This document shows, one piece after another, positions 1 to 64,000 of a stretch of 64,000 nt of DNA. Position numbers and translations under genes: made by a program. Numbering within the stretch: position 1 is the first letter of the stretch; each line of letters begins with the position of its first letter. The stretch spans positions 42,415 through 106,414 of the forward strand of contig SDOX01000096.1 of the NCBI GenBank assembly GCA_004565275.1, written 5' to 3'. The stretch comes from Nannochloropsis salina CCMP1776 (taxonomy: Eukaryota > Sar > Eustigmatophyceae > Eustigmatales > Monodopsidaceae). The notes beneath the pieces were generated by a model. The model made no database searches, had not been told where the DNA came from, and saw nothing but the letters and a program-made list of their open reading frames with translations.

Positions 1-514
1 TCAGGATCGAGAGCGTGATGGTCTGCCGGGAGGCCCAGACGCCGCATCGCTTCGGGGGCACGCGGTGCGAGGGAGGGAGGGAGGGAGGGAGGGAGGGGAT
101 GACCTGCGGCGTGGCGTGTTCCACGCTGGCCTTCTACAGTGGTCAACCTGGGAATGGAGGGCTGAGAGGCTGAGGAGACTCATCCCCCTCGTCCTCCCTC
201 CCCGGGCAGGTACTGCGAGTTTGAAACCATCACGATGGCGCCCATCCAGAAGAAGCTCATCGAGCCCTCCCTCATGACCCCGGCGGACGTGGCCTGGCTG
301 AACGCCTACCATCGTCAGGTAGGGGAGGAGGAAGGGGGAGAGGGAGGGAGGAAGGGAGGGAGGGAGGGTGGGAGGGAGGGAGAGGAGGAGGAGGTTTCCG
401 AATGTTTGATGACATCTTCCCTGGTCGGTGCAGGTGCGCGACACGCTCCTGCCGTTGCTCAAGGAGGACAAATTGGCCACGGCGTTTCTGCTGCGGGAGA
501 CGGAGCCGATGTAG
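1..514 (+). CDS. Xaa-Pro aminopeptidase (M24B), C-terminal end, 5' partial
   Basis: The last three exons of a cytosolic aminopeptidase P, a metallopeptidase that removes an N-terminal residue preceding proline. I read exons at about 3-64, 210-318 and 434-514. The joined protein runs through RIESVMVC, then FETITMAPIQKKLIE, then WLNAYHRQVRDTL, and ends ...RETEPM. This matches the C-terminal tail of the XPNPEP1 family, where the 'FE.LT..PIQ..LI' strand and the 'WLN.YH' helix close the pita-bread fold. Phases agree at both introns (GTGCGA...GGGCAG and GTAGGG...GTGCAG). The metal ligands lie upstream of the window. Both introns carry GGGA tracts soon after the donor. Confidence 0.85.
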
Positions 515-1169
515 GAAGGAAAAGAATGAAGGGAGGGAGGGAGGGAGGGAGGGAGGGAGGGAAAGAGGGAGGGAGCAAGGAAGGAGGGGGGGGGGAATCA
601 AGTTGATCGGGCCCGGTGTAGGCACAGGAGGGAAATGCGAGGGCCATGAGGCTCTAGGGAGGCAGATGCCTTGTCGCGAGCAAGGGAAAAATGACCCAAA
701 TGCCGCAAAAGCCCGAGTCTCCCTAGATGTCCGGAGGCTCTGTGTCGCTGCGCACCACTCGGCCGAAGCTTTGGTTGATTTTCATGGGCAGGTGGCTACC
801 TAGGTCACGCCGCGCGCAAGGCTATCACACAATTTACATCCCAAAGTACGAGCGGTAGCAGCCAACTCAACTCCCCTTGTCCTCGGACGGGAACCCCAAC
901 AGCCGGTGGCGAGGAGATTCTCCATGCACCTTGCCCCCCCCTATATCTATAAGATATATACATATACATATATATACCTTGTCCATTAATGTTTAAGAAC
1001 CCCCCCTCACCCCACCCGACCCCGTCGCTCTCCCCGTCGTCGCACACGCCGTTGCCAGCGGGCGGTAAGCCTTCGCACCCTAAGGGTATGGGTGGTGCTA
1101 GGAGCAATCTTCCCTCCCCGTATGGGCCCGGCCAGACCCGCGTCTGTCGCCTCGGCGTGCTTATGCCAC
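515..1169. other. Convergent intergenic region with GGGA tract and AT-rich patch
   Basis: Separates two converging genes. It holds a (GGGA)n tract at about 529-580 and a short TA-rich alternating stretch at about 940-977. No coding or RNA gene is evident. Confidence 0.6.
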
Positions 1170-2024
1170 TTAGCTTCCGTCCCTTTCCTCGCGGTGCCGC
1201 GAGCCTTGCTCCTCCACACCCTGCTGCGCGGCCTGCGCCCTCTCCTTCTGCCTGGCTTTGAAGTCTTCCAGCCTCTCCCAGTACTCGATCCAGACGCAGT
1301 CGTCGCACCCTGTCGGCCACGGAGAGGAGAATAAGTTCGAGTGGGGACATCAACCGTCAACGGGAGGGACCTGCCCTGCGCCCTGCCAATGCTCGCGCCG
1401 ATCCATGCAATGCGTGGTGGGGTTTTGCAGGAGGGCCTTACGTACCGTTGCCGCAGCATTCGGACTCCCCGGGGGGCTCGGGCTCCTCCTCCGCGCTGGC
1501 ACTGCCGGGCTTTGCCGGCGGCGAATCGGAAGGGCCCAAGGACGGGGTCGGAAAGGAGGAAGAGCTAGAGTCCCGGGTCCTTCCGAAATGTTTCCAAACC
1601 GTGCGGAGCGTCAGGGCTCGCTTCGAGAAATGGCGCGCCACCAACCTTACTCCTAGATGGTCCCCCTGCAGTGCTCGACTTCCGCGACAATCAGGCAATG
1701 GACAAGGCCCAGAGCAGGGGCGTCTTCTACCCTCGCATTCCTTCAAACTACTTGTGTACCAGTACCACTGGCGGTTTCCGTCACTTTTATCGCGGCAACA
1801 TAAGCCGCTATTACTGCGACAGCCGTTGCCCCAGCTCCTATGATGAGACCTCCAGAGTCGATATGGGAATACCACCCGCGATATTTCCACCCACGCTGTC
1901 CTTGGCACCGCCGCCAGTCTGGTGGTTGGCACGCTACGGTGGACGCACGAATCTCTCTGGCTTGATTAGTTTGTTCGGGTTCGGTGCGCATTAGAGATGA
2001 TGGATCGATGCCAGGATCATTCAT
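1170..2024 (-). CDS. OXLD1-like protein (oxidoreductase-like domain) with N-terminal membrane segment
   Basis: Three-exon model, minus strand: 1752-2024, 1446-1665 and 1170-1309, giving 210 residues with phases agreeing throughout. The C-terminus carries the diagnostic oxidoreductase-like motif, ECCGNG joined across an intron to CDDCVWIEYWERLEDF. This is the cysteine-rich segment of the OXLD1 family (mitochondrial in animals, biochemical role unknown). It is followed by a charged Q/E/R-rich tail. The N-terminal exon encodes a glycine/alanine-rich hydrophobic segment, about residues 57-78 (GGLIIGAGATAVAVIAAYV), that could be a membrane anchor. The motif is certain. The link to the first exon rests on a donor (CAA|GTAGTT), an acceptor (CTGCAG) and matching phase, so exon 1 might instead be a separate small membrane protein. 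Confidence 0.7.
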
Positions 2025-2557
2025 TGAGCGGGGAAGGCGGAGATTTGACCGTTAGTCACAAAGAGAGGAGTTTACGAAAAATAACGCAAGGACGCAGAAA
2101 AATATTTCAGGGAGGACAGAAAGCGCGTGGTTTGTCCAGGTCAGAACCCCAGAACGCCGGCGTTTCACGGCCTATTTCTTTCCCGCGGGCCCCGCCACCG
2201 TCACCGTACGTGCATGCGTTGCTTTAGCGAGAGAGATCGATTGCCTGCTTTGTGGCCGGCGTGGCGTCAGTCCGCCCTGATGAAGAACTCAGACCATCCC
2301 GTTGCTGATGTGGTGAATTTTTCCATGCATGCAGAAAGGAGCGAAGGCTTCATCGGCCCCCGTGCACCTGTGGAATTACTTTTTCAGAGACCTGCCACTG
2401 ATTCCTTCCCTCTCCCTTCTCCCCTTGGCCAGATCCTGCCACTTGACCGGGCAACAGTGGACTACTTTTTAGGACTGGCTCAAGGCAAACCCTGAAAATC
2501 TCTCCCTCCGTCCTTCTTACATAATCTGGAGCGGGAATCCACGGGATCTGCGAAAGG
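2025..2557. other. Divergent intergenic region
   Basis: Lies between the starts of the OXLD1-like gene (minus) and the ABC transporter (plus), so it probably holds both promoters. Short open frames here have no coding character that I can recognise. Confidence 0.5.
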
Positions 2558-5500
2558 ATGCGGGCGTCGTCGCCTCTGGTGGTTCTGCTCATGGCGGCGC
2601 TGGCCGCACTAGCAAAGGCCTCTGTCTTTGGCGGGCGAAAGAGAAGAGGGCCGCCCGGGGGCTCAGGTATGTAAACATCTGCACGTGTTATAGAGATGGC
2701 GCAGGCGGACTAATTTCCGCCTTCGATGACGGGCTTGTGAGACTTAAGCATCCCTCAAGTGGAGAGGCCTGGACCAGACCTATCTCCTCTGGAGACGATG
2801 GAGGCAAACTTAGTTACCTCCATCCTTCTTTCCTTCTCCTCCTTGCTGGAAAGCGTTTTGCTACACAACACCTTTGAACAGGGGCTTCTTCCACCGCCCT
2901 TACATACTCCGGCCATCGGGTCTCTACAAATCCAACGACGACGACGCCTCGACCTTCCCGGTCCCGGACGCCTCCCCTACCCCCCAATCGTCGTCTCCCT
3001 CCCTCTCACCTTCTTCCTCTTCCTCCTCTTCCACCGCCATCTTTCCCTACGTGCGCGTGGAGGAAGCCGCCCATCCCCTCCTTCACCGGTCCCTCTCTCG
3101 CTCCTTCGCTTTTTTCCTACAGCGGGCACGCGCCATTTTCTTCCCCTCCCCCTGTACCCCTTCCTCTTCGCCCTCCTCCCGCCTGACCCCCGCAACCTCA
3201 CCCTCTCCAGCCATCTGGCCCCGCCTTCGCGAAATCTGCCGCCCCGAATACCCCCTTCTCACTCTGAGCACCCTCACTCTCCTCCTGGCGGCTTCCGTGG
3301 AAGTAGCTGTGCCTCACTTTTCCTCCCAGGCCCTCAGCGCGATCCTCCAACAGAAGGGCCAGACAGAGTTTTTTAGGGCAGTCCGGCGCGTATTCGAGCT
3401 CGGTAGGGACGTGGACGTGCACACTTTTTTCTCTTTCGGGATCGGCTCCTTCGCACTCCCTCCTTCCCTCCTGCCCTCCCTCCCTCCCTCGTCCCTTCCC
3501 TTACACTTACCTTCCCTCCCTGCTCTCCCTCCCTCCCTCTCCGTCCCTCAGGCGTCCTCGCCGCCCTGAGTACGGGCGTACGCGGCCTCTGCTTCGGCCT
3601 CGCTGGCACTCGCATAGTCTGCCGTCTCCGTCACGCTCTCTTCAAGTCCCTCCTCCAGCAGGTAAGGAGGGGCTGAGGGAGGGCGAGAGGGCGGGAGCAC
3701 CTGCCTCACCCATGCCTCTCCCCCTCCCTCCCCGCCCAGGATATCGCCTTCTTCGACAGGACCAAAAGCGGGGAGCTCACGAACCGACTCACGGCGGACT
3801 GTGTCAAGATCAGCAACGTGGTGTCGCTGAACGTGAACATCCTCCTTCGCCAGGCTATCCAGCTCCTCGGCGGCCTCCTCTACCTGCACCGGCTCCACGC
3901 CCGGATCGCTCTCTTGACCGCGGGGGGGATGGCCGTCATCTTCCTGGTCACGGGGGCACACGGGCGCTACAACCGCAAGATGGGTGAGAAGGGGGGGAGG
4001 GAGAGCGGGACAAAAGGAGGGAGGGAGGACAGGGAGCTTCCCCCATAATGATGGCATAAACATGGAAAGTACAAGGAGATGCGTCTTTCTCCGACTCAAC
4101 ATTCCGCCCTCCTCCCCATTCTCCCTTCCTCCCTCTCTCCCTTCCTCCCTCCCTGCCTGCCTCTCCTCTCAACCCAGCTGAGGAGATTCAGGACACCCTG
4201 GCCTCCTCCAACGCCGTCGCCGGCACATCTCTCTCGCTCATTCGCCTGGTCCGCACCCACGTGGGGGAGAGCACGGAGCTGGAGAGGTACGACCAGGCCC
4301 TGCACAAGACTTTGAACAACATGGAGGCCCACGACTTCGGCTACGGTGCGTCGTCCAACCCCGCCCTCCCTCCCTCCCTCCCTCCCTCCCTCCCTCCCTC
4401 CCTCCGCCTCTATCTGCCCTCGGACCCTCACTCCTCTCTAACTCTGTGCTCCCTCCCTGAAGGCGCTTACCGACTCGCCGTTCGCCTGGCACAGACCGGG
4501 CTCTTAACGGCCGTGTTAACGGTCGGTTGGCAGTTGACCTGCTCGGGAGCCATGAGCATGGACCAACTCACCAGCGCCCTCTTTTACGTCCAATTCGTGA
4601 TGAACGCCTCCTTCGACGTCTCCGACCAGTACAGCCGCATCCAGGAAGCCCTCGGCAGTGCCACGCAGGTGCGGAACCCCTCTTCCCTCATCCTTCGCTT
4701 CTTCGTGTCAGTCGTGGGGCTGGCTCCTTGTTTTGGTTTGATTCAACGCACAAGCGGAAAGCGATAGCGGCCAAGCCTTTGTCATCTCCTCCTGCCTTTC
4801 TTCATCCGTTTAAATCACCCCCTCCTTCCCTTCCCTTTCTCCCCCCCGCCCTCCGCCCCTTCCTCAGGTCTTCGCCCTCCTCGACCGGACCCCCGCCATG
4901 AGCGTCAAGCCCCTCTCTCCCTCCCCCTCCCTCCCCACCTTTGGCCCGTCCTCCCGCGTCACCTCCTCCCCTCCCTCTTCATCCGAAAGGCACGGCGCCA
5001 GCGTCGTCTTCTCCAACGTCTCCTTCACCTACCCCCTGCGCCCGCACACCCCCATCCTCTCCTCCCTCTACCTCAACATCGGCCCCGGCCAACGCGTGGC
5101 CGTCGTGGGGGCATCGGGGGGGGGAAAGAGCACCTTGCTCCGGCTCCTGGCTCGGCATTATGACGTGGACGCCGGAAGTATCTTTTTAGGTGCGCTGGGA
5201 GAGGGAGGAAAGGAGGGAGGAAAGGAGGGAGGGAAGGAGGGAGGGAGGGAGGGAGGGAGGAGGGCATACACTGGGGTGTCGGCGGCCTGCGGGTCCGCCA
5301 TGGCTCACGCCTCTCTCTCCTCTTCCCTCGCGTCCCCCCCTCCGGACGGCCAGACGGGAGGGACCTGCTGACCTTCTCCCAGGAAGAACTCTCCAACAAG
5401 GTGGCCATGCTCAGTCAGGAGCCGCCCTTGCTGCGTACGTAGTCTCAGCCCCGTGACTCTTTTCTCCCTCCCCAGGACTGACATGGGCCCTTTTCCCCAC

Positions 5501-6509
5501 AACCATGCCTTATTCGCAGCTATATCCATCAAAGATAACATTGCCTACGGCTTGAAGTAAGTTTTCACGGCAACGGCAAGGAAATGGAGATAGCAAGCAA
5601 GGAAGCTTGCTGCCATCGAGGCGTGCGCTCGAGCGCGCGCCTTTCACGATACATTCCCTCTCCCTCCCATACTCCCTCCCATCCTCCCTCCCTCCCTCCC
5701 TCCCTTTCCCTCCAGGCCTGGGACCTTCTCGCAAGCCGACGTGGAAGCCGCAGCCCGCGCTGCCAACATTTACGACTTCGTCCAATCCCTCCCCGACCGC
5801 TTCGAGACCGTCATCGGGGAGGGCAGCGTCGGCCTGTCCGGGGGGGAGAAGCAGCGAGTGGCGATAGCCAGGGCCCTCATGCGGAAACCGGAGGTGCGTC
5901 CAGCGCCCCCTGCTCGCGTTAGTTGGCTCGCTTCGAAGTCGAGCTCCCGCCGACCAGTCTGGTTGCCCTCCCTCACCCTCCCTCTCTCTCCCTCACCCTC
6001 CCTCCCCTTTCCCTCGCCTCCCCGCCCCTTCTCCTTCCTTCTCTCCTCTTCTTGCACTCTTCTCTGCTTCGACCACCAGATCCTCCTGCTCGACGAGCCC
6101 AGCTCAGCGCTTGACCAGAGTTCCCAGGCGATCGTCCAGGCGGCGTTGGAAAGGGCAGCGGAGGGGAGAACGACCCTCATCATTGCTCATGTACGAGAGA
6201 GGGAGGGAGGGAGGGAGGGATGGGGTTGTCAAATTTTTTCAAGTTTTTCGGGGTCTGGAAAATTTCAGGGTCTGACCAAGATTCACACCTCCGCATTTTG
6301 CACACGAACAGCGACTCAGCACCATTGAGTCCTGCGACAGCATCATTGTTCTCAAGAGCGGAGCCGTGGTCGAGCGAGGCACCCATGCGGAGCTCCTGGC
6401 CAAGGAGGGGGTGTATGCGGCCTTTCGCGCCCAGCAGACATTCATGCAGCCCCCAAAAGACGTGGAGCCACGGAGAGCCCAGGCAGTGAAAGAGGCGGAA
6501 AGGACCTGA
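2558..6509 (+). CDS. ABCB-type half-transporter (one membrane domain plus one ATPase)
   Basis: Twelve exons: 2558-2666, 2854-3402, 3552-3661, 3740-3983, 4178-4345, 4463-4668, 4868-5189, 5354-5434, 5520-5556, 5716-5893, 6080-6190, 6312-6509. All phases agree, giving 770 residues, the usual half-transporter size. Exon 1 is a hydrophobic leader ([19 protein letters not shown]). The transmembrane domain includes the coupling segment [17 protein letters not shown] typical of TAP/MDR-type exporters. The nucleotide-binding domain has Walker [10 protein letters not shown], signature LSGGEKQR, Walker [13 protein letters not shown] and the switch histidine in IIAH|RLSTI, so the ATPase looks intact. It should act as a dimer exporting a hydrophobic or peptide-like substrate. 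The substrate cannot be read from sequence. The leader suggests entry to the secretory system or plastid. Several introns begin with GGGA tracts and end with TCCC tracts. Confidence 0.92.
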
Positions 6510-6958
6510 AACCCTCGCTATCGGGGATGGGAAGGACTTGTAAAGGAGTGCAGCAGGAGGCAGCCCTGGTCCTTGCTGGGGTCGTCTTGTACAGGTGAAA
6601 AGGTAGTCAGGGAGCACGAGACTTGGATCGCGCATAGAGACTGGTGGAGGCCGATATCCATCACGCGGCCAGTCCACAAATATAAGGCGTCAAAAATCCA
6701 AAACCAAGAATCTTGCATCAGATCTAAGAGGGCTGTGAAGGACAGTCTGTCGGCAAAACCTGCATGTCATTGCTGCTGCTATTTGGATGGTATTTTTGTG
6801 TTAATTTTAATTGACTTTCGGTACATTTTGAGTGCATTCCACGTAGCAATCTTAATTGTCTTTTTTTCCGAAAATTGCGGCCTCCTTAACCCCATGTGAC
6901 CAAATCATCCGAGGCAAGTAAAAATATCATCGGGAAAATCCACTTAATCCTCCCATCG
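6510..6958. other. Convergent intergenic region
   Basis: Lies between the 3' ends of the ABC transporter and the receptor-phosphatase gene. It is AT-richer than its flanks and no gene is seen. Confidence 0.5.
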
Positions 6959-9900
6959 TCAAGACGACTGTGGCTTGCCCCGCGGGACTTGTAGTCGGGC
7001 ACCGTCTCGTGTCCGACGACGGGCCTTCACCTCGCATAAAAACTCCACTACCCCTCTATAATCACCACCAACGGATAGCGGAACTCTTTGACGCTGTAAT
7101 TTCCTGTCGGGACTTTTCCCTTTCTGTCTGTTAGCCGCGGATGGAGTCATTCTCTTTTTCTCATCGCTGTACAAAACCTGGGGCAGAGTAGAGTCCGAGG
7201 TGGCAGTGCTGATTGGCGAGCTGAAGCTATATCCTCCTGTTACGCTTCGTCCTTCCCCACCCACCACGGGCAGGTTCTCTCGACTGCGACACGTAAGAAA
7301 TTCAAACGGCGAAGTCTTTTCTCCGGGTGCTTCATCTTGTTTCGAAGGTGGCGTGCAGTCCTGAATAAGGTCGTTTCGAACACACATTACGCCTTGTCCC
7401 AGCTCCCGTTTGTGGCTACCCATGAATTTTATAAGCGCATGTTGTGTCATCGGTAGCGGACCGAATGTCAGAATATCCACCTCAAAATGTCCCGTGCCCT
7501 CCTCCCGTGTCCGGGTGAGCTCGTCACGAGCCTCCAATTCGGGTTGCCACCGCATCGTGTGCAAGTTTCGTAACATCTGCTCTCCAGAAGTTCTGTGAGA
7601 GGCAGCTGAACATTCTTCATGCACGCGGAGTGACTCGTCCAAGGCCTGATGGTGTCGAAGGCGCCACAACGGGTCCTCACACGGTAAAGGGTAGAGCAAA
7701 ACTATCTCCTCCACCAAATTTACCGCCGTGTCGGTTCCCATGTCCTCCATGAAAGCTGGACCGCCCTCCCGACCCGACTCATTCTCCTCCGGGGTGTCGC
7801 TCATCCAGCTTACGCGAGAAGAATTGCTCTGCCGCTCAGGGAAGTTATGGCGAGAGGGGGGGGGCGCATTACCTCCGGCATTCGAAACATGCTCCCGTGT
7901 CTCCGGTAAGGATTCTCGGCGTCCAGCACCACCGTCCTTCGTGTCCTGCGCAAAGTCTCCTGGTAAGGCAGGTCTTGAAGGGAGGTTACCACCAGCATGC
8001 TCTTGCTGGTTCTCAGATGCATGTCTCTCTGAATCGGGACGAAAACCGTAAAAACAGCAGTGTGAATTTGTGTTTCGACTACCTTCAGTACGTGGTCGAT
8101 CTCGGCGGCGGAAGAAATCTACGTTTTTAAATCCCATAAATTGAAAACTGAAGTTACTCAAGCAAACGGTGATAAGAAGGGGTGGGAAGCTGGAACGATG
8201 AGAAGAAGGACGCAGGTAGCGGGGAGACGAGACTGGCCTCCCTACTTGGCGCACGATTGCCGCTCTTGCCATCGCCCTTGCAATTTCCGATGACTCCCCG
8301 TATTCCCAAAATGTATCAGCACCATCTACACTGCCCTGTTCAATATTTGTTGCCGTGAGGGGAGAGAACTGACCAAGGTAAAGAGCGAGGGGGTGAGCGG
8401 TATTCAACAGTAGAGAAAAAGCAGCAGAGACCGGCCGGTGGTCGGAAATGATGGCCAAAGGGCCCCTTTCCAGAGCGTCGTACGCCAGTGGCAGTAGCCT
8501 GTGAGACACACCAGGAGTCGAGCGGTAGAGGATCCTGTCGGTGTATGACGGCGTCAGATCGATCCATGGTCTTTTCGTCTCCTGTGTGACGTAGGCTTTT
8601 TCGACCACAGATGGTATGATGAAGTCTTCGCCGTAAGCAGCCTTGTTCCATTTGTAGGTCGGAGGAAAGACGATGGGGCACTCTCCAAATCCGTGCAACA
8701 TGAGCCCCTTTTGGATGGAAGAGATAAGGGTGTCCACATGTTTTACCCACGACCAAGCGCGGACCACCACGTCCATCAATGATTGCACAGTCTGGTGCTC
8801 CATGCTCCGCACTCCCAATTCTACACAAGCGAGCCGTGGTTCTTCGTCGCCTTGTCTCAATCCCTCCCCTTCTTTCCACTCCTCGTCGCCGTGCCGCGTC
8901 TCCCACAATGGACCACGAGGAATGAGGGGCAGGCTCGCCGTACCTTGAGATTCAGCGCTCCAGAACCTTGAGTAGCCAACAGCCCGCCAGTTGCAGTCCA
9001 TACCGGGACGACTGACTCTCTCCAGCATGCTTTGACATGCTACCGCGGACTCTACAACCTTGCTTAAGACCTCGGACGGGCTGTGACCCCGTGTTCGATA
9101 ATTCAAATTGCCTAATAAGAAGACATGGTGGTACTGTAAATGCGTGTCGAAAAGCTCGTGTTCACCATTGAGTCGCAATTTCCGAAGCATGGCTGCCACA
9201 TGTCTAGCGCGGTAATCATCATCATAGCTGTACTGATCCCGTTCAGGGAGGTGAGCATTGATAACTGCAATGGATTGATCATAAAAACGGAAGCTCAATC
9301 CGAGCAAACCCTTAGTGCCTGTGCAAGTTGCCCGGATGGGGCGCTCGTTTACTCCTATCAAACGGAAGGCGCCAGACTCGACATCGACCGTACGAACAAA
9401 GAGCATGAGAGCCGACTTGGAGGCGTGCGTGGCATCGTTTAGCTCCGCTGTTGCCACAAGCGAGAACTTAGCGTTGCCCCCTAGCTGCTTGTGAACGGCT
9501 TCCCGCAGATGTAAAAAATCGGTGCTTCTCTGTACCGCGATGGCATAGATATGGTATCCGCCTGCAGGAATCCAATGCTCCAAGCCCTCCGCCAGCAAGT
9601 TTCGGGATAAAACAGACAGCAAAAGATTGTTCTTAGGCAGGGGCTCGCATGCCATGTCGAAAGTGGTAAGAAAGATGCTATGCGAGTGAAGCGCTGGGTT
9701 GGAAATTGCCTGAGAAGAATCGGAAACTAGCGCCCGCCTCCACCACGAATGAGAGGTTCCCCCGCCCACCGCTGTATCTTCTCCTGGCATTGGCGTTGAT
9801 ATCCACTGCGAAGAGAATCGAAGCCTATCTATCGAATCTTTGTACGAATCACCGAAAAAGGCACCCACAACGCGAGGACAACAACGACACATCCACTTGG

Positions 9901-11099
9901 TCGCACCAAGACTTTCAGGGAAACTGTAGCAAAGCGCATCGACAAATGCCATCGCCAGATTCCACTGTCAGACGATAAAGCATATAGTGATATAAATAAG
10001 ATCATGAAGGGTGAGCAATCATTGTGAAAGGTGAAGAGAGAACGCTATTGCTTATCTGTAAAGCTTGCTTACCTGAAGCAAGAAAACAGCCGCAAATGTG
10101 CGCACGTACGAGGGTACTACCATCAATCCCCAAAGGACACAAAAACTGAACGTGACTAGCCATAGGCGCAGTTGTAGCCGTCGAGAGCTCATAGGTAAGG
10201 GCCGTTCATCTTTTCTCAGAATAAAAATGGTGGAAATGTTGAAGTAGGCCACTAACAACCAGCAGATCGGGAGCAGAAGCCACCGGTCAAGCAGAAATGC
10301 AAGGGCTGCGTCGCCGTCTTTCTTCCAAAAGGTTGTCAAGAAACAATGTGAGTGCCGTGCCAGGCCAACAGTTCCTTCAAAGGCAGGAACCAAAGTCAAG
10401 CCTGCGGCAAGGAGGCAAGTGGCCAGAGCAACAGGGAGGAGATCACGACAGAGGACATAGACGGGCTGGCGATGGTTCACCCACGACCACATTTTCCAAG
10501 CGATCACTACGTGCCACATACTATTCTGCAAGTCTAGCCAGTAAGTTATAATGCCTAAAGGCCTGCACCATTTGTTGGCTTCTTCCAGCCTCAGAGTCCC
10601 ATTGCTTGGAAGGGCACCATCGTTCAGCGCCGCCACAACCATACCAAAGAACCAAAAGATACATTGCAAGAGCTCAATTGTGAGTAAGGCACCAATCTAT
10701 ATAGAATGGAGTAGAGACAGATATATTTGAATAATAAAAATCCTCAATGCGAAATCAGATCGACTCCCAACGCTATAATTGCTCTGATCGTACCTCATAC
10801 TCGGACAAAGGGGGAAAAGATTATTTAAAGGAAAACTGCTCGCTAGACTTAAGTGAAAAATCTTGTTAACTAGATCTATGCCATATCTTCCATGCCGGGA
10901 GGCTTACCAAAATATGGGAAAATTTACAAATCGGGCTTAATAATCGCGAGCGAAAGGAAGCTAGAATGGACAGCAAAGTGGGACCGCCCACCAGGAATGA
11001 TAGCAATATCAGTAGAAGGTTTCGAATGTAGAGAATGCGTGCCTCAGTCAAAGAAAGATGACCTAGCATCTCCTGTCTACCAGCTATCGCATTCACCAT
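6959..11099 (-). CDS. Seven-transmembrane receptor fused to inositol-polyphosphate 5-phosphatase domain
   Basis: Minus-strand exons 10908-11099, 10073-10696 and 6959-9964, joined in phase 0 at consensus donors (TTG|GTAAGC, CAG|GTAAGC), give 1273 residues. Residues about 23-285 form seven hydrophobic helices. TM3 begins with Cys108 and loop 2 carries Cys182, a typical receptor disulfide pair. TM3 and TM7 resemble the cAMP-receptor-like (class E) type. The splice at residue 272/273 falls inside TM7, so the receptor is not complete without the downstream exon. From about residue 365 an IPPc-like domain follows, with FPPTYK, PSYTDRIL (744-751) and SDHRPV (779-784). Three catalytic positions differ from the family: N of WN is D375, E of QE is R418, and GDLNYR is GNLNYR (557-562). 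Receptor-phosphatase fusions are reported in oomycetes among the 'GPCR bigrams'. The last ~470 residues are low-complexity and unrecognised. An internal intron in the long last exon cannot be excluded. Confidence 0.85.
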
Positions 11100-11601
11100 T
11101 ATCCAATTTCTTCATGATAAAATAGGTAGGAAATTACAAAAATGAGTTTCATGATGCCATTGAAATCTGCATGAAAGGTGTTCCTCGCGAGCCATTATCC
11201 TCCAACCTCTCGAATGTTAACTTTCCAATCTCTTAGCGTAGGATGTTGAGCCCTGCGTGCGTCGAAACGAGACAATAAAGCGCCTGGGGGTCGTGCGAAT
11301 GCTGGGGTAGGAGGTTATTTTTCTGTCGCTCTTGGCGACGGGATCTGTCGAGGAAATACAATGCGCTCGCCTGGCCCGCCTGCGCCCGGTGCCGTTGCAG
11401 GGTCTGTGGTCGTCAAGGAGCATGCCAGGGTGTATATGATATGTTAGTGTGGTTGTATCGTGCGCCAGTTAACAGATTGCACACATGACAGCAACATCGC
11501 GAGACCGAGGTCCTTCAACCCTGCCGACAACCTCAACATCAGCACGCCGCCTCCCTCCGCTGCAGTGCCTCGACCCCCTGTACTTATTTCCTCCGACGAT
11601 C
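11100..11601. promoter_or_regulatory. Divergent promoter region
   Basis: About 500 bp between the start codons of the receptor-phosphatase gene (minus) and the plastid guanylate-kinase-domain gene (plus). It must contain both promoters. No specific element could be named. Confidence 0.45.
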
Positions 11602-13787
11602 ATGAAGCATCCACCCTTTCTGTCATTACGATTGGCTGTAGTTTTTCAGTTTCTAGTAAATTTTGGATCTGACGTGGTAGCTTTCCACCTTCCCGGTGGA
11701 AACCTCTATCGCGTCGGTGGGAGGACATACACAAGTCCCGTGACAGCTCCGCAGCTTCCCTCCTTGGACAAGCTGTATTTCGCGAGAAGCGTCCCGAGAA
11801 CAATCAACATGGTCACCTCGACCTCGACCGACAGGTATGTCTCGAATTGCACGCCCGTGCTGAAGTTGCCCCTGTGTCCTTGTTTTCTTCCTTCGCCCCA
11901 GTAAGAGTTCAGCTTACCGCTTCTCTCTCGAGGCCTTCTACTCGTGAGCTTTGTAGCGGTCGACACCCCGCATCCGCCTCATGTCGTGAAACTTCCATCC
12001 CTGCGTCTCCTCCAGCTTCTTGGCCTTATCGTCTCCCTCTTCATCTGTTCCTGTCTGAAGTCCACCGCTACATCATGTCAAGCGCCTACAGCGGTCTCAC
12101 CTCCCTAAATACTCGCACATGATTCTCCCCACAGCAGCAACAACAATGCCTTTGGCACTGCTCCCCCCGCCCCCACCTCCCTCCCCTACCCCAGGCTCGG
12201 GGACGTCGTGCTCTTCCCCGGGAAGTGGGTGGGCGACACGGGCATCGGGCAGATCCGATTCCTGCAGCTGACAGGGGACGGGCGGGGCGGGAAGGAATGG
12301 ATCGCCGACTTGACCCCCTTCAAGGACGTCGGGGAAGACCTGTACCGTGCGGAGAAGGGGACGCGGGCCAGGACCTTCCCCGTGAGCGCCCTCCAGCCCC
12401 TCTCGCATTTCTACATCGGCAGCTCGGACGCCTTCAAAGTGCCGCACAAAGAGGAAGCGGGAGGGGAAGGGATGGGGCGGAGGCGGGAGCCCGTGAGGAT
12501 GGCGCCCGGCTACAGGACGGAGGGCTTCTCCCTGGCGCCCGCCAAGGTGGACGCAGAGGCCATGGCGGCGGCGAGGGGCAAGTACCAGGACTTGAAGCGG
12601 CGGATCCTGACCGACACGGCGGCCTTCGGAGGCCTCGCGACCGTCGCCGTGGGCCTGAACGCCGGGGTTGAGGACGCAGGGATCTTTCTGGCGGGCGTGG
12701 CGGGATCCGTGCTGTACCTGGTCCTCCTCACGCAGAGAGCGGACGCCATGGGGCAGGCGGGGGGGGAGGGGGGGGGGCTCAGCAAGGCGGGGGGGGGGAG
12801 TCTGGTGGGGAGGAGCGTGGGCGCGACCCGGTTCTTGGTCCCCGTCGTCTTGATCGCGGCCCTGGCCTACAAGAACCTGTACATGGAGGGGGGGGAGGGG
12901 GCGCCGGCCTGGCGGGGGGCCGGCTCTTCAACTACGTGCCCCAGGACGAGTTCTGGTCGGCCACCTTGGGCTTCCTCTCGTACCGAGTGCCGATGCTGGG
13001 GCGGGAGGTGGGGGAGATGCTGGCGCGGAGGAGCGAGGGGCAGCGGGGACAGGCAGGTACCCTGGGGGGGTCGGTGAGGGCGGGCATGGCCCTGGTCGAC
13101 AGGCTGCAGGGAGGGAGGGAGGGAGGGAGGGAGGGAGAGACGGCGGCCGCGGAGGCCGCGGGGGGCGCTTACAGAAATGAGGTGACGGTGCTGGTGGTGA
13201 GTGGGCCGGAGGGGATGGGAAAGCGCGGTCTGGCGCGCAGGCTGGTTGAAAGCGATCCGTTACAAAGATACGCCGAGCCCGTGTGGGTGACCACGCGGGC
13301 GCCGAAGGAGGGGGAGGTGGACGGGCGGGACTACCATTTCGTGGAGGATTTTGCCTTCCAAGTCATGCGGGAGCAAGGGCGCTTCTTGACGGCCTATCAG
13401 GAGGAAGCGGGGGAGGGCAGGGCCTGGTTCGGACTTCGGCCAAGCGACGTGGTGGACGTGATGAGGAAGGAAGGGAAGGTGTCGGTGCTGGCGCTGGACG
13501 CTTTCGCTGCAGACAAGCTGCTGGCCTTGGGGGAGGCCCGCCTGATCGGCGTCTGGGTGACTCTCAACACCGTGGACCAGCTGCGGGGGCGGTATGGAGG
13601 GGAGGAGGGAGGGAAGGAGGAGGAGGTGGAAGCGGCGGTATCGAGGGCGACTGTGGCCATAGAGCACGCCCTCATGGGGGAGGCGGGGAGGAGGGGCTTC
13701 TACGAGCACACCATCTACGACGACAAGGGCAAGGAGGAGACGCTCCGGTCGCTGCGAGACTTTGCGGACTTCGCCCTCAGCCTGTGA
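11602..13787 (+). CDS. Plastid CGL160/AtpI-like membrane protein fused to guanylate-kinase domain
   Basis: Exons 11602-11834 and 12135-13787. The N-terminus is a signal peptide ending ...VVA|FHLP, the red-plastid import signature. A small soluble domain (GDVVLFPGKWVGDTGIGQIRF) follows. Next comes a membrane region like CGL160/AtpI, the assembly factor of the chloroplast CF0 ATP synthase: KYQDLKRRILTDTAAFGG, two helices, then TRFLVPVVLIAALAYKN and LGFLSYRVPM. The C-terminal ~200 residues are a guanylate-kinase domain with P-loop SGPEGMGKRGL and the family signature TTRAPKEGEVDGRDYHFV. The frame changes at about 12913-12920, inside a G-run between the membrane region and the kinase domain. The shift equals one missing G, and with it the model is 628 residues. 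A sequence error is more likely than a broken gene, because both sides are well conserved. Confidence 0.8.
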
Positions 13788-14037
13788 GGGCTCTTCCTCC
13801 CCTCCCTTCTCGGCGACTGCTCCCGGTCCCGGCCTCGCCACGCCAGAGGCTCTCGCGATATTGGGATGGGAGATGGGTGGGGGGGGGGAGCTCGGGCCTG
13901 GGAGAAGGCGGAGTCCCGAGAATCGGGCAAGGAACAAGAAGCGTGAGCGGGCACTCAGGCTTTTGTTTGAAGTGAAGCGAATTTCTCTTATTTTTTCACT
14001 CTCGCTGACCGGCCTCTCCTCCCCGCCTCCATTCCTT

Positions 14038-16366
14038 TCATACAGTCCCCTCCCCCCTTGTACCCACTCTCTTCCCTTCCTCGGCCGCCGTCCGTCTCAG
14101 AGCCCCCCCCCCCGCATGTACGGCTCTGGCATGGTCCCCTCGCTTATCGTCCACGAACCACGCATCCACGGACATCCCCTCCTCCTCCCTCTTCCCCTCC
14201 TCCCCCCCTGCCTCCCCCCCCCCCCCCTCCCCGTCCTCCGTCCCTTCCTCCTCTACCCACGCACCCCTCTCCGTCTCCTCCGCCCTCACCACCACCGTCT
14301 CACTGTCCTCATCCCGCCCTCCCCGCTCGCCCTCCCCGCCCTCCCCCCCCGACCCCACCACGCCCCTCCCCGCCATCCCGCCCAGAGGCGACGTCCGGCC
14401 CGGGGAGGCCACTGAGGGGCCACGGAGCCCGCCCGGCTGCCCCCTCTCTCTTGGCTCTGCACGGAGGGCGTCCGGGGCAGAGTCCTCCGCCTCCAGAAAG
14501 GCCGGCCAGGCGTGGGAGACGCCGAACAAGGAGCGCAAGGGAACTGCCTCCTGACCCGGGCCCTCCTCCCGGGCGCCCTCAGGGTGCGACTCCACGTACT
14601 CGGCTGCCAGCTGTAGCGCCTTGGCCAGGACCTTGTAAACCAAGCGGTCGATGGAGAAGCGCCTGCGAACGGTGTGTGTCGAGGTAAGTGGGTAGTCGTG
14701 AGCGAGACTGGACCCGCTCGGGGGACCCGGAGGCCCGTACAAGCGCCGTCACGGGCCGGTTTATCAAGACATGCGCCAGTTTATCACGACATGGGCCGGT
14801 TTATCACGACATGGGCCGGTTTATCACGACATGGGCCGGTTTATCAAGACATGGGCCGGGAGGACGGGGACCACACGTGGAATAAAGGCGGCACGCACCT
14901 GGTCTCCTCGTCCTTGTAGGGCACCATGTGCAGGACGCGGTTCGCCTCCACCCCCATCTGCCGGGCCGCCTCCCGCCTCGCCTCCCCCAGCTCCCCCACC
15001 CCCGCCCCGACGGGTCCGCCCGCAGGCTCGGGTAGGCCAGGTCCACGTGGGTGAGCAGGACCAAGGGGTTCAGGCCTGCCCTCTGCACCAGCTCCAGCTG
15101 CCGGCGGAGCTGGTCCAGCTCCACCGCGGACTGGAGGAGCCCCTCCGGGAGGACCACCACACAGGCCTGCTGCTCCCGCAGGGCCCGGGTCGCCCCCCCC
15201 ACTTCCCGCACCTCCGCCTCCCTCCCCGCGTCCCGCCCCACCGGGTCCCACCGCCGCTCCGGGTAGTCGCCCGCCAAAATGTTGGCGAGCTCCTCGTGCG
15301 TGTAGGTGCTGGGCGTGAAGCCACGGGTGTCCCACACGGAGACCGCCGAGACGGTCGGGTGCAGGGGGTAGGCGCGGAGCTCCAAGGTCCCGTGCGAGGA
15401 GGTGGCACAGGTCCGCACGCCGCCCAAATTGACGTGCTCCCGCTCGCTGACAAGCGTTAGGAGGTGGGCGAGCAGGGTGGACTTCCCCGCGCCGGCCGGA
15501 CCCACGAGCACGAGGTTGCAGGGCGCGGGGAGGCGGCGTCGGGCAGGGGGGGAGGACGGGGGGCGCGAGGGCGGTGACGGGCAGGGGAGGCTGACCACAC
15601 GTCGTGGGGCCAGGCCCGGGAGGCCCTTGAGGAAGTACCGGAAGGAGTTCTCGAAGCTGTAGCGGATCTCCAGGTCGGGGGGCGGGGAGGAGGCGGAGGA
15701 GGGCGGGAGAGAGGAAGGAGAGGCGTGGCTGAGGATGAGGACGTATCTCTCTGGGATCGCGTCCTCGTAGGGCATGGTTAGCGAGCTCCTGACCCGGAGC
15801 TGGAGCGGGACGACCTTACGTTGCCCTCTGGCCAGACTGCCGACCGGGACGCGCTCCAGAAAGCAAAGGTCGTTGGGCTCCGCAGTGAGCGTGAGGGAGT
15901 CGTCCAGGTCGAGCTTCGACATGTTGTGGATGATGATGCTGCGGAGGAGGACCCTGTCTCCGATGGCCGCAGGTTCGCACTCCACCTCCACCTGTACCTC
16001 TTGGGGGTTGAAGGCCTTGAGGAGGGCCGGAAAGGGCGAGGAGGAGGAGGAGGTAGAGGAGGAGGAGGCGGAGAGGGTGTCGTTGCCGCTGCATGTTGAG
16101 GATTGCCGAGAATGACGGTGCAACTGGTGCTGGAACGATTGAGCGTTGGATAAAAGGGGCGACATCCCGTCGCCTGGGCGCGTGGAGGAAGAGATGGGCG
16201 GGGAAGGGGGAGAAAGGTCGATGCGCACACCCGACACGCGCCTTGCAAGGAGCTCGGTGCTTTGGTGGGAGCGCCCGACGCCCTCTACCCGCGACGAGGA
16301 GTCAAAAGGCGTGACAAATGTCGACGAGGATAGTCTAGGGGTGGACGATGTGCTGGAGCAGGCCAT
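14038..16366 (-). CDS. P-loop GTPase-like protein with N-terminal beta-rich region
   Basis: Two exons, 14899-16366 and 14038-14662, about 697 residues. After a serine-rich N-terminus (about 1-115) comes a region that looks beta-rich (PQEVQVEVECEPAAIGDRVLL). It is followed by a G-domain with Walker A LVGPAGAGKSTLL, a switch-like WDTRGF and a possible specificity motif LLTHVDL (T-x-x-D instead of N/TKxD). The C-terminus is acidic and glycine-rich. The frame changes at about 15000-15010 in a G-run, equivalent to one missing G. Downstream of it the other frame gives GEARREAARQMGVEANRVL, continuing across the intron to RFSIDRLVYKVLAKALQL in phase. The G motifs place it among dynamin/septin/IRG-like GTPases only loosely, and its role is unknown. 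Confidence 0.7.
14754..14853. repeat. Five tandem 20-bp minisatellite units in an intron
   Basis: Five head-to-tail 20-bp units, consensus GGCCGGTTTATCACGACATG. Units 1 and 5 differ at one position (AAG for ACG) and unit 2 at two. A sixth partial unit (GGCCGG) follows. The array lies inside the intron of the GTPase-like gene. Confidence 0.95.
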
Positions 16367-16998
16367 CGTGTCCGGGGAGTGGAGTGGGAAAGGGCCACAG
16401 CGCCGTCTGGAGGTCAGCAGGAGGCGTGTCCGAATGCGGTATTGGAGTGAGAGTGAGGGGCGGAGACGTGACCGTGAGGGCCCGACACCCTGGGGCGGGA
16501 AAAGGCATCGTGGGGTGGCGATATTAGTCGTTTACGCAATGGTATCTTCATGTCTGTAATGTATGCTCGAGCGTATTTGGTTTGAGGGAAAAATTGTCGA
16601 GCCGGCGTGCTCGGAGCGAGGGAGGAGCGTCCCCCCCACTTCAACACTACCTGGTAATAAGACACTTTTACACCGCACACGGAAGGCGTTTGGCGGTTCG
16701 GCTGCAAGTAATTACTTTTCGACGATGGTAAACAAAGTTCTTTTTGGACAGAAATGATATTTGGTCTGGCCACCGTTCTTTTTTTGGAGGATCAATCTCA
16801 CAAAGTACGCGCGTTATTTGTATCGTTCTGACTCAAGAAGAAGTTCTTTTTGTAATGTATGATTCGAAATCTCCGAATGAGCACTCCTCTTGTAAGGAGT
16901 TCGCATTTCATGAAGCTACTTACATGAGGATGCACGTTTTAAACCCAACACATGCAGCAGCATCGTGGAGGGCTGGCGTGCCATTGGCCCCAATCACA
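16367..16998. other. Divergent intergenic region
   Basis: Lies between the GTPase-like gene start (minus) and a hypothetical gene (plus). No RNA gene or strong coding signal is seen. Confidence 0.45.
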
Positions 16999-17751
16999 AT
17001 GACTGCTCCTCTCCATTCTCAGACTCAGCACCTGACCGTGATGAGCGACGCCGAAGTTTGCGACGTGGTTGAGGACACATTTACTTTTCGATTCGATAAA
17101 TTGTACGACTTTGTGCGCGGGCACGTGGTTGACACGTTGCGGAAGCCGCGGTTAGTGTTGGCTGTAGGATGGCATGAGGAGACCAGCACGCCTACAGGGG
17201 AGTTGGACGTACAATTTCAAGCCATATCCGTGGCGAGAATTTCGTTCCGGTAAGTAATATATGTTTCAGAAGGAGAGGATGGTATGCGAAGGCAATTTGT
17301 TCACGGTGGGGAAAGTTATTGCATGAGAACATCCCGAACCGAGGACGAAGCAGTGTATGATTTAAGTAGATCAGTGTTGGGATTCTCGTATCGGGCACAT
17401 TGCTTAGTCCCAGGGAATGATCCCACTAAAAAACACCTACACAGCCCTCATTGGACGGCACCATACTTAGATGTCTGCATGCAGACTCCGGCGTCCCGAG
17501 TCTTTCAATCTGCATTTGCCTCCCTTGCCACTACCGCCGCCTTGTCTACCGCCCTCCGCAACATTCAAGCCCTACCGGAGTCATTGGAATACACTACGGG
17601 TGCAGGCGATGTATTCAATGGGGCCTTTGACAGAATACGCCGCGGTTTGTGGGACCTGGTAGACTACGGAAAGCCCCTACTCTTTGCCGGAGCTCCGTTG
17701 CCGCTTGTGCTATTTGTAACAAGAAAGGACCAAGGATCTTGTTTCCAATGA
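16999..17751 (+). CDS. Hypothetical protein
   Basis: Tentative two-exon model, 16999-17249 and 17370-17751, 210 residues in phase. The donor CG|GTAAGT is strong and the acceptor (TTAAGTAG) is weak. Exon 1 encodes CDVVEDTFTFRFDKLYDFVRGHV, which has a clear amphipathic coding character. Exon 2 encodes TPASRVFQSAFASLATTAALSTAL and ends in a short hydrophobic segment near PLLFAGAPLPLVLF. I do not recognise a family. The start could be further upstream, as the frame is open to about 16744. Confidence 0.45.
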
Positions 17752-18413
17752 GAGAAAATAAAGATGAATTGGGAGCAAGCTGTTGAATACGTGTATCATG
17801 GAAAGTTTGGAACAAAAATAATTATGCAGGATGACGGAGTATTAAGTCAGTTTCACGTGACAAATATTTTGTTTTTACACCCCAAATTCGGGGCTCGGAA
17901 GCCCTACTCTGCTTCAGTACCTTTACTCAACCTTTCCTTTTCTATTCACGTCGTACATCTTACTACAAGTTCGAGTTGGAAGAAGGAGTCCAACGCCCAA
18001 GGGAGGTTGGCGAGCCTGGCCTCAAGCGGTCCCGGTTGAAGCTTCCGACTGGATCATAAAGGACATAAGAAATTCCAATTACTCGGGCTTATTTCCAGGT
18101 TTGGGGGTCCCTGCAAGGGAAAAATGTGTCAATATCTTCTGAATGTACGCATACCACTGCGATGAACGAGTGTACTCAGGTAGCGACATGTGTCGCATGA
18201 TGCTTCCTTGCTCACAGGCTTGACTCCTTGCCGTGCATGGGTTATTCACATGGATACACTATGCCGCCTTTTTCAAGAGCATCAACACGACTGCCTCGCA
18301 TTTAACGTTACAGTACTTATGCACGGTGGACACATCACACACATTCTTTAGATTTGGATCTCAATGTGTTCTGTCTCTCCGGCGTGGTAGACACCGCGCT
18401 TGGCAGTAATATC
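17752..18413. other. Intergenic region
   Basis: Lies between two plus-strand genes and is AT-richer than its surroundings. It contains a 3' region and probably the promoter of the coiled-coil gene. Small open frames show no recognisable motif. Confidence 0.4.
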
Positions 18414-21400
18414 ATGGTCAAAGACCAGAACGGCCCATCGTTCCTTCGCTTTGGTGGGAAAAAGTCAGAAAACAATGCTGGTGCTCGTTATCGTACCGGA
18501 CTGTCATTGTCTTGCTCCCATGCCACTTCTAAGCTGCCAGGGGTCTCCCCAGGTCGGCAGGAGCCCGTGGAGGACGTGAGGGCAGTCCTGCCAGCAAGCG
18601 CCACAAACGACAGCGGCTCTGACCGGCACTCTCCCAGCATCACCCACTGTCGGCATAGCAGTGCCGGCAGCAGCATCACGGATGTCCTGGCAACAAGCCG
18701 GGCGGAAGTGATGCAGACTGGCTCGATGAGCGCCTGCTCGGCCCCGGCCACCTCTTCGAGCGCCTCCGTCTCCCCCTCCCCCACTCCAAGGTAAGGGCCC
18801 GACAAGGAGGACGACAGTTTAAAGATTCCCCTTTGCTGTGTCCAACACACTGTCCCTGACTTTTTTCATTCCGTGGCTGCCGGTCCTTTCTTCTCGACAG
18901 GCCCGCGAATCCCGGCCACCTCTCCCCCGCTCTCTCGTCCTTGGCCATCACTCCCGCGTCCCCTTGCTCCACCGCCAGGAAGGTGCTGGCGACACGTCCT
19001 TCCTTCTCTCCCAAGACTCTCAGCCCCTCCTTTTTGATGGCGGCAGTGGCGAAAGGGAGGGGCCAGGGAAGCGGAGAGTCTGAGACGGGGGAGAGCGCCG
19101 AGAGCCTCCGACCTGACGCGCCTCAGGTGAAGCCGCCGGTGCGACAGGAGGAGGTTGAGGCACGAGGGAAGGCCCCGGCCTCGGTGGGGAAGGAGAAGGT
19201 GCTCAGGGCCATGGATGTGGTCGGGCGGCATGATTTGGGCCAGGCGGGGACGGAGGGGTTGCTCTCAGGAGGGACGGAGGAGAAGGGGGTGGAGAGGGCG
19301 AGCTCGGCGCGTCGAGAGAAGGATTTTATCGAGAAAGGAGGGCGGGAAACGGGGAGAGAGGCCAAGGAACAGGACACAGGGCCGTGCGAGGTTGCTGTGG
19401 TAGCTCCCTCTGCTCCTGCGAGGGGGCCGGGGCGCGCTCCGCCCCCGTCGGGTCTCGGGGACGTGAAAAGCCCGTCCAGGGTGGGAACAGGGGAGGCGCT
19501 GGAGGCGGGGGGCGAGCAGTCGTGCGAGCGCCCGAGATATGCAAAGGGAGGGTGCGAGGACGCCGAGGCCGGGCATGCGCCGGCGTCGGAGGCGCAGGAA
19601 GCGGGGCAGGCGCTAGAGGCGTTGGAGGAGGAGTGCCGCTCTCTCTCGGTGCGCCTGCAAGCGGCTCACAAGGGAGCTCAGATCCTGGGAGAGGAGGCCG
19701 CGCGGGCCAATGAAGAGCTCGGGCGTCGGACAGGTGAGGGGAGAGGGAGGGAGGGCAGGCAGGAGGCTTCAAAGGGAGGGAGAGGAAAGATTGATAGCCC
19801 TTGACCGACGCTATGGGGGTTGTATATGTAGTGTATATCGTAACGCTCATGTCTCTCCCCCCCCGTGCCGGCAGAACTCCTGCAAAACCTGGAAACTCAC
19901 GCTAACGAACGCGAGGCGGAGCTCCAAGAGCTGCGGGCGGCCCTGAGACGGGCAGAGGCGGCCAGGGAGGACGCGGAGCAGCAGCAGGGAGTGTGGGAGG
20001 AGAGGTGCCGGCGGACGGAGGGCGTCCTAGGCCTGGTCCTCGAGCGGGAGAAGCGGCTAATGCGCGAGAAGCTGGAACAGAGGGAGGAAGTGACCGAGAT
20101 CCGGCGGCGGGCTTATGAGTACGAGCGCATGGTGCGGGAGAGGGGAATGGGTCGAGAGGAGGGGGAAGGGCGAGGGGGTGGCGGGGAGGGGACAGGCGGG
20201 CCTCCCTCCAAGCCGACCAGTCGCCCGCGGATGAGACAGGCGCCACCCATGCCCGGGGCGTCTTCGAACCCCACTGGCCGCGACGTTTTGTCCCCCTTTC
20301 CCCTCCGCCCTTTTCAGGGCGCTCGGCCCGCTGCGAAGACGGAGGCAGACATGAGCGGACGGGGGCCGGGAGGGGACGAGGGGGGAAGAGGACTGGGGTC
20401 GGCGAGTAGGCGGATGTTCATGGTCATCCCGGACGGCCTGAAGGGTGTCCTCGGTGCCAAGGGGAGAAGGGGGGGGGGCAGTGATGGAGGAGAGGAAGGA
20501 AGGAGGGGGGAGGAGACCGAGAGCAACAGAGGAGGTAGAAAGGACGAGAGAGAGTTGGAGACAGAGGACAGCGACAGGAGGACGGAGGGGCGTACCGAAA
20601 TGGAGGGGGAAGAAGAGGGTGCGGGGGTCCGAGAAGGATACAGAGCGCAGACGGCGGCCTCCGGGGCACCCAACGGCGTCGGACGTGTGCTGGAGAACCG
20701 GCAAGGAGCAGGGAGGCAAGTGATGAGGGGGAGGGAATTTGAGGCGGGGCACACTTGTCGTGGGAGAGGGGTTGCAGCCTGCAATGAGGATGATTTAGAG
20801 CAAGCCGCACGAGATAGAGGGGAAGGTGTAATGACGCTGTACGCCCACCCGGAATTTGAGGCCGAATTCGGGGAGCTGGTAGGGACTGTTATCGCCGATG
20901 CCGTGTCGCACGATCCACCAGGGGCGGAGACGTCTCGCGGAACAAAAGGCGGGCACGAGGCAGCTTCCCCCACCCCTCCCTGCCTCCTCCCAGCCTCGCC
21001 CTCCAAGGCTGGGCCCGGCACCCTGCTCCTTTACGTGGCGTTTGTCTGCACAGGTCGCCTGGACGACCCCATCCACACGCATGCTCTCAAGCCCTTTCTC
21101 GCCGCCGGCGCCTCCGTCGTGCTCTTTCTGCTTCGAGCGGGGCGGGGGAATCAAGTGGCTCGAATCCAGCCCCGGCAAGAGCTGACGGGATTGCCGTGCT
21201 TCGAGTTCTTGGTCTTCAAGAGAGCGTTACAGAGGACGGAGGACGGGTATGCGAAGGAGGTGAGGCTTTTGAGGTCCTTTCTTGTCAAGTCTCTCCCATC
21301 GCTCCGCGTGCAAAGCGCAGGTCTGGGCGCAGCAACAGAGGGAGTGACTACAGAAGGAGTGCGACCAGGCAAGTATGGAGCGCCGGCGGACGAACAAAAG

Positions 21401-21499
21401 GGGTTGCCCTCTCTGACAGACTATTTGTTCCGGCCTAGGACTGACAACAACTACTCGCATCTTCATGAGGATGCCGACATAAAAGATTTCGTCCCTTGA
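18414..21499 (+). CDS. Large low-complexity coiled-coil protein, unknown function
   Basis: Three exons (18414-18790, 18901-19733, 19875-21499) give 944 residues with consistent phases and consensus splice sites. The first 130 residues are Ser-rich. The middle is Glu/Arg/Gly-rich. A long heptad-like segment, about residues 365-460, spans the second intron (ALEEECRSLSVRLQAAHKGA, then LQNLETHANEREAELQELRA). The C-terminal ~200 residues are better conserved in composition (VMTLYAHPEFEAEFGELVG; GLPCFEFLVFKRALQRTEDG) and may be a globular domain I do not know. Inside the last exon, a stretch ending TTTGTCTGCACAG at about 21054 might be the end of an additional small intron. Confidence 0.6.
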
Positions 21500-21953
21500 A
21501 GCGGTCAGTGATTGAAAGAGCACATCTTGAATTGCTCTCCAAGTGAGAGCTAGCAAGAACACGGGACCAAAGTTGAACCAGATTTGTCAAAAACAAACTT
21601 GCATACGTCTTCGAAATCAGGAAAGTTTACGGAAGGAATGTACACAAAATCATACGTTTTGTAAAAGGTTGAATGACAATATTTTTTTTGCGGGCAGTGT
21701 TATGCGCAATGTCTGTATTTAATGCCGACTCGGACTCTTGCATCATCCTATCATCATCATCCTTTCTGCACGTGCATGTGTCGTTGCTGCGATGTGGTAA
21801 TGCCTTGACTTGAAAGCGCCTTTCTTCGGTGCGCAGGTCTCTCTTTTCCATTTCGCTTGGAGGACTTAATCTCCAATTTTACTCGTGGGCATCAAGAAAT
21901 CGATGCGCCCTCAAATTACTCGCGCCTCTTCTTTACGTCTTCCGTTATCAAAA
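21500..21953. other. Convergent intergenic region
   Basis: Lies between the 3' ends of the coiled-coil gene and the repeat-protein gene. Nothing recognisable apart from short CAT-rich runs near 21740. Confidence 0.45.
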
Positions 21954-23642
21954 CTACAATAGAGCCTCCTCTGACAAAATCGTCTCCTCTACTTCCCCTG
22001 CTTCCCCCTCCGTCTCCATAATCGTCTCTCGTCTGACGACACACTGCGCCCCTGCTGGCAATATGTCGTCTCCTGCACTCACCGTTCCTGCCTTGCCACG
22101 ACCGTATCCGTCCATCCTCAGACCCCGTTCAAATTCTTCGTGCATGTGCTCCAACACCTCTCCCATCGTGCCCAAAAGGCCCGAAGGACGCGTGTTGTGC
22201 GCCGTGTGGCGGTCCTTGTGGACAGAAACGTCACCAGCACCTTTCCCGCTTTCCTTCGTAGAGGCCGCGCTACCTGCCGGCTTCTCACGCGAGGTTCGAT
22301 TGATCGGCTCGCTTGTAGGTGGAGGAGACTCATTCGACGCCTGTTGCCATCCCTCTCGATGTGTTTCACCTTCTTGCACGTTATGGCGAACGCTCTCATC
22401 GGACGCTTTACCCACACAAAACGTGACTTTCTTGTCCGTTGAAACAGATTCCCGGGATGGGGCCGTGTCGGCCGCCTCCTTCACTTTCATTCCCTCTTCC
22501 TGCCCTCTCTCTTCCATTTCCCCCGCTGCCCCTCCTTCTGTTGTACCTTCAAAAGCACTTCGCTCACTCGCGCTCCGTGCGGCTCGCTCCAAACGCTCTA
22601 TTCCTTTGTTAATCTTATCAGCCATCTGCGCCGTCGAGAGAGATGGTCGTCCGGCACTGCCCACCTCCTTGTGCTCCTCCCCATCCGTTGAAACTGTGAG
22701 GGGTCTAGCCACAGCCTTATAAACCTTCTCCGCCATTCTTTCACTCACTAGGTTAGCCAGCTGTTCCACTTGTTCCACACCCTTATTCATCTCCTCCAAG
22801 CCCGCTGAAGGTGCAGGAAGGTGCTTGGAGATGGCTGCGGCTGCTTGGGATGCCATGGACTCCGCAATACGCTCTGCCTCCGCCGTGAGCTCACCTGCGT
22901 GTGCGATCTGTGAATTGATCAAAGACGTCCCTTGAGCCGGCGATGGTGCAAGGCCTCGAATGATCTCTACTGCCTGCTTCGTTGCATCTTCTGCGATGCT
23001 TTCCGCTTTTCCCAACACATCGCCTGCACGCTCAAGCTCTGCATTCACCCTGTCGACGCCCTGCGCAACTGGAGGAAGCTGACTCTGAAGCGAGGCAGTC
23101 GCCTTTCGAAGGATGGCGGATACGAAGTTTTCCGCAGCTGCTAGCGTCTTTTCTACTTCTTCCACGCCCTCGTTGGCAAACTCTGCGGACTTGGCTGGAT
23201 CAGGAAGTGTAGACGTGACCGAACCGACTATTTTTTGTATCAGACCGCCCATGCGTGCCCCAGCCTTTTCCAGTCTCTGGTTTATAATGTCCAACGCCTT
23301 GGCAGGAGAAAAAACAAATGCTGACATCCTAGGGCTAGATGGAGTGACACCCCCAGCGTCAGCCTCAGGATCAGCTTCATTCCCTCGCATGCCTTCAATG
23401 CCTGAAATCGGCCTGCCCATGAACTCCTTGCTTGAGCCCGAATTGCCCGAGCTGGCACATATCTGATCACTTCCGCTTGGTCTCAACATATCTCTAGAAA
23501 TGCGATCACTAGATCGTCTACCAGCCCCCGCGCCTACGGCCATTTTAGCGTCGACTAATTCTGCTCCCTCATCCGATGATGCTCTCACAGAGGCCCGGAT
23601 TACAGCTATCGGGGCAATAGTATTCACAGTTGTCGATCGCAT
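21954..23642 (-). CDS. Protein with five 43-residue amphipathic helical repeats
   Basis: Single-exon gene of 562 residues. Residues about 110-310 consist of tandem 43-residue units. Three exact-length units start VDRVNAELERAGDVLGKA, TSLINSQIAHAGELTAEA and AEFANEGVEEVEKTLAAA, flanked by a diverged unit at each end. Each unit reads as two helices broken by a proline turn near 'LP.PA.G'. The pattern resembles LEA-, apolipoprotein- or perilipin-like surface-binding proteins, but I see no named family. The N-terminal ~100 residues are Ser/Ala/Arg-rich and could include a targeting sequence. The C-terminal half is acidic, low-complexity and probably disordered. Its role is unknown. Binding to a membrane or lipid-droplet surface is one possibility by analogy. 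Confidence 0.75.
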   Translation of the reverse strand: MRSTTVNTIAPIAVIRASVRASSDEGAELVDAKMAVGAGAGRRSSDRISRDMLRPSGSDQICASSGNSGSSKEFMGRPISGIEGMRGNEADPEADAGGVTPSSPRMSAFVFSPAKALDIINQRLEKAGARMGGLIQKIVGSVTSTLPDPAKSAEFANEGVEEVEKTLAAAENFVSAILRKATASLQSQLPPVAQGVDRVNAELERAGDVLGKAESIAEDATKQAVEIIRGLAPSPAQGTSLINSQIAHAGELTAEAERIAESMASQAAAAISKHLPAPSAGLEEMNKGVEQVEQLANLVSERMAEKVYKAVARPLTVSTDGEEHKEVGSAGRPSLSTAQMADKINKGIERLERAARSASERSAFEGTTEGGAAGEMEERGQEEGMKVKEAADTAPSRESVSTDKKVTFCVGKASDESVRHNVQEGETHREGWQQASNESPPPTSEPINRTSREKPAGSAASTKESGKGAGDVSVHKDRHTAHNTRPSGLLGTMGEVLEHMHEEFERGLRMDGYGRGKAGTVSAGDDILPAGAQCVVRRETIMETEGEAGEVEETILSEEALL

Positions 23643-24199
23643 GGCTGCTTGGATGATAAGGTTTTCTTTAGATTTATGCGCTTAAACCTTTTCCCCAACT
23701 CGACTGCTTCAAATACCCCAACATAACAGTTTTAAGTGTGTGTGAAAAAAGCCGTATGTTAGGTATTCCATATCTCCTTCATATATATCACTTCTAAAAT
23801 ATAAAAAAGCAAAGCAGAACATTAGGAAAATCTCCTTCGCTTCGAGGCCAAGAAGAGGGCAAAAACTTTCCAAAAGCCGTGTGGAAAAGCAAAAGTTATG
23901 GGGGCAGGAGGTTCAACTTGGTTGATCCGAAACGGGCGAGAAGTAACTCAGGTGTGTACGGCCCTGAGAAATGAGGTTGACGACACACTGCGAGACACAC
24001 TTTTATCCTTAATCAGTGCGCTCTCGCTTACGTCGAGCCACTTTTTCTCCACTTGCCACAGTTATCTTTTCTATACATCTCAAATTATTTTGTGAAGCCC
24101 TATATTCGGTCACATGAATCGCCTTTTCAGGGAGTGCGCACAAGGTTTCCGGGGCGGATGATGCCTTGACTAATGGACCACGCAACTTAACACAGGACG
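23643..24199. promoter_or_regulatory. Divergent promoter region
   Basis: Lies between the repeat-protein gene and the LYR gene. An ATG at 23898 opens a short frame with a good donor (CTCAG|GTGTGT) at 23951, but I could not join it in frame to the LYR exon. Confidence 0.4.
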
Positions 24200-24613
24200 A
24201 TGCCTCATCCACTTCTGATGGGCTGGCTCTTTAAACAGGCCAATCTCATGAACCTGTACGGAGCCATGAAGGCATACGGTTTCCATCGGGTATATCGTCG
24301 CCTCTTGGAGGCGAACAACCGGCTTATGGACAATTCGCAAGACAGGCGCATTGTCCGTGAGAACATTAAGCAGGCCATGCGTGCACCCAATCACGTAGTC
24401 GAGATCCTAGATGAATCCCACACGGTGGCTTTCCTTACTCGGTATGCTAAGGAGCTGACGACAGGTCTAGAAACCAGGGCGCCGCCTTTTTTCGTGAATG
24501 CTGCCAGGATCGTGTTGCAGAAAACACCGATAGGCAGGCTGCTGGGAGTTTTTTCGGATTGGCAAGACACAAGTCGTAGGAAGAAGGGCACCCCACCGAA
24601 GCCACCAACTTGA
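24200..24613 (+). CDS. LYR-motif (Complex1_LYR) family protein
   Basis: A 137-residue open frame. The core MKAYGFHRVYRRLLEANN has the signature of LYR proteins: a Y-R-x-LL element followed by a helix with RRIVRENIKQAMR and a distal hydrophobic F (VAFLTRYAKELTTG). Members are small mitochondrial matrix proteins that act as assembly factors for iron-sulfur or respiratory complexes, or as subunits bound by acyl carrier protein. Which member this is cannot be decided. Starts at 24200, 24218 or 24248 are all possible; the longest is listed. The basic C-terminal tail ends GTPPKPPT. Confidence 0.65.
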   Translation: MPHPLLMGWLFKQANLMNLYGAMKAYGFHRVYRRLLEANNRLMDNSQDRRIVRENIKQAMRAPNHVVEILDESHTVAFLTRYAKELTTGLETRAPPFFVNAARIVLQKTPIGRLLGVFSDWQDTSRRKKGTPPKPPT

Positions 24614-25288
24614 TGTAAGACTCAGGAAGAAGGAGCCCTCGTGTGCAAAGGGAAGACGTGGGCGATTGAGATGCTGCACGATGGTGCCGCCGCAGCGTGA
24701 CATAGATGAGCGGACACGCGATGTTAAATTAGGCTCACTTTGTACACAATTCAATCGCATTTGGATAATCGATTAAAACTCTCGACGGTAGCCGCTGCCT
24801 TTTTCTTTCATGAAAATGACCCTCCACTATGATTTGTGATGCCCTATCTCTAATTATTCCCTCACCCTTGTACCCCTCCCGGGGCCTTCGAGTTCTGAGA
24901 GCGTCTGTGAGTCCGCTGAGGACTTGCGACTGCAAGCAAGCTTGTAGAATGCCTGATGAATATTCCTCCCTCGTCCCGCACAGCCCGTGACCCCTCCAAA
25001 GGGCCGGGCTCGGCCCCTCTTCGAACTGCAGCCTCCCTCCCCGCCGACCTTCCTATATACACTGTGCATGCCTCAACGCTTCTGTGATTACAAACAGCTC
25101 GGAGCCCTTCCGTTGAGTAAAAAGGCAGGCTTCTAAATTTCTGTACAGGAAAAACGGCCCTCTTTCTGGCTCTTCCCCGCCCTCTGGATCTGACATTCGC
25201 TCATCGAATCCTTCAACTCCCTGCAGCCCACTCTTTTATCAATATCACATCCTCCTCCTTTTCAGACCCCTCCCTTTCCCCCCCGTCG
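24614..25288. other. Convergent intergenic region
   Basis: Lies between the 3' ends of the LYR gene and the F-box gene. No gene recognised. Confidence 0.45.
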
Positions 25289-27670
25289 TCACCCCTCCTT
25301 GAGCAGAGAGCGGAAGAACTGGTGTATCCCGTTGGTGTTGAGGGTCATAAAGGTGATGGAGATGTACGACTGGTGCTCTTCGTACCGCTCCACGTCCCCC
25401 CCCGCCAGTCGGTACAGCTTCTCCTGCTCCTCCACGCCCCCTCCCTCCCTCCCCCCCTCGCCATCCTCTCCCGCGGCCTCCGGGCAGACGTGAAAGCCGA
25501 TAGTGACGGTCATGCTCTCCCCGTCGTAAGCGGGGCACATCAAGGGGGACCAGTGGTCGAGGAAGCAGGAGATGGAGCCTTCGGGCAGGAAGGGCTCCCA
25601 GTAGGCGAGCGGCGCCTCGGTCAGGTAGGCCGCGTCCTTCCTGGTGGACCAGAGGAGGGCCATGCGCCCCGTCCGCTCGTCCGTGACGGTCACGCGGACC
25701 GAGAGCGCCGCGCCGAACTCCGGGAGGTGCCCTCGTCCGAAGTAGTCCTCCATAGAGGCGAAGCGGCGGCGCAGGGGGTCGCGGCTGGCGGCCGAGAAGG
25801 CGGGCCCGGGGAGCTCGCGTCGGTGCGGCCCGCCCATGCGCAGAGAGGTGAAGCCGCCTTGTTGGTCCATCTGCACGCGGATGGGGCCTGAGGCGGAGAG
25901 CATGCGCAGACCGTCCATGGCGTCCCACACCTCGAAGGAGAGCGAGAAGCCGTCCTCCAGGGCCTCGCCCATCCAAGCCCGCCGGTGCAGGAGGCAGTGC
26001 CCGTACTTGAGCAGGTAGCCGCGGAAGTCCTCCCCCCCGCCCCCCCCCCCCGCCCTCCCCCCCGCCCNNNNNNNNNNNNNNNNNNNNNNNNNNNNNNNNN
26101 NNNNNNNNNNNNNNNNNNNNNNNNNNNNNNNNNNNNNNNNNNNNNNNNNNNNNNNNNNNNNNNNNNNCGTCGGCGCGGCACCGCCAGGACAGGGAGCAGG
26201 CCCTCGGCCACGGGCCGCCAGTACTCCTCCCAGCAGGCGAGGGCGTGGAAGCGGCGGTTGACGAGGGAGAGGGCGGTGAGGACGGCGCGGGCCTCCTCGG
26301 GCCGTGCCCGATGGAGGAGGAAGGGGAAGATCATGTGGAGGAGGTCGGGGGAGGAGAGAGCGCTCAGGCGGGCGGAGAGGAAGGGCAGGGGCGCCGAGGG
26401 AAGGAAGGCCGGGGAGGGGTAGGCGACGGAGGGGGACGAGAGGGCGTGGGAGAGGGAGCTGAGGGCGAGAAGCGTGGAGGAGGAGGAGGAGGAGGGGAAA
26501 AGGGAGGAGGGAGACGGGGAGGGGGAGGAGGGAAAGGCCGGTTGGTGGGCGTGGTGCAGGTGCTGCTGGTAGTGATGCCGGTGGAGGGGGGGGGGCGGAG
26601 GGAGTAGGGAGGAGGGCTTGGGAGGCGGGGGTCCGGGCAGCGAGGTCTCTGTGGACCCGCCTGGGGCCCGGCCCCGAGCCTCCTCTCCGCCCCCTCCTCC
26701 TCCCTGCCTCCGGCTTGGGCAACCCGCGTCTGCCGTCACCAGCTGGAGGGAGGAGAGGGAGGAAAGGGAGGGGAGGGAGGGCGGGATGGAGGAAGGTAAA
26801 GAGGAGGGGGAGGAAGCTCCATCGCCGAGGGCGCCCGCAGCTGCCGACGGCCCACTTTGCACGTTGCCGTGGCATGTGAAGGAGCAGGGAGAGGAGAAGG
26901 AGGGGGAAGCGGCGGACGGGGGCGAGGCGAAGGAGGGGGAGGAGGAGCCGAAGGAGGAGGCTGTCGCGGGGCACGTGGAGGAGGAGGGGGAGGTGCAAGG
27001 GGAGGAAAATGGAGAGGCGATCAACCCCACCCTGCTATGGACCTTCTCGCCGCGGCCGGCGCCGCTGGCACGGTGGTCTGATGGGGCCCAAGCACAGGCG
27101 TCGCTGTCAGCAGTCTCCGAGTCTTCCTCCCCCTCCAACAAGTCCTGCAAAACAGCCACCAGTTTCCTGAATCTGCGTCTAGCCTGAGCTGAGAGAGGCG
27201 TCGCGCCCTTATGCCCGGGGGGGCCGGGGCGGACCGAAGAGGAGGGAGTGGTCGGGCTTGGGAGTGGCAACACTGAGCCCGCAGGGAGGGAGGGGGCGGC
27301 TGCAGCAGCTCTAAGGCCTTGCTGGCCTGGACGTGTATGGGAAGAGGCTTGCGGTGCAAGAGGCTTTTGTAATGCTGTAGGTTATTGGATCGAGAAAGGG
27401 CATTATAAGTCGTCAACAAAGACGCGGAGAAGAAGGCGACCGGTCGGACTCCTTCATAGCTTCTCGGTTCATGAGTACGCACACACTGCTACAAACAATG
27501 ATCAATTGCATATCTTGTCTCCTGATAACGTGTTGAACGAGCACTGCGCGATGCCTTAGGGAAAACAGCGGGTGCATACCTTCATCGTGGTGAGGAAGGA
27601 GGTCTGAAAGCGCTGCAAGCAAGGACAGGAGCTGCACTGTCTCCCCGTGCCCCTGACTTCCCTCTTCCAT
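25289..27670 (-). CDS. F-box protein with C-terminal domain of unknown function, interrupted by assembly gap
   Basis: Exons about 27580-27670 and 25289-27272, minus strand. The first encodes MEEGSQGHGETVQLLSLL; the splice (GAAG|GTATGC to GGGCTCAG) keeps phase. After a long Ser/Pro-rich linker comes an F-box: LSSPDLLHMIFPFLL, then VLTALSLVNRRFHALA and WEEYW. This suggests a substrate adaptor for an SCF ubiquitin ligase. Beyond the gap the protein continues with GYLLKYGHCLLHRRAW and a ~240-residue domain ending in SYISITFMTLNTNG, which I do not recognise. The frame upstream and downstream of the gap differs, as expected if the 100 Ns do not reflect the real length. Start choice is uncertain because the frame is open further upstream. 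Confidence 0.65.
26068..26167. other. Assembly gap of 100 Ns
   Basis: Exactly 100 Ns, the conventional placeholder for a gap of unknown size. It directly follows a C-run (about 26035-26067) inside the F-box gene. Confidence 0.99.
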
Positions 27671-28216
27671 ATCGCTTTCCTTGCGCACTGTGCGTGATTG
27701 TAGGATGGTTATGTGGAGGCTTCCCATCTCTATCAACTTAAAGTGACTTTGGATACTTTCGGTCCAAGGCAATAGAAAGAGACATCCTCCCTTAAACGTG
27801 TCACAACTTTGAGGATGAAAGCGGCCATTTCGGTAAGTGTAGCGTCCGTATTGTGGGTATGCGCACACAACGGTGAAGCGTGGTAAATGACGAGCTAAAG
27901 CATGCTATAGGGCGAGCGGAAAGAACGCGGCCGCCACTTGTAGCACTCGGGCTTCTCTAGCGTCGCCCTGCTCGCCCTGGCGGCCCTGGGTCATCCTACG
28001 TTTCCAATGATGCGCATTTTTTATCGTATAATCTCACAATGTCGACGTATGTTCCTGTACACAACGTATCTCACAGACTTAAAGAGCCAAAAAAGAAGGT
28101 CGACGACACAAAAGCTGCCTGTCCGACCTCCCATCCCCTCTCCACCACGAGCGGCATCTCAGAGCCTCAATGCCTGAAATTGTTTAATTTCTGATCAAAT
28201 CGTCTGAGAAGTTTGG
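27671..28216. promoter_or_regulatory. Divergent promoter region
   Basis: Lies between the F-box gene and the DnaJ gene. The minus-strand frame of F-box exon 1 stays open to about 27868, so some of this may be 5' UTR or coding. Nothing else is recognised. Confidence 0.4.
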
Positions 28217-29817
28217 ATGGAGCGGAAAGCCTGGGCATTCATATGCTTGATTTGGTGCATACTAATCGCTTCCACGACCTCTTTTGACTTTTTCCAGGTA
28301 GGATGAATGCCGGCCTCTCACCGTGTCCTTCATGGCCCCCGTCCTCCCCTCGTTATGTCATGGTACTTCTCCACGACATCATGCCGATAATTATTCATTG
28401 CTTTCCTTGGGTCCTTGAACTCTCCTCTTGACATTCTTCTACCTATACTTGTCCTTCTTAAACTTTCTCGCCCTTTTCTAGTCTCGTACTACTAGCGGCG
28501 GCAGCTTCTTTGGCGGCAGCGGAGGCTTCCCAGGGGGTCCTGGAGGGTTTTATCGCCCAGACAGCGGCGGAGATGGAGAGAACGGCGGAGATAGCGACCA
28601 AGGGGGCTACTACGCGACGCTGGGCATCCCAAAAACGAGCACCCTGAGCGAGGTCAAGCGCGCCTACCGGCGTCTCGTCGTGCGCCTGCACCCCGACAAA
28701 GGCGGGGACGAGAAGGCGTTCAAGGCCTTGCAGGAGGCCTACGAGGTCCTCTCAGACCCCGCAAAGAGGAGGCTCTACGATGCCTACGGCAAAGCAGGCG
28801 TGGAGATGGGGAGCGGGGCCCAGGGAGGGAGGCCAGAGGACGTGTTCTCCTCCTTCTTCGGATCGGGCCGGGCGCGCGGCTTTGGCGGAACGGGCGGCCC
28901 CCGACGGTCTCCCAACCTGTACCTGCAGGTGGAGCTGACCCTGGAGGAGCTCTTCAAAGGCGCGACGCGGAAGGTGCGCCTGAACCGACAGAAGGTAGTG
29001 GACCGGCGGCTTGTGGTAGAGCCCAAGGTCTTGGAGGCCGCCTTCGAGCGGGGCATGCAGGACGGGGCGCGTCTGGTGCTGGCGGGGGAGGCGGAGGGGC
29101 TGGGGAATGCGGCCCCCGGGGACATCGTCATCCAGGTCAGGCGGGTCTGGCGCCAGGGACGAGGCTCGTGCGCCTCCAGGACTCCCACGGGCGCCTCACC
29201 CCCCCCTCTCTCCCTCCCCCTCCCACCATCAGGTTCGCGAGCTCAAGCATCCCACCTTCGTCCGCCGGAACGCCGACCTGCTCTGCGAGATGAAAGTGAC
29301 GCTCACGGAGGCCTTGACGGGCTTTGAGCGACCCTTACGCCACCTGGACGGTCGGCAGCTGTGGGTGAAGGGGAAGGCGGGGCAGGTGACGAGGCCGGGC
29401 TCGGTGTGGCTCTTGGAGGGGGAGGGCATGCCCGTGCGGGGGGAGCCCTCCTTGCGCGGCCGCCTCTTCATCAAGTTCGCGGTCGTCTTCCCCCCGAGTC
29501 TGGCCAACCTGACGAAGGAGGAGGTGGAGAGACTTAAGGCGGTGCTTCCCAAGGCGCCCGCCTTCGTGCGGGGGAAGGAGGCGGAGGAGGCGGAGGAGCT
29601 CAGGCCGGGAGACCCCAGGTCCTTCGGGCGGTGGGGGGGAGGCGAGGGGGCGGGCGGGACGAGGGGGTGGGAGGAGGAGGAGGAGGAGGAGGAGGAGGCA
29701 GGCTGGGGGGGAGGCGTTCAGGCCGTACGGGGGCATGCCGAGGGGGAGGCGAGGTCCAGTGCTCGCAGCAGTGAGAGGGGGGGGGAGGGGGGAAGGGAGG
29801 GAGGAGAGAGCGTTTGA
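28217..29817 (+). CDS. Secretory-pathway DnaJ (HSP40) co-chaperone
   Basis: Exons 28217-28297, 28482-29135 and 29233-29817 give 439 residues in phase. Residues 1-23 are a signal peptide (MERKAWAFICLIWCILIAS). A Gly-rich segment leads to the J domain (YYATLGIPKTSTLSEVKRAY) with the HPD tripeptide in RLHPDKGGDE, followed by a second G-rich region. Two beta-rich C-terminal client-binding segments follow: LYLQVELTLEELFKGATRKV, then VRELKHPTFVRRNADLLCE with EALTGFERPLRHLDGR. There is no CXXCXGXG zinc finger, so it is type II (DnaJB-like). The likely role is to stimulate a lumenal Hsp70 and deliver clients. The tail is poly-Glu and Gly-rich, with no KDEL-type retention signal. Confidence 0.88.
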
Positions 29818-29999
29818 AAATGTGAAAAATGACACAATAGCATCGCGGGGAAACCCGAAAGTAGAAGCGAGCGGGCGTTGTATGGCTGTGGTCTTGCCGA
29901 TCGATTTTTGATTTCAAACTGTAGTGAGCGCCTGGAAAAAGCGTGTCTGGCCCGCGACGCGAAGCCCGTCCCTGGAGCCTACTCCCCCCCCCCCTAGCT

Positions 30000-31961
30000 T
30001 TATTCCGTCGGCGCCACGGCAGCGCCTCCCTCATCCCCTCTCCCCTCCTCCTCTCCCTCCAGCACCCGCGCCGCCTCCTTCTCGAGCATGCCCATGACCT
30101 TGGCCATGGCCTCCGTGGCCGTGGTCGCGAGGGAGGGCGGGGGGGAGGGCGGGAGGGGAGGGAGAGGGTCGTCCTCTCCGCGTTCGTAGACGGCGCGGAG
30201 ACCCTCCTCGTAGGCCTGGAGGGAGGGCCACCGGTAGGCGTGGGGGAGCATCTGGCACTCCACCAGCCCCGTCCCTGAGGGAATACCCTCCGCCGCCCAG
30301 ATCTTCTCCACGCCTGGGGAGGGAAGGGAGGAAGGGAAGGAGTGGGGAAGGATAGCGGAGAGCGAGGGAGGGAGACTAAGTCGGCCCGAGCTACCAACGC
30401 CGTCGGGGACCTGGCAACGCTCACGGGACTCGCGGCGAACGAAGGAAGGGTGGGAGGGCGGGCACGGAGGAGGGAGGGAGGTAGGGAGGAAGGGAGGGAG
30501 GGAGGAAGGGAGGGAAGAGGAAGGGTGTGCGAGCGGAAGAGGGTACCTCGGAGGCGGATGAGCACGACCGGTAGGTTGTACTGCTGCTGCATCTTGAACA
30601 TTCCCCGCTGGATCTTACTCAGGGTCGGGGGGGCGGGGTTGCGCCTTCCCTCGAAGGAGAGGGCGATGGAGAGCTTGTCCTGCAGCACCGCCCTGTCCAC
30701 AGCCTCGTAGACAGACTTGACGCTCTGGGAGGTTAGAGCCAGGATGAGTCCGTGAGGGTGCTGAGTGAGACTACAGTGACGGTCTTGCAGGGATGACAGG
30801 AGGGAGCGAAGGGGGGAGGAAGGAAGGGAAGGAGGGAGGGAGGGAAGGAAGGAGGGAGGGAAGGAGGGAGGGAGGATGAGGGAGCGCACCTCTTTACAAT
30901 ATTTGTTGTCCCCCTCCTTCAGGGAGCTGCTGCCCAGGATCTTGATGGGCACGCCGCCCGTGAGCGTGAACATGCGTTTGACGAGGGGGATGGTCCCGAG
31001 CTTCTCCCAGTAGATGAGGCGGACGCGCTGGATGGCTTGGCGGGAGAGGGACAGGTACATGGTGTGCTGGGGGGGGGGAAAGGGACGAGGAAAAGGGAAG
31101 ACGTTGGAAATTGCGGGGGATGGAGAGCAATGCGCAATGGAATAGGGAAAAGCATCCTTAACGAGGGGATGCCGACGTCTAGGAAAACAACGAGGAAGGG
31201 CGGAGGTGAAGGGTAGCAGGAGAGGATACCTGAATGAAGAAGAGATCCATGAACGAGATGTGGTTGGACGTGAGGATGAATTGCTCAAAGTCTCTGTGGT
31301 TGTGATTTTCCGAGCAGGATGGGGGATTCAGCGTGAGCGAAGGGTGCGTGCAGATGGAGTCACCCAAGTCCTAAAAGGAGCCAGACAGTCATCGAGAAAC
31401 ACGCCACACTCCATCGCACTGGCGCCTTCGTTGCCACCAAGGTATGCATCCACCCTCTTGTTCGATTGGCTACAGCTTACATCGGTTGCGGTGGCAGCTT
31501 GACCTTGATAGTGATCCAGGGAATGAACTTGAGAGCCCAGCTGGTAATCATGCAGATCGCGTACACCGATCGCCCTGGTCATTGGTGTGAGCAGATACAC
31601 ATTTATATATGTTTTCCCGTGCAATTTAGGCGAGGAAATATTTTCCCAGGAGCATCTGTTCACGTTGGGGAGTGGGGCGAGTCTACTTCCTCCCCTCCCA
31701 AGCCCTTTGCGTACCTTGTGCCTTCTTAGTGTCCCGAGTGAAAGCATGAATCAGCAAGGCTGCCGCTACATTTACAGTCGTCGCGCTCAAGAGCACGCTT
31801 ACTACGTAGGAAGCTCGAAAGAGGGACAGCGCTTGTCCCAAAAAAGACGGGGGCTTCGAGGAGGCGGCCTTGGCCAAAGTGTTGTCTTCAACGGGAGGCT
31901 CGGAGCCAATACCTTGCTCCCCTTCCAAGGTAGGAGCTCGTGGGGAGGAAGCAGATGCCAT
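30000..31961 (-). CDS. Lysophospholipid acyltransferase-like (PlsC family) membrane protein
   Basis: Six minus-strand exons: 31715-31961, 31481-31574, 31230-31293, 30890-31066, 30547-30724, 30000-30313. They total 357 residues with all phases agreeing. Two N-terminal membrane helices (ASYVVSVLLSATTVNVAAAL and VYAICMITSWALKFIPW) precede the catalytic NHxxxxD box, here SNHISFMDLFF. Block II is around GVPIKILGSS. Block III, usually FPEGTR, is ALSFEGRRNPA. Block IV is LPVVLIRLRG. The family transfers acyl groups to lysophospholipids or lysophosphatidate in the ER or plastid envelope. The missing proline and threonine of FPEGT set it apart from classic AGPAT and resemble the LCLAT/TAZ-like branches. 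It probably contributes to membrane or storage lipid synthesis. Introns carry long GGGA/TCCC tracts. Confidence 0.85.
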
Positions 31962-32420
31962 TTCGCTTTACCAAGGCCTGTTGCTGTGCCATTTGAAGGT
32001 GAAAGTGTGGTCCACGCCGGTTGGGTAGTAAGTATCCGTTGCGGAGGGCGATAAGCTTTTATGAGGTGAGGAGGTTGGATTGACCAGCGATTTACAGGCC
32101 GCCTCTCGTTTTCCACAGTGAAGGGTTAGCTATGAAGTACATAAATACAATACTTTTAGTATTACTGAGATGCCGAGAAGACATTCATCTTCAAGTTCCC
32201 ATTATCGTTCGTTTACGACGCCTGCCCGCTGTCCTAACTTCATCGCGCTCTATATTTCTTTTGATTTCCCCACGTTTTCGTTCGAATGCTTCTTATAGCT
32301 TTTCTCATGCCTTTCAGCTTCTTCCATGTTACAAATCACCATCCTTTCCGTCACAATGGGGCACTCTAAACCCGCTCGGCAGCACCCGCCTGACCCAAGG
32401 GTCCTAGCCAGTCACAGAGG
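31962..32420. other. Intergenic region between two minus-strand genes
   Basis: Holds the 3' end of the fibrillin gene and the promoter of the acyltransferase gene. No further gene is seen. Confidence 0.45.
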
Positions 32421-33628
32421 CTAGCGAGTACTCTCCATGGCGCCCCACATCCCAGCTCCACCCTCCCGAACGAAGACGAAGACACTACCCTGGCCGCCCA
32501 GCCCACCAGGGGATCGTCCGATGCGGATCTTCTCGTCCACGTAGGTCGTCTCGATCCAACCCACATTCGGGCTTCTCCAGAAGTCCACCTACGGGATGCG
32601 AGAAGAAAAAGGAAGAAGGTCAAACCTTCAGTATGCAACCGGCTCACACTTTCATGTGGAGACTCTGTGAGACCAGCTGGGCCCAGAGATCTCCCTCATT
32701 TCCCATAAAAGCCTACCTTCGGCACTCGCAGCTGTTGCTCCACCTCCATCCCGAATAGCGTCACGGGCTCGAAACCCGCGCTCTGGAAGGTCAAGGACAA
32801 GCGGGTCGGCGACAGGATCTCGGACGTCGCTTCAACGCGGAGGCGGGCCGTGCTGTCGCCGAGCTTACCCAGCAGAGGAAAGAAGGAGAGCTGGCTGGCC
32901 CCTTGGCTCACCTCCACCACGTTGGCAATGCTTTTTCCGTCGGGTGAGATGTTCTGGAAGACCTTGCCGATCACGGCCAATGGCACGAGGCCGAGCACGA
33001 GGACGTCCAAGGCGTCGGTGTAGACGAGGCGCCAGGTCCCCGAGAGCGGGGAGGTGCCCTGAGAGAATGCCTCCGTGGGCCGAGGCGTGGGGTTGACGGC
33101 CTCCAGGTCGCGCAGCGTGTCGTCGATGTCCTCCCGCTCCGATTCCGAGACGCTGAAGCCTTTATTCTGGCCAACCAGGAGGAGGAGGAGATCGTGCTGG
33201 AGCTCCTTGCGGGTGGTGGCGCGAGCGGTGGCGTCGACAACGTCAGGTCCGGAGGAAGACGCGTCCCCGCGGTCGGTGTAATCGTCGTCGCTGCTGTCGC
33301 TGGGCCAGTCGGATGAGTCGCTCGCGGCCGCAAATAGGGGCGGGGTGAAGACGGGCGCTGACGGGGGCGACGTACAAGGGCCGAGGGAGGAGGCTGGCAG
33401 GCGAATGTGGGCTGAAGATTGAGAAGGGGGATAAAGGAGGCACAAGTTGCAATAAGATAATAATTGTATTTGATAATCAGCTGGACGGGGCGCTCGGGAT
33501 GACCGAGGGGAGGCGTCTAGCGCATACTCACGGGTCGGTATCCTGTTGGCGGGGGGGGAAAGAGGACGGAAGGCTTGTGCCAGGGCTACAGTCGAGAGAC
33601 CGGCCTTTAAAAGGCTACCTGCGCGCAT
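32421..33628 (-). CDS. Plastid fibrillin / plastid-lipid-associated protein (PAP)
   Basis: Exons 33532-33628, 32717-33411 and 32421-32588 give 319 residues in phase. The N-terminus is a signal peptide with LAQA|FRPLS, the red-plastid import signature. The PAP domain starts near RKELQHDLLLLLVGQNKGF and has the family motif LSGTWRLVYTDALDVLVLGL. It continues with GKVFQNISPDGKSIANVVEV and ends with GWIETTYVDEKIRIGRSPGG and SVFVFVRE, the closing strand typical of fibrillins. Fibrillins are lipocalin-like proteins of plastoglobules and thylakoids that bind lipids, carotenoids or quinones. The 120-base first intron is a multiple of three, so an unspliced message would also stay open. Confidence 0.9.
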
Positions 33629-34039
33629 TGCTGTACCTAAATTCGTGTTTCTGTGTGTGAACGTGCGAAATTAAATGAGTTGTCCGCAGGGTGTTTCTTT
33701 TATCTTCGACAGTTTCTAGTCTCGGTCAGACGCTCTGTCACACCGACGTCTGTGCGCAGTCTGCCCAGTTACTCCATTTGGAAAACCAGCTAGGCACGAC
33801 GGCAACATCCAGCCCAGCATGCACGGGCAATGTGCCCGAGCCCTGGCCGCCGTGTCCGACGTCTCGGACAGTGCGCGTGGCAATGGAACAAAGTCGGAGA
33901 GGAGGTTTCTCGGCGCGGCGAGGGGTCAGGTTGGGTGAGACTTGCACTGTAGACGCTAACCGCAGATCTGATAAGGCCACTCTCACATCATCGACGCGTC
34001 TTACACCTACGACAGGACCACTTTATTCCTTATCACAAG
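33629..34039. promoter_or_regulatory. Divergent promoter region between two plastid-protein genes
   Basis: About 410 bp separate the start codons of fibrillin (minus) and riboflavin synthase (plus), both predicted plastid proteins. Shared regulation is possible but not shown by any motif I can name. Confidence 0.45.
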
Positions 34040-35896
34040 ATGCGAATCTTCGAGCTATCTACGCTGACTCTTAGCTCACCCACAGCAACGTCCTGGAGAC
34101 GCCGAGCGTTGCACTTGCCTCCCCATCTCCCCATCTCCCTCCTAGTCCTCATCCTCCTTGGCCTCTTCACGACACACGCCTTTCGTTCGCCTAGTCATGT
34201 AGCAGGGCGCACCATATCCTCTATCAATAGAGCTGGGAGCCTCCTCGCCCCCATCTCCTCAGTCGCCTCGGCCGGGCGACGGCGTGGGAAGGCCCTGGCC
34301 CTGTTTTCCGGTATTGTAGAACAAATGGGTCGAGTGCGAAAGGTGGAGATGGACAAGGACATGGTGATGTGGAGCGGCGAAACAGGAAAGGGTACGTTGA
34401 ATCGAGGGAGGGAGGGAGGGAGGGAGGGAGGGAGGGAGGGAGGGAGGGAGGGAGGGAGGGAGTGCTCTGTAAGGCAGGCTTTCAAAGATCGGGACCCCAG
34501 AGACAAAACAGTAGTGACGCTTTACACGCCATATCAAAGGATTCGGTGTGTCGGTAGTGAATTGCTTTAAGCGCGCATACTTTTACATTCAAACTTTCCG
34601 TACTGCTCTCGCAGGCATGGAACTGACAATCACGGACGCTGCCAGGGTGCTGGCGGATGCCTATGAGGGCTGCAGCATCGCCGTGAACGGGGTTTGTCTC
34701 ACAGTCGTCACCTACACAGGTAAATGCGCCGAGGGAGATTCCCCTCAGCACAAGAGATGACCCTAGTCCCTGTTGACCCTATAGGCATGCATGAACCCTC
34801 TTTTCCCCTCAGCTCTTTCCATCGGTCGGGCTCTCGGCAGGGTCCCCTTCATGCAGGAGCCACTACTCTCACGCCCACCGCCTCTTTTTTGGAACCACAC
34901 AGGGGACACATTCACAGTAGGGTGCGCGCCTGAGACCATCCGCTGCACCAACCTGGGCGGACTGGTGGCGGGCGAACGTGTTAATCTTGAAAGGCGAGTG
35001 TGGTGGGCATTTGAGACTTTGCGGTGCCTGTGTGGATCCCTCCAGGTCCCCCAGGCGCCTCCTGCCTACGTTTTTTGCGATATCACCGTGTCTATATGTC
35101 CAAGTGTGTGTGGATGGGCGCCTTTGCACGTCCCATTCCTCCTCCGCGCGGCTCCATCGCCTTCTGTGTAAGGTCGGCGGGGGCAGAGCGTGACCCTCAA
35201 GACACGAGTCCGTCCCTTGCCTGACCGCACAGGAGCCTGCCGGCCGACGGGCGAAACTCGGGGCACATGGTGCAGGGCCACGTGGACGAGACGGGCGAGA
35301 TCCTGGAGCGCTGGCAGGAGGGTGATTCCCTCTGGGTGAAGGTGCGGGCCTCCCCAGCGATTCTGCCCTACATTGTGGAGAAAGGGTGAGAAGAGGGGAG
35401 ACAAGGATGCTATGGCTCGATGAGAAGGCAGGGAGCACTATTGTAGATGTATTTATGCCTGACTTTGCGCGTCCGGTCGGACAGGTACATCGCCGTGGAC
35501 GGGACGAGCCTCACAGTGTGCCAGGTGGATCGGAACGAGGGCTGGTTCACGTTCATGCTCATTGCCTACACGCAGAAACACATCATCGTCCCGCACAAGG
35601 CTGTGGGTGACAGGTCAGGACATTTCTTTTTGCGATTCGTAATTTTATATTTTCGTGCTGCGGGAACGATATGTTCGTATCTGCATGTTGAATTAATTTT
35701 GCCTCAAGCAATCAGATGACGCGACATGGTTGACCAATTTACCTATGTGCATACAAACAGGGTAAATCTGGAGGTAGACGTGCTCGCCAAGTACGTAGAG
35801 CGTTCTATGGGCGCGACCATCGAGTCTCTGCGCGCTAACATCGAAGCATTACAAGAGAGAGTGGCAGTATTGGAAGGGAGAGGAGACCAGGGGTAA
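34040..35896 (+). CDS. Riboflavin synthase (alpha type), plastid-targeted
   Basis: Six exons: 34040-34391, 34615-34719, 34903-34993, 35233-35385, 35485-35613, 35761-35896. They total 321 residues. The enzyme dismutates two 6,7-dimethyl-8-ribityllumazine molecules to riboflavin. The leader (ISLLVLILLGLFTTHA|FRS) is a plastid import signal. The first lumazine-binding repeat starts LFSGIVEQMGRV and includes SIAVNGVCLTVV, FTVGCAPETIRCTNLGGL and GERVNLER. The second repeat has GHMVQGHVDETGEIL, YIAVDGTSLTVC and NLEVDVLAKYVER. The trimerising C-terminal helix is present. The third intron must start with GC (GAAAG|GCGAGT) to keep the frame. The first intron contains a very long GGGA tract. Confidence 0.95.
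34404..34462. repeat. (GGGA)n microsatellite, about 14 units
   Basis: Uninterrupted GGGA repeat of about 59 bp in intron 1 of the riboflavin synthase gene, starting 12 bases after the donor. It is the longest pure tract of its type in the window. Its G-runs could form G-quadruplexes in DNA or pre-mRNA. Confidence 0.97.
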
Positions 35897-36498
35897 AGAT
35901 TGCTAGTTAGAGAACGGCATTCAATAAAGTGATGCAAACAATTCATACAAATGTGTAAGAAGACGTTATGTAAGATACTTACGCATTGACGGATAATGTG
36001 CTCAAATTGAAAAGAGAGTGTACACTTAATAACCTCCTCTTTTCTCATCCGATCATGTGGTCGTGTCGAAATCAAAACCTAGCAGCACATCCACGAGACA
36101 GCGTAAATTCATGCATTCTAATGTTGATTTTTGGAAGCTCTTTATCATATGGGTGAAGAGCAAAGCTGTGAATGTTACGCGTGCGAGCACGCCTGTTCGA
36201 CTGGGGCGCCGGAGAGGACATGAATAACTGGGGGAGGTGGGAGAGCCGTATGGGCCGTCACAGGAAACGTCGACTTCGAGAATTCCACGCCGTGGCACGC
36301 CTTTTGCATCTAATACCGTCGTGATCCATCGTTCACATGCAGAGCAATCGAGGAAAAACTTTACCATCCAGTTTCAGACGGTGCCCACTCACTTCTTGGG
36401 ACAGTTTGACGTCTTGGACGACCGCCGTATTGCTTCCGTCTTCCACGCCATCCTGCCTCTTCCCTTTCTCAAATTAGGACAGGGCATAAGCCTCTACC
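35897..36498. other. Intergenic region
   Basis: Lies between two plus-strand genes and is AT-rich around 35900-36060. No supported gene. A minus-strand open frame at 36053-36367 lacks recognisable features. Confidence 0.45.
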
Positions 36499-38373
36499 AT
36501 GTCCACTTCTGGCCAGAACGAAAGTGAGAGCCCAGAAAGTGCGCTGGGCTGTGAAGAGGAATCTCCTAGATTCAAAGTTCAGCTAGCAGTCTATGATCTC
36601 TCTCAGGGGATGGCGCGGCAACTTGGGCCCGCGCTCCTGGGCATGGAGATCGAGGCCATCTACCACACTGGTTTGGTGGTGTATGGCAAGGAGCATTTTT
36701 TCGGAGGTGGGATCGTCTCGGTCCCGCACGAGGAGTTCCTCGCGTCGTATCACATGCAGCCATTCCAGACCATGGAGTTGGGAGAGACGGAGGTAGGGGA
36801 GGATCTCTTTATGGAGTTCTTGCAGGAGGTGAGCCCCCGCTTTACTGCGGAGACGTACGGTGAGTCTGTTCGAGAGGCTAGGCCTGGCAGTGGGGAGAAA
36901 GTACAGCCTAATGGCTCGGAGTGCGAGGTATGATGCAGTCCACGCGCACATCCTGCGCTCTCTCGCTACGTCTGTTCCCTGCCCTTCTCAAGCGCCTGGA
37001 AACCCTTCACTTGCCCCATACTAAAAGATCTCATGCGCTGGAACTGCAACAACTTCACCAACGAGGCCGCCCTCTTCCTCCTGGGCACCGGCATCCCGCC
37101 ACACATCCTCACCCTCCCCGAGCGCGTCTTCTCCTCGCCCATGGGCGCGCTCCTCCGGCCCGCCATCGAGCAAATGCAAGGCGGCATGCGCCAGGCGGTC
37201 CCTGGCTTCCACTTCGAGTCTTTCGAGGGCGGCGGGGAGCACCACCACGTGAACGTCCCTCCGCCTCTGGTCCCCCCCAACACCACGCTCCCCCCCCCCT
37301 CCCCCCTCCCGGCCGTGCACCATCCCAACCCCTGGGCTGTCCCCGCCCCCCAACCTGCTTCCGTAGGGGTGAACACCATGGGAAATACCAGCGCCAGCGC
37401 CGGCACCCAGCATATTGAGCAACCGCGGCAGCAGGAGCAGAGAGGGGCGGCTCCGACGCCCGTCTTGGACGCACAGAGCAAGCCCCTGCTCTCGGTCGAC
37501 AGCCCGGCCGCCCTCAGACAGAGCCTCAGGACCGTGGTGGCCAAGCTCAAGCTACTGGCCGGCGCCGCCCAGGACGGGGAGGGGGAGCACGGGGCTTCTC
37601 TCCTGTCTCCCGAGGAGGCGGCCCTCCTGGATGAGACGGAGGGCCTCGTGCTGCAGCCCCTCTCTCCCCTCCCCCCCGCCCTCGCTCCCCTCCTTCACCG
37701 TTGCCTTCTCCCTCCGTGGTCCGGTAAATCGGACTTCTTCGTCCTCTCCCTGCTCCGCCCCCTCTTCCTCCGCCCCACATTCCCCACTGCCCCCCTCCTC
37801 GACCTCCTGCTCACCAAGCTTGCTCTCACCATCGGCAGCTCCTCCCCGCCGCCCTCCCCGCCCTCCGCTTTTGCCTCCCGCGCCTCCCTGGTCGTCGCCT
37901 TCTCCGCCCTCAGCAACGCCTGCGCCCACAAAGCCGGTCGCTCCCTTCTCCTCGAGCCCGAACGCGCCGAGCAGGCTGTGGACGTGACGGTCGCCGCGCT
38001 CCGAGACGAGCAACCGGCGGTGCGGCAGATGGCAGCCGCCTTCCTGGCCAACCTAGCCTTGGGCGTGGAGAAGGCGGAGGGCTGGGAGGGGGGCGGGAAT
38101 CGGGAGGGCGGGGAGCTCTCGGACCTGGTGGTGCAGATGGTCTGCGGGAGCATGGAGGGCCTGGGCGCGGACGGGGACCAGACCTCTGTGCTGCGGCGAC
38201 TCCTCTGCGCGGGCCGGCTCGTCAGGGGAGGCAAAGGGGAGGTGGCTGCGCTGGTGCGGTCTCTGGGGTTGGACGAGGTGCTGAGGGAGGTGGGGAGGTC
38301 GGGAGGAGCGCAGGTTTTGGAGCTGGCGAGAGAGCTCTTGAGTTTGGTGGAGGGCGGGGGGGGAATGCGCTAA
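36499..38373 (+). CDS. PPPDE (DeSI-type) cysteine peptidase fused to a PUL domain
   Basis: Exons 36499-36859 and 37028-38373 give 568 residues in phase. The N-terminal PPPDE fold carries its catalytic pair: His56 in AIYHTGLVVYG and Cys127 in RWNCNNFTNEAALFL, with GGGIVS between them. These peptidases remove SUMO or ubiquitin (DeSI family). A His/Pro-rich linker leads to a helical C-terminal domain of about 300 residues that looks like PUL, the Cdc48/p97-binding ARM-like domain of PLAA/Ufd3. Examples are FVLSLLRPLFLRPTFPTA and SLVVAFSALSNACAHKAG followed by VRQMAAAFLANLALG. The combination suggests a deconjugating enzyme recruited to the p97 segregase. Plants have related PPPDE-thioredoxin-PUL proteins; no thioredoxin domain is seen here. 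Confidence 0.85.
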
Positions 38374-38509
38374 AGAAAGAGGGTCGACGCGCTGGGGTGC
38401 GAGGGTTTGGAGTGCATGCTTGACTCTTGGGGTAGGGGGGGAAGGAGAGGAGTGGGGGGCAAAAAGAAGAACCCGCGGTAGGCCCCTGGTGAGCCCCTGC
38501 TCGCCGTCA

Positions 38510-39820
38510 TTACTTCCTGGCAATTCCTGCCCCGCTCTCTCTGCCCCCCTCTCCCCGATCCGCACTCTCCCTCCCCAACAGTAACGCGTCCCCGACGTGG
38601 ATCGCGGCCGAGGCCACCACCCTACAGGCGCCCCTCCCAAGCCCTTCCACCCTCACGTTCCCCCTCCCGCGGCCTCTCGGCGGCTTCTCCCTCCCTCCGT
38701 CCGCGTTCTGCACGCTGCCGCCAAAGAGGTAGCGCAGCGCCCAGTCCTCCTCTCTGCCGGCCCCCCTCGACGCCTCCCAGACACCCGCGGGGTCTAGTCG
38801 GGCGGAGGCGCGCACGACGCCGGGCGCCAGGATGACGATAAGCGCCCGCGCTCCTTCCAGCCCTCGCCACGGCCTCGCAGCCCTCAAAGCGGGTCCAACG
38901 CCAGCCAAGATCGTTTCCCCCTCCGACCACACCCTGGAAGAGACCACCCTGCACCCGCCGCCCTCACCGAAGGAGACCTGGATCTCCCCCCCCCCCTTCG
39001 CGCAGGCTGCGCCTCCTCTGCTTGGGCTTTGCCTGCCCCTGGCCTCGCTCTTCGGATTTTGGCGCAGGTCTAAAATGCTCACTTCGGGGTGCTCTTCCAA
39101 GTAGGAAGTAACGACGTAGGGCTCGGCGTAGGGCAAGCGTGGCAGCGTCTGAGAGAAGGTCAGATGCTTGAAGCCTTTCACACGACCGAGACAGTCGCTG
39201 CTGCCGCACCGGCACACGGGGATGGACGCCTCTCCGGCCTCAAATTCGAAAAGTGTGTAGTCACATGTCAATTCCTCGCCCGCAGCGATGGCACGTAAGG
39301 CCTTCATGCCGTAGGTGAGCTCGTCCGACGTGCAGGCTGTGACGAAGGAGGCAGTGTTTGGACTGCACGCGTGGTTCATAAAGGCGTCGTAAGTGTAAAG
39401 CTGCCGCTTCCCCGGTAGATCAGACTGGACGACGGAGTGTTCCTCCATGTTCAACGTGTACTCTTGTCCCGAATCAGCCAAACGTAAGATCACCGTGCCA
39501 GAGACATCGGGGACGTACAAGCACGAGGTTGTGTACAGCGTGTCGCCCGCCCGGAAAGGCACCGTGGCGAAAAGGCCAAGACCAAAGGCATTGGGTCCGA
39601 TGGCCACTCCATCAGGCATTGTGGCCTCGATATATTTTGGGAGGCAAGCCACTTGGTCGGTCCGGCCTTTGTCCCTGAACAAATCCCCCCCCTTTCCTTC
39701 CTTGTGCATTGCGCGCGAGGACTTTGGGTCTCGGTGGTTCTTTGTCATTTCTGTGGCTTTAAGTCCGGGATATGCAGCCATATGTTGTGATAATAGGAGT
39801 AAGTCAGAAGATGTTGCCAT
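38510..39820 (-). CDS. SET-domain protein (putative lysine methyltransferase)
   Basis: A 436-residue open frame starting at ATG 39820 (MATSSDLLLLSQHMA). It has SET motifs in order: GPNAFGLGLFATVPFRAGDT, YDAFMNHACSPNT (the NHxCxPN box), LRAIAAGEELTCDYT (GEELxxDY), and a post-SET-like cysteine motif CRCGSSDCLG. SET enzymes transfer methyl groups from S-adenosylmethionine to lysines of histones or other proteins. The C-terminal ~200 residues are Arg/Gly-rich and unrecognised. The frame stays open upstream for about 40 codons without an ATG, so a short additional first exon is possible. Confidence 0.8.
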   Translation of the reverse strand: MATSSDLLLLSQHMAAYPGLKATEMTKNHRDPKSSRAMHKEGKGGDLFRDKGRTDQVACLPKYIEATMPDGVAIGPNAFGLGLFATVPFRAGDTLYTTSCLYVPDVSGTVILRLADSGQEYTLNMEEHSVVQSDLPGKRQLYTYDAFMNHACSPNTASFVTACTSDELTYGMKALRAIAAGEELTCDYTLFEFEAGEASIPVCRCGSSDCLGRVKGFKHLTFSQTLPRLPYAEPYVVTSYLEEHPEVSILDLRQNPKSEARGRQSPSRGGAACAKGGGEIQVSFGEGGGCRVVSSRVWSEGETILAGVGPALRAARPWRGLEGARALIVILAPGVVRASARLDPAGVWEASRGAGREEDWALRYLFGGSVQNADGGREKPPRGRGRGNVRVEGLGRGACRVVASAAIHVGDALLLGRESADRGEGGRESGAGIARK

Positions 39821-40027
39821 TCGTCGGCCAGATAAGTTGTGAAAGCGCCCTGAGAGTAGCCCCTCAAGGAACGTAAGCCTCGCGACTCGCCCGCCAAGAC
39901 CGTCGGTGGGAGGATACAGCCCTCTCCCAGGCCTCACGGGCACACGTCCTTGGTCGATACCAGAAGGCCTCCATCACTCACCTTCCGATAGCCGTCATGA
40001 TCCTGTAAAGACAGGCATTGAAGCGAC
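39821..40027. promoter_or_regulatory. Compact divergent promoter
   Basis: Only about 207 bp separate the start codons of the SET gene and the PPR gene, so both promoters must overlap or be shared. No named element is visible. Confidence 0.5.
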
Positions 40028-42796
40028 ATGCGGAGGGTCGTGGTGGTCGGAGGTGTTAGCATTCTCTCGCGAGGACCTCGACGGCTTTCGTTTCGCCCGG
40101 GCGGGCTCGGACATGAAGGCCTGGGGGGGCCGCCCCCTTCTCACGGCCTGCGCAGCGCTCGCAGGAATGAAGTCACGGACGCCTTTGAGGATGTTTGCAG
40201 AGATGGGATGAGCATTTGTCCCTCCCATTCCACCGAACATGAGCAGCATGTTCACCGACCCCGTTCCTCTCGAGCCTCCCCGCAGCCTCCTCCGTCCCTG
40301 TCCTCGCTGGAATGGCTCTCATCCAAGGATAAATGTCGGGTCGATCTCGGCTTCAAAATGCTCAGAGCATGTACAGGCAATTTGAAGGTACAACGAAAAA
40401 TGCTCGTGGACTTGATGCAGCGTTGCCATTCCGAGGGCTTGCATATGGGGGTGCTGCGGACGTTCAAGGAACTCTGCTCCTCCGGACAGGAAACTGGCAT
40501 CCTCTTGCCCCAGCGCGACGTGCCGCCAGCACAGAAGGCGTCGTTGTACGGGCCCATACTACCCGCGGAGTTGACGATGGCGCTACAGGCGGGCATGGCA
40601 TGCAAGCATTGGGTGAAACTCGAGCGCGCCGTGGTCGGCTTCGGGGCGTCCCTCCCTCGCGAGGAGGGGACGGGAAGGTGCATGACGGAGACTCTGGGAG
40701 CCAACTGGTGGGAAAGCGTGGCTGCGGCGCTGCCCGAGGAGGATGGCTGGAAGGCGCTGTACCCGCTGTACCTGGAGACGAGGAAGCGGGGCCTGGGGAC
40801 AGGGGGGGAAGAAGGCTTGAGGAGGAGAGTGCTGCAGAGCCTTGAGGCAGCGGCCTCGATGCCTATCCGACGAGACGAAGGGGGTGACAGCGAAAGCGAC
40901 GCCCGTTTGGTCGAGCTGATTTCGTCGGCGTCCAGCAGCATGGAGGAGCTCCTCCTCCAGACCTTGTCCTCCTCCTCAGCAGCTCCGCGGGCCTGGCTGG
41001 AGCTCGAGCGCGCGCTGCAAGGAGAAGCGCGGGGGAAAGGGAGGGGGGAGGGAGGAGCGAGAAAGCCTTCTCCCGCAGACTTTGATCAGGCCATCACTCG
41101 GCTGGCCCGAGGCGGGATGGCGGACCATGCAAACAGCTTGCTCCGACACCTCACCCTCTGGGGGGGGGTACCTATGGCCTCCTCCTACGCCGCGGTGGCA
41201 ACCGCCTACGCCCGACAAGTGCGTCGAGCCGGAGCTCGGCACGTGCTGCAAGAGATGCATGGATTGAGTGAGAAAGGATGCCTGGCCGACACCGAGGTGG
41301 CGGCCGCGGAGGAGGCCTGTGCGGAGTTGGTGAGGGCTGGAAGGGACGGCGCGGGGGGAGAGGGAGGGCGGTCTGCGCCTTCACGGCGAGAGGACGCGCG
41401 GGGCGGGGGTCAAGAGCGTTGTGAGGGTGGTGAAAGGGGGAGGAGGGAGGCGGCGGGGGGCGAAAGGCTGACGGTGGCGGCGGCGGGAGGGACGCCTCAG
41501 GCCTCGTCCTCTGAGAGCCGAAACCTGAGGCGACTGGCGAGGGCGGGGCGGGGACTCGAGGCGCTGGAGGCCTTGCGAACGATGCAGGCGCGGGGCCTGG
41601 TGCCCGACGTGTGGTGCTACAACTATTCCCTGATGGCCTGCGCGCGCAGCGGACTCTTGAAGGAGGCGCAGGGGCTGCTTGAAGAGATGCCCGCGGCGGA
41701 CAGGTCTGTCTATAGTCACTCTCTGCTGATCCACGCGGCCGAGAAGGCGGGAGACTGGAGGGCGGCACAAGGCGTCTTGGAACGGATGAGTTGCAGAGGC
41801 CTGGTGCCGTCCGTGGCGTGCTACGGGTCCACAATGAACGCGCTGGGCAAGGCTGGGAGGGCGGAGGAGGCGCTTGCCCTCTTGCGGCGCATGGGCACCG
41901 GGGGTGAACCTCGTCCGAACGCCGTCGCCTACACCACCGCCATAGACGCCTGTGCCCGCCGGTCCCTGGCCTCCGAGGCCCTCGGGCTCCTCCGGGAGAT
42001 GGAGGAGGAGCGGGGGCTTGCCCCCAACCCCGTGGCCTACGCCTGCGCCATGAATGCTTGCGCCAAGGACAGGCGGGGGCTGGAGGCCCTGCGCCTCCTG
42101 AGAGAGATGCAGGCCAAAGGCTTAGCGGCGACAGAGGCGCACTACGGAGCCGTCTTGAACGCGCTGAACCTGAGCGAGGAGGACGACGCCTCCCTGCTCG
42201 CTCTCTACGCGGAGGCACAGGACCGGCGCCTGCCCCAGCATGTCAGCATGCACGGAGCGGCCATCAAGGCGGGGGACAGGATGGGTGCTTCCGACAGGGT
42301 CATCTCCGTGGGCCGGGATATGCTGAGGGACGGACATCGGCCTAACCAGCGTGCCTTGAAGCTCCTAGTCTACCACGCCTACGCTGGCGGTGCCTATCAG
42401 GAGGGCGTGGCCTTCTTTCACGCGCGGGAAGAAGGATACGTCCAGAACGCTTCTATCATAAAGCTTGTCTTGCGCTGCGCAGAAAAAATTGGAGACGTTG
42501 AAACTGTTCTCTTGTGTATCAAAGAGGCGGAAAGCAAGAAGGAATGGATGTGCAGGACGGCATCTCGGATCATAAATCGTGAAGAGGCAGAAGAGATACG
42601 AGGCAGACAAGCCCGGGAGGGTGAAAAAAGAGAAGTTAGACGCCGAGCTGTAGCAGAATTGAAGGTCATGCTTAAGGAGTGGACCTATGAAGCCGGAAAA
42701 CAGGCTCAGGGGCTTGAGGAGAAAGTAAGGTCAAAAGACAGGAGGCTGGCTGTATTCCTGAGGACGACGAGGAAGAAGGGGCGAACAGGACTATGA
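40028..42796 (+). CDS. Pentatricopeptide repeat (PPR) protein
   Basis: Single-exon 922-residue protein. PPR units of about 35 residues are clearest from residue 500 to 720: PDVWCYNYSLMACARSGLLK, PSVACYGSTMNALGKAGRAE, PNAVAYTTAIDACARRSLAS, PNPVAYACAMNACAKDRRG, and a weaker TEAHYGAVLNALNLSEED. Earlier repeats are degenerate (MASSYAAVATAYARQVRRAG). PPR proteins bind organellar RNA, one nucleotide per repeat, and guide its maturation, stability or translation. The Arg-rich N-terminus (MRRVVVVGGVSILSRGPRRL) suggests a mitochondrial presequence rather than the two-part plastid signal seen elsewhere here. A charged C-terminal helix follows the repeats. Confidence 0.88.
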   Translation: MRRVVVVGGVSILSRGPRRLSFRPGGLGHEGLGGPPPSHGLRSARRNEVTDAFEDVCRDGMSICPSHSTEHEQHVHRPRSSRASPQPPPSLSSLEWLSSKDKCRVDLGFKMLRACTGNLKVQRKMLVDLMQRCHSEGLHMGVLRTFKELCSSGQETGILLPQRDVPPAQKASLYGPILPAELTMALQAGMACKHWVKLERAVVGFGASLPREEGTGRCMTETLGANWWESVAAALPEEDGWKALYPLYLETRKRGLGTGGEEGLRRRVLQSLEAAASMPIRRDEGGDSESDARLVELISSASSSMEELLLQTLSSSSAAPRAWLELERALQGEARGKGRGEGGARKPSPADFDQAITRLARGGMADHANSLLRHLTLWGGVPMASSYAAVATAYARQVRRAGARHVLQEMHGLSEKGCLADTEVAAAEEACAELVRAGRDGAGGEGGRSAPSRREDARGGGQERCEGGERGRREAAGGERLTVAAAGGTPQASSSESRNLRRLARAGRGLEALEALRTMQARGLVPDVWCYNYSLMACARSGLLKEAQGLLEEMPAADRSVYSHSLLIHAAEKAGDWRAAQGVLERMSCRGLVPSVACYGSTMNALGKAGRAEEALALLRRMGTGGEPRPNAVAYTTAIDACARRSLASEALGLLREMEEERGLAPNPVAYACAMNACAKDRRGLEALRLLREMQAKGLAATEAHYGAVLNALNLSEEDDASLLALYAEAQDRRLPQHVSMHGAAIKAGDRMGASDRVISVGRDMLRDGHRPNQRALKLLVYHAYAGGAYQEGVAFFHAREEGYVQNASIIKLVLRCAEKIGDVETVLLCIKEAESKKEWMCRTASRIINREEAEEIRGRQAREGEKREVRRRAVAELKVMLKEWTYEAGKQAQGLEEKVRSKDRRLAVFLRTTRKKGRTGL

Positions 42797-43254
42797 ATGC
42801 TCATACGTCGATGACCCTACCGATTTATCGAATTTTTTTTATGTACACTATAGAATGAAACGTACCGCAAACAATCAACATAAAAACGCTATTCTTGTCA
42901 GCCCGGTTTTGTTTGTTGAAAGACCTCGTTTACTACAATCCCCTTACAGTGCAATTGTGTAAGGTCCATTACTGTAACCTGCCACCACATCAACGACGTC
43001 TTTAATAGCGGGAAGATCGCAACGTATTTGTCGTGCCCACGCGCCAGTGAGGCAGTACGGGCAAAGACAGGAACGTATTCCGTCGGAGATAGCTATCGGT
43101 CATGACGTCACTGGCGCCTGCTCCGGCATCATCCTAGTGCAAACAGGGCCTGAGAAATGGCGGTCCCCCGCAAATCAGGCGCTTTGTATCCCCGCACCTC
43201 TGAACTCCCCTCGATATATGTATATGCATAGCCAGGTAGTTTCACTGTGCAGTC
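42797..43254. other. Intergenic region
   Basis: Lies between two plus-strand genes. It presumably contains the terminator of the PPR gene and the promoter of the RBM42 homologue. No gene seen. Confidence 0.45.
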
Positions 43255-44737
43255 ATGGCGGATGACGACCTATTTGGTTTTTTCAATGAGCTCAAAGAGG
43301 TCAAGGCGCCTGAAGAGGAGGCGGGGCCCAATGCAGGAGAAGGCGAGGCGCCAGAACATCAGGACGGGCGTCACCTGGGCTCAACTATATTAAATGCTTC
43401 TGGGAAAAGAGGCCGTGGTGAGTTTTGTTTTCCTTTACAGGAGCAGGGGGGCTTGAAGCGCCGTCCAAAAACGTGATATGGTGTAGAAGAATCGGAGCTA
43501 GTATGCTACCGATTTCCTTACACCATGCTACTTTTTCGGTTTGTTCACCCACCCATTGCATTCGCAGACGAAGAACCCGAAAATGTAAGTCATGACATTG
43601 GCCCCACCATGCCTCCCTCGCACCATCCGGCTTTCAAGAAGGCCAAGGCCGCTGTAGCCAAGCCCCTGCTCTACGGCACGGCCGGCGACGGTGACGGGTC
43701 GCACACTCCCACGGCCTCCGCCCCGTTGGCATCTCCCTATTCGTCATCTGGATCGCAGGAAAAGCCATCGGCCTTCGCTCCGGCGATATCCGTCTCTGCC
43801 GCTCCGACCCGGGCCAGGCCGGAATCCAATGTGCCCGCGACGTCAAGCTCTGTTACTGCTTCGCAAGACTTCTCGGGCCCCTATTCTGGGACTACAGCCC
43901 CGCCTCAGGCTGTGGCCGGCGCTGGCGTGGGTACTCTCTTCACCGTGGGAGCAGGTGCCAAGCCCGCAGCGGGGACATGGGGGGCGGGCCAACAGCCAAG
44001 ACCAGGGGGAGTGCCGAGGCTGGGAGGGGGCACGCAGGGTCAAACGGAGGCTGGCAAGCCCAAGAAGTTCATCCGCATCGGGCCCGGCCAGACGTGGGAG
44101 GATCCGACGCTGAACGAGTGGCCTGAAAGTACGTGGGTGAAGGGAGGGGCGTGGGTGGACGGGGATGTGATGTCAGTGGGAGTCGGGCAGGCAGGCTGAC
44201 TCCCAGTGACACTTGCGTACAGACGACTTCCGCATTTTCTGCGGGGACCTGGGCCCGGAAGTGACCGACGAGGTGAGTGTCTGCAGGGTTCCTCATGGCG
44301 GCGCGTCATCCGTCGGCCTTTCCGTGTCGATGCCTGGCTGTGGGCCCTGTCTCAGCTACCTCTGTCTGCGCGCCTCGGCGACTGCATGACTGGCCCGGCT
44401 CTCCTCATAACCTCCCTCCCCTTCATTCCCTCTCTCTTTCTTCTCCTTCGCCGAACCCTCGCAGCACCTGACGAACGCCTTCCGAGGCAAGTACCCCTCC
44501 TTCGCCAAGGCCAAGGTGCTCCGCGACAGGGGCACAGGCAAGTCGCGAGGCTACGGCTTCGTCTCCTTTCTGGACCCGCTGGAGGGGCTCAAGGCCCTGC
44601 GAGAGATGAACGGGAAGTATGTGGGGAGTCGGCCCGTGAAGCTGCGCAAGTGCGATTGGAAAGAGAGGGACTTAAAGGAGGTCCGCAAGAAGGAGAAGAC
44701 CAAGAAGAAATTTTTGAGCAAGCTGGGTTTGGGGTGA
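43255..44737 (+). CDS. RBM42-like RNA-binding protein
   Basis: Exons 43255-43417, 43568-44128, 44223-44272 and 44465-44737 give 348 residues in phase. The C-terminus is an RRM closely matching RBM42: NDFRIFCGDLGPEVTDE (RNP2 region), YPSFAKAKVLRDRGTGKSRG, then GYGFVSFLDP (RNP1). It is followed by REMNGKYVGSRPVKLRKCDW and a basic tail (KERDLKEVRKKEKTKKK). The N-terminal 190 residues are Ala/Ser/Gly/Pro-rich and probably disordered, as in animal RBM42. Known homologues associate with the spliceosome (tri-snRNP) and regulate splicing or mRNA stability. The 50-base third exon encodes RNP2. Confidence 0.93.
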
Positions 44738-44873
44738 GCGAGGAGGACGCATGCTGTAAAGCGAAGAGAGGAAGCCTCACATCCAAGACGATGCGACCAA
44801 AGAACGACACGCTCGTCGGCCGAAATGGTCCTGGACCCTTATTTTTCCTTTCCTTTCGATCGAACGCCCCTTC

Positions 44874-46542
44874 TTAGTGCGTGCTTACTGCGCCTGAGGA
44901 CCTCTGGCTGGCTCCTTTTGCGCTGGAGCCCGCTTTCTGAGCCGCCGCAATGATCCCGTCCTCCAGGTGCGCTTTTGAGAGAATCTTCGTAGGTGGCTTG
45001 GGCCCCAGGTCCACCACACGCATGGCGTAGGCCAGACGAACGGCCCCTCTCTCCCTTCCCCCCTGGGCGGGAGGCTTGGGCCGGAAGGAGAGCAGGCCCG
45101 GCTCTGAAGCGCCCTGGCAGAAGCTCTCGAGGGGCTGCAAGGAATAGGCATCCTGGCCTAGGACCGGGGAGAACCGCGTGAGGGGGGGGGCGGCCTCATC
45201 TGGGCACCGGCGGATCGCGAGCATGATGCTGCAGTCGCTGGCCCCCAGGGCGATGAGCCAACGGTGCAGAAGGAAGAGACATTCGGCTTGACTCAGGCGC
45301 TGGACAGTGGCCAGGGCCTCCTTGTGCTGCTGCTCCAGGATGAAGCCCGCAGGCTCCCGCTCGCAGGTAGAGCCCTTCCCTGACCTTCCTCGTGCTCCGC
45401 ATGGGCCCAGTCCCAGCGCCGCCTCCAGGCGCCGCGCCATCGCGGACATCGACTCTCCGCCCGGCTCCTCCTCCTCCGTTCCTGTCCCAAGCAGGCGAGC
45501 TTGTAAGACCTCCTCTTGCAGCAGCACCAGGGCCGCTGCCCTCCCCCCCCCCACAGAGCCCCACCAGCCTCTCCATTACGGCCCCCGCCCCCTCCACGTC
45601 AAGCACGTCCAGGCGCTGCAAGCTCAGCAGCCGGGGCAGCAAGCATTCTTGCTGCAGCACCTGCGCCACCGCCTCCATCAAGATATCCATCGGGTCCTCC
45701 TCGCTCTCGGCCCCGAAGCCCTCGGCGCATGCCCCCCCTGGGAGCAAAAGCTGGCGGGCCGCATTCCGCGCCAGCCCCACCTGCCGCTCTCCACGACCGT
45801 ACACTAGCCGGGGACCCACGAAAACTTGACAAAAATTTTGCGGGTTCCGAATCAAGGCCTGCAGCGTCCTCGTCATCTTCTCTACCTCTCCTGAGAAGAG
45901 GTCCGGAGGCGAGTATCCCCAGTTGGGGCCCTCCCTGAGATCCCCCCACTCGGGCTCCAGAGCCTGGGTCTCCAGGACCGCAAAGCGATAGCGCTGCATG
46001 AGCGAGAATCGACTCTCCTGAAACTTAAATCGCCGCGCGGGAGGGACGAGTCGGCTCCGGGAATGATACCCGGCTTTGGGTTTGATTTCGAGGGTGAGCT
46101 GGCAGGTGGACTGGGCGGTCAAGGTTGCGTGCGGCATTGGGGGGAAAAAACGGGTCAGATCCCTTAGGCACTCCACTGTACAGGCAGTATTATCCAGGTC
46201 GTACAAAGCACGTCGTGCGGGGCGGTGAGGCATGATTTGTTTCGCCACCTCGTTCAAAAATGAGGGCGTTACCGTCAAAGAGGTGCCCGTTTCAAGGTAC
46301 TGGTGCCCGAGCACAGGTCCCACCACATGCTCTACATAGTGCCGCTCTTGACGTGGGTCGTATAGCGCCTTCTCTTCCCCACCATGTCGCACCTTCAGGA
46401 GACGCAGAACATGATCTCGAAAACGCGCACACTGGCCGCGATAGGCCAGAAGGACATGGAGATTTCCCTCAGCTAGGTATACCCATTCGTCGGGACGTAG
46501 GTCCTCACAATGCGACTCGGCCGAAAGGGCAGGGTCGAGCAT
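44874..46542 (-). CDS. Inositol-pentakisphosphate 2-kinase (IPK1-like)
   Basis: Minus-strand frame from ATG 46542 to stop 44874. The enzyme phosphorylates Ins(1,3,4,5,6)P5 at position 2 to make phytate (InsP6). Family landmarks are WVYLAEGNLHVLLAYRG (N-lobe strand and G-loop region), VLRLLK, and the hallmark LEIKPKAGY. RRFKFQESRFSLMQRYRF follows, and near the end DCSIMLAIRRCPD. The reading frame changes at about 45543-45552, a run of ten Gs on the coding strand. Both sides match the kinase, so one base too many or too few in that run is the likely cause, most simply a sequence error. Otherwise the gene has no introns. Confidence 0.85.
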
Positions 46543-47327
46543 CAGGAACAGTCATATCTTTGCTGCGAGGCTGCCCTTTTAACGCATGTCCGGGTTAAAA
46601 AAGCCATCCGCGCGTCCAGACAGCTTCCTCCTTTCCCTCCATCATTGCCGTGAGCCTGGCCTGTAGGCAAATGGTAGGCAGTTGCGTTGGTGAGATATTG
46701 ATTAATAACATGCTTACTTAGTTTGTGTCGAGCAAAAAAGGGGACAGATTGTCAATCTGTCTGTCTAACAAACTGTTCGGGTTTCAAGCACGCATTCGGG
46801 AGGAGGTTGCAGCAGGAAATGAAGAGCCAGAAATAACCCACCTACGGGTATTGTTTGAGATGATGCGGCCCCCTTTCCTACCACCAGAATTTTGCACTTG
46901 TGCCTCGTGTGATACTGCGTGCGCACAGTGATGCGCGGCATGAGATAGCAGTCTCACGTGCTATTCACACGGCATGAGAGGGAAGAGGGGGGAACCCGTC
47001 ACTAGGAGACAGCACAGTCCAAGGAAAGGATCAAAGCGTCACCTTTGTTCCGAGACACATGGGTGAACTCAACGCGTACAGTGAGTACCCAGGCTAATCC
47101 CTTTAAAGCCTCGCCTCGTGCGGCTCAGCAAGCGGGACGGATGGGAAGTGCCAGGCTGGCAGCGCCGCATTGGACGAGTAATGATGCAAAAACTGTGCAA
47201 GATCATCACATCAATGAGGTGAGGGGTGCATGCCCCAGCTGCGTTGCTTTCTTTTGCACACATCACTTTACAAGGAGGGAGTAACTACACATTGCGGAGT
47301 AGCGAATCATTTTTACTTTTCTTCTCG
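46543..47327. other. Intergenic region with one possible orphan exon
   Basis: Lies between two minus-strand genes. A plus-strand frame at 46725-46931 (KKGDRLSICLSNKLFGFQ, ending in a Cys-rich CTCASCDTACAQ) looks somewhat coding and follows an acceptor-like TTACTTAG. No first exon was found, so it is not called. Confidence 0.35.
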
Positions 47328-48361
47328 CTATAAGCGTAATTTAACAAAATCGACCACTCGATCTGGCAGGAGTCCGCACAAACCACGAAGTAGCCATAAA
47401 GGCACTCCATTTACGCTAGCGACCAGGTATCGTGTCTTGGGCTGAGGACTCATGAGCGCATGGGCGATTGCTTGTGAAGTGACAGAGGCTGGAGAAAGTT
47501 TGGGTATAAATCCCGAGACGGCCTTCTCTACCTGCAGGAAAAGTGGTTTGTATAGTGCGTATTGATCTGCGCTCAAGTCGTTTATTGCCGGAGCGTTCTG
47601 ACCCGTGAGTTTGCCCCACATGCCGCTCTGGACCTGACCGGGTACGACGAGGGACACGGACATCTCCCAGGCTGCGAGCTCCAAGCGCATGCTGTCCGTC
47701 AGACCTTCCACAGCGTGCTTCGAAGAGGCGTAGATGCCGTCGCCCTGCGTCGCCATTGTTCCAGTTGCTGAGCCCACATTCACTATCCGCCCACCTGGCG
47801 CCCTCCGAAGCAGGGGAACGAAGGCCTGAGCCATCCCTATCACGGCAAGCACATTCACCTCGAAGAGCTTCCGCGCCTTCTCCATGTCTGCCAGTTCTAC
47901 CGGAATAGGGTACCCGAGTCCAGCGTTATTAACCAGTCCCCACACGGGCAATGGCGCGAGGGCTTCGGCGCGTTCGACGGCCGCTCGCACGTCCAAGGCG
48001 TTGGTGACGTCAAGGATGATGGGGTGAAGGGAGGGCAAGTGAGCGCTCCGTAAGTCCTCCATGTCGGCTTCCCTTCGCACTCCGGCGAGGACAGTGAAAC
48101 CTAGACGGGCAAGATACTCTGCGGCGTGACGCCCAATGCCTGTGGAGGCGCCTGGGATAGGGAGGACCCAGGTCGGGCGAGGGGCGTGAGGAGTTGAAGG
48201 AGCCACGAGAAAAATATTGCTTTGTCATCGTCACCTGAGATCACGATGATGGCTTGATTACCAGGAGGTGGAGCAGGATAGGCACGCCGTAAGACTAGAT
48301 GCGATGCCCCCCAAAGTGTGGCAATGATGCCCACAGGCCAGGCCCAGTCTCTTAAACGCAT
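47328..48361 (-). CDS. Short-chain dehydrogenase/reductase (retinol-dehydrogenase-like)
   Basis: Exons 48235-48361 and 47328-48151 give 316 residues. The first exon encodes a membrane anchor (DWAWPVGIIATLWGASHLVL) and the start of the Rossmann fold. The splice falls within the cofactor loop, so IIVISG joins GASTGIGRHAAEYLARLGF. The substrate/catalytic elements are VNNAGLGYP, a serine strand GRIVNVGSATG and YASSK (the YxxxK catalytic pair). VVPGQVQSGMW follows. It should use NADP(H) or NAD(H) to oxidise or reduce a lipid-like alcohol or ketone at a membrane. The exact substrate is unknown. Confidence 0.9.
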
Positions 48362-48523
48362 GCTGCACAGGTTGATGCAAACTACCAGTAGGTGAAAGCA
48401 CTCTTGCGCAGAATCTGCGGCGTATGTGAGAATGGAGGTGTCTGACTGTACATGCTGGACGCATCATTGTACGCATTTCGACATCGTGCGACACCCAAGC
48501 AGGCTGTGATAATAATATAAACA

Positions 48524-49344
48524 ATGGCAGACGTCGCCACAAATAACCTCCTGCCCCCCCTGAGGCTCCTTCCTGGTCTGCAACTTTGCCGCGGAATCAA
48601 AATTTCCATGCTATCTGTTGATAACATCCTCCAACTACACAGAGAAATTTTAATGGCTATTTCGCAAGCTGAAGAGGATCAAGCGCGGAATATTTGCCGA
48701 GCTATAGCCCGCGGGCTGCGGGGCTGGGAAGGTGAGTTTTGGGGAGTGAACAAGCCTCTGGCTCAGAAGATAGACTATCCGCATTGCTAATCACCCATTC
48801 CTTTACGATAGAGACCCGCAATAACTCGCTGACATTATTTGAGGGTCTAGCCAACGCCATCATAGCCAGTGGATACCTTAGAGGATTTGGAAAGTATCCC
48901 GGCGCGACAGAGCCATCGAATGATGCCCGCTGGCTCCCCGGGGAAGAGGGCTTGCACGTTCGGGTGGATATAAAGCTTTGGTTGCAGAGATTGAGGGATC
49001 ATCACCGCCTCCAGGTCCAGCTACGGAAGATGAATGAGTATGTGAGCAACCTACGGGAGTCGCTTCTGACTGTTCGATCTTGCCCCGAGCCTGTCCGCGA
49101 CGTGTTCAAGGAGACTATAAACATTTCGTACCTTCAAGAGCTATTGGAAGAAGTAGTCGAAGCTCTTGATGCAGAAGGGAAGCTTTGTGAACAAATTTTA
49201 CGTCAAACGGGACAGACCACTACGTATAAATCGCAGGTCGTGTACTCCAGCGCATGGGCGGCGCGGCCTCTTTTGCATGACCATCGTCAGAGAGCCTTGA
49301 AGGACCTTCTCGAGCTCGTTCTCCAAGACAAGAAAGGAGTTTGA
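48524..49344 (+). CDS. Hypothetical helical protein
   Basis: Exons 48524-48731 and 48812-49344 give 246 residues, with consensus donor (GAAG|GTGAGT) and matching phase. It is predicted almost wholly helical: DNILQLHREILMAISQAEED, LRDHHRLQVQLRKMNEYVSN and YLQELLEEVVEALDAEGKL. Leu-rich heptads in the second half suggest a coiled coil. Its 5' end lies 160 bp from the start of the short-chain dehydrogenase gene, so the two share a divergent promoter. I do not recognise the family. Small helical subunits of kinetochore, HAUS or other large complexes look similar at this level. Confidence 0.6.
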
Positions 49345-49664
49345 TACTTGGACCATAAATATAGGCATATGTTCATATTTGTTGGTAGATACGATTGCCA
49401 ATAATGTACGAAATGGGGCCAGCAAAAGCTGTGGATCATGATATAATCTCCATGCTACATGTAAGTCTGATGGCTCTCAGTGAAATCAGTCACAGAGCAA
49501 CTTTTAGCACAAGCTTCTTTTTATTTTTTACTCGATATCGCCTCCAGTAGATGGCGGTTTGTTGACAGATATCTTTTTCACATGTTTAGCTTAACACGCG
49601 CCTTCCTGCCGATCGCCTACTATTACATGCGACACGCACCACCGTTAGCCACGCTAGCTAATCC
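49345..49664. other. Convergent intergenic region
   Basis: About 320 bp between the hypothetical helical gene and the 3' end of the E1 gene. Nothing recognised. Confidence 0.45.
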
Positions 49665-52600
49665 TCAGCGCGCCCACCGATAGATGACGGTAGGCGTGAG
49701 AAAGGGATTGCCATCGTCGTCTGCCGCTGAAGTTTCCAACTCCAGATACTTGCGGTGAGGCCCAACCAGCTCGACGGGCGCACCTTCATAGCGCTCCAGC
49801 ACCCAGGCTGCAAGATCCGTCGTTAGCCTGGCCGCGTAAAGCTCTCTCTTCGCTGGCAGGTACTCTTCGCTGTTGTAGAGAAAGCGACCTTTCTGAGGGC
49901 CGTCCATCCCGGAAGCCTTGTGGTAAAGCAGAGTCACGTTTAGCCCCGTTTGCCTCCTGAAGGCGGCGAGAAAGCCCTCCAAGGAGAGAGGCCCCTCGTC
50001 CACGACGATGCTGTCCCACTTGGTGAAGTCGGTCGGGTAGGGCTTCATGTGCGCCATCTCGATATCGTCATACCGTTCCTGCGTCTTGACGGCCGGCGCG
50101 GGCTCTTGCAGGAAGTACATGTTCAGGCCCAGGTTGTTCGAGGAGTCCTTGAAGGCCTCGAGGGGCTTGCGCTGCAATACTTTGAGAAGTTCCAGGCAGG
50201 CCAAACCCGTGACAGCCGCCGTGGCTGTGGCGATGGCCGGAATAATCTTCCCAGCGATCATTTTGCATTTGTGCCTAGAGGCTTGCTTGATGCGATAATT
50301 TGAGGCGCGGAGATTGCAAGCGGCTGTCACAAAGTCGATGTGGAAATTCATATCCTGGTCTTTTTCGAATTCTGCGGGCTCAAACACCAGGCCTTTCGTC
50401 TCCACCGCCTCCAATTCCGCGATCAGTCCCTCTAAGACTGCCTGCTCCTTCGCCTCTTCTTGTTGGACGAGCGACTCGACGTCCATAGCGTCGTCCCCCC
50501 CCGGGCCCTTGCCCCCGTCGTCCCCCGTTGCGGCATTCGGATCGACTGTCTCTTTCCCGTCATTTTCTTCTTCCTCAAGCTCAAATTTCTCGTCACTCGG
50601 CGTCCAAGGAGGTACTGATAGGTCCGCCAGAATACGTTTGACGTATGTTAGGTCCCGAAATTGATGATCATGCGCAATCAGGGTCTTGTCTGGCGGCTCC
50701 ACGAGGCCGTAATTAACTGCCAGCAGGTTGGCCACCGAGACGATGAAGCCCAAATGCTGCTCGTTCTCCGCGTCGAATACCGCTGGATGGGGAAAGCGTT
50801 TGGCACCAGTCCAGAACTTCTCGCCGTTGGAAGACACGTGGTCCTCCGGAAAATTGTGGATGAGCTGCAGCAACTTATCGCGAAAGAGCTTGTGAAAAAG
50901 GGCGAACGCCTCCGCCACCAAGTCCGGGAACTTAATTCCCTGGCTCTTTGCCAGGTAGGCCTGGACCCCGCGCAAGGATTCGATCTCCTTAACCAGGTCT
51001 GCCTTCTGCGAGCTGGCAATGCCGCCGTTTCCATTCTTTGCCCCCCCTAGTGCTGACTTGGCGCCTTCCAGGTACGTGGTCGGGTTCTCCACGAACTTTT
51101 TAGCAGCCGCCGCACCTTCTACGAACATGTCATTAAATTGCGCGCGGGCCCATTCGATGCAGTGCTCGATGAGGGAGGGGAAATTGCGGAGCGTGCACAT
51201 GGGGATGGTGTCCTCGTCCGCCTCGTCCTTGGGCCCGTCCGCGTAGGAAGCGGTAATGTGCGGGACGATCACCTGCACGTTGCATTTGGTCCCCAGGGTG
51301 CCCGACTCGAGCAGAGGCTTCCCATAGAACACGCAGCGCGCGTCCACGTAGAGCCGCGCCTTGACGTTGTCCAGCGCATTGGTCACGAAGTCCAATCCCT
51401 CCCAAAACTGGTCCGGAAAGACGTTTTCGGTGGTGCTGGCAACCAACTCCTCTTTCGCCTGTATCTTCATGCTTGGATTCATCAGCAAGGCGGCCTGGGA
51501 GGCCGCCAGGGACTTGGGCTGGCCCACGTTCTTCTCCCTGAAGAGAAATTGCCTGTTCAAATTGCTGATCTCGATCCGATCGTTGTCCGTGACCACGATG
51601 CTGCCCCGAGGCCCCGTTCCCAGCCCCAGCATGGCAAAATTTTTCAAGTACTCACACCCCAGCGCCCCACATCCCACCACGAATGTCCGCGCATTGGCGA
51701 TGCGCTCTTCCACGAATTTCCGCCCGTAGACCGCCAACAGGTCATCGTAGCGGGAGCCTTGCGATGCAGTTTCATTCGGGGGGGGTCGGGCGGCTGGCAG
51801 GGCCTCGAAGGCGTCGAGATGTAGCCACTGCCGGAGCGGTTGGTACTTTCCCGTAAGCTTGACCACTTCCTGCGCCACCACCCCCCCGAAAAAGGCCGCC
51901 AGGGGCTGGAACTCAACTGCGGCGAAGAGAGCCAGGTTCCGGACCACTTCTTCCTCCACCTCTTCCACGCTCAGGGCAGCTGTGTCGCCCATACTCTTGA
52001 GCTCTGCGTTGCGAGTGCGCGCCAACCGCAGGACCTCGGCCGCCTCCACCTCGTCGTTGGGGTGGGGGTCTCGTCCGTGCGCCTCCTCGAACTCCCAGAG
52101 TCCTTGCAAGGCCACATGGAGCTGCTCGGCTCGCCCGAATTTGGCGCCATCTGTGAAGAGGAGGCCGTATTCGCCGGGGGCCACAGGCTGCGTCAGATTC
52201 TGGGCAAGCGTCCGGTACGCGAACTGAACGGGCTTCTTGACCTGCGTGAGCACGCCGCCGTTCTTGTAGGCCGTGAAAGACCGCGTGTCCCCGATCCCCA
52301 CCTTGAAGCCGTCGTAGACCTTCCTCTCCCGCTTTGTCCCGTTCCGATCCTCCAACAGCGTTTTGAAAACGTGCCTAACCTGGTAGGGGCCCAGGTCGTT
52401 GACGCTCTTGGCGTTGTCTTGGAGGCACTCCATGCCCGACACGTCCGAGATGTCCCCCCACCCGTCGTGCTCACTCTCTTCGATCCCGTGGCTCCGGCCC
52501 CCGTCCTCCTGACTCAGCAATGTGACGGTCCCTGCCTCATCGTTCTCGATGTGCGTTATGATGCGGGTGTGCGGGTTCTCGCCCGTCATGTCGCGAACCG

Positions 52601-53290
52601 TGAACTGCGACCCGAAGTCCGAGAAGACGAAGCCCATGGCCCCTTTCACGTCTGATCCGATGAACGCTATGTTGCGCGCGTGGCAAAACTCATCCCAGCG
52701 CACCATCTCCGCTAAGGACAGCCCCGTACACACCACTACATTGTGCGCCCCAACCGTTGACTCCGTGAGCGGCCCTTGCTGCACCCGCACAGAGACCAAT
52801 CCATTCAGCTCCGCCAACTTACTGGCCACGGCAACCGCTCGCGGCTTTCCCACATCTGTCTCCGTGAGAAAGAAGTTGGAACCAAGGTCTTTGATGTGAG
52901 CCGGGTGGTTGTCCCACAGCGTCACGGCGCCCGGGCCGGCTAGAATCAGATTCTTGGCCGTCTCGACGCCGACACCACGCAGACCCACGATTAGAACCTG
53001 GGAGGGGGACGAAAATCCGCAGAGAGCGTTGAGACGGGGATTTATGTCATTCGGACATTTATTGTTTCCACGCAATGCACGTAAAGTCCTGCTATGACAT
53101 GGCAAAACATGCAAAATCGTGCTTCCCTCCACTTCATCTGCTCACAAACCTTGAGTTGGATGAGCTTAGACATGGCTTCCATGCCGAAAGCTCCAATCTG
53201 ACGTGAATATTTATCCATAAATGCTGCATTGTTTGACAAAGCATTGGTATTTTTGAGAGCCGCCTCGACGCCGCTAGACGAGCTAGCCAT
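49665..53290 (-). CDS. UBA1: Ubiquitin-activating enzyme E1
   Basis: Exons 53150-53290 and 49665-52997, in phase, give 1157 residues, close to the usual E1 length. It activates ubiquitin with ATP and holds it as a thioester. The inactive adenylation repeat starts MDKYSRQIGAFGMEAMSKL and continues across the intron into VLIVGLRGVGVETAKNL. The active adenylation domain has FVVGCGALGCEYLKNFAMLG, TDNDRIEISNLNRQFLFRE and TNALDNVKARLYVD. The catalytic cysteine lies in DTIPMCTLRNFP (about residue 647). The C-terminus ends in a ubiquitin-fold domain (MAHMKPYPTDFTKWDSI ... PTVIYRWAR). One oddity is an acidic insertion near residues 850-900 (EEEENDGKETVDPN). Confidence 0.97.
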
Positions 53291-54011
53291 TCTTCCTGAG
53301 ATAAGGTACGAAGAGGGAGGGTCTTTTATTCTCGTGCAGTTCCGCTTTCAAAAATGACTCTGCGTTTGCGGCATAGCTTGGACAGACGACTTGATTGAAA
53401 CGCTCCACGATAGCGTGATCAAATTATTAAGACATCCCGAAGGATGCTCATGCGAAAAGTTGCTATAGCAGAACGTGCCTCAGTCATTTTATTCATCTGA
53501 TATTCGCGATGATAAATCCCATGAAAGACCGCCGAAGCAAGGATTGAAAATGCCTCGCGTGACTCGATGATTCGATTTTTACATTCTCTCGTGGTGCTCG
53601 CATCGAAGACAAGATTCCGCTATAAGCGTGCGAGAAGAGTTGCACCTGCTAAGAGGGAGATGGAGCAGCGAGGGCCGTGGTCGATCCCGCCAGACAAGTC
53701 CCACTCTATAACCTCCCCACCCCTTACGCCCCTAACCAATTACCAAGCCTGCGCACTCCACCCAGCGGCCCAACATGTGCAAAAACTACAATTTGTGGGC
53801 TATATTTTCAATAGTAGTAGGAAAGTGTGTCAAGGAAGCAGGAACACATCCTCCAGCCATCGCGTATATTCAACTTAGGGAAAGTAAATCAAACCAGAGG
53901 GATGTGTCGAGCACTTGCAATGTGATTTTTTTGGAAAGCTACATTCATCTGTGACTTGCTGCAGTACACTCGAGACTATTGTGTGTGCGTTTACTTTTAA
54001 CTCTATTTTAC
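53291..54011. other. Intergenic region between two minus-strand genes
   Basis: AT-rich, about 720 bp. It includes the promoter of the E1 gene. Open frames here are short and featureless. Confidence 0.45.
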
Positions 54012-54697
54012 TTAATCAATCCGAACGGCATTTATGTAATCCTGCTTGGTCAGCAAAAAATCCAGAAATGACTGCAATCTACTTCGCACATCATCCATTA
54101 CCACACGTTCTGCGTCATTAGCGCTCCCGGCTGTATCATTTTCTCCCTTTTTAATGCGTCTCATAGGTTTCCCCCTCCGAAAACCTAAAGCTGCTATACA
54201 CTTTAAGCCTAGTGCCTGACCTAGGGCCGATGTGGCCTTAGGCAGAAGGAAGAAGGGGACATCGCGAACCGCTGCTAAAACAGCCACATGTTCCACGAGA
54301 CGTGCTGGTCGGACATCCCTAATAAAAGTGAGATGATCTGTCATTAAAGTCTCTGTTCAACTCTTAGTCCTTCCTGTTTGTTTGTCAGGCAAGAACGAGG
54401 TACATACCTGCAAATAAGTATGAGGGAGAGTTCATCCCTGTCCAAAGCCCTAGTGACCTCATTGATACCAATGCAAATACACTGTCGCGTAAACTTGTGT
54501 TGCGCAGTCTGAATTGTGTTAGATTCTATGAGCAATGGTATAAAGAGGTCGTGCTGGACCAGCACTTACACATGGTGGAAGGAAAGACTGGGAAGCAGAA
54601 AGAGACGTACCCCATTTCGGTATGAAAAGATTTTTTGGACGCGAACTTTCGCTTTCGTTTTCTTGCGTGTTCCATCTCCTCCGGTGATTCCATGCAT
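54012..54697 (-). CDS. L7Ae-family RNA-binding protein (Rpp38/Pop3- or NHP2-like)
   Basis: Three exons, 54611-54697, 54408-54508 and 54012-54318, in phase, give at least 164 residues. The kink-turn-binding L7Ae fold is clear: CICIGINEVTRALDRDELSL (RNA-contacting G-x-NEV-x-(K/R)), then LILICRDVRPARLVEHVAVL. It continues with VRDVPFFLLPKATSALGQAL and CIAALGFRRG. Both splice junctions fall between conserved pieces. A basic N-terminus (TRKKTKAKVRVQK) precedes it. Candidates are the RNase P/MRP subunit Rpp38/Pop3 or a box H/ACA protein. The fold is secure, the exact member is not. The frame remains open upstream to an acceptor-like GGCAG near 54808, so another 5' exon is likely. Confidence 0.75.
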
Positions 54698-56112
54698 CGG
54701 TGTACATCTTCCTCGCCGATTTATGTCGTCTGTGTGTGCTTCTTCCTCACCCCTTAATGTCCCTGCTGGGGGAATGGCTCCCAAAAGAGGTGCAATCTCT
54801 TTTCGACACCTGCCAAGGAGAGAGTGGCGTTATTGAAGCGTGTCATAGACCTGTATGGTGCGCTCATTCGGTACATAAAGGGAATGACGCTCACCTGTCC
54901 ACAAAAATATCACGCTCAGTGGCTGTGATATATTGAAGAAAAATATGAAAGAGACAAAAGGGCCCTCTATATATTAAAGAATTTTGACCTCGTTCCCATC
55001 ACCTGGAGAAAGTGAGGACGGTTTAAATCTGGAAGGTGGGATCACATCATGATAATAAAATTAGACCCCTTACATGGCATTGTGATCCAAGCGTTTATGC
55101 CCACAGGTAAATCTTCTTTTTTCGACTTTTTCCTCTCATCCACATGAGACTTATGCCTGTGTTTCTGTTGCGGCAATTGCTCTTGCTCCTCCTGGGCCCC
55201 GTGTTGCGGGTGGCTGGCACTAGCCGGGGCGGTGGCGGATGTTTCCTCAGGGCTACCAAAAGCGGTAGCAGCACGAGCCGAGAGAGGACTTAGAACACCA
55301 GAATGGGAGAAAGGGCGCTTTTGGCTTTGTTTGCTTTCGTGCGCAACACCTGGCCTCACCATCGTGGCTCTCGTGCGATGCCAAGAGTCTACCTGGAATG
55401 GATAATGTACCGGCTGTGAGACAGTTGAACCTCTGCTAGGCCCTTTTCAGCGATGTTTTTCTAGCGCCTGTGCGACTTCAAGGTTCACACGCACAACGAC
55501 GCGGATAACTACACCGGCGTACAATTTCATGCACCTGATTTGGAGGAAAAGTGAAATGCCTTGAAAAAACGTGCTCCTGACAGCAATATGTACATAAAGC
55601 GTCTGCCAAAGCATTTGAACTGGTGCCCCCGTAATACACGTAGACAGCTAAGAAATGTTCAAATTGGTACATCATGGTGATACTGATTGATAATGCGCCT
55701 TGACAGTACATGGGACCGTAATCCAATCCTTTTCTGTTATATGTTTTCAAAATGTACCTGTGTGCGTCTCAACTTTATCCTCTTGAGTTTGTCAGAGACA
55801 AATCCCGATAGGAGGCACATTCACTAGTTCAGTCGGATCTATCGAAAGAAGTCCACGTATCCTGCATGTGCTATTTCATCTGGTTCAAGGGCTCAACGGA
55901 CAATTGGAAATGTTATGTCTACCTTCTATTTACACATCTTGCGGTTTTACATCTCCCGCCACCACAGTTGTTCCATTTGCTAGCTTATCCGTGTTAAAGA
56001 TCATTTGCTAAGCTCTCGCACCGCAAAGGAGGGGGTTATTCCACTTCACCGCATCATTGAATCCTCTGACAACGCCCACTGCTGCAGTGTACGCTCGAAA
56101 ATCGTCGGTAAA
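54698..56112. other. Unresolved region with coding-like minus-strand fragments
   Basis: It probably holds the 5' part of the L7Ae-family gene (54698-54808). Minus-strand pieces here look exonic. One is an open frame 55042-55395 following a strong acceptor (TTATCCATTCCAG), with VDSWHRTRATMVRPG and a Lys-rich KHRHKSHVDERKKSKKED segment. Short pieces upstream (DKLKRIKLRRTQ before a GTACAT donor near 55758; NGTTVVAGDVKPQDV near 55960) may belong with it. I could not assemble them into one frame, so no gene is called. Confidence 0.35.
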
Positions 56113-56526
56113 ATGTCTGCCGCGAAAATTCCGGCTTTTCTGTCAGCTTCCAGCTTTGCCGTAGTAGGGGCTAGTACAAACCGAGAGAAGTTCGGGAATA
56201 AAGTCCTACGTTGCTATATCCAGCATGGCAAAAGCATTACACCCATCAATCCAAAAGAGAGGATGATTGAAGGCATTGCCGCTCTCGCCAACTTATCCTC
56301 CCTACCGAACCCTACCAATACGGCTGTATCTGTTGTTACACCCCCAATAGTCACCGTCGACATACTCGAAGAGGCAGCAAGACTTGGAATCAAACATATC
56401 TGGCTTCAGCCAGGGTGTGAAAGCCCGGAAGTCATGGCGGCGGCAGCGAGGTTTGGTTTGCTTCCGACGCTGATCAGTGGGGGGCCTTGCGTTTTGGTGG
56501 AGCTTGGCTTTGATGATCATAAATGA
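56113..56526 (+). CDS. CoA-binding domain protein (YccU/CoA_binding family)
   Basis: A single exon of 137 residues from ATG 56113. The Rossmann-type CoA-binding fold is apparent. FAVVGASTNREKFGNKVLR is the nucleotide loop, followed by GKSITPINPKE, and then AVSVVTPPIVTVDILEEAAR. The conserved IKHIWLQPGCESPEVM is the histidine/tryptophan region shared with succinyl-CoA ligase alpha subunits. GGPCVLVELG closes the domain. Standalone members are widespread in bacteria and algae, bind CoA or acyl-CoA, and have no firm enzymatic role. The length matches the family. Confidence 0.9.
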   Translation: MSAAKIPAFLSASSFAVVGASTNREKFGNKVLRCYIQHGKSITPINPKERMIEGIAALANLSSLPNPTNTAVSVVTPPIVTVDILEEAARLGIKHIWLQPGCESPEVMAAAARFGLLPTLISGGPCVLVELGFDDHK

Positions 56527-57130
56527 CTTACATCGGACACAGCGGAAGGCATCTGAAGCCATAAATTAAATAGAGCAGCCTCTGAGTTTTAGTTTTGAGC
56601 TATAGAATCTAGGCATCACAAAGTATTTACCTTCCTCACGAGCCAGCAGGCCCTTGCGTCTGAGCAGAAGACATGCTTCGCCAGGCAGGAGGTTAGAAGT
56701 TCACTATCTGAGGTCGCAAGTAAAGTGACAAACGCGACGATGTTTGTGGGCGAGATTGTGATATATCTCGTGTCGCAAACGACAAGCATGTCAAGAGGAC
56801 TTTGTACGGCAAGATCACAGATTTTGAATGAACACATGATTATAACATTATATTGACTGTTGATACCCACTTCTCGGTGCCCCAAAAGGATGGTTCTCTT
56901 CGTATGCCTTCCTCTGACCAAGTTTTCAAAGTTTTGAAGAACATGTGTGCCTCATTACCTCTTGAATGGCATATAGTTGAATCGTGGATTCAAATAGGTG
57001 TGCCCTTCTTCTTTTGCGTCAAATGCTTCGTAGAGCCAGAAGAAACAAGCACCAAAGCTGTCGCGATGGGCGTTTCCGTCTTTCTGAGCTTTATCACCGT
57101 ATCCCCCCTCACATCTCAGGTGAATTTATC
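56527..57130. other. Intergenic region
   Basis: Lies between two plus-strand genes. Open frames near 56853-57120 run into the next gene's start and could be a 5' UTR or a missed first exon of the membrane-repeat protein. No motif is seen. Confidence 0.4.
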
Positions 57131-58201
57131 ATGAGCACGCTACTTGATGGTCAATGTGCATCGGGTCTAGAAGTGTTATGGGTGGCTATGCACGGTTTCG
57201 TCTTCACCTTTGTCTTGGTGACGGCGGGGATGGATCTATTGAACGCTGCTGCCATGACGGCTCTAGTTGCTGGCGGTGGCACGTACTTGGTGGTCCTTTC
57301 GAAGATAGGAGCGCACAGTATGGTGTACGAATGGCTACCGCTTGTCGTTACCGTTGTCGCCGTAAGTCTCCTGTCGATGGGAGGTGCAAGGTATGCCAAG
57401 GGGCAGGTTTTCGCGCCGCCACGCACTACCTCCGGGACAGGCCCTGTCCTCTTTCTCTCCGTGCTAGGAGGCTATGTCCTGGCGACTTTCCAAACACAGG
57501 CCCTGCGGGCATCGGGATTAGAGGATTGGATGCCTCTCATGGCCATAGGGGTCGTTTGCGCTTTGATGGCTTACGGGGGCGTGCGCTACGCCCGAAACGA
57601 GGACTTCCTCCCCACGTCACTAACAAGGGGCTCAGGGCCTCGGATCTCACTCATGGCCCTGGGTCTTTTTGTTGGAACCTCCTTTCTGAGGAAGCTGGAG
57701 GGGTACAAAGGCACGTGGGGTAGCTGGCTGGCATTGGGGGGAGCAGCAGCGGGCTCGGCGCTGCTGGCTTCCGGCGGTGCTCGCTACTCCCTAGGCGGAA
57801 GCTTTCTGCCCGGGACAGTGGCCTCCGGGCCTGCGCCCGTGGCAGTAATGGCGTTGCTGGGAGCACTCGTTTACACTGGTTTCGTGGAGCGGCTGAGTTT
57901 GCGAGCCTCCGGACAGGGTACGGAGCAGTGGTGGCCGCTGGCGGGCGTAGTTTTGGGCGTGGGGGCCCTATCGCATGCCGGGGCCAGGATGGAGGCGGAC
58001 AGGCCTACGCTGCCGACGGGCCTCAAGGAGGAGTGGACCTCGCCCCTGGCCATGCTAGGCTTGGCTCTTTACTCGGCGCTAGCTCTGCACGCTGTGGAGG
58101 ATGCTAAGGGCGGCCTGACAATGTGGTTGAATGTGGCGGGCGCTGCGTCCTTGGCGGGGGGGGTGGCGCTCGTCGGGAAGAGAAAGCTGGCGCCAGTCTG
58201 A
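57131..58201 (+). CDS. Multi-pass membrane protein made of ~68-residue two-helix repeats
   Basis: A 356-residue protein of at least ten hydrophobic segments arranged as tandem repeats of about 65-70 residues. Each unit ends with a hallmark loop: GGARYAKGQVFAPP, GGVRYARNEDFLPT, GGARYSLGGSFLPG, and the diverged AGARMEADRPTLPT. The small-residue helices (GGGTYLVVL, LGGAAAGSALLASGG) resemble TMEM14/UPF0136 hairpins, which are normally a single four-helix protein. Relationship to that family is a guess. If right, this would be an internally multiplied version. TMEM14 relatives (FAX proteins) export fatty acids from plastids. No plastid signal was found at this start, but the frame is open upstream. 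Confidence 0.75.
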   Translation: MSTLLDGQCASGLEVLWVAMHGFVFTFVLVTAGMDLLNAAAMTALVAGGGTYLVVLSKIGAHSMVYEWLPLVVTVVAVSLLSMGGARYAKGQVFAPPRTTSGTGPVLFLSVLGGYVLATFQTQALRASGLEDWMPLMAIGVVCALMAYGGVRYARNEDFLPTSLTRGSGPRISLMALGLFVGTSFLRKLEGYKGTWGSWLALGGAAAGSALLASGGARYSLGGSFLPGTVASGPAPVAVMALLGALVYTGFVERLSLRASGQGTEQWWPLAGVVLGVGALSHAGARMEADRPTLPTGLKEEWTSPLAMLGLALYSALALHAVEDAKGGLTMWLNVAGAASLAGGVALVGKRKLAPV

Positions 58202-58524
58202 GCTGCTAAGGTGGTCGGGCTAACGTGTCGACTGTAGGTATGTGTAAGTCTGAGCGGAGAAGAGGGGACGGTATTGCGTGTCCACTGTTTGTACTAGAAA
58301 GGGAATTGAGGAGTCTGGGGAGAGAATCGTGCTAGCGGAGTTACAGCACCACCCGGACACAGCAAGACGAGATGAGAGGGATAAAACATATATTTTTAAA
58401 AACAAGGTTACCTCTTTCCTGAGACATGGTACGTGATAAAAAAAATCGAATGAGTTGGCGGTCGACATCTGACGTTTTTGATACTGTCTATCGCAATTCC
58501 CTCGCCCCTACCACGCAAGAAGAA
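58202..58524. other. Convergent intergenic region
   Basis: Lies between the membrane-repeat gene and the methyltransferase-like gene. Nothing recognised. Confidence 0.45.
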
Positions 58525-59640
58525 CTATCCCTTAACATTTGTCAGCATCAGCCTTTTCATCTTCTTCCGGCGCTTGTTGCTGGGCCGCTTCCAGGAAGGT
58601 GCGGCTCCCGTGCTCCGCAGATCCTCAACCGTAAGGACCAGCCGCCAGGGGAGGGAGTGCTGTTGCTGCGCCGCCTGCAAGCGCGAGACTACGCAGCCAA
58701 TGTCTCTTCTAGGTATTGGTCCAGGATTGCAAACCCATATAGAAAAAAAGGGCGACGACATATGTCCCGTACCCTCGGGGTGTTGGTACTCATACTTGGC
58801 GTGGGGGACGAGGTAGAAGGGCTGCCTATCCTGGGGGAGGGGCCTGATAGCGTCCAGATAGTAGCTCTTGTTCGCCACGTAATTGGGTAGAAGGAGACAC
58901 CATGGCTTATCAGAGCCAAGGCAAAAACGTAGGATTTTCTCTTTGTGGTTGTCCGAGTAGGGGGGGTTGGTGACCAAGACGTCGTAGCTCGGCACTGTGC
59001 CGGCAGCGACGTCGGCATAAAAGTCCCGCATTTTGTTGGTAACCCGTGGGAAGCCTAGACTCTTCAACAGATTTACTACCGCACCCTGACAATAGTAGGG
59101 GTCGTAAATATGGAGAGACGTCTTGTCCCTACGTAGAGCTCGGCGGAGCCACTGCAGAAAAGGTTCCAGGTCTTCGTAGGCTCGCAGCGGGCTTTCGAAA
59201 TGGTCGGCGTAATCAGTGGGGAAGGGATAGCTTGGAAGAGAGGCTTGGGTCTTCTTTGGCTGAATTCTCGCAGTCAATGTTGAAGTCGTCGACTTGAACT
59301 TTCTATTTCTTGAAGGCTCTGAAGGCTGAAAGAGGGAAGGGGGCCGGGGAGAGGAGAGCCGCCGCTTTGAGGCAGACGCTTGGCCGAGTTGTTGCCTGGC
59401 GACGTGGTACTTGCCAATAAGAGAGGGTGCGATGGCGTCTGATGCTGGAGGCAAGGTGAAAGAAGAGGAAAATTTTCCATGCTCATGGTACGCTTGCCCC
59501 TCGGCAGTGGCGGTGCTCCCGCTGGTCGGTGGAGTATCGAATTTTTGGTTTTTACGGGGCCACTCTGCCTCCTGAGTCGATGGCGACGGAGAGGAGCGTC
59601 TTCGCTTTCGTTTTTGATCACGCCGTTGCTTTTCTACCAT
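58525..59640 (-). CDS. NPPY-motif methyltransferase-like protein
   Basis: A single exon of 371 residues. The N-terminal 145 residues are basic and Ser-rich (KRKRRRSSPSPS), consistent with nuclear location. The core reads DPYYCQGAVVNLLKSLGFP, then YDVLVTNPPYSDNHKEKIL. NPPY is the catalytic motif IV of N6-adenine (DNA or RNA) and N5-glutamine methyltransferases. CLLLPNYVANKSYYL and PFYLVPHAKYEYQHPEG follow. A classical SAM-binding FxGxG loop is not obvious. The segment just before (IYDPYYCQGAVV) may take its place, as in the minimal algal proteins of this kind. The substrate is unknown. The C-terminus is Lys/Arg-rich. Confidence 0.7.
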   Translation of the reverse strand: MVEKQRRDQKRKRRRSSPSPSTQEAEWPRKNQKFDTPPTSGSTATAEGQAYHEHGKFSSSFTLPPASDAIAPSLIGKYHVARQQLGQASASKRRLSSPRPPSLFQPSEPSRNRKFKSTTSTLTARIQPKKTQASLPSYPFPTDYADHFESPLRAYEDLEPFLQWLRRALRRDKTSLHIYDPYYCQGAVVNLLKSLGFPRVTNKMRDFYADVAAGTVPSYDVLVTNPPYSDNHKEKILRFCLGSDKPWCLLLPNYVANKSYYLDAIRPLPQDRQPFYLVPHAKYEYQHPEGTGHMSSPFFSIWVCNPGPIPRRDIGCVVSRLQAAQQQHSLPWRLVLTVEDLRSTGAAPSWKRPSNKRRKKMKRLMLTNVKG

Positions 59641-60119
59641 GAGCCTGTAGATAGGGACAATGGAAAAAGATTGTTTAGGAGCGTCACAAAGCCAGCGACG
59701 AACGATTTGATGCTTCCCTTCCAGTTAGCGAAGTCCGGCACGCTTTCGCGGAGGCTCGGACGGCGCGTACCTTCCCAAGCCTCCCCCGGAAAAACTCATG
59801 AGTCAACCCCAGGCTGTAAGCATCCCGCACAAACACGTAAATTACTAAATTTCCAGATTAGAAAGGAGACTTTAACGCCACTTTCATATAGTCGCCGTAA
59901 CTGCGTAGATGTATGAGCACACAATCTCAGAAGTTGAGGAGGAATTACGTTCCCGAACCTCCTTCTCTTCCCTTCCCCCGGAGTACTTTAACCAATGATA
60001 CAGTAGACACGCATGTCGAAATATTCATTATAGATTTATATATGAAATAGATTATGTTTTCGGGAAAAAAAATAAGTGATATTGACTCATGAAAATCCAA
60101 AAATGGTAGGGCGAAGAGC
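59641..60119. promoter_or_regulatory. Divergent promoter region
   Basis: About 480 bp between the methyltransferase-like gene and the CCCH zinc-finger gene. AT-rich near 60000-60070. Confidence 0.4.
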
Positions 60120-62072
60120 ATGGACACGAAGGGCAGCCCCTACGGCCCCCACCACCCGCAACAGCAAGAGCTGGGATCAGACAAACGCTCTCTAGCACGA
60201 AGGACCAAAAAGTGTTCTGTTCAAAGTTGCAAACGTGTCGATGCTTTTTCGGAATCCTCACCTTTGTATTGGAACGTCTATAAAAGCAAGCCGCCGCATC
60301 TGCCGCACACCCCGTCTCCTTGGGCCTCGCTGTCGTCGACCTTGTCCTCGAATAGTCACAGCAATGCTCGAGAAATGAGTGGATCAATTTCCAATAATGG
60401 TTCAATGGGCAGTGCTACGAAGAGTAAGGCCGGCCGCTCAGCGTCCAACGTGTCTCCCTCGCCAACGTCAATTATTGAGAGCCATCGCAAGGTCAGTTAT
60501 GTCAGGACGCTTGCTTTCAATAACTCTGTGAGCCAAACTTACATATACTTCTCACGCGCAGTCTGCACGCGCACTACATTTTTATAACCCCAGACAGAAA
60601 TGTGTCGCAATTACCCACGCTGTCCTTACGGCGCCTCCTGTGCCTTCGCTCACTCCCAATCGGAACTTCGACGCCTGACTCTCGAGGAGATGGAAGAGTC
60701 TGGGCGCATTCCAAACAAAGGAAAATTCCGCGTTTTCCCGTGCCTGACGTGGGTAATGACAGGCGCGTGCCCCTACCGCGATCGCTGTGTTTTCATTCAC
60801 GATCCGCGCGTACGTGGGGAGCAGGAGGCATATCTTTTTGCAACGCCTGGGTCCAACAACGCGCATCTTTCCAGCAAAAATACTCCGCTTTGGTGGCCTG
60901 ATTTCCCTTCCTCTAACATTTCTTCAGCTTCTGGGCCCACTCCTCCCTCCATGCCCTCATCTGCATGCTCGTCGTCTCTGAACACTCCTTCTCCTTACTC
61001 CTCTACAGCACCCTTGTACGGAGCCTCAGCCACTCAATACGAGGTCATAAGCCGGGACGGTGGGCCCACATATTTTGAAAAGACGGTGAAACATATCTGG
61101 GAGAGCTACCGGTGTGTTATGACGAACCTGCCCTCACTTGGCAACGAGTCTTGTGCGTCCCTTTATGGGGACCATGCCGAGCAAGAATGCAAGGAGGATA
61201 AGAATTGTGAAGCTTCGATTCGACGTTTGGTTATCTTCGAGACCATATCTTTGCTCCGACAGCAGCACGAATTCAAGCAATGTCCACCTACAGAATCGTC
61301 TTGGGCACGAAATTTCAAGCCATTGGCGCAGGCACTCAATGTAGCCGGTAAGTCTCGGTTCGCTCTGCCTCCGTGGCTCACTCACATTCCTTAATTTCCT
61401 GCTTTTGGCCCTCATTTTATTCACTGTACCCGTCATGACCTCGTACAAGCAGGCGAACCTTGTTGCGTACCTTGTACCGGCTTTGCCAATAATGCGACAG
61501 GCAACAAAAAAGCCCTTCACCTTAAATCGGATGATAACACAGCCAGAACGACTGCTCATGTTCTATTTCTCAGTGAAGGTGCTCCATCGTATGTTGATCA
61601 CTCTAGGGGATACTCCTGTGCTAATGCGGTGGTAGCCTCGCTTCCGGCATTCAGTGTACCTTTTTTGCCTTCTTTTTCCCGCCACGATGATTGCAACGGC
61701 CACAATAGCACAACAGCCACATCTCTACACTTTGCATCCTCTCCTAGTGGCTTCTCAAGTTCACATCCCCCTTCATTTTCTTATCCTCCCTCGTCGCCCT
61801 CAGACAACACCTTCTCACGCCGCAAAGAACAAACAAGCAGCGGCCTTTGGCCCCCTTCTCCTGCCACCACCTCAGAGCTCTTCTCCCCGGCACTCAGTCA
61901 TGAGTCTGCCGCGTTTTCGCCTGCTTTTCCAAATCTCACCCCTTCATTTGCGCCACTGCCTTTTTCCGCCCGTTTTTCTCCACCTTTTGCTCTCACCTCG
62001 GGCGAGCAAAATATGCAAGAACAAGAGTACAAAGTACCGAGGCTACTGCGGGCTGAAACAATTGAGAATTGA
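60120..62072 (+). CDS. Tandem CCCH zinc-finger protein
   Basis: Exons 60120-60491, 60594-61347 and 61453-62072 give 581 residues in phase. Exon 2 opens with TEMCRNYPRCPYGASCAFAH, a C-x5-C-x5-C-x3-H finger preceded by the K-T-E-x-C lead-in of TIS11-type RNA-binding proteins. A second finger follows, CLTWVMTGACPYRDRCVFIH (C-x8-C-x5-C-x3-H). The spacing of ~37 residues between fingers exceeds the 18 of TTP. Such proteins bind AU-rich or similar elements in mRNA 3' UTRs to control decay. Downstream is a helical segment (KNCEASIRRLVIFETISLLR) and a long Ser/Pro-rich tail (exon 3). The start at 60120 is the first in-frame ATG after an open stretch and is plausible, not proven. Confidence 0.85.
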
Positions 62073-62840
62073 ACACATTCTTATAGATCCGATGACGAAA
62101 CGAATTAATGGACATATGTATACTATACGCTACAAGTAAGCTTGTAACTGCATCAGTACTGGAATGATATTGGATAGTACTGGTGAATCGGAGAAACTCT
62201 AAAGTGAGATAGCGAGGAAAAGGTGGAGTAGTACCATAACTATAAATACAAAGATAAAGATAGGGGTGCATTTTTCTATTGTGGGGTGGAGTATGAGCTA
62301 TCACAAGTCACGTAAAAATGACAGCGTGTAGAGTATGTTCTATGAATGTTCTGCTCGAGGGTTCCACGAAATCTTGAGAATGTCGACGCAAGACTTAAGC
62401 GAAAGAGACATTGACATTGGATTATATGCGTACTGTTAGACGCATAATGCGCCTTAAAGCCTAGAGAATTCCTTTCCGAAGGAATATGGAAGCTTTATCT
62501 TGATGCCCGTGCCTGCCTGGGAGATGCAAGCCGTGACCTCACGCCGTCGCCCACGTCGCTTCTTTTCTTCAACAGCACGCACGTTCTCCTGGGAACGGGA
62601 ACACCGCACAGGCGTTTGGAACCCTGCAAGATTCCCCCTTAACCAAGTCAAAACGGCTCCATAGAACTCTCCCATTCATCATTGATCTCATATTCCCCCC
62701 ACAATTCAAAGGATACAGACTCTTTTGTCGCTCTAGCTAATTTACACTGACCGAGAGGTATTCTCCACCGGCAGCGCCACTGATCCCTCGTGCAGCAACA
62801 GAAAGCAGTTCCACCGCGATCGAGAAATCGGTGTATCAAT
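62073..62840. other. Intergenic region
   Basis: AT-rich 3' flank of the CCCH gene (62073-62450), then the promoter of the next gene. Minus-strand open frames (62454-62902) show no recognisable motif. Confidence 0.45.
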
Positions 62841-63809
62841 ATGAAGGATTTGAGGACCTCCTTGTCAGTCGCGCTGATGACCGCTCTCATTTCAACAAGC
62901 ATATCACCGGAGGCCAGTGCTTTCCTTTATCTTTCGTCTTCATGTCCACTGTCGTCACTTCCACAAACTTCATGTCAGAGGAGCAAGACGAGGTTTGCAG
63001 ACAAGAGCAGAAATTTTGGAAGAAGTGTCTTGAATATGGTTGCTGCCGCCTCTTCTTCGAACAGGAAAAAGAATAATAGTAGCGGACTGCGCGGTAACGT
63101 TTTACGCAGTAGCAGCGGCGCACGAAAACTCAACGACACAACAGCTCCCGCGTCAGGTGCTGCTTTTGATCCACACAATCCTTTCTTCACATCAGAGTTT
63201 GGCGAGCAAGAGCTTGAAGATAATTCTGCAACGCCACCTGAGACCGAGGCTGAGCGAGAGAAGCGCCTACAAGAAGAGGATGAGTGGCTTTTGAATTTCA
63301 GTCGGGATGACCCCGATTCCCACACAGAGACCTTTTCCGACCCCAAGGAGCGGCAATCCCGAGCTCGCGCCACGAAGGACAGGTATGACTTCACCTGCTT
63401 GACCGTGGAGGAAGTGGCTCGGTCGTATCAAGTGCCCATCTCCTGGGTCGGCGACGCCCTGTGCAACTTTGGGGTTGTGCCACCTATTCAGTGGACGGCG
63501 CGCATAGGCGACGTGATCGATGGGGACCAGGCCTTCGCGCTGCTTGAGGCAATGCATGGATGGGATCATGCGATCATGTTTGATATGTACACGTGGGACA
63601 GCTTGCGGGAGCTAGCCGCTTCTCACGAGATTCCCATTGCCAAGGTCTTGCAAGTTTGCGACGAGGAGGGGTTTGCCCTGCCATTTGGCTTGCGGAGTCA
63701 CCTGCGGGTTGAGCAGTACGCTCGGCTCATGCGGCGCCTGGGTATGGCACAAGAGCTCACAGATCACATCAGAGAGGCGCACCCGGACCCTGACTATCCC
63801 TCTACGTAA
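62841..63809 (+). CDS. Plastid-targeted conserved unknown protein
   Basis: A single exon of 322 residues. The N-terminus is a signal peptide (LSVALMTALISTSI) ending EASA|FLYLSS, a textbook ASAF-type plastid import motif, followed by a Ser/Arg-rich transit region. After an acidic linker (ETEAEREKRLQEEDEWLLNF) comes a compact helical domain repeated twice in outline. The first half is YDFTCLTVEEVARSYQVPIS with WVGDALCNFGVVPPI. The second is WDSLRELAASHEIPIAKVLQ with VCDEEGFALPFGLRSHL. The repeat of a helix-turn-helix-like 'L.E.A..Y.IPI..V...C...G...P' module suggests nucleic-acid or protein binding. No family name can be given. Confidence 0.7.
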   Translation: MKDLRTSLSVALMTALISTSISPEASAFLYLSSSCPLSSLPQTSCQRSKTRFADKSRNFGRSVLNMVAAASSSNRKKNNSSGLRGNVLRSSSGARKLNDTTAPASGAAFDPHNPFFTSEFGEQELEDNSATPPETEAEREKRLQEEDEWLLNFSRDDPDSHTETFSDPKERQSRARATKDRYDFTCLTVEEVARSYQVPISWVGDALCNFGVVPPIQWTARIGDVIDGDQAFALLEAMHGWDHAIMFDMYTWDSLRELAASHEIPIAKVLQVCDEEGFALPFGLRSHLRVEQYARLMRRLGMAQELTDHIREAHPDPDYPST

Positions 63810-64000
63810 GGGCAATGGGGGTAGGCGTGCCTGATGGAGGGGTTTTGACTGTAGGAGCCAGCAGGCGGTCGAGAACGGAGACTTGGGCGGGAAATGTGAT
63901 GAATGAATTACAAGACCCATGGAGGCGGACCTCGAGTTGCAGGACGCGCTTTGTTTGCTTCACAGATCTGAGAAATTAGTCCAGAGGACGTAACGTTACG
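63810..64000. other. 3' flank at window edge
   Basis: About 190 bp after the stop codon of the plastid unknown. No feature recognised. Confidence 0.5.

What the first reader, a model, noticed from the sequence alone, without database searches (positions are those of the whole stretch)
6959..11099. GPCR fused to an inositol-polyphosphate 5-phosphatase domain in a photosynthetic stramenopile
Sequence: three minus-strand exons join in phase 0 at textbook splice sites, and the second junction lies inside the seventh helix, so the receptor needs the phosphatase exon to be complete. Knowledge: receptor-enzyme fusions (GPCR-PIPK and other 'bigrams', including inositol phosphatase types) are described in oomycetes and amoebae. 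Inference: an algal member would directly couple a cell-surface ligand to phosphoinositide or inositol-phosphate signalling without a G protein.
Basis: partly seen in the sequence, partly recalled or inferred. Interest (0 to 1): 0.85.

Follow-up and report, generated by a model that had tools for sequence, protein, structure and literature searches.

The report
Algal receptor with likely dead phosphatase
A marine alga has a gene joining a seven-helix cell-surface receptor to a phosphate-removing enzyme domain; such fusions were already known, but here the enzyme's key residues look lost while its shape is conserved, so it may signal without acting as an enzyme.

Summary
The three-exon gene is real at the stated coordinates. 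It encodes 1,273 residues: a 7TM region whose seventh helix is split by intron 2, an inositol-polyphosphate 5-phosphatase (IPPc) domain and a probable C2-like tail. Six of the 11 other IPPc loci in this genome (it matches Nannochloropsis salina CCMP1776) run from TM helices into the IPPc domain in one open frame. The class is known: seven GPCR-INPP genes were reported in N. gaditana in 2018. What was missed is that the active site looks broken: the QE Glu is Arg, the first Asn is Asp, the NKG Asn is Thr, the catalytic-base Asp (SHIP2 D607) is Asn and the RxPSW Arg is Leu. Four of the five sites are altered in 5 of 5 orthogroup rows and one in 4 of 5; 12 other sequences are canonical wherever readable. 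The domain stays conserved (57-70%, loops 16-36%), so it looks like a maintained pseudophosphatase receptor; activity is untested. Direct enzymatic coupling without a G protein is therefore unsupported, and the genome has a G-alpha gene.

The parts
10908..11099 (-). exon 1: N-terminus and TM1 (residues 1-64; TM1 about 10956-11024)
   Evidence: GT donor at 10907
10697..10907 (-). intron 1, 211 nt, GT..AG, in-frame stops if retained
10073..10696 (-). exon 2: TM2 to TM6 and first half of TM7; conserved Cys108 (start of TM3) and Cys182 (second extracellular loop)
   Evidence: orthologs P0012/P0013 at 67/66% identity
9965..10072 (-). intron 2, 108 nt, GT..AG, contains a stop in frame with exon 2
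6959..9964 (-). exon 3: end of TM7 (FVDAL), linker, IPPc domain, C2-like tail, stop
8387..9694 (-). IPPc (5-phosphatase fold) domain, exon-3 residues 91-526
6995..8194 (-). probable C2-like tail: conserved strand blocks with two long variable loops
   Evidence: secondary structure of a low-confidence model; blocks 54-69% identical to P0002-P0004 against loops 16-31%; weak
9656..9658 (-). Asp375 where relatives have Asn (motif T-[WYFL]-N)
9527..9529 (-). Arg418 where relatives have the QE glutamate
   Evidence: its Mg-ligand role is recalled
9314..9316 (-). Thr489 where relatives have Asn of NKG (SHIP2 N540)
9107..9109 (-). Asn558 (codon AAT) where relatives have Asp of GDxN (SHIP2 catalytic base D607)
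8555..8557 (-). Leu742 where relatives have Arg (SHIP2 N684)

Best explanation
The locus encodes one protein: an N-terminal 7TM receptor (N-terminus outside, C-terminus inside) joined to a cytosolic 5-phosphatase-fold domain and a C2-like tail. It belongs to the GPCR-INPP class of 'bigrams'. In this orthogroup the phosphatase has lost metal-site residues and the catalytic base and is a pseudophosphatase. It most likely works as a non-catalytic module: a ligand at the 7TM part changes the receptor's shape, and the dead domain passes that on by docking, either pairing with and tuning the active-looking GPCR-INPP paralogs or holding partners or lipid at the membrane while the receptor uses the G protein. 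Shown here: gene structure at DNA level, domain content, homology, residue losses and conservation. Inferred: splicing in the cell, the C2 assignment, topology, loss of activity, and everything downstream.
Against: No transcript, biochemistry or protein data. P0003 keeps the GDxN Asp (but has GEH for SDH), so erosion is uneven. SDH and the PSYTDR core are kept in the window, as are K490 and H781, whose SHIP2 counterparts contact phosphates. The exon-3 model is mostly low confidence (mean pLDDT 42.7, 702 of 1,001 residues under 50) and the exon-2 model moderate (60.8). The 7TM part has no significant Pfam hit of its own; its profile match to P0008-P0010 is short (39 columns, probability 30.5, E 5.3e-4). 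The five orthogroup rows are about four lineages, as P0001 is 99% identical to the window; which species P0002-P0004, P0012 and P0013 come from, and whether their exons are linked, is not known.
Confidence: 0.66

Rival explanations
1. An active phosphatase with a rearranged metal site: Asp375, the retained His and PSYTDR residues could still support catalysis, making it an ordinary GPCR-INPP enzyme.
For: H510, K490, D748, R749 and H781 are kept; P0003 keeps the GDxN Asp; a review's abstract says that some pseudoenzymes may have migrated catalytic residues (PMC10211241, start of abstract seen in the listing).
Against: The QE glutamate, first Asn, NKG Asn and headgroup Arg are all changed in 5 of 5 orthogroup rows; SHIP2 D607A alone is described as inactive.
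Confidence: 0.14
2. Two separate genes or transcripts: a short 7TM protein (exons 1-2) and a soluble pseudophosphatase (exon 3).
For: Gene calls P0001-P0004 cover exon 3 only and P0011-P0013 exon 2 only; callers that do not splice would give this anyway.
Against: Exon 3 begins with FVDAL, which aligns with the TM7 ending of P0005-P0010 and of single-frame paralogs; exon 2 stops mid-TM7.
Confidence: 0.05
3. A decaying pseudogene.
For: Active-site erosion and a long stem branch (1.95).
Against: A 1,001-codon open frame and domain-specific conservation across about four lineages.
Confidence: 0.03
4. A standard G-protein-coupled receptor in which the IPPc tail is only an inert anchor (compare model E of van den Hoogen and Govers 2018).
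For: A G-alpha gene is present; the model with an inactive catalytic domain is published (PMC6033456).
Against: The dead domain's fold blocks are nearly as conserved as the 7TM exon, more than an inert anchor would seem to need.
Confidence: 0.12

Closest known systems
GPCR-INPP bigrams (oomycetes, Nannochloropsis gaditana; van den Hoogen et al. 2018, PMC5784254)
   Same: N-terminal 7TM region followed by an inositol polyphosphate phosphatase domain; seven genes reported in N. gaditana
   Different: This orthogroup's phosphatase lacks catalytic residues; a word search of that paper's main text found no 'inactive', 'active site' or 'catalytic residues'.
Class E (Dictyostelium cAMP receptor-like, PF05462) GPCRs
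   Same: Three related fusions score PF05462; a TM3 stretch and the Cys columns C44/C118 of exon 2 are shared
   Different: The window's own 7TM has no PF05462 match
SHIP1/2 phosphatase-C2
   Same: 5-phosphatase fold, best structural matches, probable C2-like tail
   Different: SHIP2 is an active enzyme without a 7TM part; the C2 in the window is unproven
Inactive myotubularins (MTMR5, MTMR9-13) as partners of active ones
   Same: Phosphoinositide-phosphatase folds kept without catalysis (passages of PMC6563779)
   Different: Unrelated catalytic motif (CX5R); analogy only
Cimex nitrophorin
   Same: 5-phosphatase-like fold, among the structural hits; its haem-binding, non-phosphatase role is recalled
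   Different: Salivary protein, not a receptor

Membership tests
GPCR-INPP bigram | 7TM region N-terminal to a phosphatase domain in one gene | tested here: met
   Exon structure and TM7 split; single-frame paralogs; no transcript seen
GPCR-INPP bigram | significant inositol polyphosphate phosphatase domain by profile | tested here: met
   PF22669 E 6.5e-21
GPCR-INPP bigram | groups with other GPCR-INPP phosphatase domains, apart from the OCRL-like L026 and from L027 | tested here: met
   17-row tree, split supported 100/99; place inside the group is unresolved and long-branch warnings apply
catalytically active inositol 5-phosphatase | Asn, QE Glu, NKG Asn, GDxN Asp and (R/N)xPSW Arg present | tested here: not met
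   D375, R418, T489, N558, L742
catalytically active inositol 5-phosphatase | enzyme activity | not testable with these tools
   needs purified protein
GPCR | seven helices with a GPCR-like fold | tested here: met
Class E GPCR (PF05462) | profile match above cut-off | tested here: inconclusive
   None for the window; reached by relatives P0008-P0010
GPCR | ligand binding and G-protein coupling | not testable with these tools
   G-alpha gene exists, coupling unknown
SHIP-type phosphatase-C2 | C2 domain after the phosphatase | tested here: inconclusive
   Strand pattern only; PF24147 at E 0.07, under its cut-off, in relative P0009

The most novel reading that the evidence does not exclude
A conserved 7TM receptor-pseudophosphatase: the former lipid-phosphatase pocket, with Arg/Lys/Gln in place of the metal-ligand Glu but K490 and H781 kept, has become a metal-free phosphoinositide or inositol-phosphate sensor, so the receptor reads both an outside ligand and the inner-leaflet lipid and tunes its active GPCR-INPP paralogs.
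Probability: 0.15. Interest if true: 0.8.

Novelty: new variant of a known kind. Interest (0 to 1): 0.48.

Why it matters
Whether the accessory domains of GPCR-bigrams are catalytically active is a stated open question (PMC6033456). A natural, conserved, apparently dead member beside canonical paralogs in one small, culturable alga gives a clean way to separate receptor signalling from enzyme activity, and would be an inactive 5-phosphatase domain kept as part of a receptor.

Tried and rejected
Two-gene reading: rejected because exon 3 starts with the end of TM7, as in single-frame relatives. Pseudogene reading: rejected on conservation. The PF05462 search of the genome gave nothing and no control rang, so it says nothing about absence. 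PI-PLC-X had no match at E 0.1; that search is exon by exon and only one of 14 control genomes rang, below the cut-off, so absence is not claimed. A look for linked exons in other public contigs gave nothing: 54 pattern stretches in genome contigs and 28 in viral contigs, none confirmed; these collections are prokaryotic and viral. Linkage of exon-2 and exon-3 orthologs on one contig in other lineages is therefore not shown. Promoter, Rfam and tRNA scans were uninformative. I did not test whether any of the PIP5K matches is fused to a 7TM part.

Rows and caveats: the first tree missed P0009 and P0010 because my motif pattern failed; one search includes them. L029, L033, L034 and L036 are not in the tree for want of full gene models. 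In one search the motifs found in them were canonical, but not all were found: in L034 the QE motif is cut by an apparent splice and was not read, the GDxN motif was not found in L029, L033 or L036, and in L036 only the last two motifs were found. The GDxN cell of L035 is an artefact of a missing exon and is not counted. In the trees the long stem of the window group may attract other long branches (tool warning), so its place among the paralogs is unsure. The distance from the window to P0004 (1.11) exceeds the largest in the L031 set (about 0.9).

Against a wide reading of the literature: a 2022 paper found no robust INPP5 homologues in oomycetes by BLAST with human queries (PMC9694693, passages), at odds with the GPCR-INPP reports there. 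Not in print: that GPCR-INPPs with dead phosphatases are undescribed rests, in open-licence papers only. One search listed 6 papers, which I did not open apart from their abstract starts; one search matched 668 papers, of which 10 were listed, none with the term GPCR-bigram. Part 3 of PMC6033456 was not opened.

Full report
Observation. The three minus-strand exons at 11099-10908, 10696-10073 and 9964-6959 are present, join in phase 0 at GT..AG sites and give 1,273 residues. Reading on into either intron meets an in-frame stop. The window lies in a 26.5 Mb, 103-contig genome.

Constraint. Against P0002-P0004 the IPPc core is 57-70% identical and the C2-like blocks 54-69%; exon 2 is 66-67% identical to P0012 and P0013; linkers, the IPPc insert and loops are 16-36%. 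The 17-row tree places the orthogroup with GPCR-INPPs and apart from L026 and L027 at 100/99 support, on a long stem of 1.95; its exact place is unresolved. Distances from the window to P0002-P0004 (0.74 to 1.11) are near those among L031, P0006 and P0007 (about 0.7 to 0.9, summed). I read this as a maintained protein that lost catalysis early in its line rather than one in decay; that is inference.

Mechanism. The genome also has one G-alpha match over the cut-off (E 1.1e-113, with one in-frame TGA inside), so G-protein signalling is available, and PIP5K-type kinases. I judge a non-catalytic regulatory tail most likely; pairing with active paralogs is by analogy with inactive myotubularins (passages of PMC6563779). 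Model E of van den Hoogen and Govers (PMC6033456, parts 1 and 2 of 3 read) already foresaw inactive catalytic domains in bigrams.

Known versus new. GPCR-INPPs in oomycetes and N. gaditana are published (section 10 of PMC5784254). The dead-enzyme variant was not found in the searches named under Tried and rejected, which cover open-licence papers and in part only listings. It is a new variant of a known kind.

Noticed in passing
window 12109-13787 (+): The divergently transcribed neighbour carries a CGL160 C-terminal match (PF24763, E 3.4e-9) in one frame and a guanylate kinase match (PF00625, E 9.9e-15) in an overlapping frame: either a CGL160-guanylate kinase fusion with an intron or frameshift near 12900, or two separate readings.
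   Followed up: partly
window 11473-11904 (+): A plus-strand frame begins with a signal-peptide-like stretch followed by VVAFHLPGG, resembling (from recall) a heterokont plastid-targeting motif; the stretch between it and the receptor gene would be a shared promoter region.
   Followed up: no
window 5594-6328 (+): An ABC transporter ATPase match (PF00005, E 3.7e-7) lies convergent to the receptor gene.
   Followed up: partly
L026:4239-6608: A canonical OCRL-like 5-phosphatase with ASH and RhoGAP domains in this alga.
   Followed up: partly
L029, L024: The 7TM part of another GPCR-INPP-like gene is the only other place in the genome matching the window's 7TM at E up to 1 (26% identity, E 4e-13).
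   Followed up: partly
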